Origin: Rehaibacterium terrae
GTDB taxonomy: Bacteria; Pseudomonadota; Gammaproteobacteria; Xanthomonadales; Xanthomonadaceae
NCBI RefSeq assembly: GCF_014202935.1
Contig: NZ_JACHHX010000001.1
Span: 186,001-250,000, forward strand
Length of the DNA: 64,000 bases
Direction: 5' to 3'
The translations under genes were made by a program, and so were the position numbers. Positions 1 to 64,000 of this stretch are shown here, in pieces. The notes under the pieces were generated by a model. That model saw only the letters and a program-made list of their open reading frames with translations, searched no databases and was not told the DNA's origin. The stretch's first letter is position 1. The number at the start of each line of letters is the position of its first letter.

Positions 1-520
1 GGTAGAGCCAGGTCGGCAGCAGCCAGAGCAGCGCACACAGCGACCATGCGCCGATGCGGCGGACGAGACCGGCGCCGGCGGCGAGGTAGCCGATACTGCG
101 GGCCAGATACGCCAGGCCGACGAGGACGAAACCGGCCTCCAGCACGAGATCGCGCCAGTCGGAATCGGGCAGGGAGTGGCCGGCGAGCAGCAGCACCAAT
201 GTCGACGGCAGGCTGGCCAGCACGATCAATGCCGCCAGTGTCAGCCACAGGCTCGGGCGGCGCAGCACGGCGGTACCGGACCAGCCGGCCAGCAGTGCCA
301 GCACGGCATAGAGCGCGTAGTCGGTGATCGCGGACCAATCGAAGTGGCGTGGCGGCGCCGTGGTCGCCGAATCCCAGCCCAGGCCGAGCAGTGCGAACAG
401 GGCGAAGGCGGCGAAGAACGCGCCGGGGCCGGCGATGGCCGGCAGGTCGCGCGGACGGCGCAGCAGGCCGAGGCTCAGGCCTTGCCGGATCAGGCGCGCG
501 GGGGATGCGTCGGGGCTCAT
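1..520 (-). CDS. Polytopic membrane protein, N-terminal part (runs off window)
   Basis: An open frame starts with ATG at 520 and continues without a stop to the window edge, giving 173 residues. Hydrophobic stretches at about residues 31-49, 66-80, 90-113, 126-140 and 156-172 suggest at least four to five membrane helices. The start is MSPDASPARLIRQGL. It lies 18 nt downstream of the mtnC stop on the same strand, so it may be co-transcribed with the methionine-salvage genes. No clear Shine-Dalgarno precedes the ATG. I do not recognise the family. The C-terminal part, which may carry the functional domain, is missing. Confidence 0.7.
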   Translation of the reverse strand, partial: MSPDASPARLIRQGLSLGLLRRPRDLPAIAGPGAFFAAFALFALLGLGWDSATTAPPRHFDWSAITDYALYAVLALLAGWSGTAVLRRPSLWLTLAALIVLASLPSTLVLLLAGHSLPDSDWRDLVLEAGFVLVGLAYLARSIGYLAAGAGLVRRIGAWSLCALLWLLPTWLY

Positions 521-538
521 GTGGCGATGGTCGCGGGC

Positions 539-1237
539 TCAGGCGGCCGGCTGGATTTCGGCAAAGGACGTTACCCGGCGATGCCCGTGCGCGGCCTCGC
601 CGGTGCGCGGCTGCGGGTAGTCCTGCGGGCGGTCGAGCAGCACGGTGTCGAGCCCGGCCTCGCGGGCGGCGTCCAGTTCCTCGACCACATCGGACAGGAA
701 CAGCACCTCGCCGGGCTCGCGGCCGATGGCGGCGAGGATGTTGCGGTAGCTTTGCGCTTCGCGCTTGCCGCCGACCTCGGTGTCGAAGTAACCGGAAAAA
801 AGCGGCGTGAGGTCGCCGGCCTCGGTGTGGGCGAAGAACAGCCGCTGTGCCGGCACCGAGCCCGAGGAGTACACATACAGCGGATGGCCGGCCGCGTGCC
901 ACTGCCGCAGCGCCTGCGCCGCATCCGGATAGACATGGGCGTGGAAATCGGCGCCCTCGTAGCCGGCCCGCCAGATCATGCCCTGCAGCGCCTTGAGCGC
1001 GGTGTGCTTGCGGTCCTGGTCGATCCACTGCTGCAGGACCTCGACGATGCACTCGTCCGACGACACCCCGCCGATGTCCAGCGCCGCGGCGTCCAGCCAC
1101 TTGCGCACCTGCGGCTCGTCGCCATGCCGGCGCACGAAGGCGGGCAGGGCGCGGCGGGCGTACGGGAACAGCACGTCCTTGACGAAGGCGATGCTGCTGG
1201 TGGTGCCTTCGATGTCGGTGAGGATCGTTCTTTTCAT
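539..1237 (-). CDS. mtnC: Acireductone synthase (enolase-phosphatase E1)
   Basis: A 232-residue HAD-superfamily enzyme. In methionine salvage it enolises and dephosphorylates 2,3-diketo-5-methylthiopentyl-1-phosphate to the acireductone. The N-terminus [13 protein letters not shown] carries the HAD nucleophile (Asp8) and second acid (Glu10), which fixes the start; the frame is open further upstream but that part looks non-coding. Motif II is seen as YSSGS, and the LFLSD and D-x-VLLDRP stretches near the end complete the fold. It lies 79 nt after mtnD, so it is probably in one operon with mtnB-mtnD. Length is normal for the bacterial single-function enzyme. Confidence 0.95.
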
Positions 1238-1316
1238 TCTGTCCGGGGCGATGTGGCAGGCACGACGTGGTCGTCTGCCGAAGGCTGACGGCTTCCGCCG
1301 CTCCTGCAGGATGCGG

Positions 1317-1874
1317 TCACCCGGCCTGGCCGGGTTCGTAGCGCGGAAACTTCCGCGCGATGTCGGTGCCGGTGAAGTGGCCGACCCAGCCATCCGGCTC
1401 CTTGAAGAAGCGGATGGCGATGAAGCTCGGCTGCGGCCCCATGTCGAACCAGTGCCTGGTGCGGTCGGGCACCGAGATCAGGTCGCCGGCTTCGCACAGC
1501 ACCTCGAACACGCGCTCGTCCGGGTGCAGGGTGAACAGCCCCGAGCCGGCCACGAAGAACCGCACTTCGTCCTCGACGTGATAATGCTCGTCGAGGAACT
1601 TGGCGCGAGCCGCGTCCTTGTTGGGGTTGTCCGGCGCGATGCTGACCACGTCGACCGTGTTGAAGCCGTACTCGGCGACCAGCCGGTCGATGTCGGCGCG
1701 GTAGGCGGCCATCACCTCCTCCGGCGCAGCGCCGGGCACGACCGGCTGCGCAGCTTCCCACTGCTCGAAGCGCACGCCGATGGCGCGTAGCCGCTCGGCC
1801 ATTTCGGCATGGTCGCGGGTCTCGAAGACCGGCGTGGTCGGGTCGCTCTCGGCGAAGATGCGCAGGCGGCTCAT
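1317..1874 (-). CDS. mtnD: Acireductone dioxygenase
   Basis: A 185-residue cupin-fold metal dioxygenase of methionine salvage. It converts the acireductone to 4-methylthio-2-oxobutanoate plus formate (Fe form) or to an off-pathway acid plus CO (Ni form). The metal ligands are visible in [12 protein letters not shown] (His-x-His and Glu), with the last His in RHWFDMG. The start MSRLRIFAE overlaps the mtnB stop by 4 nt, implying translational coupling. The upstream extension of the frame runs antiparallel into mtnB sequence and is rejected. The bound metal cannot be read from sequence. Confidence 0.96.
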
Positions 1875-2509
1875 TGGTGCAGTCTCCTCAGGTCCAGTTC
1901 GCAGGCCAGCAGGAAGTCGAAGGCCTCCAGGTGGCGGCGCGCCTCGGCCATGTCGCGGCCCCAGGCGTACAGGCCGTGACCGTCGATCAGGTAGCCCCAC
2001 AGCGGTCCCCGCTCCAGCAGCGCCTCGACGCGGGCCGCGAGGGCGGGCATGTCCTGGCTGTTGGGCAGCACCGGCACGTCGACCGCCGCCTCGTGGGTGG
2101 TGTTCCCGGCGAAGGCCTTGAGCAGTTCATAGCCTTCCAGGCGCACGCTGCCGGCCAGGGCGAACAGGCGCGAGGCCACGGTCTGGGTGCGCGAGTGGGT
2201 GTGCAGTACGCAGCCGACGTCGGGGAAGCGCCGGTAGAGCTGGGTGTGCAGCAACGTTTCGGCCGACGGACGATGCGCGGCGCCGACCGGCTGGCCGTCG
2301 AAATCCACCACCATGATGTCGCTCTCGGTCAGCCGGCCCTTGTCGCGGCCCGAGACGGTGATGGCGGCGTGGCGGTCGTCCAGCCGCATCGAGAAGTTGC
2401 TGCTGGTGGCCGGCGTCCAGCCCAGCGCGGCCAGCTCGCGGGTATGGGCGACGATGTCGCGGGCGCAGGCGGCCAGTCGCGCGGGATCGTAGGGGAGAGC
2501 GTCGTTCAT
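1871..2509 (-). CDS. mtnB: Methylthioribulose-1-phosphate dehydratase
   Basis: A 212-residue class II aldolase/fuculose-aldolase family protein that dehydrates methylthioribulose-1-phosphate. Zn-binding histidines occur in [11 protein letters not shown] and in IDGHGLYAW; the N-terminal SNFSMRL stretch is typical of the family. First gene of the mtnB-mtnD-mtnC run, with a 4-nt ATGA overlap into mtnD. The upstream steps (mtnA isomerase and MTA phosphorylase/nucleosidase with kinase) are not in the window. The final aminotransferase step may be encoded at 61682-62830. Confidence 0.95.
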
Positions 2510-2632
2510 CGCACCAGTTTAGCGGATAGCTGACGCCGCGCCGCTGGTCGCCGCCTTGATCGGCGTCAACCGTGCATTCACGGCGTGGGTGTACGATGGC
2601 CTGGTTTCGACGACGCCAGCCTGGAGCCAGCC

Positions 2633-2962
2633 ATGTCCGAGTCGCGCAATTCCCGCCGCACCTTCCTCGTCCGCGCCGCCACCGCTGCGGTCGCGATTCC
2701 GCTGGGCATCCGCCTGATCGACCGCCCGGCCTTCGCGCAGGACCTGCCCAAGCTGCCGCTCGACAACCCGCAGGCCAAGGCTCTGAACTACGTCGAGAGC
2801 ACCGAGGGCCTGACGCATCCCAACTTCAAGCCCGGCAGCGACTGCGCCAACTGCCAGTTCTGGACCGGCGGCGACGCCGAGTGGGGCCCCTGCACCCTGT
2901 TCCCGGGCCACCACGTGGCGGCCAAGGGTTGGTGCTCGGCCTGGGCCAGGAAGGCCGGCTGA
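2633..2962 (+). CDS. High-potential iron-sulfur protein (HiPIP), Tat-exported
   Basis: A 109-residue periplasmic [4Fe-4S] electron carrier that usually shuttles electrons from the bc1 complex to terminal oxidases or a reaction centre. The four cluster cysteines are Cys71, Cys74, Cys87 and Cys101, in DCANCQFW, GPCTLF and GWCSAW. The N-terminus has a twin-arginine signal (SRRTFLVRAATAAV) with likely cleavage after AFA (residue 35), as expected for export of a folded cluster protein. I chose ATG 2633 so that the Tat motif sits near the N-terminus; the frame is open 16 codons further up. Upstream promoter lies in the 120-nt gap divergent from mtnB. Confidence 0.95.
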   Translation: MSESRNSRRTFLVRAATAAVAIPLGIRLIDRPAFAQDLPKLPLDNPQAKALNYVESTEGLTHPNFKPGSDCANCQFWTGGDAEWGPCTLFPGHHVAAKGWCSAWARKAG

Positions 2963-3104
2963 TCCTCACTCCCACGTGACGGTCTGCCCGGCCCGGCTCC
3001 GGGCGGTCGGGCCCATCCCTCCCCGGGTGAGTTGCGGGCCGTCTCGCAGGTTGAGACGGTCCGGCGGCTAGAATCGACGGCATCGTCGATGCCCGGGGTC
3101 TGCC

Positions 3105-4526
3105 TTGTCACCTTTCCACGAACTGCTGGTGTTCGCCGTCGGCCTGGCGCTGGGCGCGCTCGGTGCCGGCCTGTGGCTTTCGCGTCGCTTCCGTGAACGG
3201 GAGGGCGCGATGCAGGGAGAGTTCGATGCGCTGCGTCAGCGGCTGGATGAGGTGCTCGATGAAGCCCGCCGGCTCGATGCCGAGCTGGCCGGGATGCGCT
3301 CGCGTGGCGAGGAGATCGCCCGTCAGCGTGACGAGCTGGCACGTGCCCACGAGACCCTGCAGCAGCGCCATCAGGCGCTGAGCGCCGAGCACGCGCGGCT
3401 GCAGGCCAGCAGCCGTGAACAGGCGCTGGCTGCCGAGGAGAAGCTGCAACTCCTGCAGCAGGCCGAGACGAAACTGCGCGACGCCTTCCAGAACCTGGCC
3501 CAGCAGATCCTCGACGAGAAAGCCAGGCGCTTCGCCGAACACAACGAGAAGCAGCTCGGTGGCCTGCTCGACCCGCTCAAGGTCCAGCTCAAGGACTTCC
3601 GCGACAAGATCGAGCAGACCTGGGCCAGCGAGCAGCGCGAGCGCGGCATGCTGGCGCAGGAGATCAACACGCTCAAGCAGCTCAACGAGCGGATCAGCCA
3701 GGATGCAATCAACCTCACCCGCGCGCTGAAGGGCGACAGCCAGGCGCAGGGCGCCTGGGGCGAGCTGGTGCTCGAACGCGTGCTGGAGGCCTCCGGCCTG
3801 CAGTCCGGTCGCGAATACGAGGTCCAGGCCAGCTATCGTGACGAGGACGGCGGCCGGCCACGTCCCGACGTGGTGGTGCACCTGCCCGACGACAAGGATC
3901 TGGTCATCGACGCCAAAGTCTCGCTGGTGGCCTACGAGCGTTTCGTCGCCGCGGCCGACGACGAGGTGCGTGTCGCCGCGCTGCGCGAGCACGTGGCCTC
4001 GCTGAAGCGCCACATCGACGGTTTGGCCGCGCGCGGCTACACCGACCTGCCGGGCCTGCGCACACTCGATTTCGTGCTGATGTTCGTGCCGGTCGAGGCC
4101 GCCTTCATCGAGGCGGTACGCGCCGACGAAGGGCTCTACGGCTACGCGCTGGGCAAGAACATTTCGCTGGTCAGCCCGAGCACGCTGCTGGCCACACTGC
4201 GCACCGTGGCCCACCTGTGGAAGATCGAGCGGCGCAATGTCAATGCCATGGAGATCGCCCGCAAGGCGGCCCTGCTGCACGACAACTTCGCCCTGCTGGT
4301 GAACGAGCTGGAAAACGTCGGCACACAGTTGGAGAGGGCGCAGAAATCGCACGCCAGCGCGCTGCGCCGGCTCACCGAGGGCGGCAAGGGCAGCGTCATC
4401 CTGCAGGTGCACAGCCTCGCCGAGATGGGCGCGCCGGCCAAGAAGTCCCTGCCGCGCGAACTGCTGTCCAGGGCCGGCGACGGCGAGGCGGCGCCGGAAG
4501 GCGCGCAGGACGCCGACGCCGGCTGA
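3105..4526 (+). CDS. rmuC: RmuC family protein (DNA recombination-associated)
   Basis: A 473-residue protein of the RmuC family, implicated in limiting inversions and other rearrangements at short inverted repeats. An N-terminal membrane anchor (residues about 6-26) is followed by a long coiled coil (about 30-200, rich in Glu, Gln, Ala and Arg). Then comes the nuclease-like RmuC domain (about 205-430) with GAWGELVLERVLE and PDVVVHLPDDKDLVIDAKVS, the latter resembling a PD-(D/E)XK core. The start is TTG at 3105; it gives the usual membrane anchor, whereas the first downstream ATG would remove it. The C-terminal tail is acidic and low-complexity. Confidence 0.9.
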   Translation: MSPFHELLVFAVGLALGALGAGLWLSRRFREREGAMQGEFDALRQRLDEVLDEARRLDAELAGMRSRGEEIARQRDELARAHETLQQRHQALSAEHARLQASSREQALAAEEKLQLLQQAETKLRDAFQNLAQQILDEKARRFAEHNEKQLGGLLDPLKVQLKDFRDKIEQTWASEQRERGMLAQEINTLKQLNERISQDAINLTRALKGDSQAQGAWGELVLERVLEASGLQSGREYEVQASYRDEDGGRPRPDVVVHLPDDKDLVIDAKVSLVAYERFVAAADDEVRVAALREHVASLKRHIDGLAARGYTDLPGLRTLDFVLMFVPVEAAFIEAVRADEGLYGYALGKNISLVSPSTLLATLRTVAHLWKIERRNVNAMEIARKAALLHDNFALLVNELENVGTQLERAQKSHASALRRLTEGGKGSVILQVHSLAEMGAPAKKSLPRELLSRAGDGEAAPEGAQDADAG

Positions 4527-4605
4527 AGCCGGCACCTGCTCGCCACCACACGATGAGGCGCGAGCGCCTGCGCGGGCGCATCACGCCCCGTCCATGCGGC
4601 CCCGC

Positions 4606-5955
4606 TCAGATCACCGCGCGCACCAGCACCACCGCCACCAGCACCGGCGCCACCACGCGCACCAGCCAGCGCCAGAGCGTGAACAGCGGCGCCGGCAGGC
4701 CGTGCAGCTGCTCGCGCATGCGCTCGCCGCTGATGAACCAGCCGGCGAACAGCGCGATCAGCAGGCCGCCGAGCGGCAGCATCAGGTCGTTCGCGATCAG
4801 CTCGATGAAGCTCATGATGTCGCGGCCGAGGATCTTCACGTGCGACCAGTGGTTGAAGCCGAGCACCGACAACAGACCCAGGCCCCAGCAGAACGCGGCC
4901 ATCGACAGCGCCGCGGTCTTGCGGCTGACGCCGCGCTCGACCAGGAACGCGGTCGCCGGCTCCAGCAGCGAGATCGAGCTGGTCCAGGCGGCGAAGGCCA
5001 GCAGCAGGAAGAAGATCAGGCCGTAGACCACGCCGAACGGGATCGAGTTGAAGGCCAGCGGCAGCGAAGTGAAGATCAGGCCGGCGCCGCCGCCGGTGGG
5101 CGCCATGCCGAAGCCGATCACGATCGGGAAGATCGCCAGGCCCGCGAGCAGGGCGATGCCGGTGTCTGCCAGCGCCACGGTGGCGCCCACGCGCGGCACC
5201 GACACGTCGCGCGGCAGGTAGGCACCGTAGGTCATCATCGTGCACATGCCCAGGCTGAGCGAGAAGAACGCCTGGCCCATGGCGCGCAGGAACACGCCGC
5301 CGTCGATCTTCGACCAGTCCGGGTTGAACAGGAAGCTCGCCGCCGCGCCGAGGTGGCCGGTGGTGGCGCCGTAGGCGACCAGCAGCAGCAGCATGATGAA
5401 CAGCGCCGGCATCAGGAACTTCACCGCACGCTCCAGGCCCTGTTCGACGCCCAGCGCCACCACGCCCATGGTCAGCACCATGAACACCGCATGCCAGAAG
5501 GTCAGCTCGAACGGGTGCGACAGCAGCTCGGCGAACACCAGGCCGGGATCGGTGATCGCCGCGCCGCCGAACAGCTGCTTTACGTACAGCCAGGAGTAGT
5601 GCAGCGTCCAGCCGGCGACCACGCTGTAGAAGGAGAGGATCAGCACGCCGGCGATGATGCTGATCCAGCCGATGCCGACCCAGCCGCGCGAGACACCGTC
5701 CTCGCGGGTGATGTCCATCAGGCTGTGGATCGGACTCCTGCGGCCGCGCCGGCCGATCGCGATCTCGGCGAACAGGATCGGCAGTGCGACCATCGCCACG
5801 CAGAGCAGGTACACCAGCACGAAGGCGCCGCCGCCGTTGTCCGAGGTCATGTAGGGAAAGCGCCAGATGTTGCCCAGGCCGACGGCGGAGCCGGTGGCGG
5901 CGAGGATGAACGCGAAGCGCGAGGACCACATGCCGTGGATCGAGGTCTTTTCCAT
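4606..5955 (-). CDS. Sodium-dependent transporter, neurotransmitter:sodium symporter (SNF) family
   Basis: A 449-residue polytopic inner-membrane symporter of the LeuT-like NSS/SNF family, importing an amino acid or related compound with Na+. The family signature in helix 1 is clear: ATGSAVGLGNIWRFPY, with the unwound GSAVGLGN segment that binds substrate and Na+. About 11-12 hydrophobic helices are present, as is usual for bacterial members. It lies 40 nt downstream of the NhaC-type antiporter on the same strand, so both Na+-coupled transporters are probably one transcript. The substrate cannot be read from sequence. Confidence 0.93.
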   Translation of the reverse strand: MEKTSIHGMWSSRFAFILAATGSAVGLGNIWRFPYMTSDNGGGAFVLVYLLCVAMVALPILFAEIAIGRRGRRSPIHSLMDITREDGVSRGWVGIGWISIIAGVLILSFYSVVAGWTLHYSWLYVKQLFGGAAITDPGLVFAELLSHPFELTFWHAVFMVLTMGVVALGVEQGLERAVKFLMPALFIMLLLLVAYGATTGHLGAAASFLFNPDWSKIDGGVFLRAMGQAFFSLSLGMCTMMTYGAYLPRDVSVPRVGATVALADTGIALLAGLAIFPIVIGFGMAPTGGGAGLIFTSLPLAFNSIPFGVVYGLIFFLLLAFAAWTSSISLLEPATAFLVERGVSRKTAALSMAAFCWGLGLLSVLGFNHWSHVKILGRDIMSFIELIANDLMLPLGGLLIALFAGWFISGERMREQLHGLPAPLFTLWRWLVRVVAPVLVAVVLVRAVI

Positions 5956-5995
5956 ATCGTGTTCCGGAGCGTTGCCTGCGTGGGAGATGGGTGGA

Positions 5996-7480
5996 TCAGC
6001 CGCGGTGGACCACGGCCGGCTGTGGCTGGAGCTTGAGGATCTTGAAGCCGGCGTAGGCGAACACCGCCGCCACCAGCGGACTGAGCAGGTTGAAGAAGGC
6101 GTAGGGCAGGTAGTCGAAGGTGGCCACGCCCAGCGTCGCCGCCATGTAGGCGCCGCAGGTGTTCCACGGGATCAGCGGCGAGGTCAGCGTACCGGCATCC
6201 TCCAGCGCGCGGCTGAGGTTCACCGGCGCCAGCCCGCGGCGCTCGTACTCGGGTCGGTACAGGCGGCCGGTGAGCACGATCGACATGTACTGGTCGGCAG
6301 CGACCACGTTGGCGCCGATGGCGGTGCCCAGCGTGGCGGCGATCAGCGAGCCGGTGGATCGGGCCGCCTTGAGCACGGCGCGGATCATGCGCTCCAGCAG
6401 GCCGGTCTTTTCCATCACCGCGCCGAAGCCCATTGCGCAGATGATCAGCCAGACAGTGTTGAGCATGCTGCTCATGCCGCCACGCGAGAGCAGCTCGTCG
6501 GCGGCGGCATTGCCGGTGTCGGCCTTGAAGCCGTCGAAAAGCGCCATCCACGCGCCCGACAGCAGCGCCATCGGTTGCGACAGCGCCTCGTTGCCGGCCA
6601 GCTTGATCACTGCCGCCGGCTGGAAGATCACCGCGAACAGCGCGCCGAGCAGCGCGCCGATCAGGATCGTCGGATAGGCCGGGAATTTGCGCATCGCCAG
6701 CACGAACACCACCACCAGCGGAATCAGCAGGTGTGGACCGGTGTCGAATTGCGCCGCCATCACCGTCGGCAGGTCACCCAGCGCCGTCTCGCCCTCGCTG
6801 CGGCCACCGCCCAACAGGCCGATCGCCGCGAACAGCACCAGCGCGATGGCGATGCTCGGGCCAGTGGTCCACATCATGTGGCGGATATGCGCGAACAGCT
6901 CGCTGCCGGCAGCGGCCGGAGCGATGTTGGTGGTGTCCGACAGCGGCGACATCTTGTCGCCGAAGTAGGCACCGGAAATGATCGCGCCGGCAGTGATCGG
7001 CAGCGACATGTCCAGCCCCTGCGCCACACCGATCAGCGCCACGCCGAGCGTGCCGGCCACCGTCCACGAGCTGCCGATGGTCAGCGCCACGATCGCGCAG
7101 ATCAGGCAGGCGGCCGGGTAGAAGAACGACGGATGCAGCAGCTTCAGGCCGTAGATGATCAGCGTCGGCACGGTGCCGCTGAGTATCCAGGTGCCGATCA
7201 GCGCACCGACCGCCAGCAGGATGAAGATCGGCACGATCGCCAGCGAGATGCCGTGGACCAGGCTGTCCTGGATGTCGGCCCAGCGGTGGCCGTTGCGCAT
7301 GCCGATCAACGATGCGATGCCGGCGGCCAGCAGCAGTGCGATCTGGTTGGCGCCGTAGGAGGCGTCGTCCGAGTACAGATGGACCGAAAGCGAGAGCATC
7401 ACCGCCAGGAACAGCAGCGGCGTCAGCGCCTGCAACAGGCTGGGATCGCGCAGTGCGGGCGCGGTGGCGGCGTCGTTCAT
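5996..7480 (-). CDS. nhaC: Na+/H+ antiporter, NhaC family
   Basis: A 494-residue polytopic membrane protein of the NhaC ion-transporter family, exchanging Na+ (or organic ions) for H+. Family-typical stretches are GSSWTVAGTLGVALIG, GAYFGDKMSPLSDTTN and the C-terminal NTCGAYMAATLGV. Eleven or twelve hydrophobic segments are evident. It is the first gene of a likely two-gene operon with the SNF symporter; together they could recycle the Na+ used for uptake. Some relatives exchange malate/lactate or amino acids, so strict Na+/H+ exchange is inferred. The start MNDAATAPALRD has a GGGGGAGGA ribosome site just upstream. Confidence 0.9.
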   Translation of the reverse strand: MNDAATAPALRDPSLLQALTPLLFLAVMLSLSVHLYSDDASYGANQIALLLAAGIASLIGMRNGHRWADIQDSLVHGISLAIVPIFILLAVGALIGTWILSGTVPTLIIYGLKLLHPSFFYPAACLICAIVALTIGSSWTVAGTLGVALIGVAQGLDMSLPITAGAIISGAYFGDKMSPLSDTTNIAPAAAGSELFAHIRHMMWTTGPSIAIALVLFAAIGLLGGGRSEGETALGDLPTVMAAQFDTGPHLLIPLVVVFVLAMRKFPAYPTILIGALLGALFAVIFQPAAVIKLAGNEALSQPMALLSGAWMALFDGFKADTGNAAADELLSRGGMSSMLNTVWLIICAMGFGAVMEKTGLLERMIRAVLKAARSTGSLIAATLGTAIGANVVAADQYMSIVLTGRLYRPEYERRGLAPVNLSRALEDAGTLTSPLIPWNTCGAYMAATLGVATFDYLPYAFFNLLSPLVAAVFAYAGFKILKLQPQPAVVHRG

Positions 7481-7582
7481 CGGGTCCTCCCCCGGAAGGA
7501 AGCCCGGAGTGTAACCGTCCGGTCACGCGCGCGCGAAGTGCGGGGGTACACTCCCGCTCCCGTGCCATCTATACCGAACCGA

Positions 7583-8128
7583 ATGGATGACCTTCGCCGC
7601 AAGCTTTCCGCGGACCTTGCGGCCTTCGCCGCCGCCTGGCCGACCCAAGCCGATACCGCCGGACTGTTCCTGGCCTTCCTCGGTTCGCACCCGGATGTGT
7701 TCGAGCGCCACCACGCCGTCGGCCATTTCACCGGCTCGGCCTGGGTGGTGAGCGGCGACGGCCGGCGCGTGCTGCTCACCCACCACCGCAAGCTCGGCCG
7801 CTGGCTGCAGCCGGGCGGCCATGCCGATGGCGATGCCGACCTGGCGCGGGTGGCGCTGCGCGAGGCGGAGGAGGAAACCGGGCTGGCCGGGCTGCGGGTG
7901 GAGCCGGCGATCTTCGACCTCGACCGGCACATGATCCCGGCGCGCGGCCATGAGCCGGCGCACTGGCACTACGACGTGCGTTACCTGGTGCTGGCCGGCG
8001 CCGACGAGCGTTTCGTCGTCGGCGAGGAATCGCACGACCTGGCCTGGCGCGACATAGTGGAAGTGGCTGACGACCCTGACATCGACGACTCCGTGCGCCG
8101 CATGGCGCGCAAGTGGCTGGCGCGCTGA
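7583..8128 (+). CDS. Nudix hydrolase
   Basis: A 181-residue Nudix-fold pyrophosphohydrolase. The Nudix box is readable as GGHADGDADLARVALREA followed by EEETGL; the catalytic REAEEE core is intact, but the first Glu of the G-x5-E element is Ala. The same substitution is common in subgroups with a GGH-x-DGD start, so I do not read it as inactivation. Substrate unknown (nucleoside diphosphate derivatives are typical). The start MDDLRRKLSAD is the first ATG after a non-coding stretch. It is convergent with efpL, 26 nt away. Confidence 0.88.
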   Translation: MDDLRRKLSADLAAFAAAWPTQADTAGLFLAFLGSHPDVFERHHAVGHFTGSAWVVSGDGRRVLLTHHRKLGRWLQPGGHADGDADLARVALREAEEETGLAGLRVEPAIFDLDRHMIPARGHEPAHWHYDVRYLVLAGADERFVVGEESHDLAWRDIVEVADDPDIDDSVRRMARKWLAR

Positions 8129-8154
8129 AGCGTGCCCGGGTCTGGCTGCCGCGG

Positions 8155-8718
8155 TCAGGCCCGGCCGACGTACTCGCCGGTGACTGTGTTGACCAGGATC
8201 CGCTCGCCGTTGGCGATGTACTCGGGAACCATGATCTCGATGCCCGTGTTCAGCCTCGCCGGCTTCGGGCGCTTGGTGGCGGTGCCGCCCTTGAGCTCGG
8301 GTGGGGTGTCGACCACTTCCAGCGTCACGTTCTGTGGCAGCTGCAGGCCTACCGGCTGGTCGTCGATGATCTGCACGTAGCAGCCTTCCAGCCCGTCGGT
8401 GATGTAGCCGGCGGCGTCGCCGACCACGTCGGCGTCGAGCTGGTAAGGCGTGTAGTCCTCGGCGTCGAGGAAGACGAACGCCTCGCCGTCCTTGTACGAG
8501 AAGGTCGCCATGCGGCGGCTGAGCTCGACTTCCTTCAGCTCGTCCTCGGCACGCAGGCTCAGGTCGTATTTCTGGCCGCCCGGCACGCTGTACAGGGTGA
8601 AGCGGAAGGTGACGTTGCCGCCACGGCCCTGCGGTGCGCTGCGCTCGATGTCGCGCACCTGGTAGACGGTGTTGTTGTATTCGACGACGTTGCCGCGCTT
8701 GATGTCGGAGGCTTTCAT
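8155..8718 (-). CDS. efpL: Elongation factor P-like protein EfpL (YeiP)
   Basis: A 187-residue three-domain EF-P paralogue that rescues ribosomes stalled on polyproline and other slow motifs. The N-terminal KOW-like domain bears the extended loop SAPQGRGGN with Arg32 at the tip. EfpL uses an unmodified Arg there instead of the modified Lys/Arg of canonical EF-P, which distinguishes it from Efp. The EF-P signature near the end ([17 protein letters not shown]) is complete. Stand-alone gene with its own promoter region (8719-8836), which also contains a dispersed repeat. Confidence 0.93.
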
Positions 8719-8751
8719 GGTCAGGTCGGGCTCGGGGATTCGGAATCGGTC

Positions 8752-8790
8752 GCAAGGGCGGCTTCAGCCGCGACCCGGGCACTGCGATGC
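8752..8790. repeat. Short palindromic dispersed repeat
   Basis: The stretch around GGCGGCTTCAGCCGCGACC contains an inverted CGGCTGAAGCCG-type core. Sequences of this kind are frequent intergenic elements in Xanthomonadales and pseudomonads. It lies between the SDR gene and efpL, preceded at 8739-8750 by GATTCGGAATCGG, a variant of the GAATC repeat seen at 11279-11411. Confidence 0.45.
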
Positions 8791-8836
8791 TCCGGTCGTG
8801 GTCCCCGCCGCTCGTGCGGACCAACCATGGGCTTAC

Positions 8837-9607
8837 TTACTTGGGTGCCAGGCGCACGGCGCCGTCGAGGCGTATGGTCTCGCCATTGAGGTAAGTGTGG
8901 GTGAGGATGAAGCCGACCAGGTCGGCGAATTCGTCCGGACGACCCAGTCGCGAGGGGAACGGGATCGAAGCGCCCAGCGACTCCTGCACCTGCGGCGGCA
9001 TGCCATCCACCATCGGGGTCCAGAAGATGCCCGGGGCGATCGTCATCACGCGGATGCCGAAGCGGGCCAGCTCGCGTGCCATCGGCAGGGTCATGCCGAC
9101 CACGCCGCCTTTGGAGGCTGAATAGGCGGCCTGGCCAATCTGGCCCTCGTAGGCGGCCACGCTGGCGGTGTTGACGATCACGCCGCGCTCGCCATCGACA
9201 CCCGGCGTGTTGTGCTGCATCAGGTCGGCGGCGGCCTTGGCGACGTTGAAGCTGCCGACCAGGTTGATCATCACCGTGGTCGAGAACTGCTTGAGCGGCA
9301 TCGGCCCCTCCTTGCCGAGCACGCGGCCGGCACCGAGGATGCCGGCGCAGTTGATCGCCGCGTTCAGGCCGCCCATGAACTCCCGGGCGGCGGCAAGGTC
9401 GGCCTTGACCTGTTCCTCGTCGGTGACGTCGGTGCGGAAGTACTTCGCCTTGTCGGCGCCGAGCGCGGCGACGGCGGCGGCGCCCTTGTCGTCGTTGATG
9501 TCGAGCAGCGCGACCTTGCCGCCGTTGGCGACGATGTGCTGGGCGGTGGCGAGGCCAAGGCCGGAGACGCCGCCGGTGACGACGGCACGGACATCGTTGA
9601 GCTGCAT
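8837..9607 (-). CDS. Short-chain dehydrogenase, 3-hydroxyacyl-CoA dehydrogenase type II-like
   Basis: A 256-residue classical SDR. Cofactor motif is TGGVSGLGLATA (TGxxxGxG), with LLDIND (Asp selects NAD over NADP). Catalytic residues are Ser in NTASVAAYEG and Tyr/Lys in YSASKGG. The IAPGIFWTPM stretch and overall pattern match 17-beta-HSD10-like 3-hydroxyacyl-CoA dehydrogenases. These act in isoleucine or fatty acid degradation, which fits the adjoining leucine genes. The start MQLNDVRAVVTGG places the Rossmann motif at the N-terminus; a longer frame upstream is non-coding in style. Confidence 0.88.
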   Translation of the reverse strand: MQLNDVRAVVTGGVSGLGLATAQHIVANGGKVALLDINDDKGAAAVAALGADKAKYFRTDVTDEEQVKADLAAAREFMGGLNAAINCAGILGAGRVLGKEGPMPLKQFSTTVMINLVGSFNVAKAAADLMQHNTPGVDGERGVIVNTASVAAYEGQIGQAAYSASKGGVVGMTLPMARELARFGIRVMTIAPGIFWTPMVDGMPPQVQESLGASIPFPSRLGRPDEFADLVGFILTHTYLNGETIRLDGAVRLAPK

Positions 9608-9727
9608 GGGGAATCCTGCGTCGATGAAAACCGCGATTTTACCCCACGCCCGGGGCACCGGCATGAGCGGCTCGGGTCGCACTCCGGTGCCCGCTGATTT
9701 TGTGGTTGCGGCCGCCGCGACGGGAGC

Positions 9728-10219
9728 TCACAGGTCGAGCAGGTAGAAGCGGTTGCAGCCGAAGTGCCCGGTGCGGCCCATGGGCGCGTCGAGCCGGCGG
9801 AAGCCGGTGCGCTCGTAGAGTTTCTGCGCCGCGTCCATGCCGTGCAGGGTTTCCAGATAGCAGCGGCGGTAGCCGAGCGCGCGGGCGGCGGCGAGGCAGC
9901 GCGACATCATCGCCGCGCCGGCGCCCAGGCCGCGCAGGGCTGGCAGGAAGTACATCTTGCGCAACTCGCACACGTCCCCCGGCCCGCCGTCGAGCGGCGC
10001 CACGCCGCCGCCGCCCATCACCGCGCCGTCCTTCTCGACCACGAAATAGGCCGCGCCGGGGCGGTCGTAGGCACGGCTCATGTGTGCCACCTCGGGGTCG
10101 TGGATGGCGAAGCCGGGGCCGTCGGCGCCGAACTCGGTCATGACGGTGCGGATGATCGCCGCGACGGCTTCGTCGTCGTCCGCTGCGATCGGGCGGATGG
10201 AGAAGACGGATGCGTTCAT
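9728..10219 (-). CDS. GNAT family N-acetyltransferase
   Basis: A 163-residue GNAT fold. The acetyl-CoA binding motif A is MYFLPALRGLGAGAAMM (R-x-x-G-x-G/A), preceded by the beta4 strand and followed by LYERTGFRRLDAPMG, a motif B typical of the family. The opening SIRPIAADDDEAVAAII is a standard GNAT N-terminus and sets the start at ATG 10219. Substrate unknown; the tail FGCNRFYLLDL is like acetyltransferases acting on small amines or amino acids. It sits between the HMG-CoA lyase gene and the SDR gene on the same strand, but gaps of over 100 nt argue against tight coupling. Confidence 0.88.
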   Translation of the reverse strand: MNASVFSIRPIAADDDEAVAAIIRTVMTEFGADGPGFAIHDPEVAHMSRAYDRPGAAYFVVEKDGAVMGGGGVAPLDGGPGDVCELRKMYFLPALRGLGAGAAMMSRCLAAARALGYRRCYLETLHGMDAAQKLYERTGFRRLDAPMGRTGHFGCNRFYLLDL

Positions 10220-10331
10220 CGGGTCTGGCGGGCGGCTCGGCGACGCATCAGTGTCGCCGCCACTGCCCGCGAAAGGAAACGAGTTCGCGTCATGCCAGCC
10301 ATGAGCCGGCATCACACGGCGGGGTGAGGGC

Positions 10332-11231
10332 TCAAGCCGCCGTGGCGCGCGTCACCTTGCTGCCTGTCTCGCGGCCGAGCAGGTTGGCCAGCCAGCGGCC
10401 GGTTTCGACCAGCTTCGTCAGGTCCACGCCGGTGGCGATGCCCATGCCTTCGAGCATGTACACCACGTCTTCGGTGGCGACGTTGCCGCTGGCGCCGTGC
10501 GCGTAGGGGCAACCGCCGGTGCCCGACACGGCGGCATCGACCACGGCGACGCCTTCCTCCAGGCAGGCCAGGATGTTGGCCAGCGCCTGACCACGGGTGT
10601 CGTGGAAGTGCACCGCCAGCGCCGCCATCGGCACCTCGCCGGCCACCGCGCGCAGCATCTCGCGCGCCTTGCCCGGCGTGCCGACGCCGATGGTGTCACC
10701 GAGCGAGATTTCGTAGCAACCCAGCTCGTGCAGGCGTCTGGCCACCCGCACCACGTCGGCCAGCGGCACCTCCCCCTGGTAGGGGCAGCCGAGCACGGTC
10801 GAGACGTAGCCGCGCACCTTCACGCCATCGGCCCTGGCCTGCTCCAGCACCGGTTCGAAGCGCGCGATCGACTCCTCGATCGAGGCGTTGATGTTCTTGC
10901 GGTTGAAGGCTTCCGAGGCGGCCGTGAAGACCGCGATCTCGGTCACCCCGACCGCTCTGGCTCGCTGGTAGCCCTGCAGATTGGGCACCAGCACCGGGTA
11001 GCTCACGCCCGGCTGCTTGCGGATGCCGGCGTAGACTTCGGCGGCATCGGCCAGTTGTGGCACCCACTTCGGGCTGACGAAGCTGGTCGCCTCGATCGTG
11101 CGCAGGCCGGTGGCGGACAGGCGGTCGATCAGGGCGATCTTGTCCGCGGTCGGGACGAGGGTCTTCTCGTTCTGCAGGCCATCGCGAGGGCCGACTTCGA
11201 CGATGCGGACGGCGGCGGGCAGGGCGGTCAT
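10332..11231 (-). CDS. liuE: Hydroxymethylglutaryl-CoA lyase
   Basis: A 299-residue TIM-barrel lyase that splits HMG-CoA into acetoacetate and acetyl-CoA, the last committed step of leucine degradation. The N-terminal [13 protein letters not shown] holds the catalytic Arg and metal-binding Asp. [11 protein letters not shown] supplies metal-binding histidines, and [15 protein letters not shown] carries the active-site cysteine loop. Start ATG 11231 gives the usual length; in-frame ATGs at 11246 and 11255 are also possible and no ribosome site decides. It is separated from liuD by 185 nt filled with dispersed repeats. Confidence 0.94.
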
Positions 11232-11278
11232 GGGGGCGTTCTCCATCGAGCGCATCGGCTCATCGTTCCATCTGTGTC

Positions 11279-11411
11279 GGGCGTCGGGAATCTGGAATCT
11301 GGAATCGGGGCGGGCGTGGCGGAAGCCGGCCCGGCGGTCGTGCTTCGGGCCGCCGCAGGCGGTGCCGGTGGCTCGCTCCCCGCGATTTCCCATTCCCGAT
11401 TCCCGGTCTCC
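11279..11411. repeat. Cluster of GGGAATC-type repeats between liuD and liuE
   Basis: On the plus strand GGGAATCTGGAATCTGGAAT is followed about 100 nt later by the inverted form TTTCCCATTCCCGATTCCCG, so the spacer has two arms of the same repeat family in opposite orientation. The RNA could fold into a large stem. Comparable units occur at 8739-8750 and inside icmF at 26598-26632. Such GAATC-rich elements are widespread in Xanthomonadaceae genomes. Function unknown; here the element separates two genes of one pathway. Confidence 0.7.
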
Positions 11412-11416
11412 GGCGG

Positions 11417-13413
<1,997 letters not shown>

Positions 13414-13414
<1 letters not shown>

Positions 13415-13908
13415 CAGTCTTCGCCGTCCCAGTAATCGAGGCTGGCCTCGGCCCGGCCGTTGTAGCGGAACACGCGCGGCTTGCCGCCCGCGTCGTCGTC
13501 GATGGCGCGCACGCCGAACTTGCCGGAGTCGGGATACTCCACGATCTCCGGGTGCTGCATCGTGCTCACCGCCAGGTACTTCAGCTCGCTGTCGCCGGTG
13601 TTGACGATCTGGTGCGCGGTTTCCGGCCCGCCGGGCGGGCAGGCGATTGCGTCGCCGGCACGGATCGGATGGCGCGCGTCGCCCACGCGCAGCTCGCCCG
13701 TGCCTTCGAGGACGAAGAACATCTCCTCGTTGACGCGATGGCTGTGACGCGGGAATGCGCACTTGCCAGGCGGCAGCACGGCCAGCCCGTAGCCGAGCTT
13801 GCGCGCGCCGATGCGCCGGGCGATCTGACCGGGGCGGGCTTCGTACTTCTTACCGTGCCGCCACGGCTCGAACTCGATCTCGTCGATGTTGAGGATCGGC
13901 CTGTTCAT
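13414..13908 (-). CDS. Cupin domain protein
   Basis: A 164-residue single-domain cupin. The two conserved motifs are [20 protein letters not shown] and the later [17 protein letters not shown], giving a plausible His/His/Glu/His metal site. It resembles cupins annotated only as cupin domain-containing protein; no substrate can be assigned. The stop overlaps the liuD start by one base, and its own start overlaps the DUF559 stop by 4 nt, so it is embedded in the carboxylase operon. A role as sensor or isomerase in branched-chain metabolism is speculation. Confidence 0.85.
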
Positions 13909-14345
13909 GCGTTCTCGCTCACGGGCGCTAGCTCTTCTCCCTCCCCCTCAGGGGGAGGGCCGGGGTGGGCGTGGTGTTGCTTCGGCTGTCGCTCGCCCAA
14001 GGCGCGCAGGATGGTTTCCAGCACCGCCTCGGTCCGGGCAAGCACATCATGGTTCCAGAATCGCAGCACGTAAAAGCCGTCGGCAGCGAGCGCAGCGTCG
14101 CGCGCGCGATCCGCTTCGGTCCGATCGGCATGCTGGCCGCCATCGAGTTCGACGATGAGTTTCCGGTCGATGCAGACGAAATCGAGGATGTAATCGTAAT
14201 AGGGGTGCTGGCGACGGAACTTGCAGCCGCCAAGTTGTTTGTCGCGCAGGTACCGCCACAGCATGCGTTCGGCATCGGTCGGCGCCTTGCGCAAGGTCTT
14301 CTGCAGGCCGGGGCCGAGAATTTTTCGGTTGGTCTGTCCGCGCAT
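13905..14345 (-). CDS. DUF559 (Vsr-like) endonuclease-fold protein with repeat-derived tail
   Basis: A 146-residue protein of the DUF559 family, structurally related to very-short-patch-repair endonucleases. Conserved parts are LRKAPTDAERMLWRYLR, FRRQHPYYDYILDFVC, and KLIVELDGGQH with the putative PD-(D/E)XK acids. The last 25 or so residues (PGPPPEGEGEE) are encoded by a copy of the palindromic CCCTCCCCCTCAGGGGGAGGG element, so the tail appears to come from a repeat insertion. The gene overlaps the cupin start by 4 nt and begins just beyond a triple tandem repeat. Function is not experimentally known for the family; co-occurrence with leucine genes is unexpected. Confidence 0.82.
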   Translation of the reverse strand: MRGQTNRKILGPGLQKTLRKAPTDAERMLWRYLRDKQLGGCKFRRQHPYYDYILDFVCIDRKLIVELDGGQHADRTEADRARDAALAADGFYVLRFWNHDVLARTEAVLETILRALGERQPKQHHAHPGPPPEGEGEELAPVSENA

Positions 14346-14356
14346 GTGGGCCTCGC

Positions 14357-14687
14357 TAACACCATCCCCACCCCGGCCCTCCCCTTGAAGGGGAGGGAGC
14401 AGGAGCGCTCGTCGCTTGGGTGGGCGTCGATGCTTGCCGACGCGACATGCTTGTCCCCCTCCCCCTCAGGGGGAGGGCCGGAGTGGGGGTGGGAGCAGGA
14501 GCGGTCGTCGCCTGGGTGGGCGTCGATGCTTGCCGACGCGGCATGCTTGTCCCCCTCCCCCTCAGGGGGAGGGCCGGGGTGGGGGTGGGAGCAGGAGCGG
14601 TCGTCGCCTGGGTGGGCGTCGATGCCTGCCGACGCGGCATGCTTGTCTCCCTCCCCCTCAGGGGGAGGGCTGGGGTGGGGGTGGTGT
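14357..14687. repeat. Three tandem ~96-bp units with palindromic CCCTCCCCCTCAGGGGGAGGG core
   Basis: This 340-nt gap has no gene. Copies begin at about 14399, 14495 and 14591 with GCAGGAGCG, a 96-bp period. Each unit contains the unique part GTCGTCGCCTGGGTGGGCGT, GCCGACGCGGCATGCTTGT and a perfect G/C-rich palindrome CCCTCCCCCTCAGGGGGAGG. A related palindrome with a TTGAAG centre lies at 14378-14397, and another copy lies in the DUF559 3' end (13938-13970). Because 96 is a multiple of three, several frames stay open across the array; these are artefacts. On the transcript each palindrome could form a strong hairpin between liuC and the downstream genes. Confidence 0.92.
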
Positions 14688-15476
14688 TCATCCTTCGACC
14701 CATCGCGGCGCGCGTTTGTCGAGGAAGGCGCCCAGACCTTCCTGGCCTTCCGGCGAGACGCGCAGGCGGGCGATCAGTGCGGCGTTGTCGGCGTCGATGC
14801 GTTCGGCCTGTTCGCGGGTCATGCCGCCGATGCGCAGCGCCAGCCGCTTGGCCTCGTGCTGCGCGGCCGGGCCGCCCTTGCCGAGCCAGTGCAGCTGGCG
14901 CTCGACGGCATCGTCGAGTGCATCGGCCGGCACGCACTGGTGCAACAGGCCGATGCGCATCGCTTCGGTGGCATCGAAGACTTCGGCGGTGAGGAACAGC
15001 CGCCGCGCCTGCCGCGGGCCGATGGCGTTGACGACATAGGGCGAGATCACCGCCGGCACCAGGCCGAGCTTGACCTCCGACAGCGAGAACTTGGCGCCTT
15101 CCACGCCGATGGCGATGTCGCAGCAGGCCACCAGCCCGACGCCGCCGCCATAGGCCGAGCCGTTGACCCGGGCGATTGTCGGCTTGGAGAGGAAGTTGAG
15201 CGTGCGCATCAGCGTCGCCAGCCGCAGCGAGTCGGCCAGGTTGTCGGCCTCGCTGGCAGCGGCCATGCCGCGCATCCAGTTCAGATCGGCCCCGGCCGAG
15301 AAGGTCGCGCCGTCGCCGGTCAGCACCACCGCGCGCACCCCGTCATCGGCATCCAGCGCCTGCAGCGCGGCGGTCAGCTCGGCGATCAGCGTCTCGTCGA
15401 AGGCGTTGTGCACCTGCGGGCGGGCGAGGGCAACGGTGGCGACGTGGGCGTGGCGGTCTATGCGGATGCTGGTCAT
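14688..15476 (-). CDS. liuC: Enoyl-CoA hydratase/isomerase, probable methylglutaconyl-CoA hydratase
   Basis: A 262-residue crotonase-fold enzyme. The oxyanion-hole segments are visible as FSAGADLNWMRG and GGVGLVACCDIAIG. The context between both carboxylase subunits and HMG-CoA lyase indicates 3-methylglutaconyl-CoA hydratase, making HMG-CoA. The start MTSIRIDRHAHVAT lies 39 nt after the liuB stop, consistent with one transcript. The 3' end abuts the tandem repeat array directly: its stop at 14688 is one base from the last palindrome flank. Confidence 0.92.
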   Translation of the reverse strand: MTSIRIDRHAHVATVALARPQVHNAFDETLIAELTAALQALDADDGVRAVVLTGDGATFSAGADLNWMRGMAAASEADNLADSLRLATLMRTLNFLSKPTIARVNGSAYGGGVGLVACCDIAIGVEGAKFSLSEVKLGLVPAVISPYVVNAIGPRQARRLFLTAEVFDATEAMRIGLLHQCVPADALDDAVERQLHWLGKGGPAAQHEAKRLALRIGGMTREQAERIDADNAALIARLRVSPEGQEGLGAFLDKRAPRWVEG

Positions 15477-15515
15477 GCGGGGCTGTCTCTTGGTCGCCGG
15501 TGCGCTGTGAAGCGG

Positions 15516-17123
15516 TTACATGCGGAACACGCCGAAACGTTCCTTGACGATCGGCGCATTGAGGCTGGCCGAGATCGCCAGCCCGAGCACGCGGCGGGTG
15601 TCGGCCGGGTCGATGATGCCGTCGTCCCAGAGCCTGGCGGTGGCGTAGTACGGGTGCCCCTGGCGCTCGTACTGCTCGCGGATCGGCGCCTTGAAGGCTT
15701 CCTCCTCCTCGGCGCTCCATTCGCCGCCGGCGGCCTCGATGCCGTCACGCTTGACCGTGGCCAGCACGCTGGCGGCCTGCTCGCCGCCCATCACCGAGAT
15801 GCGCGCGTTCGGCCACATCCACAGAAAGCGCGCGCCGTAGGCGCGACCGCACATGGCGTAGTTGCCGGCACCGAAGGAGCCGCCGATGACCACGGTGAAC
15901 TTGGGCACGTGCGAGCAGGCCACGGCGGTGACCATCTTGGCGCCGTCCTTGGCGATGCCGGCGTTCTCGTACTTCTTGCCGACCATGAAGCCGGTGATGT
16001 TCTGCAGGAACACCAGCGGGATGTCGCGCTGGTTGCACAGTTCGATGAAGTGCGCGCCCTTGAGCGCGCTCTCGGAGAACAGGATGCCGTTGTTGGCGAC
16101 GATGCCGACCGGGTAGCCGTGGATGTGGGCGAAGCCGCACACCAGCGTCTTGCCGTAGCGCGCCTTGAACTCCTGGAACTGGCTGCCGTCGACCAGGCGG
16201 GCGATGACTTCGCGGATGTCGAAGGGGCGGCGGGTGTCCTTGGGCACGATCCCGTACAGCTCGTCGGCGGGATACAGCGGCTCGCGCACCGGTTGCACCG
16301 CGACCGGCAGCGATTTTTTGCGATTGAGGTGGCGCAGCACGTCGCGGGCGATCTCCAGCGCGTGACGGTCGTTCTCGGCGAAGTGGTCGGCCACGCCGGA
16401 GACGGCGGTGTGCACCTCGGCGCCGCCCAGCGACTCGGCATCGACCACCTCGCCGGTGGCGGCCTTCACCAGCGGTGGGCCGCCGAGGAAGATCGTGCCC
16501 TGTTCCTTGACGATGATGGCCTCATCGCACATCGCCGGCACATAGGCGCCGCCAGCGGTGCACGAGCCCATCACCACGGCGATCTGCGGAATGTTCTCCG
16601 CGCTCATCCGCGCCTGGTTGTAGAAGATCCGGCCGAAGTGCTCCTTGTCCGGGAACACCTCGTCCTGCAGCGGCAGGAAGGCGCCGCCGGAGTCGACCAG
16701 GTACACGCAGGGCAGACGGTTCTCGCGCGCCACTTCCTGCGCGCGCAGATGCTTTTTCACCGTCATCGGGAAGTAGGTGCCGCCCTTGACGGTGGCATCG
16801 TTGGCGACGACGACGATCTCTTGCCCATGCACGCGGCCGATGCCGGTGATGATGCCGGCGGCGGGGGCGGCGCCGTCGTACATGTCCTCGGCCGCCAGCG
16901 GCGAGAGCTCGAGGAAGGGCGAGCCGGGGTCGAGCAGGGCGGTGACGCGGTCGCGCGGCAGCAGTTTGCCGCGGGCGGTGTGCCTGTCGCGGGCCTTGTC
17001 GCCGCCGCCGAGGGCGGCGCGGGCCAGGCGGGCATCCAGATCCTCGACCAGCGTGCGCAGGTGGGCGGCGTTGTCGAGGAACTCGGGCGATCGCGGATCG
17101 ACGTGGCTCTTGATCACCGGCAT
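15516..17123 (-). CDS. liuB: Methylcrotonyl-CoA carboxylase, carboxyltransferase beta subunit
   Basis: A 535-residue crotonase-like carboxyltransferase with N- and C-terminal acetyl-CoA carboxylase domains. Family-typical stretches include [32 protein letters not shown] and [17 protein letters not shown]; the length matches acyl-CoA carboxylase beta chains of the methylcrotonyl type. It partners with LiuD (11417-13414). The start [12 protein letters not shown] is downstream of a strong terminator (17195-17228), so this gene should have its own promoter in the 70-nt interval 17124-17194. Confidence 0.96.
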
Positions 17124-17194
17124 GGCGGGACTCGCTGGGAGACAAGACCCGCATTGTCGCCGGAAAGCCCGCCCGGCGTCTCCCCGCGGTGCCG

Positions 17195-17228
17195 AAAACG
17201 CAAGGCCCGCCGGTGGGCGGGCCTTGCG
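17195..17228 (-). terminator. Rho-independent terminator of the lipoprotein gene
   Basis: Read on the minus strand: a 13-bp perfect stem CGCAAGGCCCGCC / GGCGGGCCTTGCG with a 4-nt loop, followed by TTTT. It lies 16 nt after the lipoprotein stop and upstream of liuB, so it should insulate the carboxylase genes from upstream transcription. Confidence 0.85.
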
Positions 17229-17243
17229 TCGAGGCGGCGGCGC

Positions 17244-17522
17244 TCAGTGCTCGCCGTCGCCGTCCTTCTCCTCGTCGGACGCCTCGGCGGTCTCGCCGTT
17301 GCCCTCGGCGGCTTCGCCGGTCGTCTCGTCGGTGGCCTCGTCGGTGGCCTCGGGTGCCGCCTCGCCAGCCGCCTCTTCGTTGGCCGCCTCGGCCGCCGGG
17401 GCCGCCTGCTCCGCGGGAGCGGCGGGCTCGGCCGCGGGCTGCTGGGCTTCCTGCGACTGGTTCGAGCACGCTGCCAGGGCTAGGCCGAAGGCCAGGGCGA
17501 GCAGGGTCTTGTAGCTGGACAT
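17244..17522 (-). CDS. Small Ala/Glu-rich lipoprotein
   Basis: A 92-residue protein with a clear lipoprotein signal: SYKTLLALAFGLALAACSNQ, where LAAC is the lipobox. The mature part is almost entirely Ala, Glu, Pro, Gln, Asp and Thr, strongly acidic and low-complexity, with no recognisable domain and probably disordered. The ATG at 17522 is chosen because GAGGAA sits 6 nt upstream; a GTG two codons earlier would abut the ribosome site. It has its own promoter-like element and a strong terminator, so it is an independent unit inside the leucine region. Confidence 0.8.
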   Translation of the reverse strand: MSSYKTLLALAFGLALAACSNQSQEAQQPAAEPAAPAEQAAPAAEAANEEAAGEAAPEATDEATDETTGEAAEGNGETAEASDEEKDGDGEH

Positions 17523-17574
17523 GAGCACTTCCTCGTCTTCTTGTGATGGATGGGACGCGCGGCGCGCGCCGCTA

Positions 17575-17604
17575 ACATCATGGGAGGGGTTCGTCGCGTG
17601 TCAA
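17575..17604 (-). promoter_or_regulatory. Candidate promoter of the lipoprotein gene
   Basis: On the minus strand a perfect TTGACA (-35) is followed after 18 nt by TGATGT, a weak -10, about 55 nt before the lipoprotein ATG. The -10 match is poor, so only the -35 is convincing. Confidence 0.4.
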
Positions 17605-17648
17605 GCGGCACGGCCGATGGCGCGCCGTGCCGCGGTGCGTTCGTCCCG

Positions 17649-18824
17649 TCAGGCCAGTTCGATGGCGATCGCCGTCGCCTCGCCGCCGCCGATGCACAGC
17701 GCCGCCACGCCGCGCTTGCCGCCACGCTTGCGCAGGGCATTGATCAGCGTGACCACCAGACGCGCGCCGGAAGCGCCGATCGGGTGGCCCAGCGCGCAGG
17801 CGCCGCCGTTGACGTTGAGCCGGTCGTGCGGGATGCCGAGCTCCTTCATCGGCGCCATCGCCACGCAGGCGAACGCCTCGTTGACCTCGAACAGGTCGAC
17901 GTCGCCGACGCTCCAGCCGACCTTCTTCAGCACGTTGTCGATCGCGCTGACCGGGGCGGTGGTGAACCAGGCCGGCTCCTGCGAATGGGTGGCGTGGCCG
18001 AGGATACGCGCCAGCGGGGTCAGGCCCTTGGCCTTGGCGAGCTCCGCGGACAGCAGCACGGTGGCCGCGGCGCCGTCGTTGATGCTGGAGGAGCTGGCGG
18101 CGGTGATGGTGCCGTCCTTCTTGAACGCCGGCTTGAGCGCCGGGATCTTGCTGATGTCGCAGCGGCCCGGCTGCTCGTCCCGGTCGATGACGACCTCGCC
18201 CTTGCGGCCGGCCACGGTCACCGGGACGATCTCGTCGGCGAAGGCGCCGGATTCCTGCGCGGCCAGCGCGCGGCGCACGCTCTCGGCGGCGAAGGCGTCC
18301 TGCTCCTCGCGGGTGAAGCCGTACTTCTGCACGCACATTTCGCCGAACACGCCCATCGCCTGCTTGTCGTAGGGGTCGGTCAGGCCGTCCCAGGCCATGT
18401 GGTCGAGGAACTCGGCGCTGCCGTACTTGATGCCGGTGCGTGCGCCGTTGAGCAGGTGCGGGGCGTTGGTCATCGACTCCATGCCGCCGGCGACGACGAT
18501 CTGCGCCGAGCCGGCGCGGATCAGGTCGTGGCCCAGCATGATCGCCTTCATGCCCGAGCCGCAGACCTTGTTGATGGTGGTGCAGCCCACCGCGGCCGGC
18601 AGGCCGGCACCGAGCGCCGCCTGGCGGGCCGGTGCCTGGCCGAGTCCGGCCGGCAGCACGCAGCCCATGATGACTTCGGACACATCGGCGGCGGCGACGC
18701 CGGCCTGTTCCAGGGCGGCGCGGATGGCGGCGGCACCGAGCGTCGGCGTGGGGACGCCGGTGAACTGGCCGAGGAGGGAACCGATGGCGGTGCGCTTGGC
18801 GCCCGCGATGACGACGTGGGTCAT
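17649..18824 (-). CDS. Acetyl-CoA C-acetyltransferase (thiolase)
   Basis: A 391-residue degradative/biosynthetic thiolase II. Active-site Cys is in NKVCGSGMKAI; the other signatures are NVNGGACALGHPIGASGAR (His) and the second Cys in ALCIGGGEA. It would split acetoacetyl-CoA from leucine degradation to two acetyl-CoA. The reverse reaction (for example for polyhydroxybutyrate) is possible but no phb gene is nearby. Start MTHVVIAGAK has GGAG 9 nt upstream. Monocistronic layout: terminator upstream at 18925-18960 and its own spacing on both sides. Confidence 0.94.
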   Translation of the reverse strand: MTHVVIAGAKRTAIGSLLGQFTGVPTPTLGAAAIRAALEQAGVAAADVSEVIMGCVLPAGLGQAPARQAALGAGLPAAVGCTTINKVCGSGMKAIMLGHDLIRAGSAQIVVAGGMESMTNAPHLLNGARTGIKYGSAEFLDHMAWDGLTDPYDKQAMGVFGEMCVQKYGFTREEQDAFAAESVRRALAAQESGAFADEIVPVTVAGRKGEVVIDRDEQPGRCDISKIPALKPAFKKDGTITAASSSSINDGAAATVLLSAELAKAKGLTPLARILGHATHSQEPAWFTTAPVSAIDNVLKKVGWSVGDVDLFEVNEAFACVAMAPMKELGIPHDRLNVNGGACALGHPIGASGARLVVTLINALRKRGGKRGVAALCIGGGEATAIAIELA

Positions 18825-18924
18825 GCGTATCTCCGGGTTGGATCGGGAATGCTTCCGAACCGTTCGATTATGCGCTCGCATGTTGCACTGCGGCAAACCC
18901 GCTCCGCCGGTGGGCGGAACGAAT

Positions 18925-18960
18925 AAAAAGCGGGCCGGCCAAGAGGAGCCGGCCCGTTGC
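18925..18960 (-). terminator. Rho-independent terminator after isovaleryl-CoA dehydrogenase
   Basis: Minus strand: AACGGGCCGGC, loop, GCCGGCCCGCTTTTTATT. A stem of about 10 G/C pairs plus a T5 tract, 139 nt past the liuA stop. The 274-nt space between liuA and the thiolase gene contains no ORF with coding character. Confidence 0.8.
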
Positions 18961-19098
18961 TGGCGGAGTCCCGGCGCTCCCGGGATTCCGGATCTGCCGG
19001 ACAGTCGCCGGCGTCGGTACTTATACCGCGTCCGGTCGCCGGCGGTGCGGTCGAGGCGACCCGCGGCAGCGCGGCGGCGACGGGCGCGCCGCGTGGAC

Positions 19099-20256
19099 TC
19101 AGGCGCGGCCCTCGAACAGCTCCCGCCCGATCAGCATGCGGCGGATCTCGTTGGTGCCGGCACCGATCGCGTAGAGCTTGGCGTCGCGCAGGATGCGGCC
19201 GGTCGGGTACTCGTTGATGTAGCCGTTGCCGCCCAGGCACTGGATGCCTTCCAGCGCCACCTGCACCGCGGCCTCGGAGGCGTGCAGCAGGCAGCTGGCC
19301 GGATCGATGCGCGTGGCGTGACCGCGGTCGTAGTCCATCGCCACCAGGTAGGCGTAGGCGCGGGCGGACTGCAGCGCGGTGTACATGTCGGCGATCTTGG
19401 CCTGCATGATGCCGAAACTGCCGATCGGTGCGTCGAACTGCTTGCGCTCGCGCACATAGGGCAGGGCGACGTCGAGCGCCGCCTGCATCAGGCCCAAGGG
19501 GCCGCCGGTGAGCACCAGGCGCTCGGTATTGAGCCCGCTCATCAGCACCTTGACGCCCTGGTTCACCTCGCCGAGCACGTTTTCCTCGGGGATCTCGCAG
19601 TCCTCGAACACCAGCTCGCAGGTGTTGGAGCCGCGCATGCCCAGCTTGTCGAGCTTCTGCGCGGTGGAAAAGCCCTTCATGCCCTTCTCGACCAGGAAGG
19701 CCGTCATGCAGCGGCTGCCGGCCTCCTTGCCCGCGGTGCGCATGTAGACGATCAGCACGTCGGCCTCGGGGCCGTTGGTGATCCACATCTTGTTGCCATT
19801 GGCCACCCAGACATCGCCCTTCTTCTCGGCGCGGCAGGCCATCGAGCCCACCACGTCGGAGCCGGCGCCCGGCTCGCTCATGGCCAGCGCGCCCACCCAT
19901 TCGCCGCTGCACAGCTTCGGCAGGTACTTGGCGCGCTGTGCCGGGCTGCCGTTGTTGTAGAGGTTCTGCACGCACAGGTTGGAGTGCGCGCCGTAGCTCA
20001 AGCCCACCGAGCCCGAGGCCCTGCTGATTTCCTCCATCGCGACCAGATGCGCGAGGTAGCCCATGCCGCTGCCACCGTACTCGCCCGGCACGGTGATGCC
20101 GAGCAGACCCATTTCGCCCAGCTTCGGCCACAGCTCCTGCGGAAAAGCGTTGTCGTGATCGATCTGCGCCGCGCGCGGGGCGATCTCGCTTTCGGCGAAG
20201 CGGCGGACGGCCTCGCGCAGGGCGTCGATCTCTTCGCCCAAGGGGAATGGACGCAT
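19099..20256 (-). CDS. liuA: Isovaleryl-CoA dehydrogenase
   Basis: A 385-residue FAD acyl-CoA dehydrogenase converting isovaleryl-CoA to 3-methylcrotonyl-CoA. Acyl-CoA dehydrogenase signatures are [13 protein letters not shown] and the C-terminal [13 protein letters not shown]. The motif LNTERLVL carries the glutamate that acts as catalytic base in isovaleryl-CoA dehydrogenases; in most other acyl-CoA dehydrogenases the base is later in the chain. Hence the specific call. Start [11 protein letters not shown] has GGAG 8 nt before it. Divided from leucine dehydrogenase by a hairpin, so probably separately initiated. Confidence 0.94.
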
Positions 20257-20354
20257 GGCAACTCCAAGGCTTGCGGTGGTGTGATTGTAGCGCCGGCGCG
20301 TGAGCGCGCCGTGGTCTCTCAAGCCCTCTGTCGCACGGACGGGGACTTGCCGCC

Positions 20355-20390
20355 CCCGAAACGACACCGCCCGGGCGGGCCGGGCGGTGT
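20355..20390 (-). terminator. Hairpin terminator candidate after leucine dehydrogenase
   Basis: A perfect 10-bp stem ACACCGCCCG / CGGGCGGTGT with a 7-nt loop lies 22 nt after the leucine dehydrogenase stop. On the minus strand it is followed by TCGTTTCGG, so the T tract is poor; it may still slow or end transcription. Confidence 0.55.
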
Positions 20391-20411
20391 GTGTGCGACG
20401 GATGGCGGCGA

Positions 20412-21512
20412 TCAGTTGGCGCGGCGGCCGAGGAAGCGCGGCGCATGGTTGCCCATGTGCGGCAGCTTCAGCTTGCCGATGGTGTTGATGCGCTCCTCGG
20501 CCATGCGGTCGGCGGCCTTGTAGGTCGGGATGCCGTCGCGCTTGGAGATCTCGAAGATCCGCATCAGGTTGTAGTAGATGGTGCGCATCATGCGCATGGC
20601 GCGCTCGCGGTTGTAACCGTCGATCTCCAGCGACACGTTCATCAGGCCGCCGGCGTTGACCGCGTAGTCGGGCGCGTACAGCACGCCGCGGCGTTCCAGT
20701 TCGTCGCCGATCTGGTCGGTGGCGAGCTGGTTGTTGGCCGCACCGCAGATCACCTTGGCCTTGATGCGGTCGATGGTGGTCTCGTTGAGGGTGCCGCCGA
20801 GGGCGGTCGGCGAGTAGACGTCGACGTCGACGTCGTAGATCTCGTCCAGGCCCACCGCCTCGCAGCCGAACTCCTCGACCGCGCGGCGCACGGCCTCCTG
20901 GTTGATGTCGGTGACGAACACCTTGGCGCCGCGCTCGCGCAGCAGCTTGACGAACTCCATGCCGACGTGGCCGACGCCCTGCACGGCATAGCTGTACTTG
21001 CCGACGTCCTCGTTGCCGAACTTGACGTTGAGGGCCGCCATCAGGCCCTGCAGGGTGCCGTAGGCGGTGAACGGCGACGGGTCGCCCGAGCCGCCATGGA
21101 CCTGGTGCACGCCGGTGACGTACTCGGTCTCGCGGAACACGTACTCCATGTCGTTGACGTCGATGCCGACATCCTCGGCGGTGATGTAGCGGCCGCCCAG
21201 CGAGTTCACGAAGCGGCCGAAGGCGCGGAACAGCGCCTCGGACTTGTCCTTGTTCGGGTCGCCCCAGATGACCGCCTTGCCGCCGCCCAGGTTCAGGCCC
21301 GACACCGCGGCCTTGTAGGTCATGCCGCGCGACAGGCGCAGCACGTCGTTGAGCGCCTCGGCCTCGTTCGCGTAGTTCCACATGCGGGTACCGCCCAGGG
21401 CCGGGCCGAGCACGGTGTTGTGGATCGCGATGATGGCTTTGAGGCCGGCGTCCTTGTTATGGCAGAACACCACTTCCTCGTGGCCCGAGGTGGAGATGGT
21501 TTCGAAGATCAT
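20412..21512 (-). CDS. Leucine dehydrogenase (Glu/Leu/Phe/Val dehydrogenase)
   Basis: A 366-residue NAD-dependent amino acid dehydrogenase that deaminates leucine (and valine/isoleucine) to keto acids. The catalytic lysine Lys79 lies in [14 protein letters not shown]. The Rossmann motif [12 protein letters not shown] (GxGxxG) and CGAANNQL are typical. Length and the MIFETIS start resemble bacterial leucine dehydrogenases. First enzyme of the leucine route encoded here. GGAG lies 8-11 nt upstream of the ATG. The gene is divergent from the sigma/cupin gene across a 346-nt spacer. Confidence 0.92.
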
Positions 21513-21858
21513 CTGGAGGCTCCGGTGACGGCCGACTGCGCTCGGAAAGGTTGATGTTTCGAGCGAAGTTCCGGACGTAACTGATTGATGGAATTTGAGC
21601 CGCTGCCCTGTCCGGGTGCCCCGGCCGGCCTGACGGCGCGCGTATTGTAAAGCAATCGCTCCGGAAAGCCCGGCCGGCCGGCCGGTGCATGCACGGGCTG
21701 GGTCGGCGCGATCGGTCCGGAGCGCAGGCCATGGCCCCGGTCACCGGCCGCGTTCCGGCGCAGGCGCGCCCAGCCTGCCGGGACGGGCCTGCCCTTCACG
21801 CGGATTTCTCCGGTTCCGATGCCCAATCGCGGCTGTTCCCGACTCGCCGGGGTCCGGG
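21513..21858. other. 346-nt divergent intergenic region
   Basis: It holds the promoters of leucine dehydrogenase (leftward) and of the sigma/cupin gene (rightward). I see a GC-rich inverted stretch (GGCCGGCC repeats at 21628-21683, around GTATTGTAAAGCAATCGC) but no ORF with convincing coding character and no clear operator. The open frame upstream of 21859 in phase with the sigma gene lacks coding style. Confidence 0.5.
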
Positions 21859-22953
21859 ATGAGCCGATTGCCAGTCTCGCCGCCTCCTGCCGCCGCCATC
21901 GATGAAAGCACCCGGCTCGTCCATCTGGTCGCGCGGCTGTGCGAACGCGACCAGGCGGCGTTGGGCGAGCTCTACGACCGCACCGTCGACCGTGTCTACG
22001 GTACCGCCATCCGCGTGCTGGGCCGGCCCGAGGACGCCGAGGAGGTCGTCTGCGAGGTCTATCAGCAGGTCTGGGAGGGGGCCGGACACTACGACCCTGG
22101 ACGCGGCGGCGTGCTGGCCTGGCTGCTGCGCATCGCCTGGAGCCGCGCGGTCGACCGGCTGCGCCGCGAGCGGGCGCACCGCAGCCGTCTGGTGGCGCAT
22201 CCGCAGGACGCGCTGGATACGTATACGCTGTGTGAAGAAAATGATCCCGCCAGCCGCCTCATGGCGGTCCTGGACAGCCGTTCGGCCGTCGCCCATGCCC
22301 TGGAGACGCTCAGCGTGGAGCAGCGGCGCATGCTGGCGCTCGCCTTCTTCGAGGATCTGAGCCATCCGGAGATCGCCGCGCGCACCGGGGTCGCCCTGGG
22401 TACGGTGAAATCGCATATCCGGCGCGGTCTGCAGGCCTTGCGCCGTGCGCTCGGCGAGGGGGCGGCCATGACTGATCGTCGTCGCCTCGATCCCGACCTG
22501 GCCGCCCGTCTGGCCGAGAGCATGACGCCGGTGACGCCGGACCCGGCGCGCCGCCTGGCCATGCGCGAACGCATCCTTGCCGATGCCGCGGCCCCCGCCA
22601 CCCGGGTCTTGCGGGCGGACGAAGGCGAATGGCGCGAGTTCGTGCACGGCATCCGCATCAAGACCCTGCGCCGCGACGAGACCGCCGGCACCGAGACCAG
22701 CCTGTGGCGGCTGGCGCCCGGCGCCCGTGTGCCGCCGCATAGCCACCGCCACGAGGAGGAGTGTCTGGTGCTGGAGGGCTCCATCGTCCACGACGGCGTG
22801 GAGTACTTCGCCGGTGACTATCTGCTGGCCCCGGCAGGGGCCAGGCACAAACCTTTCGTCGCCCCGCAAGGCGCGCTGTTGCTGATCCGTTCGGAGCTGG
22901 TGCCGCGGTTGGGCTGGCTGACCCGCCTGGCCCTGCGCTTGATCGGACGATGA
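21859..22953 (+). CDS. ECF sigma factor fused to ChrR-like cupin (putative self-contained sigma/anti-sigma)
   Basis: One uninterrupted 364-codon frame. Residues 20-108 form sigma region 2 (EDAEEVVCEVYQQVWE, AWLLRIAWSRAVDRLR); 145-198 form sigma region 4 with the helix-turn-helix LSHPEIAARTGVALGTVKSH. After a linker (200-250), residues 255-345 form a cupin with PPHSHRHEEECLVLEGS, like the C-terminal domain of ChrR anti-sigma factors. The Zn-binding anti-sigma domain (HxxxH-x2-C-x2-C) that normally precedes it is not seen. ATG 22468 (Met204), with GAGGGGG six nt upstream, is a plausible internal start, so the cupin might also be made separately. It precedes four exported-protein genes and may control them. 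Start chosen at ATG 21859. Confidence 0.85.
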   Translation: MSRLPVSPPPAAAIDESTRLVHLVARLCERDQAALGELYDRTVDRVYGTAIRVLGRPEDAEEVVCEVYQQVWEGAGHYDPGRGGVLAWLLRIAWSRAVDRLRRERAHRSRLVAHPQDALDTYTLCEENDPASRLMAVLDSRSAVAHALETLSVEQRRMLALAFFEDLSHPEIAARTGVALGTVKSHIRRGLQALRRALGEGAAMTDRRRLDPDLAARLAESMTPVTPDPARRLAMRERILADAAAPATRVLRADEGEWREFVHGIRIKTLRRDETAGTETSLWRLAPGARVPPHSHRHEEECLVLEGSIVHDGVEYFAGDYLLAPAGARHKPFVAPQGALLLIRSELVPRLGWLTRLALRLIGR

Positions 22954-23004
22954 TCAGCTTGGGTGCAGTGTTCCGCCCCACCATCTCCATCGGAGGATAC
23001 CGCC

Positions 23005-23487
23005 ATGACTCGTACTGCGATCCATTGCCTGGGACTGGCCCTGCTGTTGTGCAGCGCGACGGCGACGGCCCGGCAGGCCCGTGAGGCCCCCGAGGTCGGG
23101 CGGATCTTCCAGCCCACCGCGGAGAATCTCGGCGAGGCAGAGGTCGAAGCCGTGCGCCGGCAGCTGGCCGCCCAGCGGACCGATGCGCCGGCGCTGTTCC
23201 TCAACGGCGTCCTCGTCGACGCCCGCGGCATGACCCTCTACACCTACAGCCGCGACCGCCCCAACGTCAGCACCTGCTTCCGCGTCTGCGAGAGGCTCTG
23301 GCCGATCTTCGCCGCCGGCCTCGACGACGAGCCGCAGGGCGAGTTCGGGATCATCGAGCGCATGGACGGCAGCCTGCAGTGGACTTGGCGCGGGCAGCCG
23401 CTCTACTACTGGGTCCGTGACCGCAACCCCGGCGACATCACCGGGGACGGCGTCAACGACGTCTGGCACGCGGTGCGTTCCGACTGA
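23005..23487 (+). CDS. Exported COG4315-type protein with two Yx(FWY)xxD motifs
   Basis: A 160-residue secreted protein. A signal peptide (about 1-22, cleavage near TATA-RQA) is followed by two copies of the secreted-repeat motif: YTYSRD (79-84) and YYWVRD (134-139). Two cysteines form C-x3-C (91-95) between them. This matches a family of exported proteins of unknown function seen beside redox and stress genes. The ribosome site GGAGG is perfect, fixing ATG 23005. It begins 51 nt after the sigma/cupin stop, so it is probably in the same operon or the sigma factor's first target. Confidence 0.85.
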   Translation: MTRTAIHCLGLALLLCSATATARQAREAPEVGRIFQPTAENLGEAEVEAVRRQLAAQRTDAPALFLNGVLVDARGMTLYTYSRDRPNVSTCFRVCERLWPIFAAGLDDEPQGEFGIIERMDGSLQWTWRGQPLYYWVRDRNPGDITGDGVNDVWHAVRSD

Positions 23488-23653
23488 CGCGCGCAGGCCC
23501 TGCACCGGCCACGGGCGAGGGCGTCCGCGACCGCCATCTCCCGAAGCGCATCCGGGCTCCGCACTAGACACGTAGCAGCCGGTTGAAGCCCGGCGACGGC
23601 TCCCGCAGCGGGAGCGGCCGCGGTTTCCATCGGCTTCTTCGAGGAGACAGACC

Positions 23654-24217
23654 ATGAAAACCTCCCTCTGGACAGCGTGCTCCGCAGTCGCCGCGGTCGC
23701 TGCGTTCGGGCTGGCCGCCCCGGTCTCGGCCGGTCACGAGAACATCGTGCTCGAGGCCAGCCTGAGCGGGCGCGCGGAGGTCGCCAGCGGCAGCCGGGAC
23801 AACCGCATCGTCGGCGACCCGCGCGGTCGCGGCGAGGCCTACGTGTTCGGGATCGACGGCGACAGCACGACGATCTGTTACGTCCTGCTGGTCGAGCGGA
23901 TCGGCGAGCTGGACCTGCCCCCGGGCAACGGCCGCCAGGCGCACATCCATCGCGGCCGACCGGGCCAGAACGGACCGGTGGTGGTCAATCTGGCCTGGCC
24001 ACAGGACGGCCGCGCGGCCGACTGCATCGCCGAGGACCGCATCCTGCCCAACGGGGCCCCTGCGTTCGCACGCGATCCCATGACCGGCGCGCTGCGTGCC
24101 ACCGCCGTCGAGATCCTCATGCACCCGGAGGAGTTCTATATCAACGTGCACAACCAGGAGTATCCCGCGGGTGCGGTGCGCGGCCAGCTGAAGGACACGC
24201 TCGATCACGGCCATTGA
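23654..24217 (+). CDS. Exported CHRD domain protein
   Basis: A 187-residue protein with a signal peptide (about 1-26, cleavage after VSAG/ SAG-HEN) and one CHRD domain (about 30-182). The N-terminal VLEASLSGRAEV, the internal RQAHIHRGRPGQNGPVVVNL and the C-terminal FYINVHNQEYPAGAVRGQL are the hallmarks of CHRD, a domain first noted in chordin. Bacterial members are extracytoplasmic and of unknown function. GAGGAG lies 8 nt before the ATG. A 166-nt spacer separates it from the preceding gene and it may have its own promoter. Confidence 0.88.
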   Translation: MKTSLWTACSAVAAVAAFGLAAPVSAGHENIVLEASLSGRAEVASGSRDNRIVGDPRGRGEAYVFGIDGDSTTICYVLLVERIGELDLPPGNGRQAHIHRGRPGQNGPVVVNLAWPQDGRAADCIAEDRILPNGAPAFARDPMTGALRATAVEILMHPEEFYINVHNQEYPAGAVRGQLKDTLDHGH

Positions 24218-24365
24218 AGGTCCCGGGCTGCGTGTCGGGCGGTGTATCCACGCCGGTCGCCGGCGAGCCGCGACTGCTGCCCGGACGCCGGTGCCGGTGG
24301 GATGGCCGTCGGAAAGGGTGCTCCGGTCCGGCTGCATCCGCGTTCCTTGGCTGTTGCGTAAGAGA

Positions 24366-24390
24366 GGCGGGAGACCGAGCGTCTCCCGCC
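24366..24390 (+). promoter_or_regulatory. Perfect hairpin upstream of the DUF3034 gene
   Basis: A 10-bp perfect stem GGCGGGAGAC / GTCTCCCGCC with 5-nt loop, ending 11 nt before the GAGAGGGGG ribosome site of the next gene. It has no T tract, so it is more likely a processing, stability or attenuation element than a terminator. The rest of the 201-nt gap shows nothing recognisable. Confidence 0.45.
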
Positions 24391-24418
24391 AGTGTCCGAA
24401 TTCGAGAGGGGGTACTCC

Positions 24419-25318
24419 ATGCAAGCCATGTACAGGCGTCCGGGCCACGCGCGCGTCGTGTTCGCCCTGACACTCATGCTCGCCGGAAGCGCTGCGCTGG
24501 CCCAGGACAGCGGCCGCGGCAGCAGCGGCAAACTCTTGCTCACCGGTGGCGTAAGCCAAGTGGAGGGTGCGGCCGGAGGTGGTCTCACGCCCTGGGCCGT
24601 GATCGGCGGGTACGGCACCCGCGACCAGTTCGGCGCGAATGCTTTCTATACCCGGGTGGATACGGGCGACTACGCCATGGACAGCCAGGGCGTGCTGCTG
24701 GGTCTGTTCGATCGCGTCGAGGTCAGCCTTTCCCGACAGAAGTTCGACACCAGGCAAATCGGTGCAGCCCTCGGCCTGGGGCGAGGCTTCACCTTCACCC
24801 AGGACACGCTCGGTCTGAAGCTTCGCCTGTTCGGTGATGCTGTTCTGGAACAGGACAGCTGGGTGCCGCAGGTGGCCGTCGGCGTGCAGCGCAAGCGCAA
24901 CGACCAGCCGGCGGTGCTCGCCTTCGTCGGTGCGCAGAGCCATCGCGGCAGTGACTTCTACGTGTCCGCGACCAAGCTCTATCTCGCCCAGAGCCTGCTG
25001 CTCAACGGTACCGTGCGTTTCACCAAGGCCAATCAGTTCGGAATCCTCGGCTTTGGTGGTGACCGGCGCAACGGCTACCGGCCGCAGTTCGAGGGCTCCG
25101 CCGCCTGGCTGCTCAACCGTCACCTCGCCATCGGCGCCGAGTACCGGATGAAGCCGGACAATCTCGGTATCGCCCGCGAGGACGACGCCTGGGATGCGTT
25201 CGTGGCCTGGGCTCCGAACAAGCACCTCTCGCTGACCCTTGCCTACGTCGATCTCGGCAACATCGTCATCGCAGACAACCAGCGTGGCTGGTACGCCTCG
25301 CTGCAGGTCGGCTTCTGA
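24419..25318 (+). CDS. DUF3034 family outer-membrane-like protein
   Basis: A 299-residue exported protein; the signal peptide ends near ALA (residue 28). The mature start GKLLLTGGVSQVEGAAGGGL and repeated amphipathic strands (for example QVAVGVQRKR, KLYLAQSLLLNGTVRF), ending in YASLQVGF with a terminal Phe, fit a beta-barrel in the outer membrane. I recognise this as DUF3034-like; function unknown. Start at ATG 24419 is set by GAGAGGGGG 8 nt before it; upstream codons in frame lack coding style. It is 17 nt from the truncated haemoglobin gene, so the two are co-transcribed. Confidence 0.82.
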   Translation: MQAMYRRPGHARVVFALTLMLAGSAALAQDSGRGSSGKLLLTGGVSQVEGAAGGGLTPWAVIGGYGTRDQFGANAFYTRVDTGDYAMDSQGVLLGLFDRVEVSLSRQKFDTRQIGAALGLGRGFTFTQDTLGLKLRLFGDAVLEQDSWVPQVAVGVQRKRNDQPAVLAFVGAQSHRGSDFYVSATKLYLAQSLLLNGTVRFTKANQFGILGFGGDRRNGYRPQFEGSAAWLLNRHLAIGAEYRMKPDNLGIAREDDAWDAFVAWAPNKHLSLTLAYVDLGNIVIADNQRGWYASLQVGF

Positions 25319-25335
25319 ACCCAAGGAGACATGCC

Positions 25336-25794
25336 ATGTTCCGACTCCCGACCAAGCTCGGCCTGTTCCTCGGGCTGGCCCTGGCACTGGTCCAACCGGC
25401 CCAGGCGCAGATGGACCCGGCGCCGGCCGACCCCACATTGCGCCCCGTTCTCGATGAGTTCGGCGGTGTGGCCGGCCTGACCGCACTGATGGACGACTTC
25501 ATGACGATCCTGCTCGACGATCCGCGCATGCGGCCGTTCTTCGAAAACGCCGACCAGGTGCGCATCAAGCGTCAGCTGGTCGAGCAGTTCTGCGTGATCC
25601 TCGGCGGCGATTGCACCTACAGCGGGCGTGACATGCGCAGCTCGCATGCCGGCCTGGGCATCACCCGTGCCGACTTCAACGCGCTGGTCGAGGACCTGCA
25701 GATTGCGATGGATCGGCGCGGCATCCCGTTCCGAGCCCAGAACAAGCTGCTGGCCAAGCTCGCCCCCATGCATCGCGAGATCGTCACCGAATAG
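25336..25794 (+). CDS. Exported group I truncated haemoglobin
   Basis: A 152-residue protein with a signal peptide (1-24, cleavage after AQA) and a complete two-over-two globin. Residues 35-150 include EFGGVAGLTALMDDFM, FCVILGGDCTYSGRDM, and the proximal haem ligand His104 in RSSHAGLGI. Group I (TrHbN) proteins are mostly cytoplasmic NO dioxygenases or O2 binders; an exported one would act in the periplasm or outer-membrane space. AAGGAG lies 8 nt before the ATG. Last gene of the exported cluster after the sigma/cupin gene; its pairing with DUF3034 suggests a joint extracytoplasmic role. Confidence 0.93.
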   Translation: MFRLPTKLGLFLGLALALVQPAQAQMDPAPADPTLRPVLDEFGGVAGLTALMDDFMTILLDDPRMRPFFENADQVRIKRQLVEQFCVILGGDCTYSGRDMRSSHAGLGITRADFNALVEDLQIAMDRRGIPFRAQNKLLAKLAPMHREIVTE

Positions 25795-25980
25795 TCCATG
25801 ACGTCCCGCCGCGCGGTCGGAGCGGCCGCCGCGGCGGGCTTGCGAGCGCACGTTCCGCAACTCCTCTGCGTGCGAGAAGGGCCGTCGCGCGCGCCTCCAG
25901 CCCTGCCGCCGCCGGCCGGCGGCCTGCGCGGGGCCTGGGCTACAATCTGGCGGTTCCCCGTTCTGAGTTCCGAGGGCCGC

Positions 25981-28900
25981 ATGAGCATTCCCGCCAGCCA
26001 CGTTCCCGCCGCCGAGCCCCGACCGGAGGCCACGCCGCTGCGCTTCGTCACCGCCGCCAGCCTGTTCGACGGCCACGATGCCGCCATCAACATCATGCGG
26101 CGGCTGATCCAGGCGCAGGGGGCGGAGGTGATCCACCTCGGCCACAACCGCTCGGTGGAGGACGTGGTGCGCGCCGCGCTGCAGGAGGACGCCGACGCCA
26201 TCGCCGTGTCCAGCTACCAGGGCGGCCACGTCGAGTACTTCAAGTACATGGTGGACATGCTGCGCGAACGTGGTGCCGGCCACATCCGTGTGTTCGGCGG
26301 TGGTGGCGGCACCATCACGCCGGAAGAGATCCGCGAGCTTCAGGCCTACGGCGTCGAGCGCATCTACCACCCCAATGACGGCATGCACATGGGGCTGGTG
26401 GCGATGATCGAGGATGTGGTGCGGCGTGCTGCGCAGGCCCGGGACCAGGGGCCGGGGATCCAGGACCCGGAAAAGCTCGCCACTCCCGACATCGACGACG
26501 AGATCGGCATCGGCCGCATGCTCAGTGCGATCGAGGATGGCCTGTTCAGCGAGACCGAGCTCGCCGGCCTGCGCAAGCAATGGGCCGCCGGCCCTTCCGG
26601 CTCCCGATTCCCGATTTCCCATTTCCGGGCCACCACTCCCGTCATCGGCATCACCGGCACCGGCGGCGCCGGCAAATCGTCCGTCACCGACGAACTGCTC
26701 AACCGCTTCCTGCAGCACTTTCCCGAAATGCGCATCGCGGTGCTGGCCGTGGACCCGACCCGCCGCCGCACCGGCGGCGCCCTGCTGGGCGACCGCATCC
26801 GCATGAATTCGCTGCGCTCCCGGCGCGTGTTCATGCGTTCGATGGCCACCCGTCGCCAGCACGTGGCCACCAGCGCGGTGCTCAAGGACTGCATCGCCTT
26901 CATGAAGGGCATCGGCTACGACCTGGTGATCGTCGAGACCGCCGGCATCGGCCAGAGCGACTCGGAGATCGTCGATCTGGTCGATTTTCCGATGTACGTG
27001 ATGACCAGCGACTACGGCGCCGCCAGCCAGCTCGAGAAGATCGACATGCTCGATTACGCCGAGCTGGTGGTGCTCAACAAATACGACAAGCGCGGTGCGG
27101 AAGACGCGTTGCGCGACGTGCGCAAGCAGTGGAAGCGCAACCGCGCCGCCTTCAAGCTGGCCGACGAGGACGTGCCGGTCTATCCGACCATCGCCAGCCA
27201 GTTCAATGACCCCGGCGTGACCTGGATGTTCGTCAACCTGTGCCGGCTGCTGCGCGAGAAGCTCGGCCTCGGGGCCGCCGCCCCCGCCGTGGCAGGGAAG
27301 GGTGGGGATGGTGTCGCCGCCACCCGTTGCGACTTCAACCCGCAGGTCGATACCTCGCTCAAGGAACCCCGCGCCACCGTCCTCATCCCCGGCCAGCGCA
27401 TCCGCTACCTGGCCGAGATCGCCGAACAGGGCCGCGGTATCAACGCCGAGATCGCCCGCCAGGCCGAGATCGCCAACCGTGCCCAGGCCTACTGGCAGAG
27501 CCTGCACGATCTCGGCGATCCGCGCCTGCCCGCAGCCCTGGACCTGTATGCCGCCGAGGACCTGCTCCCGCAGCATGGGACGACGCAGGAAGCTTCGGCC
27601 GTGTCCGGGGACGTGGACGGGGACGTGGACGGGGTCGTGGTCGACCGCTCGCTGCTCACCCTGCGTCAGCGTTACCAGGACGCCGTGCAGTCGCTCTCGT
27701 CCGAGGCGCTCAAGCTGCTGCGCGAGTGGCCGGCGCGGCTCAAGGCCATCACCGACGAGGTCAACGAGTACAAGGTCCGCGACAAGACCATCCGCGTCGA
27801 GAACTACCGCGAGTCGCTCAGCCACCAGAAGATCCCCAAGATCGCCGCGCCCACCTACCGGAGCTGGGGCGAGCTGCTGACCTTCCTGCAGAAGGAAAAC
27901 CTGCCCGGCCACTACCCCTACACCGGCGGCGTGTACCCCTACCGGCGCAGCGGCGAAGACCCGATCCGCATGTTCGCCGGCGAGGGCACGCCCGAGCGCA
28001 CCAACCGCCGCTTCCATTACCTCAGTCTCGGCCAGCCGGCCGCGCGCCTGTCCACCGCCTTCGACTCGGTCACCCTGTACGGCGAAGATCCGGCCGAGCG
28101 CCCCGACATCTACGGCAAGATCGGCAATTCCGGCGTCAGCATCGCCACGCTGGACGACATGAAGAAGCTCTATTCCGGCTTCGACCTGTGCGCGCCGACC
28201 ACCTCGGTGTCGATGACCATCAACGGCCCGGCGCCGATCATCCTGGCGATGTTCATGAACACCGCCATCGACCAGCAGGTCGAGAAGTACCTGCGCGCCG
28301 ACCAGAGCCGCTGGGACGCCGCCCACGAGAAGATCGAGAAGTTCTTCGAGGGGCGCGAGCGCCCGGTCTACGCCGGCATGCTGCCCGAGGGCAACGACGG
28401 CCTCGGCCTCGGCCTGCTCGGCGTCACCGGCGACCAGCTCGTCGAGCCCGAGGTATACGCCCGCATCAAGGCCGAAACCCTCGCCACCGTGCGCGGCACC
28501 GTCCAGGCCGACATCCTCAAGGAGGACCAGGCCCAGAACACCTGCATCTTCAGCACCGAATTCGCCCTGCGCATGATGGGCGACATCCAGCAGTACTTCG
28601 TCGACCGCAAGGTGCGCAACTTCTACTCGGTGTCGATCTCCGGTTACCACATCGCCGAGGCCGGCGCGAACCCGATCAGCCAGCTCGCCTTCACCCTGTC
28701 CAACGGCTTCACCATCGTCGAGTACTACCTCGCCCGGGGCATGCACATCGACGACTTCGCGCCGAACCTGAGCTTCTTCTTCTCGAACGGCATGGACCCG
28801 GAGTACACCGTCATCGGCCGCGTCGCCCGCCGCATCTGGGCCCGCGCCATGCGCGAGCGCTACGGCGCCAGCCCGCGCAGCCAGATGATGAAGTACCACA

Positions 28901-29640
28901 TCCAGACGTCCGGCCGCTCCCTGCACGCGCAGGAGATCCAGTTCAACGACATCCGCACCACGCTGCAGGCGCTGTACGCCCTGTTCGACAACTGCAACAG
29001 CCTGCACACCAACGCCTACGACGAAGCCATCACCACGCCTACCGAAGAGAGCGTGCGCCGCGCCGTCGCCATCCAGATGATCATCAACAAGGAGCTGGGG
29101 CTGAACTTCTGCGAGAACCCCTGGCAGGGCAGCTTCATCGTCGACAAGCTCACCGACATCGTCGAAGAGGCCGTGTACAAGGAGTTCGAGGCCATCTCCG
29201 AGCGTGGCGGCGTGCTCGGCGCCATGGACACCATGTACCAGCGCGGCAAGATCCAGGAAGAGAGCCTCTACTACGAGCAGAAGAAACACGACGGCAGCCT
29301 GCCGCTGATCGGCGTCAACACCTTCCTGCCCAAGGAACACGCCGGTGACATCGTCACTGAAATCGAACTGATCCGCTCCACGCCGGAAGAAAAGGCCCAG
29401 CAGATCCACAACGTCCGCGCCTTCCAGCAGGCCCGCAACGCCGTCCGGCTTCCTCCCCCTCACGGCGAGGGACGGGATGATGCCGCTTCCGTGAGCGATC
29501 CCCTGCGCCATCTGCAGTCCACCGCCCGCGAGCGCAGAAACGTGTTCGAGGCGTTGATGGAGGCGGTGAAGACCCACAGCCTCGGCCAGATCAGCCACGC
29601 CCTCTACGAAGTCGGCGGCGAGTACCGGCGGAACATGTAG
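25981..29640 (+). CDS. icmF: Fused isobutyryl-CoA mutase (IcmF) with repeat-derived inserts
   Basis: A 1219-residue adenosylcobalamin enzyme interconverting isobutyryl-CoA and butyryl-CoA (family members also use isovaleryl/pivalyl-CoA). Order: B12-binding domain (20-150; DGHDAAINI, His32), MeaI-type G-protein chaperone (about 220-425; P-loop [28 protein letters not shown]), then the mutase TIM barrel (about 545-1150, [12 protein letters not shown]). Segments at about 200-219, 434-447 and 1155-1171 are low-complexity and match dispersed DNA repeats found elsewhere in this window; a fourth (about 540-550) is a GDVDGDVDG tandem. They fall in linkers or surface positions, so the enzyme may still work, but it is longer than usual. 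Start MSIPASHVP chosen at ATG 25981. Confidence 0.94.
26598..26632. repeat. GATTCCC repeat inside icmF
   Basis: The coding strand has TCCCGATTCCCGATTTCCCA, the same repeat family as the inverted arm at 11384-11408. It encodes SRFPISHF between the B12 domain and the G domain, read in frame without a stop. Confidence 0.75.
27285..27316. repeat. Palindromic-element fragment inside icmF (second site)
   Basis: GGCAGGGAAGGGTGGGGATG matches the reverse complement of the element flank at 14357-14397 (shared GGTGGGGATGGTGT). It encodes [11 protein letters not shown] at the junction between the G domain and the mutase part. Confidence 0.6.
29446..29490. repeat. Palindromic-element fragment inside icmF (third site)
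   Basis: CTTCCTCCCCCTCACGGCGA followed by GGGACGGGATG is a diverged copy of the palindromic element whose intact form is at 14460-14480. It encodes [11 protein letters not shown] near the C-terminus of the mutase domain. Confidence 0.65.
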
Positions 29641-29642
29641 CC

Positions 29643-30182
29643 ATGTCCCGCCTGGTCGACCAGATCAAGCAGGTACTGGCTGCGTTCGCGGACAGCAAGC
29701 AGCCGCCGGCGCTGATCGGCGGACTCGCGCTGGCGGTGCACAACGTGGTGCGGGCAACCCGGGACGTCGACTTCCTCGCCGATGCCGACGACGCGGACCG
29801 CCTGCACCGGGTCCTGCTCGACCTGGGCTACCGCTGCATCCATCGCAGCGAGGACGCCGCCAACTACGTGCGCGACGACGAAGGCCTCGATCTGCTGTAT
29901 GCACACCGACCGATCGCCAGACGCCTGCTGGCCGAAGCCGAAGAACGCGACACCGGACTGGGCCGCCTGCGCGTCATCAGCGCGGAAGGTCTGATCGCTT
30001 TCAAACTGCAGGGGTTCGCCAACGATCCTTCGCGCCTTCGTGACCTGGACGACATCCGCGCGCTGTTGCAAGCCAACCGGGCGACGCTCGACATGACGGA
30101 AGTCGCCGACTACTTCAGGCTGTTCGATCGGGAGCAACTGCTCGATGAGCTCATCGCGGAACTCGGCCGACCGCAGGGCTGA
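29643..30182 (+). CDS. Nucleotidyltransferase (AbiEii-like family)
   Basis: A 179-residue minimal nucleotidyltransferase-fold protein. The motif is ALIGGLALAVHNVVRATRDV followed by DFLAD, with the two acids of a G-G-x(n)-D-x-D site. The C-terminal part is helical. Proteins of this sort are found as stand-alone genes or with a small partner, and some are toxins of type IV toxin-antitoxin systems. It begins 2 nt after icmF, and its last 38 nt overlap the next small ORF. No substrate evidence. Confidence 0.82.
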   Translation: MSRLVDQIKQVLAAFADSKQPPALIGGLALAVHNVVRATRDVDFLADADDADRLHRVLLDLGYRCIHRSEDAANYVRDDEGLDLLYAHRPIARRLLAEAEERDTGLGRLRVISAEGLIAFKLQGFANDPSRLRDLDDIRALLQANRATLDMTEVADYFRLFDREQLLDELIAELGRPQG

Positions 30183-30351
30183 TGCCTCGCCCGAGCCGAT
30201 CCTCGTCAGGGATGGCGGCGCATCGGCGCACCTTCAGCCCGCTGGCGATCCCGTCACGGCATGGATCGAGCTGATGGAAGTGATCGAGGCGCTCTGCCCA
30301 CGCTGGCCCGAACGGACTCACGTTATTCACGGGGCGGAGTTCAGGCTGTGA
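30145..30351 (+). CDS. Small partner protein overlapping the nucleotidyltransferase gene
   Basis: A 68-residue ORF starting inside the 3' end of the nucleotidyltransferase gene. Its C-terminal part, ELMEVIEALCPRWPERTH through to EFRL, resembles small proteins that accompany nucleotidyltransferase genes in other bacteria (an E-x-LCPxWPxR motif; from memory). That conserved block makes it more than a chance ORF. The N-terminal third is poor in coding style and the true start could be later than ATG 30145. It could be an antitoxin-like or accessory subunit; this is a guess. Confidence 0.55.
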   Translation: MSSSRNSADRRADASPEPILVRDGGASAHLQPAGDPVTAWIELMEVIEALCPRWPERTHVIHGAEFRL

Positions 30352-30387
30352 TGGTGCGGGAGGGGAGCTGCGAGGGGCTTGATGTCT

Positions 30388-30420
30388 TCCGTTCCCCCCG
30401 CAAGAGCGGGAATTCAGTCG
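30388..30420. repeat. REP-like short palindrome
   Basis: GTTCCCCCCGCAAGAGCGGG followed by AATTC contains the CCCGC-AAGA-GCGGG hairpin typical of dispersed REP-like elements. It lies in the 149-nt gap before the SLC13 transporter gene. Confidence 0.5.
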
Positions 30421-30500
30421 TGAACCCCGGCCGGGCCGGTGCGGCGCGCTCATGCCGCCGCGGTACCATCGCCCGCTGAACACACGCCCGGGGAGGGTTC

Positions 30501-31970
30501 GTGGCTTCATCCGCGGATACCGCGATCGCGTCTGAGCCGGTCGCATCGATGCGCCAGCGCGTCGGCCTGATGCTCGGGCCGCTGCTGTTCGCGCTGGTGT
30601 ACTTCGCGCCCGGGCTGACCGGGCTGGACGACGCGCCGCGCGCGGTGCTCGCGGTGACGCTGTGGGTGGCGACGTGGTGGATCACCGAGGCCTTGCCGAT
30701 CCCGGCGACGTCGCTGATGCCGGTCTTCCTGCTGCCGATCGCCGGCGGCGCGGACGAGCGCACGGCGGCGATGGCCTACGGCAATCCGATCGTGTTCATG
30801 TACATGGGCGGGTTCACCATCGCGCTGGCGATCCAGAAATGGGATCTGCACCGGCGCATCGCGATGCGCATCGTGGCGATGGTCGGGGCCGGCGGGCGGC
30901 GCATCACGCTGGGCATCATCCTGGCGACGGCCTTTCTGTCGATGTGGATCTCCAACGCGGCCACGGCGCTGATGATGCTGCCGATCGGGCTGGCGCTGAT
31001 CGAAGAGGTCCGCCGCGAACAGCTCTACGACGACGAATCGCTGCGGCGCTTCGCCAAGGGGCTGTTGCTGTCGATCGCCTACGCGGCCTCGATCGGCGGC
31101 CTGGCCACGCTGATCGGCTCGGTGCCCAACGCGGTGTTCGCGGCGGTGTCGCAGATGAGCCTGGGGCGGACGGTCAGTTTCGCCGAATGGTTCTTCTTCG
31201 CCGCGCCGCTGACGGCGTTGATGCTGACGGCGCTGTACTTCTACATGACGCGGGTGGCGTTTGCGGTGCGCCCGCGCCAGGAGGTGGGCGCGGATTTCGC
31301 CCGCGAGCAGCTCCGCCAGCTCGGCCCGATGGCATTCGAGGAGAAGGCGGTGCTGGCGGTGTTCGGCACGGTGGCGGCGCTGTGGATCGGCAGCGGCTTT
31401 CTGCCGGCGCCGCTGCGGCTGTCGGACACGTCGATCTCGATGATCGGCGCGGTCAGCCTGTTCCTGCTGCCGGCGCGGCGCGGGCGCGGCCGGCTGATGG
31501 GCTGGCCGGACATGCGAAACCTCCCCTGGGGCCTGCTGCTGCTGTTCGGCGGCGGGCTGTCGCTGGCGGCGGCGTTCGAAAGCTCGGGGCTGACGGTGTG
31601 GTTCGGCACGCTGCTGGGCGGGCTGCAGGTGCTGCCCACCGTGCTGATCGTGGTGGCGTTGGCGGCGATCGTGCTGTTCATGACCGAGGTGATGTCGAAC
31701 ACGGCGGTCTCGAACATGCTGATCCCGGTCGGCATCGGCCTGGCCGCGGGCATCGGCGTCGACCCGCACACGATCATGGCGGTGATCGCGTTGTCGGCCA
31801 GTTGTGCGTTCATGCTGCCGATCTCGACGCCGCCCAACGCGGCGGTATTCAGTGCCGACTGGTTGCACATCGACGACATGGTGCGGGCCGGGTTCTGGAT
31901 GAACCTGGTCGCGCTGGCCACGATCAGCGCGTTCGTGCTGCTGTGGCGGCCGCTGGTGATGACGGGCTGA
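30501..31970 (+). CDS. SLC13/DASS family sodium:carboxylate (or anion) symporter
   Basis: A 489-residue polytopic inner-membrane protein of the divalent anion:Na+ symporter family. Signature stretches are WWITEALPIPATSLMP, WISNAATALMMLPIG (first SNT motif) and TEVMSNTAVSNMLIP (second SNT motif), whose Ser-Asn-Thr triads form Na+ and substrate sites. The C-terminal SASCAFMLPISTPPNA is also diagnostic. Substrate is probably a C4-dicarboxylate or similar. The start is GTG at 30501 with GGGAGGG 6 nt upstream. Confidence 0.93.
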   Translation: MASSADTAIASEPVASMRQRVGLMLGPLLFALVYFAPGLTGLDDAPRAVLAVTLWVATWWITEALPIPATSLMPVFLLPIAGGADERTAAMAYGNPIVFMYMGGFTIALAIQKWDLHRRIAMRIVAMVGAGGRRITLGIILATAFLSMWISNAATALMMLPIGLALIEEVRREQLYDDESLRRFAKGLLLSIAYAASIGGLATLIGSVPNAVFAAVSQMSLGRTVSFAEWFFFAAPLTALMLTALYFYMTRVAFAVRPRQEVGADFAREQLRQLGPMAFEEKAVLAVFGTVAALWIGSGFLPAPLRLSDTSISMIGAVSLFLLPARRGRGRLMGWPDMRNLPWGLLLLFGGGLSLAAAFESSGLTVWFGTLLGGLQVLPTVLIVVALAAIVLFMTEVMSNTAVSNMLIPVGIGLAAGIGVDPHTIMAVIALSASCAFMLPISTPPNAAVFSADWLHIDDMVRAGFWMNLVALATISAFVLLWRPLVMTG

Positions 31971-32036
31971 GGGCGCTGCGGACAGCGCGCCATTTCGGAG
32001 ACAATCCAGCGCAGTCCGAAACCCGTGGCCCACCGC

Positions 32037-32594
32037 ATGTCGATCGTCCTGACCGAGTTCGCCCGTACCCGCCTGTTCCCGCGCGAGCCGCGCCGCAACA
32101 CCATCCAGGATTGCACGCCCGAGCAGTTCGAGCGGCACCTCAACACCGTGCCGCCGCTGAAGGTGCTCGACGGCTATGCGCCGTTCTGCAAGCTGCACGT
32201 GCACCGCAACTGGACCTCCACGCGCTGCATGGTGGTGCCGATCACCGACGACAACCGGCACCTGCTGCGCTCGGCCTACGAGGCGCGCACGAAGGACGAA
32301 CTGCCGGTGCTGGTGCGCTGGTTCGAGGGTGTGGAGCCGCCGGTGGCGGACTATCTGATCGCCATTCTCTACAGCCGCGAGCAGATGGCGAAGGAGGGCA
32401 CGCCCATCGAGGCCGACTGGGGCGTGGTGGGCTGCCTGTACACCGCCGCGCCGGAGGAGATCCCGATGGCGCCGATCACCATGATGCGCAATGCGCTCGG
32501 GGTGGAAGAGGGCGGCTCGGGCGTGCCGATCGACCGCGCGGCCTACCTGCGCAGCGTGGCGTTCTGGGAGACGCACGCGAACTGGCGCGGCTGA
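32037..32594 (+). CDS. DUF3228 family protein
   Basis: A 185-residue cytoplasmic protein (189 if the in-frame GTG at 32025 is used). Conserved blocks KVLDGYAPFCKLHVHRNWTS and YSREQMAKEGTPIEADWGVV are those of DUF3228, found in proteobacteria and plants; function unknown. No ribosome site favours either start. It is 66 nt downstream of the SLC13 gene and convergent with the methyltransferase (10 nt between stops). Confidence 0.83.
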   Translation: MSIVLTEFARTRLFPREPRRNTIQDCTPEQFERHLNTVPPLKVLDGYAPFCKLHVHRNWTSTRCMVVPITDDNRHLLRSAYEARTKDELPVLVRWFEGVEPPVADYLIAILYSREQMAKEGTPIEADWGVVGCLYTAAPEEIPMAPITMMRNALGVEEGGSGVPIDRAAYLRSVAFWETHANWRG

Positions 32595-32604
32595 GGGGGC
32601 GCGC

Positions 32605-33447
32605 TCAGCGCTTGCTTGCCAGCACCCCGTCCAGTGCGGGCTGCGCCCTGAAGCCGGCCTTTTCGAGCCGCCTTGCGACTTCGCGCGGCACATCGCGGCC
32701 GCTGGTGAGTCTGTTCGGGCTGCCGGTGTAGTGGAACAGTCGCCCACCGCGGCGCAACACGCGCGCGAGCTGGTCGTAGAACGCCTGCGAATACAGCTCG
32801 CCGGCGATGCCGAAGCGCGGCGGGTCGTGCAGCACGGCATCGACGCAGGCGTCGGCCAGGCCCGTGATCGCCTGCGACACGTCGGCGTGGGTGAGCTGCA
32901 GCCGGCCGTCGCTGGCGGGCGCATCCGGGTCGGGCGACCACGGATTGAGCGTGCGCAGCCACAGCACGTCGGCGTTCTTCTCGAACGACAGGATGCGCGC
33001 GGCGCCGGCCTCCAGGCAGCAGGCGGCGAAGTAGCCGAGGCCACCGCAGGTGTCGAGCACGACCTTGCCGCGCGGCTCGATCAGCCCCACTTTGCGCCGC
33101 GCGTCGTCGATGGGCGACTCCTTCGACGTGGGCAGCATCTTGATGCCGTCGATCTCGAAGGTCGGCGCGCCCCATTCGGTCGGCACCAGCTTGATCAGCG
33201 CGCCGGAGTAGCGCGACACCGGCGCGAAGCCCGCGCCGTCCCAGTAATGGATCGTGCGGTCCCGGAGCGCGTCCGGGTACGGATAGCGCCGGCCCTGCCA
33301 GTGCCAGGCGTCGGCCTCCAGCCGTGCCTCGGTTTGCGAGCGCCCGAGGTCCAGCGAGCCGGTCCAGATGGCCGCGCCGGCATCGCGTGCGGCGAGCAGC
33401 GCCTGGGCGAGTGCACGGGTGAGCAGGGGGCCGGAATAGTGCGGCAC
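32605..33447 (-). CDS. Class I SAM-dependent methyltransferase
   Basis: A 280-residue protein with an N-terminal accessory part (1-105) and a Rossmann methyltransferase domain. Motif I is VLDTCGGLGYFA; the motif IV-like LHDPPRFG suggests a base- or amine-directed enzyme of the N/D-PP-x type. It resembles COG2521-like predicted archaeal/bacterial methyltransferases. The target is unknown. Divergent from the M14 peptidase gene across 105 nt. Confidence 0.82.
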   Translation of the reverse strand: MPHYSGPLLTRALAQALLAARDAGAAIWTGSLDLGRSQTEARLEADAWHWQGRRYPYPDALRDRTIHYWDGAGFAPVSRYSGALIKLVPTEWGAPTFEIDGIKMLPTSKESPIDDARRKVGLIEPRGKVVLDTCGGLGYFAACCLEAGAARILSFEKNADVLWLRTLNPWSPDPDAPASDGRLQLTHADVSQAITGLADACVDAVLHDPPRFGIAGELYSQAFYDQLARVLRRGGRLFHYTGSPNRLTSGRDVPREVARRLEKAGFRAQPALDGVLASKR

Positions 33448-33552
33448 GGGGTCGGGTCCGGTCTGGTGGCGTGCGGTCTGGCCATTGTGCCTGCCGGCCG
33501 GCGGTGGGTGCTAAAGTGCGCGTCCTTTCTGGATCACTGGAGTTGCCGCGCA

Positions 33553-34467
33553 ATGGCGGGCAGTTATCCCATCGGTGTTCCCGGCCAAGCCTGGGGCGCG
33601 ACCGAGCTTGCCGCCTGGCGGGCGCGCCAGCGCCGCCAGCGCAGCTACAGCGAGGACGTGGTGAGCGCGATCGAGCGGCTGGGGGCGCGCTTCGAAGTGG
33701 TGCAGTACGGCCGGATCGAGTATCCGCCCGACAGCTACCCGCTGTTCGCCGTCCGCAGCCGCGACTGGCGCGACGGGCTGCCCTGCGTGCTGGTGACCGC
33801 CGGCGTGCATGGCTACGAAACCAGTGGCGTGCGTGGCGCACTGCTGTTTCTGGATCGGGAGGCGGCACGCTATGCGGATCGGGTCAATCTGCTGGTGGCC
33901 CCCTGCGTCAGCCCGTGGGCCTACGAACGAATCCAGCGCTGGAATGCGCAGGCGGTCGATCCCAATCGCGCGTTCCGGGAGCACAGCCAGCAGGCGCCCG
34001 AGTCGGCCGCGCTGATGCGCCTGGTCGAGCCGCTGCGTGGTCGTTTCCTGCTGCACATCGACCTGCACGAGACCACCGATTCCGACGAAACCGAATTCCG
34101 GCCGGCCTTGGCCGCGCGCGACGGCAAGCCGTTCGAGCCCGGGCAGATTCCCGACGGTTTTTACCTGGTCGGCGACAGTGAGAATCCGCAGCTCGTCTTC
34201 CAGTCCGCGGTGATCGAGGCGGTGCGCCGGGTGACCCACATCGCGCCGGCCGATGCCCGCGGCCAGATCATCGGCTCGCCCGTGGTCGCCCCGGGCGTGA
34301 TCCTCTATCCGTTCCGTGAGCTCGGCCTGTGTGCCGGCATCACCGGCGCCCGCTACACCACCACGACCGAGGTCTACCCCGACAGCCCGCGCGCCACGCC
34401 CGAGCAGTGCGATGAGGCGCAGGTGGCGGCAGTGTGCGCGGCGATCGACCATGCCTTGTCGCAGTAG
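33553..34467 (+). CDS. M14 family zinc carboxypeptidase-like protein
   Basis: A 304-residue metallopeptidase of the M14 clan, without signal peptide. Zinc ligands are His86 and Glu89 in AGVHGYET, and a later His in [22 protein letters not shown] supplies the substrate-binding Arg. Cytoplasmic members cleave small peptides or act as amidases or deacylases (succinylglutamate desuccinylase-like). The exact substrate is unknown. Start [11 protein letters not shown] is the first ATG before clear coding character; the frame is open far upstream as an artefact of GC content. Confidence 0.85.
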
Positions 34468-34526
34468 GGTGGATGCCGGGCATGCCGGCTGCCATGCCGT
34501 CCATGGCCTTGTGTCGCTCCGTGGGC

Positions 34527-35284
34527 TCAGCTGCGCAGCTTCCAGCCGGTCCGGAAGATCCACCACACGGCGGCCAGGCAGGCGGCGAGGAAGCCGAGGA
34601 TCATGCCGGCGCTGATCAGCACGTTGACGTCGGCGACGCCGTAGAAGGCCCAGCGCATGCCGGAGATCAGGTAGACGACGGGGTTGAACAGCGACAGCGT
34701 CTGCCAGATCGGCGGCAGCATCTGGATCGAGTAGAAGGCGCCGCCGAGGAAGGTCAGCGGGGTGACGATCATCAGCGGGATCACCTGCAACTGCTGCCAG
34801 TCGCTGGCCCACAGGCCGATCAGGAAGCCGAACAGGCTGAAGCTGACCGCGGTGAGCACGAGGAAGAACAGCATCCAGCCGGGGTGGACGATCTCGTAGG
34901 GCACGAAAAAGCGGGCGGTGATGAGGATCAGCGCGCCGATCATCAGCGACTTGGTGGCCGCCGCGCCGACGTAGCCGAGCACCACCTCGACGAAGGACAC
35001 CGGCGCCGAGAGCAGCTCGTAGATGGTGCCCGACCACTTGGGCATGTAGATGCCGAACGAGGCGTTGGAAATGCTCTCGTTGAGCAGGGCGAGCATGATC
35101 AGGCCGGGGATGATGAAGGCACCGTAGCTCACGCCGTCGATGTCGCCCATGCGGCTGCCGATGGCGGCGCCGAAGACGATGAAATACAGCGAGGTGGTGA
35201 GCACCGGCGAGGCCAGGCTTTCGGTGAGGGTGCGGAAGGTACGGGCCATCTCGAAACGGTAGATGGCGCGGATGGCGTGGACGT

Positions 35285-35288
<4 letters not shown>
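34527..35288 (-). CDS. ABC-2 type transporter permease
   Basis: A 253-residue membrane protein with six hydrophobic segments. [16 protein letters not shown] and the [20 protein letters not shown] stretch are typical of NodJ/DrrB-like ABC-2 exporters. Its ATG overlaps the ATPase stop by 4 nt, so the two form one exporter. The substrate may be a drug, polysaccharide or lipid; nothing nearby indicates which. Confidence 0.93.
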
Positions 35289-36211
<923 letters not shown>

Positions 36212-36622
36212 GCGCTGGCCTCGGTGGGGAGCGGGGCGGATCGATTGCGCGGGCAACGACGTGCGCGCGGCGGAAATGGTCGCATGGCCGGCATCCGGGG
36301 TGGCGGCGCCTGGCATCGTGGGACGCAGTGTCCAGAGGGAGGCGGCGGCGGCGCGCTGGACAGGTCAGCCCGTGCCGGGCACGGCGCAGGCCGGAGGCGC
36401 GACGGGCTGCCGTGGGCACCGAAGCTTCGCGATTGCGACGGCCGTCACGGGATCCGGGCCCCGGCGCTTGGAAATCCCGGCGCTGGCACCGATAAGTAAT
36501 CTGCAGGGCGGGCCGATCCGTGGTCCGCCCGCGTGATGCGGGGTGCGCAGCGGCATGTCGAATTCGTCGTATGTCGGGACATGGCACGCGCCAGGGCGGT
36601 CCGACGGGGAGCCCGGGCCGGC
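36212..36622. other. 411-nt divergent spacer without a gene
   Basis: It lies between the ABC ATPase and the FapA-like gene and should hold both promoters. A plus-strand open frame covers 36177-36536 but has no recognisable protein feature or ribosome site. One imperfect hairpin, GGGCGGGCC...GGTCCGCCC, lies at 36506-36532 in the leader of the FapA-like gene. Nothing else stands out. Confidence 0.5.
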
Positions 36623-38263
36623 ATGAGCGGGCTTCCGCCATCGATGCTGCGGCTGGAGTGGCGGGAGGCCGAGGGCAAGCTGGTTGCCCATTTCGCGCCA
36701 GAGCAGGGCGCGACGGCCCGCGAACGGATCGATCGCGGATGCCTGCACGAGGCCATTGCCGACGGTGGTTGGGGGGCACTGTACCGCCTCGACGGTGCCA
36801 TGGACGAGTTCGTGCGGCGGGTGGCGGCGGGCCAGCCATTCGCGCTGGAGGTGGCCGAGCGGCGCGATGGCCGGCTGGAGATCGTGCTGGCGACGGACGC
36901 GATGACCGCCTGGCTGTCGCTGGAGCCGCCCTTCGGCGGCGCGCCGGTGACCCGTGCTCAGGTCGACGCGGCATTGGCCGCGCAGGGCGTGGTCGTGGGC
37001 ATCCTGGAGGGCGAGATCGAGCGCGCGCTGGCCGCCGGCATCGTCGAGCGGTTGCCGATCGCGCGCGGCCGGCCGCCCGAACCCGGCGTGCCGGCGCGTT
37101 TCCAGAGCCTGATTCCGGACATCCGTCGGCGCGGCCCGCGGGTGGACGAGTGGGGTGTGGTCGACTACCGGGAGCTGGGCGGTCTGGTGGTGGTGAAGGC
37201 CGGCGATGCGCTGATGCGGCGCAGCCCGGCCATTCCCGGGCGCAGTGGCGAGGACGTGCGGGGCGGGGTGATCCCCGCCGACGGTGTCGTCGACACGCCG
37301 TACGCCCCCGACCTGCGTGGCGCTTCGCCCTCGCCCGACGACCCGGACCTGCTGATCGCCGACATCACCGGCCAGCCGCTGCTGCGGCCGGACGGCGTGG
37401 ACGTCGAGCCGACCATCACGCTGCCGGCGGTGGATCTGTCCACGGGCAACATCGATTTCGACGGCTCGGTGAACGTGACGGGCGACGTCATCGCCGGCAT
37501 GCGCATCCGTGCCAGCGGCGACGTGGTGGTCGGCGGTACGGTGGAGGCGGCGCAGATCGAGGCCGGTGGCAGCATCGTAGTGCGGGCCGGGGTGATCGGC
37601 TGCCTGGATCCGCGCGGAGCCTTGCAACCGGCGAGGCTGAAGGCGAAGGGTCCGATCGGCCTGCAGTTCTGCGAGAACGCGGTCATCGAAGCCGGCGACG
37701 ATATCGCGATCGGCGAGTTCGCCGTGCACAGCGAGCTGACCGCGCCCAACTGCATCGTCATCGGCAAGCCGGGTGCGCGCCGCAGCCAGCTGATCGGCGG
37801 CATGGCGCGGGCCGGCGCGGCGCTGTCGGTGGGCAGGCTGGGCTCGCAGGCCGGCGTGCGCACCTGCCTGCTGGTCGGCTACCACCCGCAGGTGTATTCG
37901 GAGCTGGCTGCCGTCCTGGAAGCGCTGACGCGCAACCGCGCGCAGCAGGACGACCTGCGCAAGGTCATCGCCCTGACCCGCGACGACGATCGTGCCGCGC
38001 GTCGCGCGGCCAAGGAACGGGCCGAGCGCACGCTGGCAGCCGCCGAGCAGGCGCGGGAAGCACTGGAGGCCCGGCACGCCGAGTTGCAGGCGATGCTGAC
38101 GCTGGCGGCGAACGCCCATGTCGCGGTGGGCGAGGCAGTGTATCCCAATGTCGAGGTCCAGCTTGGCCATGCGGTATGGCGGTCGGCAGACTCCCACGGC
38201 CCCGGCACGCTGCGGCTGCAGGACGACGCGGTGGTGCTGACAGCTTCCCGGCCGGGTGCTTGA
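36623..38263 (+). CDS. FapA (DUF342) family protein
   Basis: A 546-residue cytoplasmic protein. The N-terminal third is variable; residues about 145-440 form the FapA/DUF342 region. The right-handed beta-helix part carries regularly spaced short repeats such as [31 protein letters not shown] and [13 protein letters not shown] coiled coil follows (about 435-505). Relatives occur near motility, polysaccharide or cell-polarity genes, with scaffold-like functions proposed. No such neighbours are seen here. Start ATG 36623 ([13 protein letters not shown]) is the best of several in-frame ATGs. Confidence 0.85.
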
Positions 38264-38395
38264 GCCGCACGCCCGGGGAGGAGCCGTCAGCGCGCCATTG
38301 CGCCCGGCCTGATCGAGGTCAGTGAGCGCGGCGTCGCGGTCGCCGGGCATGCCCGAACACCGCCGCGGGGGCGGTCCAGCCACGGGAGCGATGCG

Positions 38396-38640
38396 ATGGA
38401 ATGCAAGATCGGACTGACTGCCCCGGCGCCCGACCTCGGGGCGGTGGAAGAGCCGATTCGTGCACTGGACCGGGCAGCGCTGCACGCGCCGGGCGCAGAT
38501 GGCATCAGCCTGAAGGTGGCGGCGGTACTGTCGGTGACCGAGCTGGCGGGGGCTCTGCGCCAGGCCAGGTCGGCTGTCCGGTGGCGGCGTGCCAGATCGT
38601 CCGGTTGCCTTCGGTGTGCTGCGGCGGCTGCAGCGGCTGA
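38396..38640 (+). pseudogene. Possible frameshifted small ORF with Cys-rich end
   Basis: The 520-nt gap 38264-38783 has one suggestive reading. ATG 38396, with GGAG 9 nt upstream, opens a frame of good codon bias (MECKIGLTAPAPDLGAVEEP) to about 38548. At the GCGGGGGC run (38546-38553) the codon bias moves to another frame that ends at TGA 38638. Its last part is CPVAACQIVRLPSVCCGGCS, with five to six cysteines. One extra G would join the parts, giving TELAGG at the joint, which resembles the double-Gly end of peptide leaders. Without that base there is no single protein. It may be a decayed gene, a sequencing indel or chance. No modification or transport gene lies adjacent. Confidence 0.25.
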
Positions 38641-38783
38641 CAGCAGGAGTAGCGCGTGCTTTCCGCGCCGGACCGGTGGAGGCCGGAGGGTGGCGTGGCC
38701 GTTGCAGGCCTCGTCGAAGCGGCGCGCACAGGGCAGCGTCCGGGCCGGTGGGGTCGGGCTCCAGCGCCGGGCGGCTGGCGCGC

Positions 38784-39299
38784 TCAGGCCGGCAAGCGCC
38801 AGGCGAACACCAGCGTGTCGCTGCCGTCGGCTTCCCGCCGCGTGGTCGTGCGGCGCATGCCGATCTTCTCCAGTACCCGCCGCGAGGCGGTGTTCGCCGC
38901 CGCCACGGTGGCGACGACGTGGCGCAGGCCATGGGCCGTCGCGCCGTAGCCGAGCAGGGCAGCGGCGGCCTCGGTCGCCAGTCCGCGGCCCCAGGCGCTG
39001 CGGTGCAGGGCGTACTTGAGTTCGGGCAGCGGCTGGCCGCCGGGATGCACCAGCCCGCAGAAGCCCAGGGGCCGGTCCTGGCCGCGGGCGACGACGGCGA
39101 ACATGCCGTAGCCGCGCCGGGCATAGTTGGCACGGGTGAGCGCGATCCAGCGTGCGCACTGCGCGCGGTCGAGCGGACGGCCGTCGCCGACCCAGCGCAT
39201 CGCCTCGGCATCGCCGTAGACGGCGTGCAGGGCGTCGAGGTCGGTGTCGTCGATACGGCGCAGTCCGAGCCGCAGCGTTTCCGGCAGGGGAGAGGTCAT
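38784..39299 (-). CDS. GNAT acetyltransferase, RimJ/RimL-like
   Basis: A 171-residue acetyltransferase of the Acetyltransf_3 type. The core has LRLGLRRIDDTDLDALHAV at the start, the CoA loop HRSAWGRGLATEAAAALLGY (Q/R-x-x-G-x-G/A) and NTASRRVLEKIGM, which is the conserved N-x-x-S-x-x-x-x-E-K-x-G-M signature. Typical targets are protein N-termini or small molecules. Stand-alone gene, 74 nt downstream of the ornithine cyclodeaminase stop-side region on the same strand. Confidence 0.9.
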   Translation of the reverse strand: MTSPLPETLRLGLRRIDDTDLDALHAVYGDAEAMRWVGDGRPLDRAQCARWIALTRANYARRGYGMFAVVARGQDRPLGFCGLVHPGGQPLPELKYALHRSAWGRGLATEAAAALLGYGATAHGLRHVVATVAAANTASRRVLEKIGMRRTTTRREADGSDTLVFAWRLPA

Positions 39300-39373
39300 C
39301 GCGGCGTCCCTGAGTCCGAGCCGCGATGTTGCGCGAAGACCGCCACCGCGGGAAGCGGTCGCCGGTCGCCGGA

Positions 39374-40423
39374 TCAGGCCGCCCGCCGGCGCGACCGCAC
39401 GGGTTCGGCCAGCAGGTGGCCGTACAGGTCCTTGGGATCGTCCAGCGCCGGGATCAGGCCGATGGTCTCGCCCAGGCCCAGCTCACCGGCGCAGTCGCGC
39501 AGCAGGCGCAGGGCCGAATAGTCCTCCAGCGCGAAGCCGACCGAGTCGAACACGGTGATCTCGTCGTCGCGGCGGCGGCCCGGCGCCGCGCCGGTCAGCA
39601 CCCGCCACAGCTCGGTGACGGCGAAGTCCGCCGGCATCTGCTGCAGATCGCCCTCGATGCGGGTCTGCGGCTCGAACTCGACGAACACCGACGCGCGCGC
39701 CAGCACCTCGCGATGCAGCTCGGTCTTGCCCGGGCAGTCGCCGCCGACGCCGTTGATGTGCATGCCGGGGACGAGCATGTCGGGGGTGAGGATGGTGGCG
39801 TTGGTCTTGTCGGCGGTGACGGTGGTGACGATGTCGGCGCCGCGCACCGCCCCGGCGGTGTCGGCACAGCGCAGCACGCGCAGCGCCGGGGCGGCCCCCG
39901 CCAGATGGCTGGCGAGCTTCGTCGTGGCGGCCGGGTCGACGTCGAACAGGCGCACTTCCTCGATGCCGAGCAGGTGATGGAAGGCCAGCGCCTGGAACTC
40001 GCTCTGCGCGCCGTTGCCGATCAGCGCCATCGTGCGCGCGTCCTTGCGCGCCAAGACCCGCGCCGCGAGCACCGAGGTGGCGGCGGTGCGGATGGCGGTG
40101 GTGAGGGTCAGTTCGCTGAGCAGCGTGGGCTTGCCGGTGTCCACGTCGGCGAGCACGCCGAAGGCCATCACCGTGGGCAGGCCCTCGCGGGTGTTCTTGG
40201 GGTGACCGTTGACGTACTTGAAGCTGTACTCGCGGGCATCGGACACCGGCATCAGCTCGATCACGCCCACGTCCGAATGCGAGGCCAGCCGCGCGCACTT
40301 CTCGAACTCCGGCCAGCGGCGGAAGTCGGCGTCGATGTAGTCGACCATGCGCGCAAGCACGTGCGGCAGGCCGAGCGTGGCGACGATGCGGGCGATGTCG
40401 CGGGTGGTGAGCAGGGTGGTCAT
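39374..40423 (-). CDS. Ornithine cyclodeaminase family protein
   Basis: A 349-residue NAD-dependent enzyme of the ornithine cyclodeaminase/mu-crystallin family. Likely reaction is ornithine to proline plus ammonia. Family blocks are KYVNGHPKNTREGLPTVMAF, TAIRTAATSVLAARVLAR and the Rossmann motif ALIGNGAQSEFQ. GVGGDCPGKTELHREVL contains the catalytic Asp found in true ornithine cyclodeaminases, supporting that call over alanine dehydrogenase-like members. GAGGAC lies upstream of the ATG. Divergent from an Lrp-type regulator that probably controls it. Confidence 0.9.
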   Translation of the reverse strand: MTTLLTTRDIARIVATLGLPHVLARMVDYIDADFRRWPEFEKCARLASHSDVGVIELMPVSDAREYSFKYVNGHPKNTREGLPTVMAFGVLADVDTGKPTLLSELTLTTAIRTAATSVLAARVLARKDARTMALIGNGAQSEFQALAFHHLLGIEEVRLFDVDPAATTKLASHLAGAAPALRVLRCADTAGAVRGADIVTTVTADKTNATILTPDMLVPGMHINGVGGDCPGKTELHREVLARASVFVEFEPQTRIEGDLQQMPADFAVTELWRVLTGAAPGRRRDDEITVFDSVGFALEDYSALRLLRDCAGELGLGETIGLIPALDDPKDLYGHLLAEPVRSRRRAA

Positions 40424-40567
40424 CGGTGTCCTCGGACGCATGGGGGCGCGGGCGGTTGCGCCGTCGATTCCATTGTCCGCAGGCGGCCGTCAGCGCAAAA
40501 CAGCAAAAATGCGCGTAAATGGGCAGATGCGTGGCATTTCGGCAGTTGTCGATGGCAGTATGCGCAA
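40424..40567. promoter_or_regulatory. Divergent control region of ornithine cyclodeaminase and lrp-type regulator
   Basis: This 144-nt spacer is notably richer in A/T than its surroundings (for example GCGCAAAACAGCAAAAATGC at 40492-40511). It contains an inverted AATGC...GCATT pair (40509-40513 and 40534-40538) around a TGCG/CGTAAATG core, and ATGCGCAAATG recurs at the regulator start. Such dyads are plausible Lrp/AsnC operators; no site has been verified. Confidence 0.5.
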
Positions 40568-40987
40568 ATGGACGCCCTCGACCAGCAACTGATCGCCAAG
40601 CTGCGCCACGACGCGCGCGCCTCGATCGCCGAACTCGCCCAGGCGCTGAAGGTCTCGCGCGGCACCATCACCAATCGCATCGCCAGGCTCGAGCGCGAGG
40701 GTGTGATCGTCGGCTACACGGTGAGGCTGCGGCCCGATTCGGCGCCGGACGAGATCCGGGCCTGGACCAGCATCGCCGTCGAGGGCAACCAGCAGACGGT
40801 GATCCGCGCGCTGCTCGGCGAGCCCGGCGTGGCGGCGCTGCACGACACCAACGGCCGCTGGGACCTGCTGGCGGAACTGCGCGTGGGCAACCTGACGGAA
40901 CTCTCGGCGGCGCTGGAGCGCATCCGCCGCATCAAGGGCGTCAGCGCCACCGAGACCAGCATCCATCTGCAGACGCTGCGCGCTTGA
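40568..40987 (+). CDS. Lrp/AsnC family transcriptional regulator
   Basis: A 139-residue regulator. The N-terminal wHTH (MDALDQQLIAKLRHDARASI, then the recognition helix LKVSRGTITNRIARLE) is followed by the RAM effector-binding domain (about 62-135). Divergent position next to ornithine cyclodeaminase suggests amino-acid-responsive control of that gene, with ornithine, arginine or proline as likely effectors (inference). The start is ATG 40568. Confidence 0.93.
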   Translation: MDALDQQLIAKLRHDARASIAELAQALKVSRGTITNRIARLEREGVIVGYTVRLRPDSAPDEIRAWTSIAVEGNQQTVIRALLGEPGVAALHDTNGRWDLLAELRVGNLTELSAALERIRRIKGVSATETSIHLQTLRA

Positions 40988-41000
40988 ATGCCGCGGCGGC

Positions 41001-41498
41001 TCACTCGGCCGCGGCGCGCAGTGCGGCCAGGTCCGGCTTCTTCATCGACAGCAGCGCCTGCATGACCTTGCCGGCCTTGCCCGAGTCTCCCCGACCGAGC
41101 AGCGCCGGCAGCTCGCGCGGAACGATCTGCCACGACAGCCCGTAGCGGTCCTTCAGCCAGCCGCACTGTTGCGCGCGCGGGTCGCCGCCTTCGGACAAAC
41201 GATCCCAGTAGCGATCGATCTCTTCCTGCGTATCGCAATGGACGACGAACGACACCGCCTCGGTGAACGCGAAATGTGGTCCACCGTTGAGTGCGGTGAA
41301 ACGCTGGCCGTCGAGCTCGAAATCGACCGTCATCGCCGCCCCCTCCGGCCGCCCGGAAGCCTGCGCGCTGGCCTGGTCGTAGCGGGCGACACTGCGGATG
41401 CGCGAGTTGTCGAAGATCGAAACGTAGAACTCCGCGGCCTCTTCGGCCTGGGCGTCGAACCAGAGGAAGGGCGTGATGCGCTGGAAGCGGGTGGCCAT
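41001..41498 (-). CDS. VOC family protein (PhnB/3-demethylubiquinone methyltransferase-like)
   Basis: A 165-residue protein with the paired beta-alpha-beta-beta-beta fold of the glyoxalase/dioxygenase superfamily. RITPFLWFDAQAEEAAEFYV at the N-terminus and GWLKDRYGLSWQIVPRELPA near the end are the characteristic blocks of the PhnB-like subgroup. No enzymatic function is established for these proteins. Convergent with the Lrp gene (13 nt apart). Confidence 0.9.
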   Translation of the reverse strand: MATRFQRITPFLWFDAQAEEAAEFYVSIFDNSRIRSVARYDQASAQASGRPEGAAMTVDFELDGQRFTALNGGPHFAFTEAVSFVVHCDTQEEIDRYWDRLSEGGDPRAQQCGWLKDRYGLSWQIVPRELPALLGRGDSGKAGKVMQALLSMKKPDLAALRAAAE

Positions 41499-41594
41499 GT
41501 CGTTCTCCGGGCGTGGGGGATGGCACGGTGCCGGCGCGAGTGCGGCATTCGTGTGTACGACGAACCGGAGCGGCGGAAATCGACAGCGGTGCAG

Positions 41595-43997
41595 CTACTC
41601 GCTGGCCTCGCCGCCGTCGCGCGCGGCCAGCGCGACGGCCGACACCGGTCCCAGCCATCGGTCGGTCCAGTCGAGCAGCTCGCGCACGACCTCGGTGTAG
41701 CCGGGTGGCAGGTGGCCCCACGGCAACGCCACGTGGCGCTTGTACGCGTCGGGCGTGCCGAGCAGCTCGAAGAATGGCCTCTGCGACTGCTCATAGGGGA
41801 AATTGAAATCGTCGCGGCCCGAGATCAGGAGTACCGGAAGAGTGACCCGCGGCAGGTAGTTGTGCAGCGCCACTTCCGGCGGCAGCGGCGCGGCGCTGAG
41901 CCCGGCCGACATGATCATCGCCATCCGGAAGCGATCCTCGACGGCGAGCACGAACGGCGCGCGCCAGCCTCCGTAGCTCAGGCCGTGGAAGGCGAGCCGG
42001 TCGTTGTCGATGTCGTCGCGGCTGGCGAGGTAGTCCAGCGTGCGGCGAAGATCCTTGACCTGCTGCACCAGCAGGCTGCGCGCGGCGAGCGGTCCCGGCG
42101 GCATCTGCACGCGCCGCTCGAACGTGCCGCGATAGACCGGGTACGCCACCGCGCGGCCGCTGCGCAGAAACGGCTCGACCTGCAGCAGGCCGGCCTCGCG
42201 GCTGTCGGCCAGCATCAGCGCGTCGCCGCCCGGAAAATGGACGACGGTCTGGTACGGCGGCTGGCTGCGCCGGGGCAGGAGCAGCTGCAGGATGACGCGC
42301 TCGCCCGGATAGCCGGCACTGAAGCTCACCCGCTCGCGCCGCCAGGCATGGTGGCTGTCGTCGATTTCCTCGACCACGGCGTCCAGCGGCGCCGGGTCGT
42401 AGTCGAACATGCGGGCGAAGTGACCGAAGGTGATGTCGTCGACCGGCGGCGCGAGTTCCCGGGTCGGGAACAGCACTTCGGCGAGCAGGCCCTCGTCGAC
42501 GGGGGTGGCCTGCTTCACCAGCCGGAAGCCGAAGCCCGGGCGGCGTTCGAGTGCGGGCTGGGCGTCGAAATCGCGGAACTGGTAGGCGTTGTCGGCCCAG
42601 CCGCCGCCGAGGATGTGGCGACGCTCGCCGGCGGGGTTGGCGCACCATTCGGCGACGTTGCCGGCCATGTCGTAGGTGCCGTACGGGCCGAGGCCGCCGA
42701 GGCTGCCGCGCGGCACGGTACCGCGGCCGGCGAAGTTGCTGGCGGCGAGGATGTCGGAAAAGTTCGCCACCTGCGCGATACCCAGGCCGGCGGCGCGCCA
42801 CCAGTGGAACACCGTCGGCAGCGATTTGCCGGCCCACTCGGCGTAGGCGGCGGCCTCGTACCAGCTCACGCCGGCGACCGGATGGTCGCCTTCGCCTTCG
42901 GGAAAGGTGCCGAGCGCCCAAGTGGCCGGACCGGGCAGGCCGGTGCTGTCGACCAGGCGGGCGATCAGCTCCTCCCACGCCAGCTCGCGGCCGTCCTCGA
43001 TCGCCGGATGGCGCCAGAATTCCGGGCGCCGGTAGCCGCCATCCTCGACGAAGCGCAGATAGTCGCGGTTGCTGACTTCGTGGCGGTCGATCCAGAAATC
43101 CGGCAGTTCGGCGGGGACGAGCAGGTAGCGCACCGGCCCGGCGGGGACGAACACCATGTCCTCGGGCGCCTCGTCCGCGGCGTGCAGGCGGAAGGCATCA
43201 GGGGCGGGCAACACGCTCGGCGCGACCTCGATCGGCGCATGGTCCGCCAAGTCGACCCGGAAGCGCAGCATGGTCAGCGGCAGGCGTACGTCGTGCAGCG
43301 GCGTGCGGCCCAGCGCGAGCCAGTCGGCTTCGTCGCGGTAGCCGCGCACGGCGACCGTCGCGCCCTCCGGTTCGCTGGTCAGCGTGACCGGCAGGCTGAC
43401 ATCGAGCCAGAGCTGCTCCAGTACCGGATCGTCCGGCGCACGCTGGCGCGCGGCATGGGCCAGGCGCCAGGCGGCGACCAGGTCGGTTTCGATCAGGCGA
43501 CGGATCTCCGGGATCGTCTCCACGTGCAGCCAGCGCCAATGCGCGTCACGTTGCCACCAGTGCGCGGACGACAGCAAGGCCGCGATGACGATGCCCACCA
43601 CTGCGGGCAATCGCCAGCGCGGCCGTTGTGCCGTCGGTTCCGATATCCCCGGCGTCGTGCCGGCCGCCGCGGATGGCGTCCCGGGGTCGATCCGTTCCAC
43701 CGCGCAGACCATCCGGTAGCCGCGCCGATGCAGGGTCTCGATGTAGCGCGGGGCGTGCGCGTCGTCGCCGAGTGCGTGGCGCAGCTCGCTGATGGTCTGC
43801 GGCAGCACGTTGGGCGACAGCGCGTCGTGGCCCCAGACGGCGTCGAGCAGGGTGTCGCGGTCGAGCAGTTCGGGGGCGTGCTCGAGCAGTACCTCAGCCA
43901 GTCGGAACGCCTGCCGGCGCAGCGCGACCGGACCCTCCGGTCCGGTCAGGCTGCCGGTCCGTGGATCGAGGACGAAATCGCCGAAGCGAAAGGCCAT
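41595..43997 (-). CDS. Membrane CadC-like wHTH / PEGA / FGE-sulfatase / alpha-beta hydrolase fusion
   Basis: An 800-residue multidomain protein. Residues 5-98 are an OmpR/CadC-type winged helix (LPQTISELRHALGDDAHAPR, TLHRRGYRM); 129-147 a single membrane helix; about 195-260 a PEGA-like beta domain (TSEPEGATVAVRGY). Residues about 279-495 are a formylglycine-generating-enzyme (SUMF1) domain (HPVAGVSWYEAAAYAEWAGK, MAGNVAEWCANP, GGGWADN). Residues about 550-785 are an alpha/beta hydrolase with Ser674 in HGLSYGGWR, Asp729 or Asp730 in ISGRDD and His762 in PWGHLPP. Similar FGE-hydrolase modules occur behind Ser/Thr kinase domains in this bacterial group; here a DNA-binding domain takes the kinase's place. 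It is divergent from a secreted protein gene, the likely target. Start ATG 43997. Confidence 0.88.
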   Translation of the reverse strand: MAFRFGDFVLDPRTGSLTGPEGPVALRRQAFRLAEVLLEHAPELLDRDTLLDAVWGHDALSPNVLPQTISELRHALGDDAHAPRYIETLHRRGYRMVCAVERIDPGTPSAAAGTTPGISEPTAQRPRWRLPAVVGIVIAALLSSAHWWQRDAHWRWLHVETIPEIRRLIETDLVAAWRLAHAARQRAPDDPVLEQLWLDVSLPVTLTSEPEGATVAVRGYRDEADWLALGRTPLHDVRLPLTMLRFRVDLADHAPIEVAPSVLPAPDAFRLHAADEAPEDMVFVPAGPVRYLLVPAELPDFWIDRHEVSNRDYLRFVEDGGYRRPEFWRHPAIEDGRELAWEELIARLVDSTGLPGPATWALGTFPEGEGDHPVAGVSWYEAAAYAEWAGKSLPTVFHWWRAAGLGIAQVANFSDILAASNFAGRGTVPRGSLGGLGPYGTYDMAGNVAEWCANPAGERRHILGGGWADNAYQFRDFDAQPALERRPGFGFRLVKQATPVDEGLLAEVLFPTRELAPPVDDITFGHFARMFDYDPAPLDAVVEEIDDSHHAWRRERVSFSAGYPGERVILQLLLPRRSQPPYQTVVHFPGGDALMLADSREAGLLQVEPFLRSGRAVAYPVYRGTFERRVQMPPGPLAARSLLVQQVKDLRRTLDYLASRDDIDNDRLAFHGLSYGGWRAPFVLAVEDRFRMAMIMSAGLSAAPLPPEVALHNYLPRVTLPVLLISGRDDFNFPYEQSQRPFFELLGTPDAYKRHVALPWGHLPPGYTEVVRELLDWTDRWLGPVSAVALAARDGGEASE

Positions 43998-44177
43998 GCG
44001 GCCAAGGCTGGCACGTCGGTCGCCGCCGGGCAACTCGCCGGACCATGCCAAGCGCCTGATCCGGAGCGGAATTTGATGACTTCTTGAGGATTCGCGGAAG
44101 TCTCGCGGCAGCCCGCCGCGCAGCATCGGGAGCGGGCCTGCTCCGCCCGACCGACATTCCTCGACAGGGAGAACGAC

Positions 44178-44807
44178 ATGAAATCCGCCATCGACAATCC
44201 GACCCGTGCACCAGCCTGCCGGCCGTCAACGAAGTTCGCGTCCGTGCTGTGCTGCCTGTTCGGCGGCGCGCTGGCCGCCGGCGCGGCTGGCGCCCATTCC
44301 AGCGGGAGCGATGCGTTGCCCAAACACTGCGGTGTGGTTGCCGCAGCCAAGCCGGGCGGCTCCCTGCCGCCGGCGTGCCGGCAGGACGAAGTCGCCAGGC
44401 AGCTCGACATGCTGCGTCGCGCCGTCTCGCCGTTCTTCAGCTTCGACACGGCCGTGGCCGCCGGCTGGGATGTTCCGCTGAGCGGCTGCGTCGAGTCGCC
44501 GATGGGCGGCATGGGCTATCACTACGGCAAGCTCGACCAGCTCGGCAACGGCACGCTTTCGCTGCTGCGGCCCGAAGCGCTGCTGTATGCGCCCACCGCC
44601 GACGGCTCGATGGAGTTCCTCGGCGTCGAATACATCATCCCGGCGCCGCTGTGGCCGCACGCCGAACCGCCGCAGTTCCTCGGCCAGCACCTGCACTACA
44701 ACCCGCACCAGGACATATGGGCGCTGCACGTGTGGGTCGGCCGCGACAACCCCAGCGGCATCTTCGCCGACTGGAATCCGGAAGTGACCTGCGAGTTCGC
44801 ACAGTAA
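44178..44807 (+). CDS. Secreted protein of unknown function
   Basis: A 209-residue protein with a signal peptide (long n-region, hydrophobic core FASVLCCLFGGALAAGAAGA, cleavage near AGA-HSS). The mature part has cysteines at the ends and a C-terminal block HYNPHQDIWALHVWVGRDNP plus GIFADWNPEVTC that looks conserved, with His and Trp residues suggesting metal or ligand binding. I do not recognise a named family. CAGGGAGAA lies just before the ATG. It is divergent from the wHTH-FGE-hydrolase gene (180 nt apart), which may regulate it. Confidence 0.78.
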   Translation: MKSAIDNPTRAPACRPSTKFASVLCCLFGGALAAGAAGAHSSGSDALPKHCGVVAAAKPGGSLPPACRQDEVARQLDMLRRAVSPFFSFDTAVAAGWDVPLSGCVESPMGGMGYHYGKLDQLGNGTLSLLRPEALLYAPTADGSMEFLGVEYIIPAPLWPHAEPPQFLGQHLHYNPHQDIWALHVWVGRDNPSGIFADWNPEVTCEFAQ

Positions 44808-44930
44808 CCCGGCAGGCACCGCGCTCCTGCCCGCGCGCAGCGCGGGCCGGGCGGGGCGGGGGACGGGGGTTGTCGACCCGTCCCCTTTCCTTGTCGGAGC
44901 GCCGCGAACGCACGCAGCGGCAGCCGCCGC

Positions 44931-45200
44931 TACCCCAACACCGCTGCCGTGTCGGTGAGCGTCGCGTGGGTGAAATCTGTGGCGCAGTGAAAACTGGTCG
45001 AATCGGTGGTGGACACCCCGCAGACCGCGACGGCGGTATTCCGCCTGGCCGGTGCCGGCAAGATTCGCTTCCAGACCCAGGCCGGCGGCAGCTTCGACGA
45101 GCAGTGGCCGTACGGCGAATGGCTGGAGCCGGAAGGCGCCGACAACGCCGCCCTGTTCGACGTGTGGGCGGTGACGGATCGATTTCTGCGTGTTTCCCCC
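44931..45200 (+). pseudogene. Remnant of a protein gene (possibly phage structural)
   Basis: Within the 446-nt gap 44808-45253 one frame reads YPNTAAVSVSVAWVKSVAQ, a TGA at 44988, then KLVESVVDTPQTATAVFRLA and GEWLEPEGADNAALFDVWAV. Both sides of the stop are in the same frame and have protein-like composition. The style resembles tail or capsid decoration proteins of phage, but I cannot name a family. No start codon or other phage gene is nearby, so I read it as a degraded fragment; the last part runs into the next gene's leader. Confidence 0.45.
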
Positions 45201-45253
45201 CTGCGCGCCGGCTGCGCTAGGCTTTGCGCCCCGTGTGGCATGACGAAAGCGCG

Positions 45254-46078
45254 ATGGCGGACAAGCAGTCGAGCGGTTGGCGGCATTGGCTGGATGTGTT
45301 GGCGCGACGCCTGCACGGCCGTCGCACGGACGACGCGCCGCCGCACCTGCGCAAGCCCTTCATCCGCCGCGGTTGGCGCTACACCTCGCTGCAGTTCACC
45401 GCCGGCGAAGCGCAGAGCCGGATGCTCACCCGCCGGCCGGACGTGCTGCTGATCGACTACACGCGGACGATGATGGCGGCCCTGCTGTGGCAGCCGCGGC
45501 CGCGTCGGGTCGGCATGGTCGGGCTGGGCGGCGGTTCGCAGGCGAAGTTCTGCTACCGCCACCTGCCCGAGGCGCGGATCGAGGTGGTGGAGATCAATCC
45601 GCACGTGGTCGCGCTGCGGCGGGAGTTTCGTATTCCCGACGACGATGCGCGTTTCGTCGTGGTGCTGGACGACGGCGCGCGCTTCGTCGCCGCGCGGCCG
45701 GGCCGCTACGACCTGCTGCTGGTGGACGGCTACGACGAGACCGGCATTCCCGAGGCACTCTCGTCGCAACGTTTCTACGACGATTGCCGCGATGCACTGG
45801 CCGATGGCGGCGTGGCGGCGTTCAACCTGTACGGTGACGATGTCGAGCGCCATCTCGACCGCCTGCGCCGCAGCTTCGGCGAGCGGCTGCTGGTGGTCGG
45901 CGAGCGGGCGATGAGCAACCGGGTGGCGTTCGGCTGGCGCGGCGATCCGTTGCCCGCGCCCCCGTTCGGCCTGCCGACGCTGCTGGGCCGGCTGCCGGTC
46001 GGCGTGCGTGCCGAGCTGATGCCGGTGTTCGAGCGGGTTGGCGCGGCGCTGCTCGCCCAGACGGCGCAGCAGCGCTGA
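45254..46078 (+). CDS. Spermidine synthase-like protein
   Basis: A 274-residue protein with the spermidine/spermine synthase methyltransferase fold. The S-adenosyl motif is MVGLGGGSQAKFCYRHLPEA, followed by IEVVEINPHVV and LLLVDGYDETGIP. True spermidine synthases carry a Y/D gate pair and N-terminal tetramerisation strands that are not obvious here, so polyamine synthesis is uncertain. The start is taken at ATG 45254 (MADKQSSGWRHW); an in-frame upstream codon at 45224 is possible. Confidence 0.82.
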   Translation: MADKQSSGWRHWLDVLARRLHGRRTDDAPPHLRKPFIRRGWRYTSLQFTAGEAQSRMLTRRPDVLLIDYTRTMMAALLWQPRPRRVGMVGLGGGSQAKFCYRHLPEARIEVVEINPHVVALRREFRIPDDDARFVVVLDDGARFVAARPGRYDLLLVDGYDETGIPEALSSQRFYDDCRDALADGGVAAFNLYGDDVERHLDRLRRSFGERLLVVGERAMSNRVAFGWRGDPLPAPPFGLPTLLGRLPVGVRAELMPVFERVGAALLAQTAQQR

Positions 46079-46198
46079 AGTCGCCAGTGGCCGCCGGGTT
46101 CCCGCCCGGGCGGACGCCGCGCACCCCCCCTGCGTGCGGAACGCCCGCAGGGATGGCGTTAGTCTGTAGCCACGCCCGGTCGAGGTGGAGGGGTGAGC

Positions 46199-48076
46199 AT
46201 GACGACGGAGCAGGTCCTGATCCTCGCCATCCTGCTGGCGACGGTGGCGATGTTCCTGTGGGGACGCTGGCGCCACGACATGGTGGCGGCCGGCGCGCTG
46301 CTCGCCTGCGTACTGGCCGGGCTGGTGCAGCCCACCGAGGCTTTTGCCGGCTTCGGTCACCCGGCGGTGATCACGGTGGCCTGCGTGCTGGTGCTCAGCC
46401 GCGGCCTGCAGACTTCGGGAGCTGTGGATGCGGTCACCCGGGTCGTGCTGCCGTCGAAAGCCGGGCCGACCGTGAGCATCGCCGCGCTGACGGCGCTGGC
46501 CGCCGTGCTCTCGGCGTTCATGAACAACGTCGGCGCGCTGGCGCTGCTGATGCCGGTGGCGATCCAGGTTGCCAAGCGCCAGCAGATGCCGCCGGGCCAG
46601 GTGCTGATGCCGCTGGCCTTCGGCTCGATCCTGGGCGGCATGACGACGCTGATCGGCACGCCGCCGAACCTGATCGTGTCCGGCTTTCGTGGCCAGACCG
46701 GTGCGGACACCTTCGCGATGTTCGATTTCGCCCCGGTCGGTGTCGTCGTCGCGGCGGTCGGCGTCGCCTTCGTCGCACTGATCGGCTGGCGGCTGGTGCC
46801 GGCGCGCAGGCAGGGGGGTGTCGACAGCTTCGACGCCGGCGCCTACCTCACCGAGGCGCGAGTGCCCGAGGGCAGCAAGGCGGCTGGTCGCTCGCTGCGC
46901 GAGATCGAGGCGCTCCTGGAGGAAACCGGGGCCCAGGTGGTGGGCCTGGTGCGCAACGATGTTCGGGTGACCGCGCCCAACCCCGGGCGGCGCGTGCGTG
47001 TCGGAGACATCCTGGTGATCGAGGCCGAGGCCGATGCGCTGGCCAACACGCTCTCCGCTCTCGGCCTGCGGCTGGAGGAGGCCAAGGAGGTCGGAACCGG
47101 CAAGGATGACTCCGTGGGCGATGGCGGCGCCGGGCATCATGCACCGGCCGATACGGATGCCGAGAAGCGTGAGGATGCGGATGGAGTCGGGGCGGACGGG
47201 GAGGCCGCGGCCGCGGGCGACGACATCGTGCTGATCGAACTGGCCGTGCTGCCGGGATCGGCGCTGACCGGGCGCTCGGCCAGCGACATCCTCCTGCGCA
47301 CCCGGTACGGCATCAACCTGCTGGCGCTGTCGCGGCAGGGGCAGCGTTCGCTGGCGCGGCTGCGTTCGCTCACGTTCCAGGCCGGCGACCTGCTGCTGAT
47401 GCAGGGGCCGTCCGAGGCCGTCGCCGAATTCGCCTCCAATTACGGCTGCGTGCCGCTCGCCGAACGCGAACTGCGCATTCCCGACCGCCGCCGCGCGCTG
47501 ACCGCCGGTGCCATCATGGCTGTCGCGGTCGGCGGCGCGGCGTTCGGGCTGGTGCCGGCGGCAGTGTCATTCGCGGCGGGCGTGCTGGCTTCGATGGCCC
47601 TGCGCACGGTGCCGCCGCGCGCGGTCTACGAGGCGATCGACTGGCCGGTGATCGTGCTGCTGGCTGCGCTGATCCCGGTGGCCGGCGCCATGGAGAGTAC
47701 CGGCACGGCCGACCTGGTCGCCCGCGTGCTGATCGAAAACGTGGCCCACGGCCACGCGATTTTCAGTCTGGCGCTGATCCTGGTCGTCACCATGACACTG
47801 TCGGACCTGATGAACAACGCCGCCACCGCGGCGGTGATGTGTCCGATCGCGATCGGCACCGCCGGCCAGCTCGGGGTGAGCGCCGACCCGTTCCTGATGG
47901 CGGTGGCGGTGGGCGCGTCCTGCGCCTTCCTGACCCCGATCGGGCACCAGAACAACACGTTGATTCTCGGCCCGGGCGGCTTCCGCTTCGGCGACTACTG
48001 GCCGCTCGGCCTGCCGTTGGAGATCCTGGTGATCGCCGTCGGCCTGCCGATGCTGCTCGTGGTGTGGCCGCTGTGA
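46199..48076 (+). CDS. SLC13-type transporter with RCK_C (TrkA-C) domains
   Basis: A 625-residue membrane protein. Two ion-transporter halves (about 1-205 and 430-625) flank a cytoplasmic part with two TrkA-C domains (about 210-290 and 345-425). SNT-like loops appear as FMNNVGALALLMPVAI with GTPPNLIVSGF, and DLMNNAATAAVMCPIA with LTPIGHQNN. The TrkA-C domains are split by an unusually acidic, Ala/Gly/Asp-rich linker (about 300-340). Family members transport sulfate or carboxylates. ATG 46199 is chosen because GGAGGGG lies 5-7 nt upstream; GTG 46193 overlaps the ribosome site. Confidence 0.9.
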   Translation: MTTEQVLILAILLATVAMFLWGRWRHDMVAAGALLACVLAGLVQPTEAFAGFGHPAVITVACVLVLSRGLQTSGAVDAVTRVVLPSKAGPTVSIAALTALAAVLSAFMNNVGALALLMPVAIQVAKRQQMPPGQVLMPLAFGSILGGMTTLIGTPPNLIVSGFRGQTGADTFAMFDFAPVGVVVAAVGVAFVALIGWRLVPARRQGGVDSFDAGAYLTEARVPEGSKAAGRSLREIEALLEETGAQVVGLVRNDVRVTAPNPGRRVRVGDILVIEAEADALANTLSALGLRLEEAKEVGTGKDDSVGDGGAGHHAPADTDAEKREDADGVGADGEAAAAGDDIVLIELAVLPGSALTGRSASDILLRTRYGINLLALSRQGQRSLARLRSLTFQAGDLLLMQGPSEAVAEFASNYGCVPLAERELRIPDRRRALTAGAIMAVAVGGAAFGLVPAAVSFAAGVLASMALRTVPPRAVYEAIDWPVIVLLAALIPVAGAMESTGTADLVARVLIENVAHGHAIFSLALILVVTMTLSDLMNNAATAAVMCPIAIGTAGQLGVSADPFLMAVAVGASCAFLTPIGHQNNTLILGPGGFRFGDYWPLGLPLEILVIAVGLPMLLVVWPL

Positions 48077-48087
48077 GCGCCGCGGAA

Positions 48088-48115
48088 ACGAAAAACCCGC
48101 GCGGGTGCGCGGGTT
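48088..48115 (-). terminator. Terminator of tRNA-Leu
   Basis: A 9-bp perfect stem AACCCGCGC / GCGCGGGTT with a 4-nt loop. On the minus strand it is followed by TTTCGTTTCC, 15 nt past the tRNA 3' end; on the plus strand it could also help end the transporter transcript. Confidence 0.75.
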
Positions 48116-48129
48116 CTCGCGATGCTCGC

Positions 48130-48216
48130 TGGTGCCGGCGGAGAGACTCGAACTCTCACGATGTCGCCATCGGCGGATTTTGAGTCCGCTGCGTCTACCG
48201 ATTCCGCCACGCCGGC
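48130..48216 (-). tRNA. tRNA-Leu (anticodon CAA)
   Basis: An 87-nt type II tRNA including an encoded CCA. The acceptor arms are GCCGGCG and CGCCGGC. The D region is TGGCGGAATCGGTAGACGC, the anticodon loop CTCAAAA (anticodon CAA), and the long variable arm CGATGGCGACATCG folds on itself. The T arm is GAGAGTTCGAGTCTCTC. All parts pair as expected for bacterial tRNA-Leu. Confidence 0.97.
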
Positions 48217-48276
48217 AGCGGGGGCGAAGTATAGCCCAGGCGGGCTGGGGGCTGGGGGGCTTGCCGTCGTCCTGGC

Positions 48277-48390
48277 CCTTCGACGAGCTCAGGGCAGGCC
48301 GGGCTTCGCCCGAGCCGGAATCCGTCTCTGCCGCAGCCGAAGCGCAGGGTCGGCATGGACCCCGGCTTGTGCCGGGATGACGATGTGCCG
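48277..48390. repeat. Two dispersed palindromic repeat elements
   Basis: In the 205-nt space between tRNA-Leu and the cysteine dioxygenase gene, CCCTTCGACGAGCTCAGGGC (48278-48297) and a later ACCCCGGCTTGTGCCGGGAT (48359-48378) are present. Both are well-known styles of dispersed palindromes in proteobacterial genomes. No gene is present in this space. Confidence 0.7.
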
Positions 48391-48421
48391 ACAGCTTTTT
48401 CCCGAGTCCCCGTCCCCGCCC

Positions 48422-49000
48422 TCAGTCCAGTTTGTCCAGGCACAGCTGCCGCGTGGCGCGGGCGTAGCGGTCTTGGCCGAGCGGCTGGAAGACCGAGCAG
48501 CAGGTCATCTGGCGCTGGTAGATGTGCAGCGACACCGCGACCGCGTCGTCGCTGGGATTACGGATGGTGTGGTACTCGTGCGGCGGGATCAGGCTGCCGG
48601 CCGAGCCGGGGCCGGCGGTGAGCGTGCCGACCGGGCGGAAGCGGCAGCACTCCTCGGCGGCGGCGAGGCATTCGTACTGGGTGATCTCTAGCTGACCATG
48701 CCAGACGCCCTCGACGCACCACATGCCGGCGTGGTCGTGGATCGGCGTGCCCTGGCCGGGGCCCCAGGTCATCGCGACCACGCAGTAACCGTACCGATCG
48801 CTGACGTAGAGCTCGCGGCGGGCGTAGTGGTCGGGGAGGGCATCGAGCACGCAGTCGGGCAGGCGCACCTCGGGATCGCGGATCAGTCGGCACAGCGTGC
48901 TGCGCAGGGCATCGGTGACGGCCTTGTCGTCCGGGGCGGCGACGGCCGCGTCGATGGCGGCGATCAGTTTGCGGCTGCCGGGAAAATCCAGCGTGAGCAT
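48422..49000 (-). CDS. Cysteine dioxygenase-type thiol dioxygenase
   Basis: A 192-residue cupin iron enzyme oxidising cysteine (or another thiol such as 3-mercaptopropionate) to the sulfinate. Iron ligands are His88 and His90 in GTPIHDHAGMW and probably His144 in HEYHTIRN. The Tyr in SLHIYQRQM corresponds to the catalytic Tyr of cysteine dioxygenase. The substrate cannot be decided by eye. It is 30 nt downstream of metX on the same strand, so sulfur amino acid synthesis and oxidation may share a transcript. Confidence 0.9.
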   Translation of the reverse strand: MLTLDFPGSRKLIAAIDAAVAAPDDKAVTDALRSTLCRLIRDPEVRLPDCVLDALPDHYARRELYVSDRYGYCVVAMTWGPGQGTPIHDHAGMWCVEGVWHGQLEITQYECLAAAEECCRFRPVGTLTAGPGSAGSLIPPHEYHTIRNPSDDAVAVSLHIYQRQMTCCSVFQPLGQDRYARATRQLCLDKLD

Positions 49001-49030
49001 GGCGGTTCGTGTCGGGTGGGTGCGTGGATC

Positions 49031-50185
49031 TTACCAGCCGCCCCTGCGCGGAGGGGGGCGCAGCTCGGCGAGGAAGCCGCCGATCCGGTCGCCGAAGCGC
49101 GGGATGTCGACCAGAAACGCGTCGTGGCCCTGCGGCGAAGGCAGCGGGGCGAAGCGGCTGTCGGCGCCGCCCAGGCGCAGGCCCTCGGCGATCTCCTCCT
49201 GCTGTTGCAGCGGGAACAGGATGTCGGTTTCCACGCCGATCGCGAGCGATTTTTCGAGTGCGATCCGTGAGAGTGCCTGCAGCACTTCGTCCGGGCCGCG
49301 CGCGGGGGCGTACTCGGCCACGTCGAACCAGTCCATCGAGCGGCTGAGGTACAGGTAGCAGTTGGGGTCGAACTGGCGCACGAAGCGGCGCGCGTGCCCT
49401 TCGAGATAGCTCTCGACTTCGAATTCGAGGCCGAACGGATCGTCGCCGTCGCGGCGGTCGCTGTCCAGCCGCACCCGGCCGAAGCGGCCGGACCACTCCA
49501 GCGCCGAGCGGTAGGTGACCACGCCGAGCTTGCGCGCCATGCGCATGCCGTTTTCCGGGTAGTGGGTGTCGTCGTAGCGGCCCTGGTTCCAGTTTGGGTC
49601 GAGCCGGATCGCCTCTCGCTGCAGCGAGCGGATCGCGATCGAGAACGGCAGCGCGCGGGCGCTGCCGGAGACGTTGATGTGGCTGCGTGCGCTGCCGGGG
49701 TGCAGCAGCAGGTAGGCGAGTGCGGTCATGCCGCCCATCGAGCAGCCGATCAGACAGGCCAGGCGCTCGATTCCCAGCCCCCGCACGACCTCGTGGGCGG
49801 CATTGGCGCCGTCCTCGATGGACAGCTTGGGGAAGTCGAGCCGGTAGGGTTCGCCGCTGGCCGGGTCGATGGAGGCAGGGCCGGTCGAGCCCTTGCAGCT
49901 GCCCAGCGAGTTGACGCAGACCACGAACCAGTGGTCGGTGTCGATCGGTTTGCCGGGACCGAGCATCTCCTCCCACCAGCCCGGCGCCGGGTTGCCGGCG
50001 TTGGCCGCGGCGTGGGCGTTCGGCGACAGGCCGGTGAGAATCAGAATGGCATTGTCGCGTGCGGCGTTCAGCTCACCCCAGGTCTCGTAGGCCATGCGCG
50101 CGCCGTGCAGGGCGCCGCCGCGTTTCATCGGGAACGGCGAGGGCAGGGCATGGAAGCGGGTGCCGGGCGGGATGTATTCGGTCAT
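49031..50185 (-). CDS. metX: MetX-type L-homoserine (or L-serine) O-acyltransferase
   Basis: A 384-residue alpha/beta hydrolase-fold acyltransferase. The nucleophile Ser149 is in LIGCSMGGMTALAY; Asp in IGVETDILFP and His in SPQGHDAFL complete the triad. NSLGSCKGSTGPASIDPASG is the oxyanion-side block. Family members use acetyl- or succinyl-CoA with homoserine; a MetX homologue of Xanthomonas is reported to succinylate serine for cysteine synthesis, so substrate and donor remain open. Start MTEYIPPGTRFH at ATG 50185. A 97-bp imperfect inverted repeat lies upstream. Confidence 0.93.
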   Translation of the reverse strand: MTEYIPPGTRFHALPSPFPMKRGGALHGARMAYETWGELNAARDNAILILTGLSPNAHAAANAGNPAPGWWEEMLGPGKPIDTDHWFVVCVNSLGSCKGSTGPASIDPASGEPYRLDFPKLSIEDGANAAHEVVRGLGIERLACLIGCSMGGMTALAYLLLHPGSARSHINVSGSARALPFSIAIRSLQREAIRLDPNWNQGRYDDTHYPENGMRMARKLGVVTYRSALEWSGRFGRVRLDSDRRDGDDPFGLEFEVESYLEGHARRFVRQFDPNCYLYLSRSMDWFDVAEYAPARGPDEVLQALSRIALEKSLAIGVETDILFPLQQQEEIAEGLRLGGADSRFAPLPSPQGHDAFLVDIPRFGDRIGGFLAELRPPPRRGGW

Positions 50186-50223
50186 CGTCGGGTGGCGGCG
50201 CACAAAACGGACAAAGCTTAAAG

Positions 50224-50320
50224 CACGCACGGAGCGGAAAGAGAACAGTGGAGGAAGCGGAGGGATTCGAAATCAGCCCCTCCATTGTCTCCGCTGTTCT
50301 CGGTTGCTCTCCGTGCGTGC
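50224..50320. repeat. Imperfect 97-bp inverted repeat (MITE-like)
   Basis: The left arm GCACGCACGGAGCGGAAAGA and onward to AACAGTGGAG mirrors the right arm CTCCGTGCGTGC preceded by CTCCATTGTCTCCGCTGTTC. Roughly 30 of 40 positions pair, with a short central loop. It sits between ccmI and metX, 39 nt upstream of the metX ATG, and could form a large hairpin in the leader or be a non-autonomous transposable remnant. Confidence 0.7.
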
Positions 50321-50358
50321 CGTGGCTCTTGCGCCCGGGCTGCGGCAGGTGCGTGCGC

Positions 50359-51348
50359 TTACTCGACGACGCGCTCGATCCGCAGTGTGTGGCTCGTCCC
50401 TTCGGCAAGTGTCACGTCCAGCGGCGCGGATTCGAGGTCGCCGGGGCGGGCGGCGGCATCGCCCGAATGTGAAACACGGGCGATCAGGCGCACTGTCGCC
50501 TGATCGGACAGCTTGAGCGTGGGCATCGGGCTGTCGTCGTCGCCCAGGCTCACCTGCAGCGGGAAACCGGTGGCGGGCAGGCGCTTGACCGCCAGCGGCA
50601 TGTTCGCGCCGTCCGTCTGGCGGGCCATCACGTACAGCGTGTCGCCCGGCCGCAGGTGGCCGCGCAGGGCCGGGTCGAGATCGACGGTGACGGTGAGCAC
50701 GGCGGCGGGTGCGGCGTCCTCGATGGCCGGCAGGCCCGCCTGCTGGCGGACCTCGTTGATCTGCGCGATCAGCACCGGGCGGGTCTGCCCGGACACCAGC
50801 GGCAGCAGGCGCTCCCAGGTCTCGGCTGCCTCGACCGGACGCCCGTGCTGCACGTGATGGATGCCGAGGAACCACAGTGCGCGCTGTTGCTGCGGGTCGG
50901 CGGCGAGGGCGCGTTCGAGCAGCGCGAGCGCTTCGCCATCGATCATGCGGGTCGTGCTGGCGAGGGTCATGGCCTCGGCGTACTCGACCATCAGATCGGC
51001 ATCGTCGGGTGCCAGCGCGTGGGCGCGGGCGAAGGCCTCGCGGGCCTCGGCGAAGCGCTCCTGCGCCTTGCGGCTGCGGCCGAGCAGGGCCCAACCCTGC
51101 TGGTCCCCGGGGTTGTCGGCCAGGTGTGCGGCGAGGCGGTCGATGGCCTCCTCCAGCGATGGAGCGATCTGGGCATGTGGTTGCAACGCGGCCGGCGTGC
51201 CGTAGCCCAGGTACAGGCCGACGCCAGCAGCCGGCACCAGCAGTGCCAGTGCGATCGCCAGCGGGCGCGCATCGCGCCACAGCGGCGGCAGCAGGAAGGC
51301 CAGCGTCAGCACGGTCAGCGCGATCGCGCCCAGGACGAATCCGGTCAT
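50359..51348 (-). CDS. ccmI: Cytochrome c biogenesis protein CcmI (TPR)
   Basis: A 329-residue apocytochrome chaperone. The N-terminus has two membrane segments (about 2-20 and 30-48), followed by TPR repeats (about 65-200; GWALLGRSRKAQERFAEARE) and a C-terminal periplasmic domain (210-329) as in CcmI/CycH. It binds apocytochrome c C-termini and delivers them to CcmFH. Last gene of the ccm operon, 4 nt after ccmH. Confidence 0.92.
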   Translation of the reverse strand: MTGFVLGAIALTVLTLAFLLPPLWRDARPLAIALALLVPAAGVGLYLGYGTPAALQPHAQIAPSLEEAIDRLAAHLADNPGDQQGWALLGRSRKAQERFAEAREAFARAHALAPDDADLMVEYAEAMTLASTTRMIDGEALALLERALAADPQQQRALWFLGIHHVQHGRPVEAAETWERLLPLVSGQTRPVLIAQINEVRQQAGLPAIEDAAPAAVLTVTVDLDPALRGHLRPGDTLYVMARQTDGANMPLAVKRLPATGFPLQVSLGDDDSPMPTLKLSDQATVRLIARVSHSGDAAARPGDLESAPLDVTLAEGTSHTLRIERVVE

Positions 51349-51352
51349 CGGG

Positions 51353-51781
51353 TCACCACTCCTGTTCGTCGTCGGCCGGGGTCGGCGGCGGCAATTGCTT
51401 CGCGCGTCGGCGGACGATGGCCGTGACCGCGACGATGCCGCCGAGCAGCACCAGCGCCGGGCCGAACCACAGCAGCCAGGTGGCCGGCGTCACCGGTGGC
51501 TTGTAGAGCACGAATTCGCTGTAGCGTTCGACCAGAAAGCGCTTGATCTCCTCGTCGCTCTTGCCCTCGCGCATCAGCGTGAGCACCTGCCTGCGCAAGT
51601 CCTGGGCGATTTGCGCGTTGGAGTCGGCCAGCGACTGGTTCTGGCACATCACGCAGCGCAGTTCGTGGGCGAGTGCCCGGAAGCGCGCCTCTTCGGCGGC
51701 ATCGCGGAAGTCGAACGGGTCGAGCGCCACGGCCGTGGTGGAGCAGGCGAGCAGCAGGGCGAGCAGGAGGCGGCGGATCAC
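51353..51781 (-). CDS. ccmH: Cytochrome c biogenesis thiol-reductase CcmH
   Basis: A 142-residue membrane-anchored periplasmic thioredoxin-like helper. A signal peptide (1-19) precedes the redox motif LRCVMCQNQSLADSNA, and a C-terminal membrane helix (about 103-124) anchors it. It reduces apocytochrome c CXXCH for haem ligation. The start is GTG 51781, which overlaps the ccmG stop (GTGA). Confidence 0.95.
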   Translation of the reverse strand: MIRRLLLALLLACSTTAVALDPFDFRDAAEEARFRALAHELRCVMCQNQSLADSNAQIAQDLRRQVLTLMREGKSDEEIKRFLVERYSEFVLYKPPVTPATWLLWFGPALVLLGGIVAVTAIVRRRAKQLPPPTPADDEQEW

Positions 51782-52323
51782 AGCGCGACTCCCAGTTCGG
51801 CCAGCCGGGGCTTGAGCTGCGACTCGATCACGGCCGGCGTGATCGGGCCGATGTACTTCCAGCGCACGATGCCCTCGGCATCGACCAGGAAGGTTTCCGG
51901 CGCGCCGTACACACCCCAGTCGATGGCGGTGCCGCCTTCCTCGTCCACCACGATCAGGTGGTAGGGGTCGCCGAACTGCTGCAGCCAGCGCAGGGCGTCC
52001 TGGCGCTCGTCCTTCCAGTTGAAGCCCACCACCCGGATCTTGCTGCTACGGGCCAAGGCTTCGATGTACGGGTGCTCGTCGCGGCAGGCCGGGCACCAGC
52101 TGCCCCAGACGTTGAGCAGGAACGGCTCGCCGCGCAGCTCGTCCATCGTCACCATGCGCTCGGGCTGGTGCAGCAGGTGCAGCGCGAAGCCCGGCGCCGG
52201 CTTGCCGATCAGCGGCGAAGGGATGGCTTCGCGGTTCTCGCGTCCGCTCATCAGCACGCCGGCGAACAGCAGCGCGCCGAGCGCGAGGAATACAAGGAAC
52301 GGCCACAGGCGGCTCAAGCTCAT
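51778..52323 (-). CDS. ccmG: Thiol:disulfide interchange protein CcmG/DsbE
   Basis: A 181-residue periplasmic thioredoxin anchored by one N-terminal helix (about 5-25). The active site is WGSWCPACRDEHP; the GVYGAPETFLVD loop with cis-Pro and the G-x-x-x-P-E-T-F motif are CcmG-specific. Reduces CcmH/apocytochrome. Overlaps ccmF by 4 nt (ATGA). Confidence 0.95.
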   Translation of the reverse strand: MSLSRLWPFLVFLALGALLFAGVLMSGRENREAIPSPLIGKPAPGFALHLLHQPERMVTMDELRGEPFLLNVWGSWCPACRDEHPYIEALARSSKIRVVGFNWKDERQDALRWLQQFGDPYHLIVVDEEGGTAIDWGVYGAPETFLVDAEGIVRWKYIGPITPAVIESQLKPRLAELGVAL

Positions 52324-54251
52324 GCGCTGTCCTCCTTCGGCGCGCGGCGGAAGCGGCGGTCGGCGGCGGCGACGAAGCCGCCCAGCGCCATCAGCAGCGC
52401 GCCCAGCCAGATCCAGCGGATCATCGGCTTGACGTACAGGCGCATCGCCCAGCTTTCGCCGGAGGGATCCAGCGGCTCGCCCAGCGCGACGTACACATCG
52501 CGCATCAGACCCCAGTCGATCGCCGCCTCGGTCATCACCTGGCCGCCGCTGGCGTAGGCGCGCTTCTCCGGCCACAGGTCGGCGACCATGCGGCCGTTGC
52601 GGGTGACCACGACATGGCCGCGGTCGGCGAGGTAGTTGGGGCCGGGCACCTGCTCGACGCCGAGGAAGCGGAAGTCGTAACCGCGCGCGGACACCGTCTG
52701 GCCCGGTGTCACCGCCACGTCGGTTTCGAGCTTGGTGCTCTCGACCACCAGCACGCCGGCCACGAACAGGCCGATGCCGAAGTGGGCCAGCGTCATGCCG
52801 AGCATCTCGGCGGTGAAGCGGCCGTTGGCGGTACGCAGGCGCTGCCAGACGAAGCGCAGCGTGCCGCCCAGCACCCAGGCCGCGCCGAGGATGCCGAAGG
52901 CGGTCTTGGCGCTGCCCTCGGGCCAGGCGAAGAAGGCGATCACGCCCAACATCAGCGCCAGCCCGGCCCACGGTGCGAGCATGCGCAGCGGTTTGTCGGG
53001 CTGCTCGCGCTGCCAGCGGGTGAGCGGGCCGAACGGCACCAGCATCACCAGTGGCGCCATCAGTACGGTGAACAGCAGGCCGAAGTAGGGTGGGCCGACC
53101 GAGAACTTGCCCAGGTCGAGCGCGTCGGCGAACAGCGGGAACAGGGTGCCGATCAGCACCATCGCGCAGGCGGCGGTCAGCAGCAGGTTGTTGACCAGCA
53201 GCAGCGTTTCGCGCGAGCTGGCGGCGAACGGGGCGCCGGTGTCGTCGCGTGGCGCGCGCAGGGCGTACAGCAGCAGCGAGCCGCCGACCACGAAACCGAG
53301 GAACAGCAGGATGAACATGCCGCGCTCGGGGTCCGAGGCGAAGGCATGCACCGAAGTCAGCACGCCCGAGCGCACCAGGAAGGTGCCGAGCAGCGAGAGC
53401 GAGAACGCCGCGATGGCCAGCAGCAGCGTCCAGCCGCGGAACGAGCCGCGTTTTTCGGTCACCGCCTGCGAGTGGATCAGCGCCGCGCCGGCCAGCCAGG
53501 GCATGAAGCTGGCGTTCTCTACCGGGTCCCAGAACCACCAGCCGCCCCAGCCCAGTTCGTAGTAGGCCCACCACGAGCCGAGCGCGATGCCGAGAGTGAG
53601 AAAGCCCCAGGCGACGTTGGTCCACGGCCGCGACCAGCGCACCCAGCGCGCGTCCACCTTGCCGTCGATCAGCGCGGCGATGGCAAAGGCGAAGGCCACC
53701 GCGAAGCCGACATAGCCCATGTACAGCATCGGCGGATGGAAGATCAGCCCCGGATCCTGCAGCAGCGGATTGAGGTCGCGGCCTTCCGGTGCGGCCGGCA
53801 GCAGGCGTTCGAACGGGTTGGAGGTCAGGATGGTGAACAGCAGGAAGCCGATGCTGACCACGCCCATGATGCCGAGCACGCGCGCCACCACCGGCAGCGG
53901 CAGGCTGCGGCTGAAATGGGCGACCGCGGCGCTCCAGCCCGCCAGGATCAGCACCCACAGCAGCAGCGAACCCTCGTGCGCGCCCCACACCGCCGAGAAG
54001 CGGTACTGCATCGGCAGCAGGCTGTTGGAGTTGTGGGCGACGTAGGCCACCGAGAAGTCCTGGGCGATGAAGGCCCAGGTCAGCAGCGCGAAGCTGATCG
54101 CCAGCAGCACGAACTGGCCCCAGGCGGCCGGGCGCGCGACCCGCATCAATCCCTCGTGCCCGCGCTGGGCGCCGGCCAGCGGCAGGATGGTCTGGGCGAA
54201 GGCGACGACCAGGGCGAGGATGAGGGCGAATTGGCCGAGTTCAGGGAGCAT
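52320..54251 (-). CDS. ccmF: Haem lyase subunit CcmF
   Basis: A 643-residue polytopic protein that ligates haem from CcmE to apocytochrome c. The WWD (tryptophan-rich) domain reads GWGGWWFWDPVENASFMPWL, and haem-ligating histidines lie in VWGAHEGSLLLW and SVHAFASDP. About 15 hydrophobic segments. A longer gap of 114 nt separates it from ccmE upstream. Within that gap I see no gene. Confidence 0.96.
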   Translation of the reverse strand: MLPELGQFALILALVVAFAQTILPLAGAQRGHEGLMRVARPAAWGQFVLLAISFALLTWAFIAQDFSVAYVAHNSNSLLPMQYRFSAVWGAHEGSLLLWVLILAGWSAAVAHFSRSLPLPVVARVLGIMGVVSIGFLLFTILTSNPFERLLPAAPEGRDLNPLLQDPGLIFHPPMLYMGYVGFAVAFAFAIAALIDGKVDARWVRWSRPWTNVAWGFLTLGIALGSWWAYYELGWGGWWFWDPVENASFMPWLAGAALIHSQAVTEKRGSFRGWTLLLAIAAFSLSLLGTFLVRSGVLTSVHAFASDPERGMFILLFLGFVVGGSLLLYALRAPRDDTGAPFAASSRETLLLVNNLLLTAACAMVLIGTLFPLFADALDLGKFSVGPPYFGLLFTVLMAPLVMLVPFGPLTRWQREQPDKPLRMLAPWAGLALMLGVIAFFAWPEGSAKTAFGILGAAWVLGGTLRFVWQRLRTANGRFTAEMLGMTLAHFGIGLFVAGVLVVESTKLETDVAVTPGQTVSARGYDFRFLGVEQVPGPNYLADRGHVVVTRNGRMVADLWPEKRAYASGGQVMTEAAIDWGLMRDVYVALGEPLDPSGESWAMRLYVKPMIRWIWLGALLMALGGFVAAADRRFRRAPKEDSA

Positions 54252-54365
54252 GGGATGGTTTCACGCGGCGGTCGTCATCGGGTCGATTGCGGAAGCGTCG
54301 GAAGCCGCGACTGCCGGGCTCGCGGGCATCGGCCGCGACCTCCGCTGCTCCCGCAGCACAGTCGA

Positions 54366-54818
54366 TCACCTCGCCGGGCAACCGCTGTTCTCCGGGCGCT
54401 GCATGGCCTGCGCCATGGCGTCGGCCACTTCCTTGGGCATGTAGGTCTCGTCGTGCTTGGCCAGGATCTGCTCGGCGACGAACTCGCCGTCTTCCATCCG
54501 GCCGGTGGCGACGATGCTCTGGCCCTCGCGGAACAGGTCCGGGAGGATGCCTTCGTAGCGCACCGGCAGCGCGTTGACGCGGTCGGTGACGTCGAAGCGC
54601 ACCTTCAGCGTGCCCGGCGTGCGCTCGATGCTGCCGTCGCAGACTTCGCCGCCGAGACGGAAGCGGGCGCTGCCGGCTTCGCCTTCGTGGACCTGGGTCG
54701 GCGTGTAGAGGTAGGTGAGGTTCTGCTGCAGCGCCAGCGTCACCAGCGCGACGGCGACGCTGGCGGCGGAGAGCAGGGCGAGAACCAGGAACAGGCGGCG
54801 GCGGCGGGTGGGATTCAT
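54366..54818 (-). CDS. ccmE: Haem chaperone CcmE
   Basis: A 150-residue periplasmic OB-fold haem carrier with one N-terminal membrane anchor (about 8-29). The covalent haem ligand His is in [13 protein letters not shown], with the conserved Tyr close by (H-x-x-x-Y). The protein accepts haem from CcmC and gives it to CcmF. Its start overlaps the ccmD stop by 4 nt. Confidence 0.96.
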
Positions 54819-54997
54819 TCGACTTCGACTCGCTTGCCTGTGCGCGCCGCCTCACGGCGCGCGCGCAGGACGATGTCGCGACGGACACGACGGTGCCTGA
54901 ACCAGGGCGACAGGCCGTCCCAGGCCAGCGCGACGATGAAGACCGCGAAGGCGGACCAGACGTAGGGCGCGTAGCTCATTTCCAGCAGCGTGCTCAT
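54815..54997 (-). CDS. ccmD: Small haem exporter protein CcmD
   Basis: A 60-residue single-pass membrane protein: [20 protein letters not shown] is the membrane part with the conserved Y near it, followed by a basic tail ([14 protein letters not shown]). It releases holo-CcmE from CcmABC. Start ATG 54997 overlaps the ccmC stop, and its stop overlaps the ccmE start; the short length would hide it from length-filtered gene calls. Confidence 0.92.
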
Positions 54998-55743
54998 GCA
55001 GCGTCTCCGGCGAGCGCGCGGGCCCAGTCCTTGCCGGCCTCTCGCTCCAGGATGTCCACCTGCGCGCGTTGCAGCAGCGAGCCGGCGAACCAGAACTTGG
55101 TGGCGACCACCATCGCGACCAGCGGCGGCACCATGCTCGGGTCGATGCTCGACTCGCCGAAGATGCGCACGGTGGCGCCCTGGTGCAGCGAGTTCCACCA
55201 GTCCACCGAGTAGCGGATCACCGGCAGGATGGCGACGCCGACGATGGCCAGGAAGCCGGCCGCGCGGGCGGCGTTGCGGCGGTCCTCGATGGCGGCGTTC
55301 AGCCCCATCACGCCCAGGTACAGGAACAGCAGGATCAGTTCGGAGGTCAGCCGCGGGTCCCAGGTCCACCAGGTGCCCCACATCGGCTTGCCCCAGATCG
55401 CGCCGGTGAGCAGGGTGACGGCGGTGAACATCGCGCCGACCGGGGCGCAGGCCATCGCCAGCACCTCGCACAGCTTGATCCGCCAGATCAGCGCGATGGC
55501 GGCATACAAGGCCATCAGCGCGTAGACGAACAGGCTCATCCAGGCGGCCGGCACGTGGATGTAGAGGATGCGTGCGCTGTCGCCCTGCTGGTAGTCGGCC
55601 GGCGCCTGGAACAGCGCCGCCCACAGCCCCCACAGGGTGGTCAGCACGGCGGCGGCGAACAGCCACGGCACCCAGCGCGCGGCGAAGGCGTAGAAGGTGG
55701 GCGGCGAGCCGAGCCGATGGAACCAGCGGACGAGAGCGTTCAT
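54994..55743 (-). CDS. ccmC: Haem exporter membrane protein CcmC
   Basis: A 249-residue six-helix protein with the WWD motif MWGTWWTWDPRLTSELI and flanking haem-binding His in LYIHVPAAW and NSLHQGATV. It presents haem to CcmE. Overlaps ccmB by 4 nt (ATGA). The start [12 protein letters not shown] follows immediately. Confidence 0.96.
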   Translation of the reverse strand: MNALVRWFHRLGSPPTFYAFAARWVPWLFAAAVLTTLWGLWAALFQAPADYQQGDSARILYIHVPAAWMSLFVYALMALYAAIALIWRIKLCEVLAMACAPVGAMFTAVTLLTGAIWGKPMWGTWWTWDPRLTSELILLFLYLGVMGLNAAIEDRRNAARAAGFLAIVGVAILPVIRYSVDWWNSLHQGATVRIFGESSIDPSMVPPLVAMVVATKFWFAGSLLQRAQVDILEREAGKDWARALAGDAA

Positions 55744-56423
55744 GTCAGGGCGATGCGGACGGCGGTCGCGGCGGCGAGGGGGGCGAGGATCAGGGCCAGG
55801 GCGAGGCCGGCGGCGAGCAGCAGGAGGGCGCCGGTCCAGGGCAGGCCCTGTGCGGCGGCCATCACGCTGCCGGCGCCGAACACCAGCACCGGCACGTACA
55901 GCGGCAGCGCCAGCAGGCCGAGCAGCATACCAGAGCGGCGCATCCCGACCGTCAGCGCGGCCACCACCGCGCCGATCAGGCTGAGCAGCGGGGTGCCGAG
56001 CGCAAGGGAGACCATCAACACCGGCAGAAGGTTCCCCGGCAGGTGCAGCAGCTCGGCCAGCAGCGGCGTCACCAGCAACAGCGGCAGGGCGGTGGTGGCC
56101 CAGTGCACCAGCACGCGGATGAACACCAGCCAGGCCAGCGGGGTGGGGGCCAGCAGCATCTGTTCCAGGCTGCCGTCGTCGGCATCGCCGCGGTAGAGCG
56201 TGTCCAGGGTGAGCAGGCCTGCCAGCAGCACGGCCACCCACAGCACGGCCGGCGCGATCTTCGCCAGCAGCGCCGGTTCCGAGCCGAGCGCGAGCGGGAA
56301 CATGGTGACCACCAGCAGGGCGAAGATCAGTGGCTGGGCGGCGTCGCCGCGGCGGCGCCAGACCAGCTTGAGGTCGCGCGCCAGCATGGCGCGGCCGGCA
56401 CGCAGCATCCCGGGCTCAGCCAT
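55740..56423 (-). CDS. ccmB: Haem exporter permease CcmB
   Basis: A 227-residue six-helix permease. [20 protein letters not shown] and the [16 protein letters not shown] stretch are CcmB signatures. With CcmA it forms the ABC transporter that powers release of haem-loaded CcmE. It overlaps ccmA by 8 nt. Confidence 0.95.
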
Positions 56424-57072
56424 AGCGCGACGCCTCGCCGTTCATGCTCAGGGTGCGGGTGCGCACCGGCGGCGCGGCGTAGGCGCCGTGGGTGGTGATG
56501 AGCGCGGCGCCGCCCTCGCCGACGTGCTTCCGGATCATGCGGTTCACCAGCGTGATGCCGTCCAGGTCGAGGTTGGCGTAAGGCTCGTCCAGCAGCCACA
56601 GCCGCGCCGGCACCAGCAGCAGGCGGGCCAGTGACAGGCGTTTTTTCTGGCCGGCGGAGAGCTTGCGCGCCGGGGTGTCCTCGTAGCCGGCGAGGCCGAC
56701 GCTGGCCAGTGCCTGGGTCAGCGAGCTGCGCGGGCGCTGGCCGCCCAGGCCGACGGCGAAGGCGAGGTTCTCCAGCGCGGTCAGCTCGCCCTTGTGGGCG
56801 AGGTGGTGGCCGAGGTAGGCGACGGCGAGGGCGAGTCTGTCGCGCGTCGGTGTTTCGCCGTCCAGCAGGACTTCGCCCTCGGACAGCGCCAGCAGGCCGG
56901 CCAGCACGCGCAGCAATGTGGTCTTGCCGGCGCCGTTGCCGCCCAGCACCAGCAGCGCCTCGCCACCGTGCACCTCGAAATCGAGCGGCCCGAACACGGG
57001 TTCTTCGTTGCGCAGGAAGCGCAAGCCGCGTGCAGCGAGCAGCGGCGGGCTGGCGGGAGCGTCGGGAGTCAT
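56416..57072 (-). CDS. ccmA: Haem exporter ATPase CcmA
   Basis: A 218-residue ABC ATPase. Walker A is GGNGAGKTT, the signature LSAGQKKR, Walker [13 protein letters not shown] and the switch His in ITTHGAY. LSAGQ (instead of LSGGQ) and the short length are typical of CcmA. First gene of ccmABCDEFGHI. ATG 57072 is used; ATG 57084 four codons upstream is an alternative. Promoter should lie in 57073-57435. Confidence 0.94.
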
Positions 57073-57435
57073 CGGCGGGCGCATGCTACCCAGTCGCGGA
57101 AAGGGGTGTCCATGATGCCGATCAAATCTTGCCGGCCGGCCGGCCGGCCGGCCGGCGCGGCGGGCCGGTTGCCGGGGGCGGTCGCGCTCCGCATCCACGC
57201 ATGCAAGCCAAGGGCCGTGTCACGGGGCCGCCGGCACGTTCAGGTTTCTGTCTGCGCCGCCGGCATCCGCATGAGGCCGTCTGAACGTATGTGCAATCAG
57301 TCTTGTCCGTGGCGGTCAAACACGGTAAATGTCGGATTCCCGGAACGGCCCGAAACCCTTCTCACGCAGCCGCAAGGACGAACGGCAGCCACGCTGCCGT
57401 GGCCACGCTACCGGCCCATCAGGAGAACGCCCAAC
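57073..57435. other. 363-nt divergent spacer with GGCC tetranucleotide array
   Basis: It lies between ccmA (leftward) and the subtilase gene (rightward) and must contain both promoters. At 57131-57156 there are about six tandem GGCC units, a self-complementary run that could expand or contract. A small hairpin GGCAGCCACGCTGCC lies at 57382-57396 in the leader of the protease gene. I see no ORF with coding style in it, although a long frame in phase with the protease stays open because of base composition. Confidence 0.55.
57131..57156. repeat. Tandem GGCC tetranucleotide repeat
   Basis: A run of about six GGCC/CCGG units, perfectly self-complementary, within the ccmA/protease divergent promoter region. 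It is non-coding as annotated here. Any role in phase variation is untested. Confidence 0.75.
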
Positions 57436-60400
57436 ATGACGCCCCCCGCCATGCCCATCCTCGCCCGCGCCATCGCCGGCGTCCTCGGCATCGCCGCCTT
57501 CGCCGTGCCGGTGGCCGGCGCCAAGGAGCACGGCAGCCAGGGCCGCGCCATCTACATCGTCCAGTTCGAGGAGCCGGCCCTGGCCAGCTACACCGGCCCG
57601 GACCAGCTGGACAAGCGCGCCCCGCGCCTGAGCGCGACCAGCCCGGCGGTGACCGGCGCGCGCATGCTCGACGTGAAGACGCCGGAAAGCCAGGGGTATC
57701 TGGCGTTCCTGCGCGACCGCCGCGAGGCGCGCCTGTCGGAGGCCGAGGCGCGGCTCGGGCGCACGCTGCGGCCGACCCATGTCTACGATGTCGTGTTCAA
57801 TGGCGTGGCGCTGGAGCTGGAGCCGCACGAGGCCGAGCGGCTGGCCCAGCTGCCAGGTGTCAGGCAGGTAGAGCGCGAGCAAATCGAACGGCTGCACACC
57901 GATGCCGGTCCGGGCTGGATCCGCGCCGACCAGGTCTGGAGCGGTGCGGCCGGCGTGACCACCCGCGGCGAGGGCGTCATCGTCGGTGTTGTCGACTCCG
58001 GCATCCACGCAAGCCACCCTTCATTCGCCGCCACCAGCCCGCTGGACGGCTACGTGCACGTCAACCCGAAAGGTGGCTTCCTTGGCCTTTGTGCCACCGG
58101 ACAGGCGACCTGCAACAACAAGCTCATCGGCATCTACAACTTCACCAGCGAGGGCAGCGACGGTTCCGACGTCAGCGGCCACGGCACCCATGTCGCCGGC
58201 ACGGTGCTCGGCAATCCGCTCAATGTCACCGTGTCCGGGGTCGCCCGCACGATCTCCGGCGTGGCGCCGCGCGCCAACCTGATCAGCTACAAGGCCTGCA
58301 CCAACGAGGGCTCGTCCGGTTCCTGCCCGGGCAGTGCCACACTGGCGGCCCTCAACCAGGCGGCCACCGACCAGGTCCATGTGGTCAACTATTCGATCGG
58401 CGGCAGCGCAAACAACCCCTGGAGCAACTCCAGCGCCAACGCGATGCGCGGCTTGCGCGACGCCGGCGTGGTGGTGGTGGTCGCCGCCGGCAACGACGGG
58501 CCCGGCGCGGGCACGGTCACCAGCCCCGGCAACGCCCCCTGGGTGCTGACGGTGGCGGCGGCCAGCCATACCCGCATCATCGGCAACCAGCTCTTCCTGA
58601 GCGGTGGCGCCACGCCGCCGCCCAATGGCGGGGTGCTGATCGGCGCCAGCCAGACCGGCGGCAGCGGCACCTTCCCGCTGGTGCACGCCGAGCCGCGGCT
58701 GTGCGCCGAGGGCGCGGACACCAGCCTCAACGGCAACAACATGCCTTCGGCGTGGGGGGCGACGACCTACAGCAACCGCATGGTGCTGTGCGACCGCGGC
58801 ATCTATGCGCGCGTGGACAAGAGCCGCAATGTGAAGAATGCCGGCGGCGCGGCGATGGTGCTGCTGAACCAGATCTCCGACGGCGCCAGCGTGGTGGCGG
58901 ATGCCCACACGATCCCCTCCACCCACCTCCGTTACGCCGACGCCCAGGCGCTCCTGCAGTGGCTGTCCACCGGCAGCGGCCACACCGGGCGGCTCGATGC
59001 CGCCACGGTGCGCGATGCGGCCGGCTTCGCCGATGTGCTGGCGGGCTTCAGTGGCCGTGGTCCGGCCAAGCCGGACAACATCGCCGAGGTACTCAAGCCG
59101 AACGTGACGGCGCCTGGGGTCAGTATCCTGGCCGCCGACCGCACCGGGAGTGGTGTGGTCTTCAAGTCGGGTACCTCGATGGCCACCCCGCACGTGGCCG
59201 GTGCGGCTGCCCTGTTGCGAGCCGCCAACCCGACTTGGCGTGCCAACGAGATCATCTCCGCGCTCACGACCACTGCACGCAATTCGGTCAAGTTGACCGA
59301 CGGCACGACCTTGGCCGCGCCGTTCGACCAGGGCGCCGGCAGTATCGACGTGTCGCGCGCCATCCGGGCGGCGCTGTCCTTCAACGTGACCTCTGCCGAG
59401 TTCGTCAATGCCAATCCGGGTGCGGGGGGCACGCCACGCGACCTCAACCTGCCGGCTCTGGTGCATGCCTCCTGTCTGGAAGCATGCGCACTGACCCGAC
59501 GGGTGACCGACCTCGCCGGCGGCGGGCAGTGGCAGGTGCAGTTCGAATCCTTGCCGGCCGGAGTCGTCGCCAGTGCCAGTCCCGCCAGCTTCACGCTCAC
59601 GGCCGGGGCCACGCAGTCGGTGAACTTCTCCTTCGATGTCTCCGACCCGTCGCTGGCGGGGCGCTGGATCCATGGCACGGTGCGCTTCAAGCGCATCACC
59701 AACGACGGTCGGCCGGATGCGACCATTCCGGTCTCGCTCCATGTCCTGCCGGGACAGGTGCCGCCACCGATCGAGCTTCAGGTCGATAGCGATGCCGGCT
59801 TCGTCGACTACCCACTGTCGGGGCTGGTGGCGTTGCCTGATGCCCGTTTCCGCGGCACGCCGCTGGCCGCGCCCCTCATTACCAACTTCAACCTGCGCCA
59901 GGATTCGGCACGCAACAATGTCTACGACGACCTGACCGATGGCGTTGCCTACGTCACCCTGACCCTGCCGCCGAGCGCCGATGGCCAGCCGGTGTCCTGG
60001 AAGGTCGTGTTCGAGGCCACCGGCCCGGCCAGCGTCGACTACGATCTCTACGTCGGCATCGACGAGAACGGCAATAGCCGTCCGGATGCCAGCGAGGAGC
60101 GCTGCCGTTCGACCGATCCCAAGGGCCAGGCGCGCGAGCGCTGCGAGCTGGATGTCCAGCACCCGGGGGGCTCTGAGAACCTCGTGGTCTGGGCCCTGGT
60201 GCAGAACTGGGAGTCGAGCTCGCCTGGGGCTGTCGACACCATCCGGCTCGAAGGCTATGCCGTGCCACGATCCCCCTTGGGGGCAGACCTGCGGGGCCTG
60301 ACCGCGACCGGTCCCGGACAGGTCGCCCGCAACGCCCCATTCAACCTGCGTCTGAGCTGGAACGACCCGGGCATGCTGCCTGGGGATGTCCGCTATGGCC

Positions 60401-61593
60401 TGGTCCAGATCTCGGCGACCCGTGACTTCGTCACCATGGAGGTGCCGGTGAGGATCAGCCGTGTTGCCGGTACGTCAGCGGCACGGGCGTTGAAGGATGG
60501 GGAGACACTGCGTCTGCGCCTGTCAGGCAATGCCGCTCACGAACGCATTTACTTCGAGGTGCCGCCGAATGCCCAAGAGGTGGCTTTCACGCTGGAGAAC
60601 GCATTCGGCGTCGACCTGTACTTGGCGCATGCCAGCGAGGCATCCTCACCGCAGATCAATCTCGCGCCGCCGCGCAACCAGGCCCAGACCGTGCTCAGTG
60701 GGGCGCATGACAGCCGCAGCATCATTCTCAGCGGGAACCACCTGAAGCCCGGGCGCTGGTACCTGACTCCGGTAAACACTCGCGCCACCCCCAGCACCGA
60801 GTTCGCCCTCCGTGCCCGTGTGCTGCAGAGTGGTCCCCGTCCTGACCTGCGCTCCGGCCAGTACTACAACTGGCGTCGCTCCGGCCACGGCATCTTCCTG
60901 GACTATGCCGGCAGCCAGTGGCTGATGCTCTGGTACACCTACCTGCAGGACGGCACGCCGACCTGGTACCTGGCGGTGGCGCCGGCGCTGGCCGGGAACG
61001 GCGGCGTCTGGAACGCCGACCTGCTGCGCATCGTCTGGAACGGCAACCAGACCGCCTCCACCCCGGTCGGCCGGGTGCAGATCATCCCCACCGGGACCAG
61101 CACGCTCGACTTCCACTACCAGCTCGACGGCCAGAGCGGTTACGAGCCGATGGATCGCCTGGGCGGCGGGCAGGGCTGCCCGGTCTTCAACGGGCAGGCT
61201 CTCGACGTCACCGGCCACTGGTACTCGCCGGACAAATCGGGCTTCGGTTACAACGTGCAGCTGGAGCCGCCCGGCGTGATCCCGAACGGGTTGGAGATCC
61301 TCACCGCCTACCTGTACGACGGCCAGGGCTTCCCGCGCTGGCTGATCGGTGCCCGCGACTATGATGCCGGCAACGCCGAGGCGAGCATCGCCATGGAACA
61401 GCTCACCGGCTTCTGCCCGCTGTGCACCTACCAGCCCACCACCAGCCGCATCGTCGGGCAGGGCGTGCGCCGCTACGGCACCAATCGCGTCGAGCGGCTG
61501 GGCATCACCGCGGAATTCGCTCCGCCGCTGTCCGGCCTCTGGGTGGAGTCGCTGCCGACGGCGGTGCTGTCGGAGCCCAAGCTCTGCCAGTAA
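57436..61593 (+). CDS. Secreted S8 family serine peptidase (subtilase) with duplicated C-terminal domain
   Basis: A 1385-residue secreted subtilase. Signal peptide 1-28 (cleavage after VAGA), I9-type propeptide (about 38-155), then the S8 catalytic domain. The triad is Asp187 (VVDSGIHASH), His249 (GHGTHVAG) and Ser581 (SGTSMATPHVAG). A PA-domain insertion (about 380-500) splits the catalytic domain, as in large bacterial subtilases. Residues about 645-1000 are beta-rich, about 1010-1135 resemble a pre-peptidase C-terminal domain (FGVDLYLAHAS), and about 1140-1385 hold two related aromatic-rich units with TYLQDGTPTWYL and AYLYDGQGFPRWL. AGGAGA lies upstream of ATG 57436. Likely exported by the Sec pathway and type II secretion. 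Confidence 0.93.
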   Translation: MTPPAMPILARAIAGVLGIAAFAVPVAGAKEHGSQGRAIYIVQFEEPALASYTGPDQLDKRAPRLSATSPAVTGARMLDVKTPESQGYLAFLRDRREARLSEAEARLGRTLRPTHVYDVVFNGVALELEPHEAERLAQLPGVRQVEREQIERLHTDAGPGWIRADQVWSGAAGVTTRGEGVIVGVVDSGIHASHPSFAATSPLDGYVHVNPKGGFLGLCATGQATCNNKLIGIYNFTSEGSDGSDVSGHGTHVAGTVLGNPLNVTVSGVARTISGVAPRANLISYKACTNEGSSGSCPGSATLAALNQAATDQVHVVNYSIGGSANNPWSNSSANAMRGLRDAGVVVVVAAGNDGPGAGTVTSPGNAPWVLTVAAASHTRIIGNQLFLSGGATPPPNGGVLIGASQTGGSGTFPLVHAEPRLCAEGADTSLNGNNMPSAWGATTYSNRMVLCDRGIYARVDKSRNVKNAGGAAMVLLNQISDGASVVADAHTIPSTHLRYADAQALLQWLSTGSGHTGRLDAATVRDAAGFADVLAGFSGRGPAKPDNIAEVLKPNVTAPGVSILAADRTGSGVVFKSGTSMATPHVAGAAALLRAANPTWRANEIISALTTTARNSVKLTDGTTLAAPFDQGAGSIDVSRAIRAALSFNVTSAEFVNANPGAGGTPRDLNLPALVHASCLEACALTRRVTDLAGGGQWQVQFESLPAGVVASASPASFTLTAGATQSVNFSFDVSDPSLAGRWIHGTVRFKRITNDGRPDATIPVSLHVLPGQVPPPIELQVDSDAGFVDYPLSGLVALPDARFRGTPLAAPLITNFNLRQDSARNNVYDDLTDGVAYVTLTLPPSADGQPVSWKVVFEATGPASVDYDLYVGIDENGNSRPDASEERCRSTDPKGQARERCELDVQHPGGSENLVVWALVQNWESSSPGAVDTIRLEGYAVPRSPLGADLRGLTATGPGQVARNAPFNLRLSWNDPGMLPGDVRYGLVQISATRDFVTMEVPVRISRVAGTSAARALKDGETLRLRLSGNAAHERIYFEVPPNAQEVAFTLENAFGVDLYLAHASEASSPQINLAPPRNQAQTVLSGAHDSRSIILSGNHLKPGRWYLTPVNTRATPSTEFALRARVLQSGPRPDLRSGQYYNWRRSGHGIFLDYAGSQWLMLWYTYLQDGTPTWYLAVAPALAGNGGVWNADLLRIVWNGNQTASTPVGRVQIIPTGTSTLDFHYQLDGQSGYEPMDRLGGGQGCPVFNGQALDVTGHWYSPDKSGFGYNVQLEPPGVIPNGLEILTAYLYDGQGFPRWLIGARDYDAGNAEASIAMEQLTGFCPLCTYQPTTSRIVGQGVRRYGTNRVERLGITAEFAPPLSGLWVESLPTAVLSEPKLCQ

Positions 61594-61681
61594 GCCGGTT
61601 GCCGGCTATGATCCGGGGCGCGGTCCACGCGGGCCGCGCCCTTCTTCATCCTCGACTCGCCGCGTTTCCGACAGGACGCTC

Positions 61682-62830
61682 ATGCAGATCCAGAGCAAGC
61701 TGCCCAAGGTCGGCACCACCATCTTCACCGTCATGTCCCAGCTCGCGCTGGAGCATGGGGCGATCAACCTCGGCCAGGGCTTTCCCGATTTCGATCCACC
61801 GGAATTCCTGGTCGACGCGTTGGCACGCGCGATGCGCGAAGGCAGAAACCAATACGCGCCGATGAGCGGCATCCCGGCGCTGCGCCAGGCGATCGCCGCG
61901 AAGACCGAGGCGATGTATGGCCATCGGCCGGATGCGGACGCCGAGATCACCGTGACCTCGGGGGCCAGCGAGGCGATCTTCGATGCGGTCGCGGCGGTGG
62001 TCCGTCCGGGCGAGGAGGTGATCGTGCTCGACCCCTGCTACGACTGCTACGAGCCGGCGATCGCGCTGGCTGGCGGCGTGGCGGTGCATGTGCCACTGCA
62101 TCCGCACGACTTCTCGGTGGACTGGCAGCGGGTGAAGGACGCGATCACGCCGCGTACGCGCCTGATCTTCATCAACACGCCGCACAACCCGTCCGGCGCC
62201 ATGCTGTCGGCACAGGACATGGCGACGCTGGCTGAGATCCTGCGCGACACGCCGGTGCTGGTGCTGTCCGACGAGGTCTACGAGCACATCGTCTACGACG
62301 GCCGTCGCCACGAGAGCGTGCTGCGTTACCCGGAGCTGGCCGCGCGCAGCTTCGTGGTGTCGAGCTTCGGCAAGACCTACCACTGCACCGGCTGGAAGCT
62401 CGGCTACTGCATCGCCCCGCGCGCGCTGTCGGCCGAGTTCCGCAAGGTGCACCAGTACAACACCTTCTGCACGTTCGCTCCGGCGCAGTGGGCATTCGCC
62501 GAGATGATCGAGCGCCACCCGGAGCATCATCTCGGGCTCGGCGCCTTCTACCAGCCCAAGCGCGACCGTTTCCGCGAGCTGCTGACGCGCACGCGCCTGC
62601 TGCCGCTGCCGGTGCCGGGCGGCTACTTCCAGCTGGTCGATTACTCGCAGGTCAGCGACCTGCCGGACGCGGAATTCGCCCGCTGGCTGACGGTGGAGAA
62701 GGGGGTGGCGGCGATCCCGCTGTCGCCGTTCTACCAAACCGCGCCGGCCGGGCAGCGTCTGGTGCGGCTGTGCTTCGCCAAGAGCGAGGAAACGCTCCAG
62801 GCCGCGGTCGCGCGCCTGCAGCAACTGTGA
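61682..62830 (+). CDS. mtnE: Methionine aminotransferase (YbdL/MtnE-type, class I PLP)
   Basis: A 382-residue fold-type I aminotransferase. NLGQGFPDFDPPEF and the PLP lysine in VSSFGKTYHCTGWKLGY are characteristic of YbdL/glutamine transaminase K-like enzymes, which prefer methionine and its 2-oxo acid. In methionine salvage it would re-aminate 4-methylthio-2-oxobutanoate, closing the pathway whose mtnBCD genes lie at 539-2509. The adjacent omega-amidase supports glutamine as donor. Start ATG 61682, 89 nt after the protease gene. Confidence 0.9.
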   Translation: MQIQSKLPKVGTTIFTVMSQLALEHGAINLGQGFPDFDPPEFLVDALARAMREGRNQYAPMSGIPALRQAIAAKTEAMYGHRPDADAEITVTSGASEAIFDAVAAVVRPGEEVIVLDPCYDCYEPAIALAGGVAVHVPLHPHDFSVDWQRVKDAITPRTRLIFINTPHNPSGAMLSAQDMATLAEILRDTPVLVLSDEVYEHIVYDGRRHESVLRYPELAARSFVVSSFGKTYHCTGWKLGYCIAPRALSAEFRKVHQYNTFCTFAPAQWAFAEMIERHPEHHLGLGAFYQPKRDRFRELLTRTRLLPLPVPGGYFQLVDYSQVSDLPDAEFARWLTVEKGVAAIPLSPFYQTAPAGQRLVRLCFAKSEETLQAAVARLQQL

Positions 62831-62933
62831 ACCCCAGGCCGCGGCCGGCCGCCCCGCCGAGGTGGCGGGGCGGCCCGCCGCAGCGCCGGACAGGAACCGA
62901 ACCGATGCTGCCGAACCGAGCGGAGCCGGAACC

Positions 62934-63734
62934 ATGAACGATCTGCGCGTTTCGCTGATCCAGGGCGACACGGTGTGGCGCGATCCTGCCGCCAATCGGG
63001 CGATGTATGCCGGAATGGCGCGCCCGCTGGCCGGACGAACCGACCTGGTGATCCTCCCCGAAACCTTCACCAGCGGCTTCAGCAACGAGGCCATCGCCGA
63101 GGCCGAGGACATGCAGGGGCCGACCGTGGCCTGGATCCGCGCGCTGGCCGCCGAGCTGGATGCCGCCGTCACCGGCAGCGTGCAGATCCGCGACGGCGAG
63201 CGTGTCTACAACCGGCTGCTGTGGGCCACGCCCGACGGCGGGCTGTGTCACTACGACAAGCGTCATCTGTTCCGCATGGCCGGCGAGCACGAGCGCTACG
63301 CCGCCGGCCGCGCGCGGCTGACCGTCGAGTGGAAGGGCTGGCGGATCTGTCCGCTGGTCTGCTACGACCTGCGCTTTCCGGTGTTCTGCCGCAACCGTTT
63401 CGGCGTCGAGGCCGAGGGGCGCTTCGACTACGACCTGCTGCTGTTCGTCGCCAACTGGCCGGCGCCGCGGCGGCACGCCTGGCGCACGCTGCTGCAGGCG
63501 CGGGCGATCGAGAACCTGTGCTACGTCGCGGCGGTGAACCGGGTCGGCACCGACGGCAACGACATCCCGTATCACGGCGACAGCCTGGTGGCCGACTTCC
63601 TCGGACAGACCCTGGCCGACCTGGCGCTGCAGCCGGCGGTGGTCACCACCACGCTTTCCGCCGAGCCGCTGGCGCGCCACCGCGAGCGCTTTCCGGCACA
63701 GCTCGATGCGGATCGGTTCAGTCTCATCGACTGA
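62934..63734 (+). CDS. mtnU: Omega-amidase / carbon-nitrogen hydrolase (YafV/MtnU-like)
   Basis: A 266-residue nitrilase-fold amidase. The triad is Glu in ILPETFTSGF, Lys in HYDKRHLFRM and Cys in CPLVCYDLRFPVF. These blocks match YafV and Nit2 omega-amidases, which hydrolyse 2-oxoglutaramate to 2-oxoglutarate and pull the glutamine-dependent transamination forward. It sits 104 nt after the aminotransferase gene, a known functional pairing. Start ATG 62934 with a GGAGCCGGAACC leader. Confidence 0.9.
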   Translation: MNDLRVSLIQGDTVWRDPAANRAMYAGMARPLAGRTDLVILPETFTSGFSNEAIAEAEDMQGPTVAWIRALAAELDAAVTGSVQIRDGERVYNRLLWATPDGGLCHYDKRHLFRMAGEHERYAAGRARLTVEWKGWRICPLVCYDLRFPVFCRNRFGVEAEGRFDYDLLLFVANWPAPRRHAWRTLLQARAIENLCYVAAVNRVGTDGNDIPYHGDSLVADFLGQTLADLALQPAVVTTTLSAEPLARHRERFPAQLDADRFSLID

Positions 63735-63804
63735 GCCTGTCGCGGCCCGGGACGGCCACCGGATCGAGCGCGCCCGTGGCCGTTTCGGCGTCGGGCGTTG
63801 GGCC

Positions 63805-64000
63805 TCAGTGGCCGCCGCCGCCGCCGCGCGGTCCCGCGCCACGGCCATGCGGACGCCCGCCCGGCTTTCCGCCGGGCTTGCCGCCGGGCTTTCCGCCGGG
63901 GCCGCGACGCTGTCCGCCGGGCTTGTTGCCGCCGCCGCCCGGGCGGGCACCAGCCCCCTTGGGGCCTGGCCTGCCGCCCGGTTTGCCGCCCGACGGTCGC
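63805..64000 (-). CDS. C-terminal Gly/Lys/Arg-rich tail of a protein (partial)
   Basis: A minus-strand frame open from the window edge to TGA at 63805, giving 64 residues made of GGKPGGKPGG, GPRGGGGGH and RPSGGKPGGRPGP motifs. RGG/GKP-type tails of this sort are usual at the end of DEAD-box RNA helicases (RhlE type) in this bacterial group, where they bind RNA. That is inferred from composition only, because no helicase motif lies within the window. It is convergent with the omega-amidase gene. Confidence 0.55.
   Translation of the reverse strand, partial: RPSGGKPGGRPGPKGAGARPGGGGNKPGGQRRGPGGKPGGKPGGKPGGRPHGRGAGPRGGGGGH

Follow-up and report, generated by a model that had tools for sequence, protein, structure and literature searches.

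Mycobacterial HbN, a group 1 truncated haemoglobin (TrHb), is known for NO dioxygenation, and its Tyr B10 and Gln E11 stabilise bound O2. Cable bacteria possess periplasmic truncated haemoglobin domains that are thought to perform redox chemistry (PMC11976967). Among sigma factor systems, the ECF11 pair RpoE-ChrR of Rhodobacter, Pseudomonas and Shewanella responds to singlet oxygen and organic peroxides, and SigK-RskA (ECF18/19) is associated with secreted fasciclin-type proteins. The ECF11 promoter is TGATCC-N16-CGTA (PMC5507510, PMC4336711). In S. maltophilia, which belongs to the same order as the organism studied here, the ChrR regulon helped against superoxide, not singlet oxygen. In the literature searched, no paper links truncated haemoglobins to either ChrR or singlet oxygen. 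Here, a locus was analyzed within 64,000 nt of the Rehaibacterium terrae genome (contig NZ_JACHHX010000001.1, positions 186,001–250,000; the window). With a probability of roughly 0.6, it is an envelope-stress module under its own ECF sigma factor, which drives a CHRD gene and a DUF3034-TrHb unit.

Features of the locus are listed in Table 1, and all Pfam scores given there are far above cut-off. As the first-pass annotation had described from the letters, four genes for exported proteins follow the sigma/cupin gene on the plus strand in the order Lip15, CHRD, DUF3034, TrHb; open reading frames and Pfam matches bear this out, and all four N-termini resemble signal peptides by inspection. Genes for IVD and leucine dehydrogenase lie upstream on the minus strand, and an isobutyryl-CoA-mutase-like fusion gene lies downstream (25981–29640). 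The module thus occupies a discrete slot, which is used in relatives too. An Rfam scan of the module and of an Arenimonas intergenic repeat gave no match.

Table 1. Features of the sigma/cupin and DUF3034-TrHb locus (window coordinates)
Feature	Position	Strand	Basis
ECF sigma/ChrR-type cupin (CLD) gene, in-frame fusion	21859–22953	+	Pfam Sigma70_r2 (56 bits), r4_2, Cupin_7 (72 bits)
Sigma/cupin junction, GGCGAGGGGGCGGCCATGACTGATCGTCGT	22453–22482	+	Indel simulation, relatives
Lip15, exported, with a double Lipoprotein_15 (YxFWYxxD) repeat	23005–23487	+	Pfam Lipoprotein_15 (90 bits), alignment, AF2
Predicted ECF promoter for CHRD, GCATCC-N17-CGTA	23548–23574	+	79 nt 5′ of CHRD ATG
CHRD-domain protein, exported, lineage-specific in module	23654–24217	+	Pfam CHRD (69 bits)
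Predicted ECF promoter for DUF3034-TrHb unit, TGCATCC-N17-CGTA	24334–24360	+	58 nt 5′ of ATG
Strong hairpin in predicted DUF3034 5′ leader, GGCGGGAGACCGAGCGTCTCCCGCC	24366–24390	+	Leader RNA fold −26.3 kcal/mol
DUF3034 protein, predicted ~12-stranded outer-membrane beta-barrel	24419–25318	+	Pfam DUF3034 (361 bits), AF2, Foldseek
Exported group 1 truncated haemoglobin (TrHb)	25336–25794	+	Pfam Bac_globin (50 bits), alignments including 1IDR

The sigma part of the first gene, for which an alternative start is possible at 21868, contains regions 2 and 4. Its best NCBIfam match is SigK, but the score of 151 bits falls short of the cut-off (226), on which ground SigK membership was rejected; no RskA transmembrane partner adjoins the sigma factor at the window locus. 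In a sigma tree, it falls in a supported clade (97/95) made up almost wholly of single-cupin ECFs, and the sigma factors of zinc-ChrR systems stand apart. The cupin keeps all four metal ligands of the ChrR CLD, H,H,E,H (HSHRHEE...ARH; spacing 0, 2, 6, 36), in the register of ChrR H141, H143, E147 and H177. The zinc-binding N-terminal anti-sigma domain (His, His, Cys, Cys) is absent from this cupin and from its single-cupin relatives. The first-pass annotation had the cupin sense a reactive species; only from the conserved ChrR ligands do we infer that it may do so.

Sigma and cupin form a single reading frame in the window and two overlapping or adjacent frames in every relative seen, with an overlap of 4–8 nt in most. 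The fusion may reflect a one-base deletion or a sequencing indel. On balance, an assembly or sequencing indel is slightly more likely than not, so that the cell would carry two overlapping genes: a simulated extra G in the GGGGG run at the junction ends the sigma protein in ...GEGGGHD* within ATGACTGA, which is the layout and HD* ending of relative L054, and GAGGGGG, which resembles a Shine-Dalgarno sequence, stands before the cupin ATG. Against this, the assembly is rated 99.97% complete with 0.2% contamination, figures that leave room for small indels, and fusions by loss of one base occur in nature as well.

A promoter element, TGCATCC-N16/17-CGTA, was derived de novo from regions upstream of sigma genes. 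With the loci that supplied the motif left out, it stands before 29/141 genes encoding DUF3034, Lip15 or cupredoxin, compared with 7/758 for all other genes (p=1e-18). The enrichment is restricted to spacers of 16 and 17 nt, and letter-shuffled controls gave ≤1. Next to single-cupin sigma genes, the spacer measures 17 nt (10/10 sites), and next to other ECF types it measures 16 nt (15/15 sites); its length varies with the type of the neighboring sigma, which ties sigma to promoter. The window form, GCATCC-N17-CGTA, is a close variant of the ECF11 promoter; at the site before DUF3034, the GCATCC box begins at 24334 and CGTA lies at 24357–24360. A search for a promoter shared by the genes at 23005, 23654 and 24419 had been proposed; the ECF-type element stands before the latter two, and no exact match was found before Lip15 (23005) or before the sigma gene.

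Across the organism's own genome, the element has 18 matches versus 20 in a control. Without such an excess, the two window sites convince by position alone, and the motif by itself cannot define a regulon in this genome. Both sites, with identical 17-nt spacers, lie within 367 nt of intergenic DNA, where ~0.001 would be expected (18 per 5.8 Mb strand). Inference from these sequence patterns supports well the control of the module by its sigma factor. Other ECFs of the genome could read the window element. A motif match inside the sigma gene (22197–22223) was rejected as coding, since relatives have the same codons where the protein shows a conserved HP...AY motif. The word CTTCAC, found 5′ of sigma genes (10/27 versus 1.6 expected), was set aside for lack of a fitting partner box.

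The conserved core of the module is the DUF3034-TrHb pair. After dereplication, the two genes are neighbors in 97/100 loci of Alpha-, Beta- and Gammaproteobacteria (65/68 at 80% dereplication); the loci were chosen for their similarity to a set with sigma-linked copies in it, and the counts are not phylogenetically independent. A lack of conserved gene order elsewhere would have spoken against the module, but sigma-cupin-Lip15-DUF3034-TrHb recurs in Arenimonas and Aquimonas, with sigma/cupin overlaps. CHRD, which had been counted as a regular member, occurs at 1/100 loci, that of the window, and was rejected as a core component. Upstream of the pair, ECF genes are overrepresented (20/355 versus 2/449 genes, p=7e-6), and they remain so under stricter dereplication (12/242 versus 2/316, p=0.0016). 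Other ECF types occur independently at the equivalent place, with RskA (beside the sigma factor at loci L104, L119, L120 and L161), zinc-finger ChrR or a double cupin. In Rhodanobacteraceae, the unit adjoins genes of the ECF11 core regulon (photolyase, CMAS, amine oxidase, DUF1365, DUF2878, DUF1295 and lipocalin), several of which bear the same promoter.

The pair also works outside the control proposed here, as the element is missing from 73/84 DUF3034 upstream regions that have no adjacent ECF and from the genome's own second DUF3034-TrHb copy, which adjoins cupredoxin and GGDEF-EAL genes. DUF3034-TrHb may belong mainly to a redox- or gas-sensing unit, in which a blue-copper protein joins a CACHE-HAMP(-GGDEF-EAL) receptor. 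That unit would feed cyclic-di-GMP signalling, and the ECF module would be just an extra input that took up the pair in some lineages. A cupredoxin gene lies within four genes in 54/100 loci and a CACHE protein gene in 57/100, versus an ECF in 19/100; the cupredoxin retains N, D, H, G, C, H and M in 67/67, CACHE-HAMP-GGDEF-EAL domains were identified, and the second copy has that layout. This account is judged less likely than sigma control: the window locus lacks both cupredoxin and CACHE genes, and some cupredoxin genes carry the ECF promoter themselves, so that the two views merge.

The DUF3034 (PF11231) match is full length (positions 1–255 of 255). The confident AF2 model (pLDDT 86, pTM 0.81) is predicted to be an outer-membrane beta-barrel of ~12 strands, and Foldseek returned FapF, OmpG and NanC with E down to 2.5e-8, although the best matches reach TM-scores of just about 0.42–0.53. 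No function is described for DUF3034 in the literature searched, where it is mentioned just in passing. Lip15 has a conserved CXXXC in alignment. Its AF2 model (pLDDT 88) matched no PDB fold, and the fold thus offers no functional clue.

The TrHb was compared in alignments of 41 and 111 sequences. It has the CD1 Phe and proximal F8 His of group 1 together with its Bac_globin match, and aligns with HbN (1IDR) over 112 residues without gaps. Its distal residues are Met B10, Ile E7 and Leu E11, so that the polar site (Tyr B10, Gln E11 or E7) is absent, and C86 and C93 form a CX6C pair. Export of the haemoglobin had been taken as unusual; it is not odd in this family, as almost every DUF3034-linked TrHb is exported. 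The distal pocket of these proteins is usually apolar, and their CX6C pair is nearly invariant.

The first-pass annotation read the locus as a response to a reactive species, NO among them. The general part is favored by a promoter similar to the one used in the ECF11 singlet-oxygen/organic-peroxide response and by related loci among ECF11 core genes, and an oxidative signal is plausible. Nothing specific points to NO. A periplasmic NO dioxygenase within a nitrosative-stress response is improbable: the nearest solved relatives are mycobacterial HbN, but most TrHbs of the present set lack its Tyr B10 and Gln E11 (Tyr B10 in just 13/111 relatives, Leu at E11 in 107/111), and promoter and neighbors point toward the ECF11 oxidative response. 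That the four exported genes are chance neighbors without shared control, as gaps of 166 nt (Lip15-CHRD) and 201 nt (CHRD-DUF3034) and the window-only CHRD might suggest, is hardly credible given the order conserved in other genera and the paired 17-nt-spacer promoters.

Under the preferred reading, an envelope-stress module with its own sigma factor, the ChrR-like cupin would hold the sigma in check, in cis if the fusion is real and otherwise as a co-translated partner. A change in its metal site, or in a bound reactive species derived from lipid or oxygen, would make it let go of the sigma, as in ChrR. The sigma would then recognize TGCATCC/CGCATCC-N17-CGTA promoters and transcribe CHRD and the DUF3034-TrHb unit, and Lip15 would be co-transcribed with the sigma gene. 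The products would be exported, with DUF3034 forming a barrel in the outer membrane. A haemoglobin stabilised by a putative disulphide would act with Lip15, either within the periplasm or at the outer membrane. Its most likely task would be redox chemistry close to the outer membrane, with peroxides or other products of reactive oxygen as substrates.

A DNA signature of one sigma type on a barrel and an exported haemoglobin suggests an undescribed envelope defence against reactive oxygen. More tentatively, the locus could represent a new ECF control class, in which a sigma regulated by a cupin that has shed the anti-sigma domain (and is joined to it here as a one-protein switch) uses a 17-nt-spaced promoter. 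It would command an outer-membrane barrel together with its partner, an exported haemoglobin whose chemistry would be new and whose distal side is apolar and possibly coordinated by Met. If true, this would be an unrecognised haem-based outer-membrane defence against photo-oxidative or peroxide damage. Through the near-obligatory barrel-haemoglobin pairing and the spacer that tracks sigma type, a group of unknown genes becomes a regulon open to testing. A cupin partner without the zinc domain bears directly on an open question of the ECF11 field, namely what the ChrR cupin domain senses.

Like ECF11 RpoE-ChrR, the window has an ECF sigma whose partner is a cupin of ChrR type, with four metal ligands in the same register, and promoter halves ATCC...CGTA with a 16–17-nt spacer; in Rhodanobacteraceae, the unit lies next to ECF11 core genes. 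It differs in a partner without zinc anti-sigma domain, a −35 box of TGCATCC with spacer 17 instead of 16, a sigma of another clade, and DUF3034, TrHb, CHRD and Lip15 as targets. SigK-RskA resembles it in the below-cut-off SigK match and in the RskA-type partners and a fasciclin gene at equivalent loci of other taxa, but the window has a cupin and neither RskA nor fasciclin. Provided that the fusion is real, the sigma also resembles ECF41 and other fused-domain sigmas, which carry a sensory domain at the C-terminus of the same chain. It differs in having a ChrR cupin instead of SnoaL, and in relatives this cupin is a separate protein. The TrHb is like HbN and GlbN in Bac_globin match, CD1 Phe, F8 His and gap-free alignment, and unlike them is exported, lacks Tyr B10/Gln E11, has the CX6C pair and is tied to DUF3034. 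The cable-bacteria TrHb is fused to pentahaem cytochromes, whereas that of the window is a free or lipid-anchored protein, encoded next to a predicted outer-membrane barrel.

An ECF sigma factor gene running in frame into a ChrR-type cupin is followed by genes for Lipoprotein_15 (Lip15), CHRD, DUF3034 (PF11231) and a group 1 truncated haemoglobin (TrHb). The first-pass annotation was correct on the content, order and strand of these genes. The genome (G000) is 2.89 Mb in 34 contigs, and the window corresponds to G000:C1:186001-250000. On contig 3, a second DUF3034-TrHb pair follows genes for a cupredoxin and a CACHE-HAMP-GGDEF-EAL protein, and the TrHb of that pair resembles a lipoprotein.

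Table. Genes of the sigma-cupin locus in window coordinates
Feature	Position	Strand
ECF sigma factor running in frame into ChrR-type cupin	21859-22953	+
Lipoprotein_15 (Lip15)	23005-23487	+
CHRD	23654-24217	+
DUF3034	24419-25318	+
Group 1 truncated haemoglobin	25336-25794	+

Sigma and cupin ORFs overlap by 4 or 8 nt in most relatives. In simulation, one G added to the GGGGG run right before the cupin ATG would end the window sigma with GEGGGHD* within ATGACTGA, the arrangement of relative L054. The fusion is either real or an indel, with slightly better than even odds for the indel, and carries no weight in other conclusions.

Each family was searched in 119 related genomes, and 60 stretches and 80 named GTDB-collection loci were retrieved. 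Genes in these loci were called, then labelled using profiles built in this analysis. The DUF3034 loci compared span Alpha-, Beta- and Gammaproteobacteria. TrHb is the next gene after DUF3034 in 97/100 loci dereplicated at 95% identity and in 65/68 at 80%. Within the set of 100, a cupredoxin gene (54 loci) or CACHE protein (57) lies ≤4 genes away, Lip15 is immediately upstream in 19, and CHRD is present in 1. An ECF sigma gene lies ≤4 genes upstream in 19/100, a rate that is biased because sigma-linked copies were among the queries. ECF genes account for 20/355 near and 2/449 distant upstream genes (p=7e-6; p=0.0016 at 80% dereplication). Receptor-like CACHE5 proteins (e.g. L043:4973-6100, L061:5920-6903) directly follow the cupredoxin gene and seemingly lack an output domain, stopping past the membrane/HAMP-like part.

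The order sigma, cupin, Lip15, DUF3034, TrHb recurs with mostly tiny gaps in Arenimonas malthae, A. metalli, A. oryziterrae and Arenimonas sp.; Aquimonas shares this order. The gene order of the proposed module recurs elsewhere, without CHRD. Further relatives have sigma-cupin-DUF3034-TrHb or sigma-cupin-cupredoxin-CACHE-DUF3034-TrHb. The same slot holds an RskA-type ECF module in Dyella, Rhodanobacter, Oleiagrimonas, a Burkholderiales MAG and Nitrospirillum, a zinc-finger ChrR module in Rhodanobacter and a double-cupin module in Zoogloea. Because these partners differ, different ECF modules came to adjoin the DUF3034-TrHb unit. Two Nitrospirillum loci (L161, L162) carry RskA-type and cupin-type modules on either side of DUF3034-TrHb, with a small cupredoxin; L161 also has a fasciclin gene.

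The word GGATGCA/TGCATCC is over-represented upstream of 27 cupin-linked sigma genes (9 versus 0.8 expected by word count). TGCATCC-N16/17-CGTA was derived by eye from sites holding this word. Leaving out every locus that supplied the word, the element lies ≤150 nt upstream of 29/141 DUF3034, Lip15, CHRD or cupredoxin genes versus 7/758 others (p=1e-18). The spacer is 16 in 18 sites and 17 in 11; no other length from 8 to 25 occurred, and none of about 500 letter-shuffled controls had more than 1 match. With all loci included and sigma genes counted as targets, the figures are 40/190 versus 17/767. Most of the 17 non-target matches are plausible (fatty-acid desaturase operons, Ferritin_2, DUF4331).

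The first-pass annotation suggested looking for a shared promoter motif; the element lies before CHRD (GCATCC-N17-CGTA, 79 nt upstream) and DUF3034 (TGCATCC-N17-CGTA, 58 nt upstream), and is absent before Lip15, which starts 51 nt past the sigma gene. The element is not in excess in the whole genome (18 matches versus 20 in the control). At that rate, the two gaps, 367 nt together, would hold ~0.001 site by chance, and the position of the two sites, not the genome-wide number, is what counts. Another GCATCC-N17-CGTA (57263-57289) lies 146 nt upstream of a 1385-residue ORF (57436-61593) whose N-terminus resembles a signal peptide; it may be a coincidence or mark an additional target. Window-type sigmas without DUF3034 (L077-L080, L083, L084, L085, L088) are often beside DUF4331 genes, several of which bear the promoter as a second target family.

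Many predicted DUF3034 leaders form a strong stem-loop shortly after the promoter, at 24366-24390 in the window and also in L055, L101, L103, L109, L111 and L118. These stem-loops are perhaps RNA-stabilising or regulatory. CTTCAC/TTCACG is enriched upstream of sigma genes (10/27 versus 1.6 expected), including the window (near 21797), L054, L075, L094, L096, L097 and L102. Arenimonas loci L094-L097 and L102 share a conserved intergenic block between leucine dehydrogenase and sigma genes, TTGGCgGTTTTGTCTCTCCCCGGAgaACCGCCAG...AACCCTAGAGCAGGGTT...GTCGCCCTTTTTTT, with two hairpins and a terminator. It had no match in Rfam and looks like an undescribed small RNA.

Spacer length covaries with sigma class, with related species included among the counts as non-independent points. 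The spacer is 17 in 10/10 sites next to a single-cupin sigma, the window included, and 16 in 15/15 next to RskA, zinc-ChrR and double-cupin types. Three loci lacking an adjacent sigma have spacer 17. L100 (genome G014) and L090 (genome G110) have a single-cupin sigma on a different contig, and the L101 contig starts inside a cupin gene. In the sigma tree, the window protein falls in a supported clade (97/95) that consists almost entirely of sigmas with a single cupin and is separate from the zinc-ChrR and RskA types. The best evidence for these promoters being read by the adjacent sigma is this covariation together with the tree. The DUF3034-TrHb unit is predicted to be under sigma control with a probability of roughly 85%.

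The confident DUF3034 model has about 12 long strands (pLDDT 86, pTM 0.81) and matches FapF, OmpG and NanC, so the protein models as an outer-membrane barrel. Lip15 gave a confident model with no PDB match. The window TrHb aligns gaplessly with M. tuberculosis HbN and has B10 Met, E7 Ile and E11 Leu. F8 His is conserved in all 111 relatives compared, CD1 Phe in 110 and a CX6C cysteine pair in 106; the pair would suit an oxidising compartment. By a crude rule, 106/111 begin with a signal peptide or lipobox, and several of the rest resemble miscalled starts. E11 is Leu in 107/111 and B10 is Tyr in only 13, so the distal site is apolar in most, unlike the HbN distal pocket, which stabilises O2. 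On these residues, NO dioxygenation by the window TrHb is disfavoured. Cupredoxins of other loci keep N, D, H, G, C, H and M in 67/67 copies and could be electron donors; the window locus has no cupredoxin gene.

The Lip15-DUF3034-TrHb unit of Frateuria, Rhodanobacter and relatives adjoins either photolyase or a cluster that encodes desaturase, amine oxidase, DUF1365, CMAS, DUF2878, DUF1295, another cyclopropane-synthase-like protein and lipocalin. The TGCATCC-N16/17-CGTA element precedes several of these adjoining genes. That the unit takes part in an oxidative response of the envelope is favoured with modest confidence. The literature search, with the main ECF classification papers outside its scope, found no paper joining these parts. 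More than one oxidant is a candidate, since in Stenotrophomonas the benefit of the ChrR regulon was seen with superoxide and not with singlet oxygen (PMC11832516). The ECF11 promoter, TGATCC-N16-CGTA, was defined by ChIP in Pseudomonas syringae and start-site mapping in Shewanella (PMC5507510, PMC4336711), and the core regulon includes photolyase, cyclopropane synthase and amine oxidase. The window cupin retains all four ChrR metal ligands at spacing 0, 2, 6, 36 (PMC6852236) and lacks every zinc anti-sigma residue.
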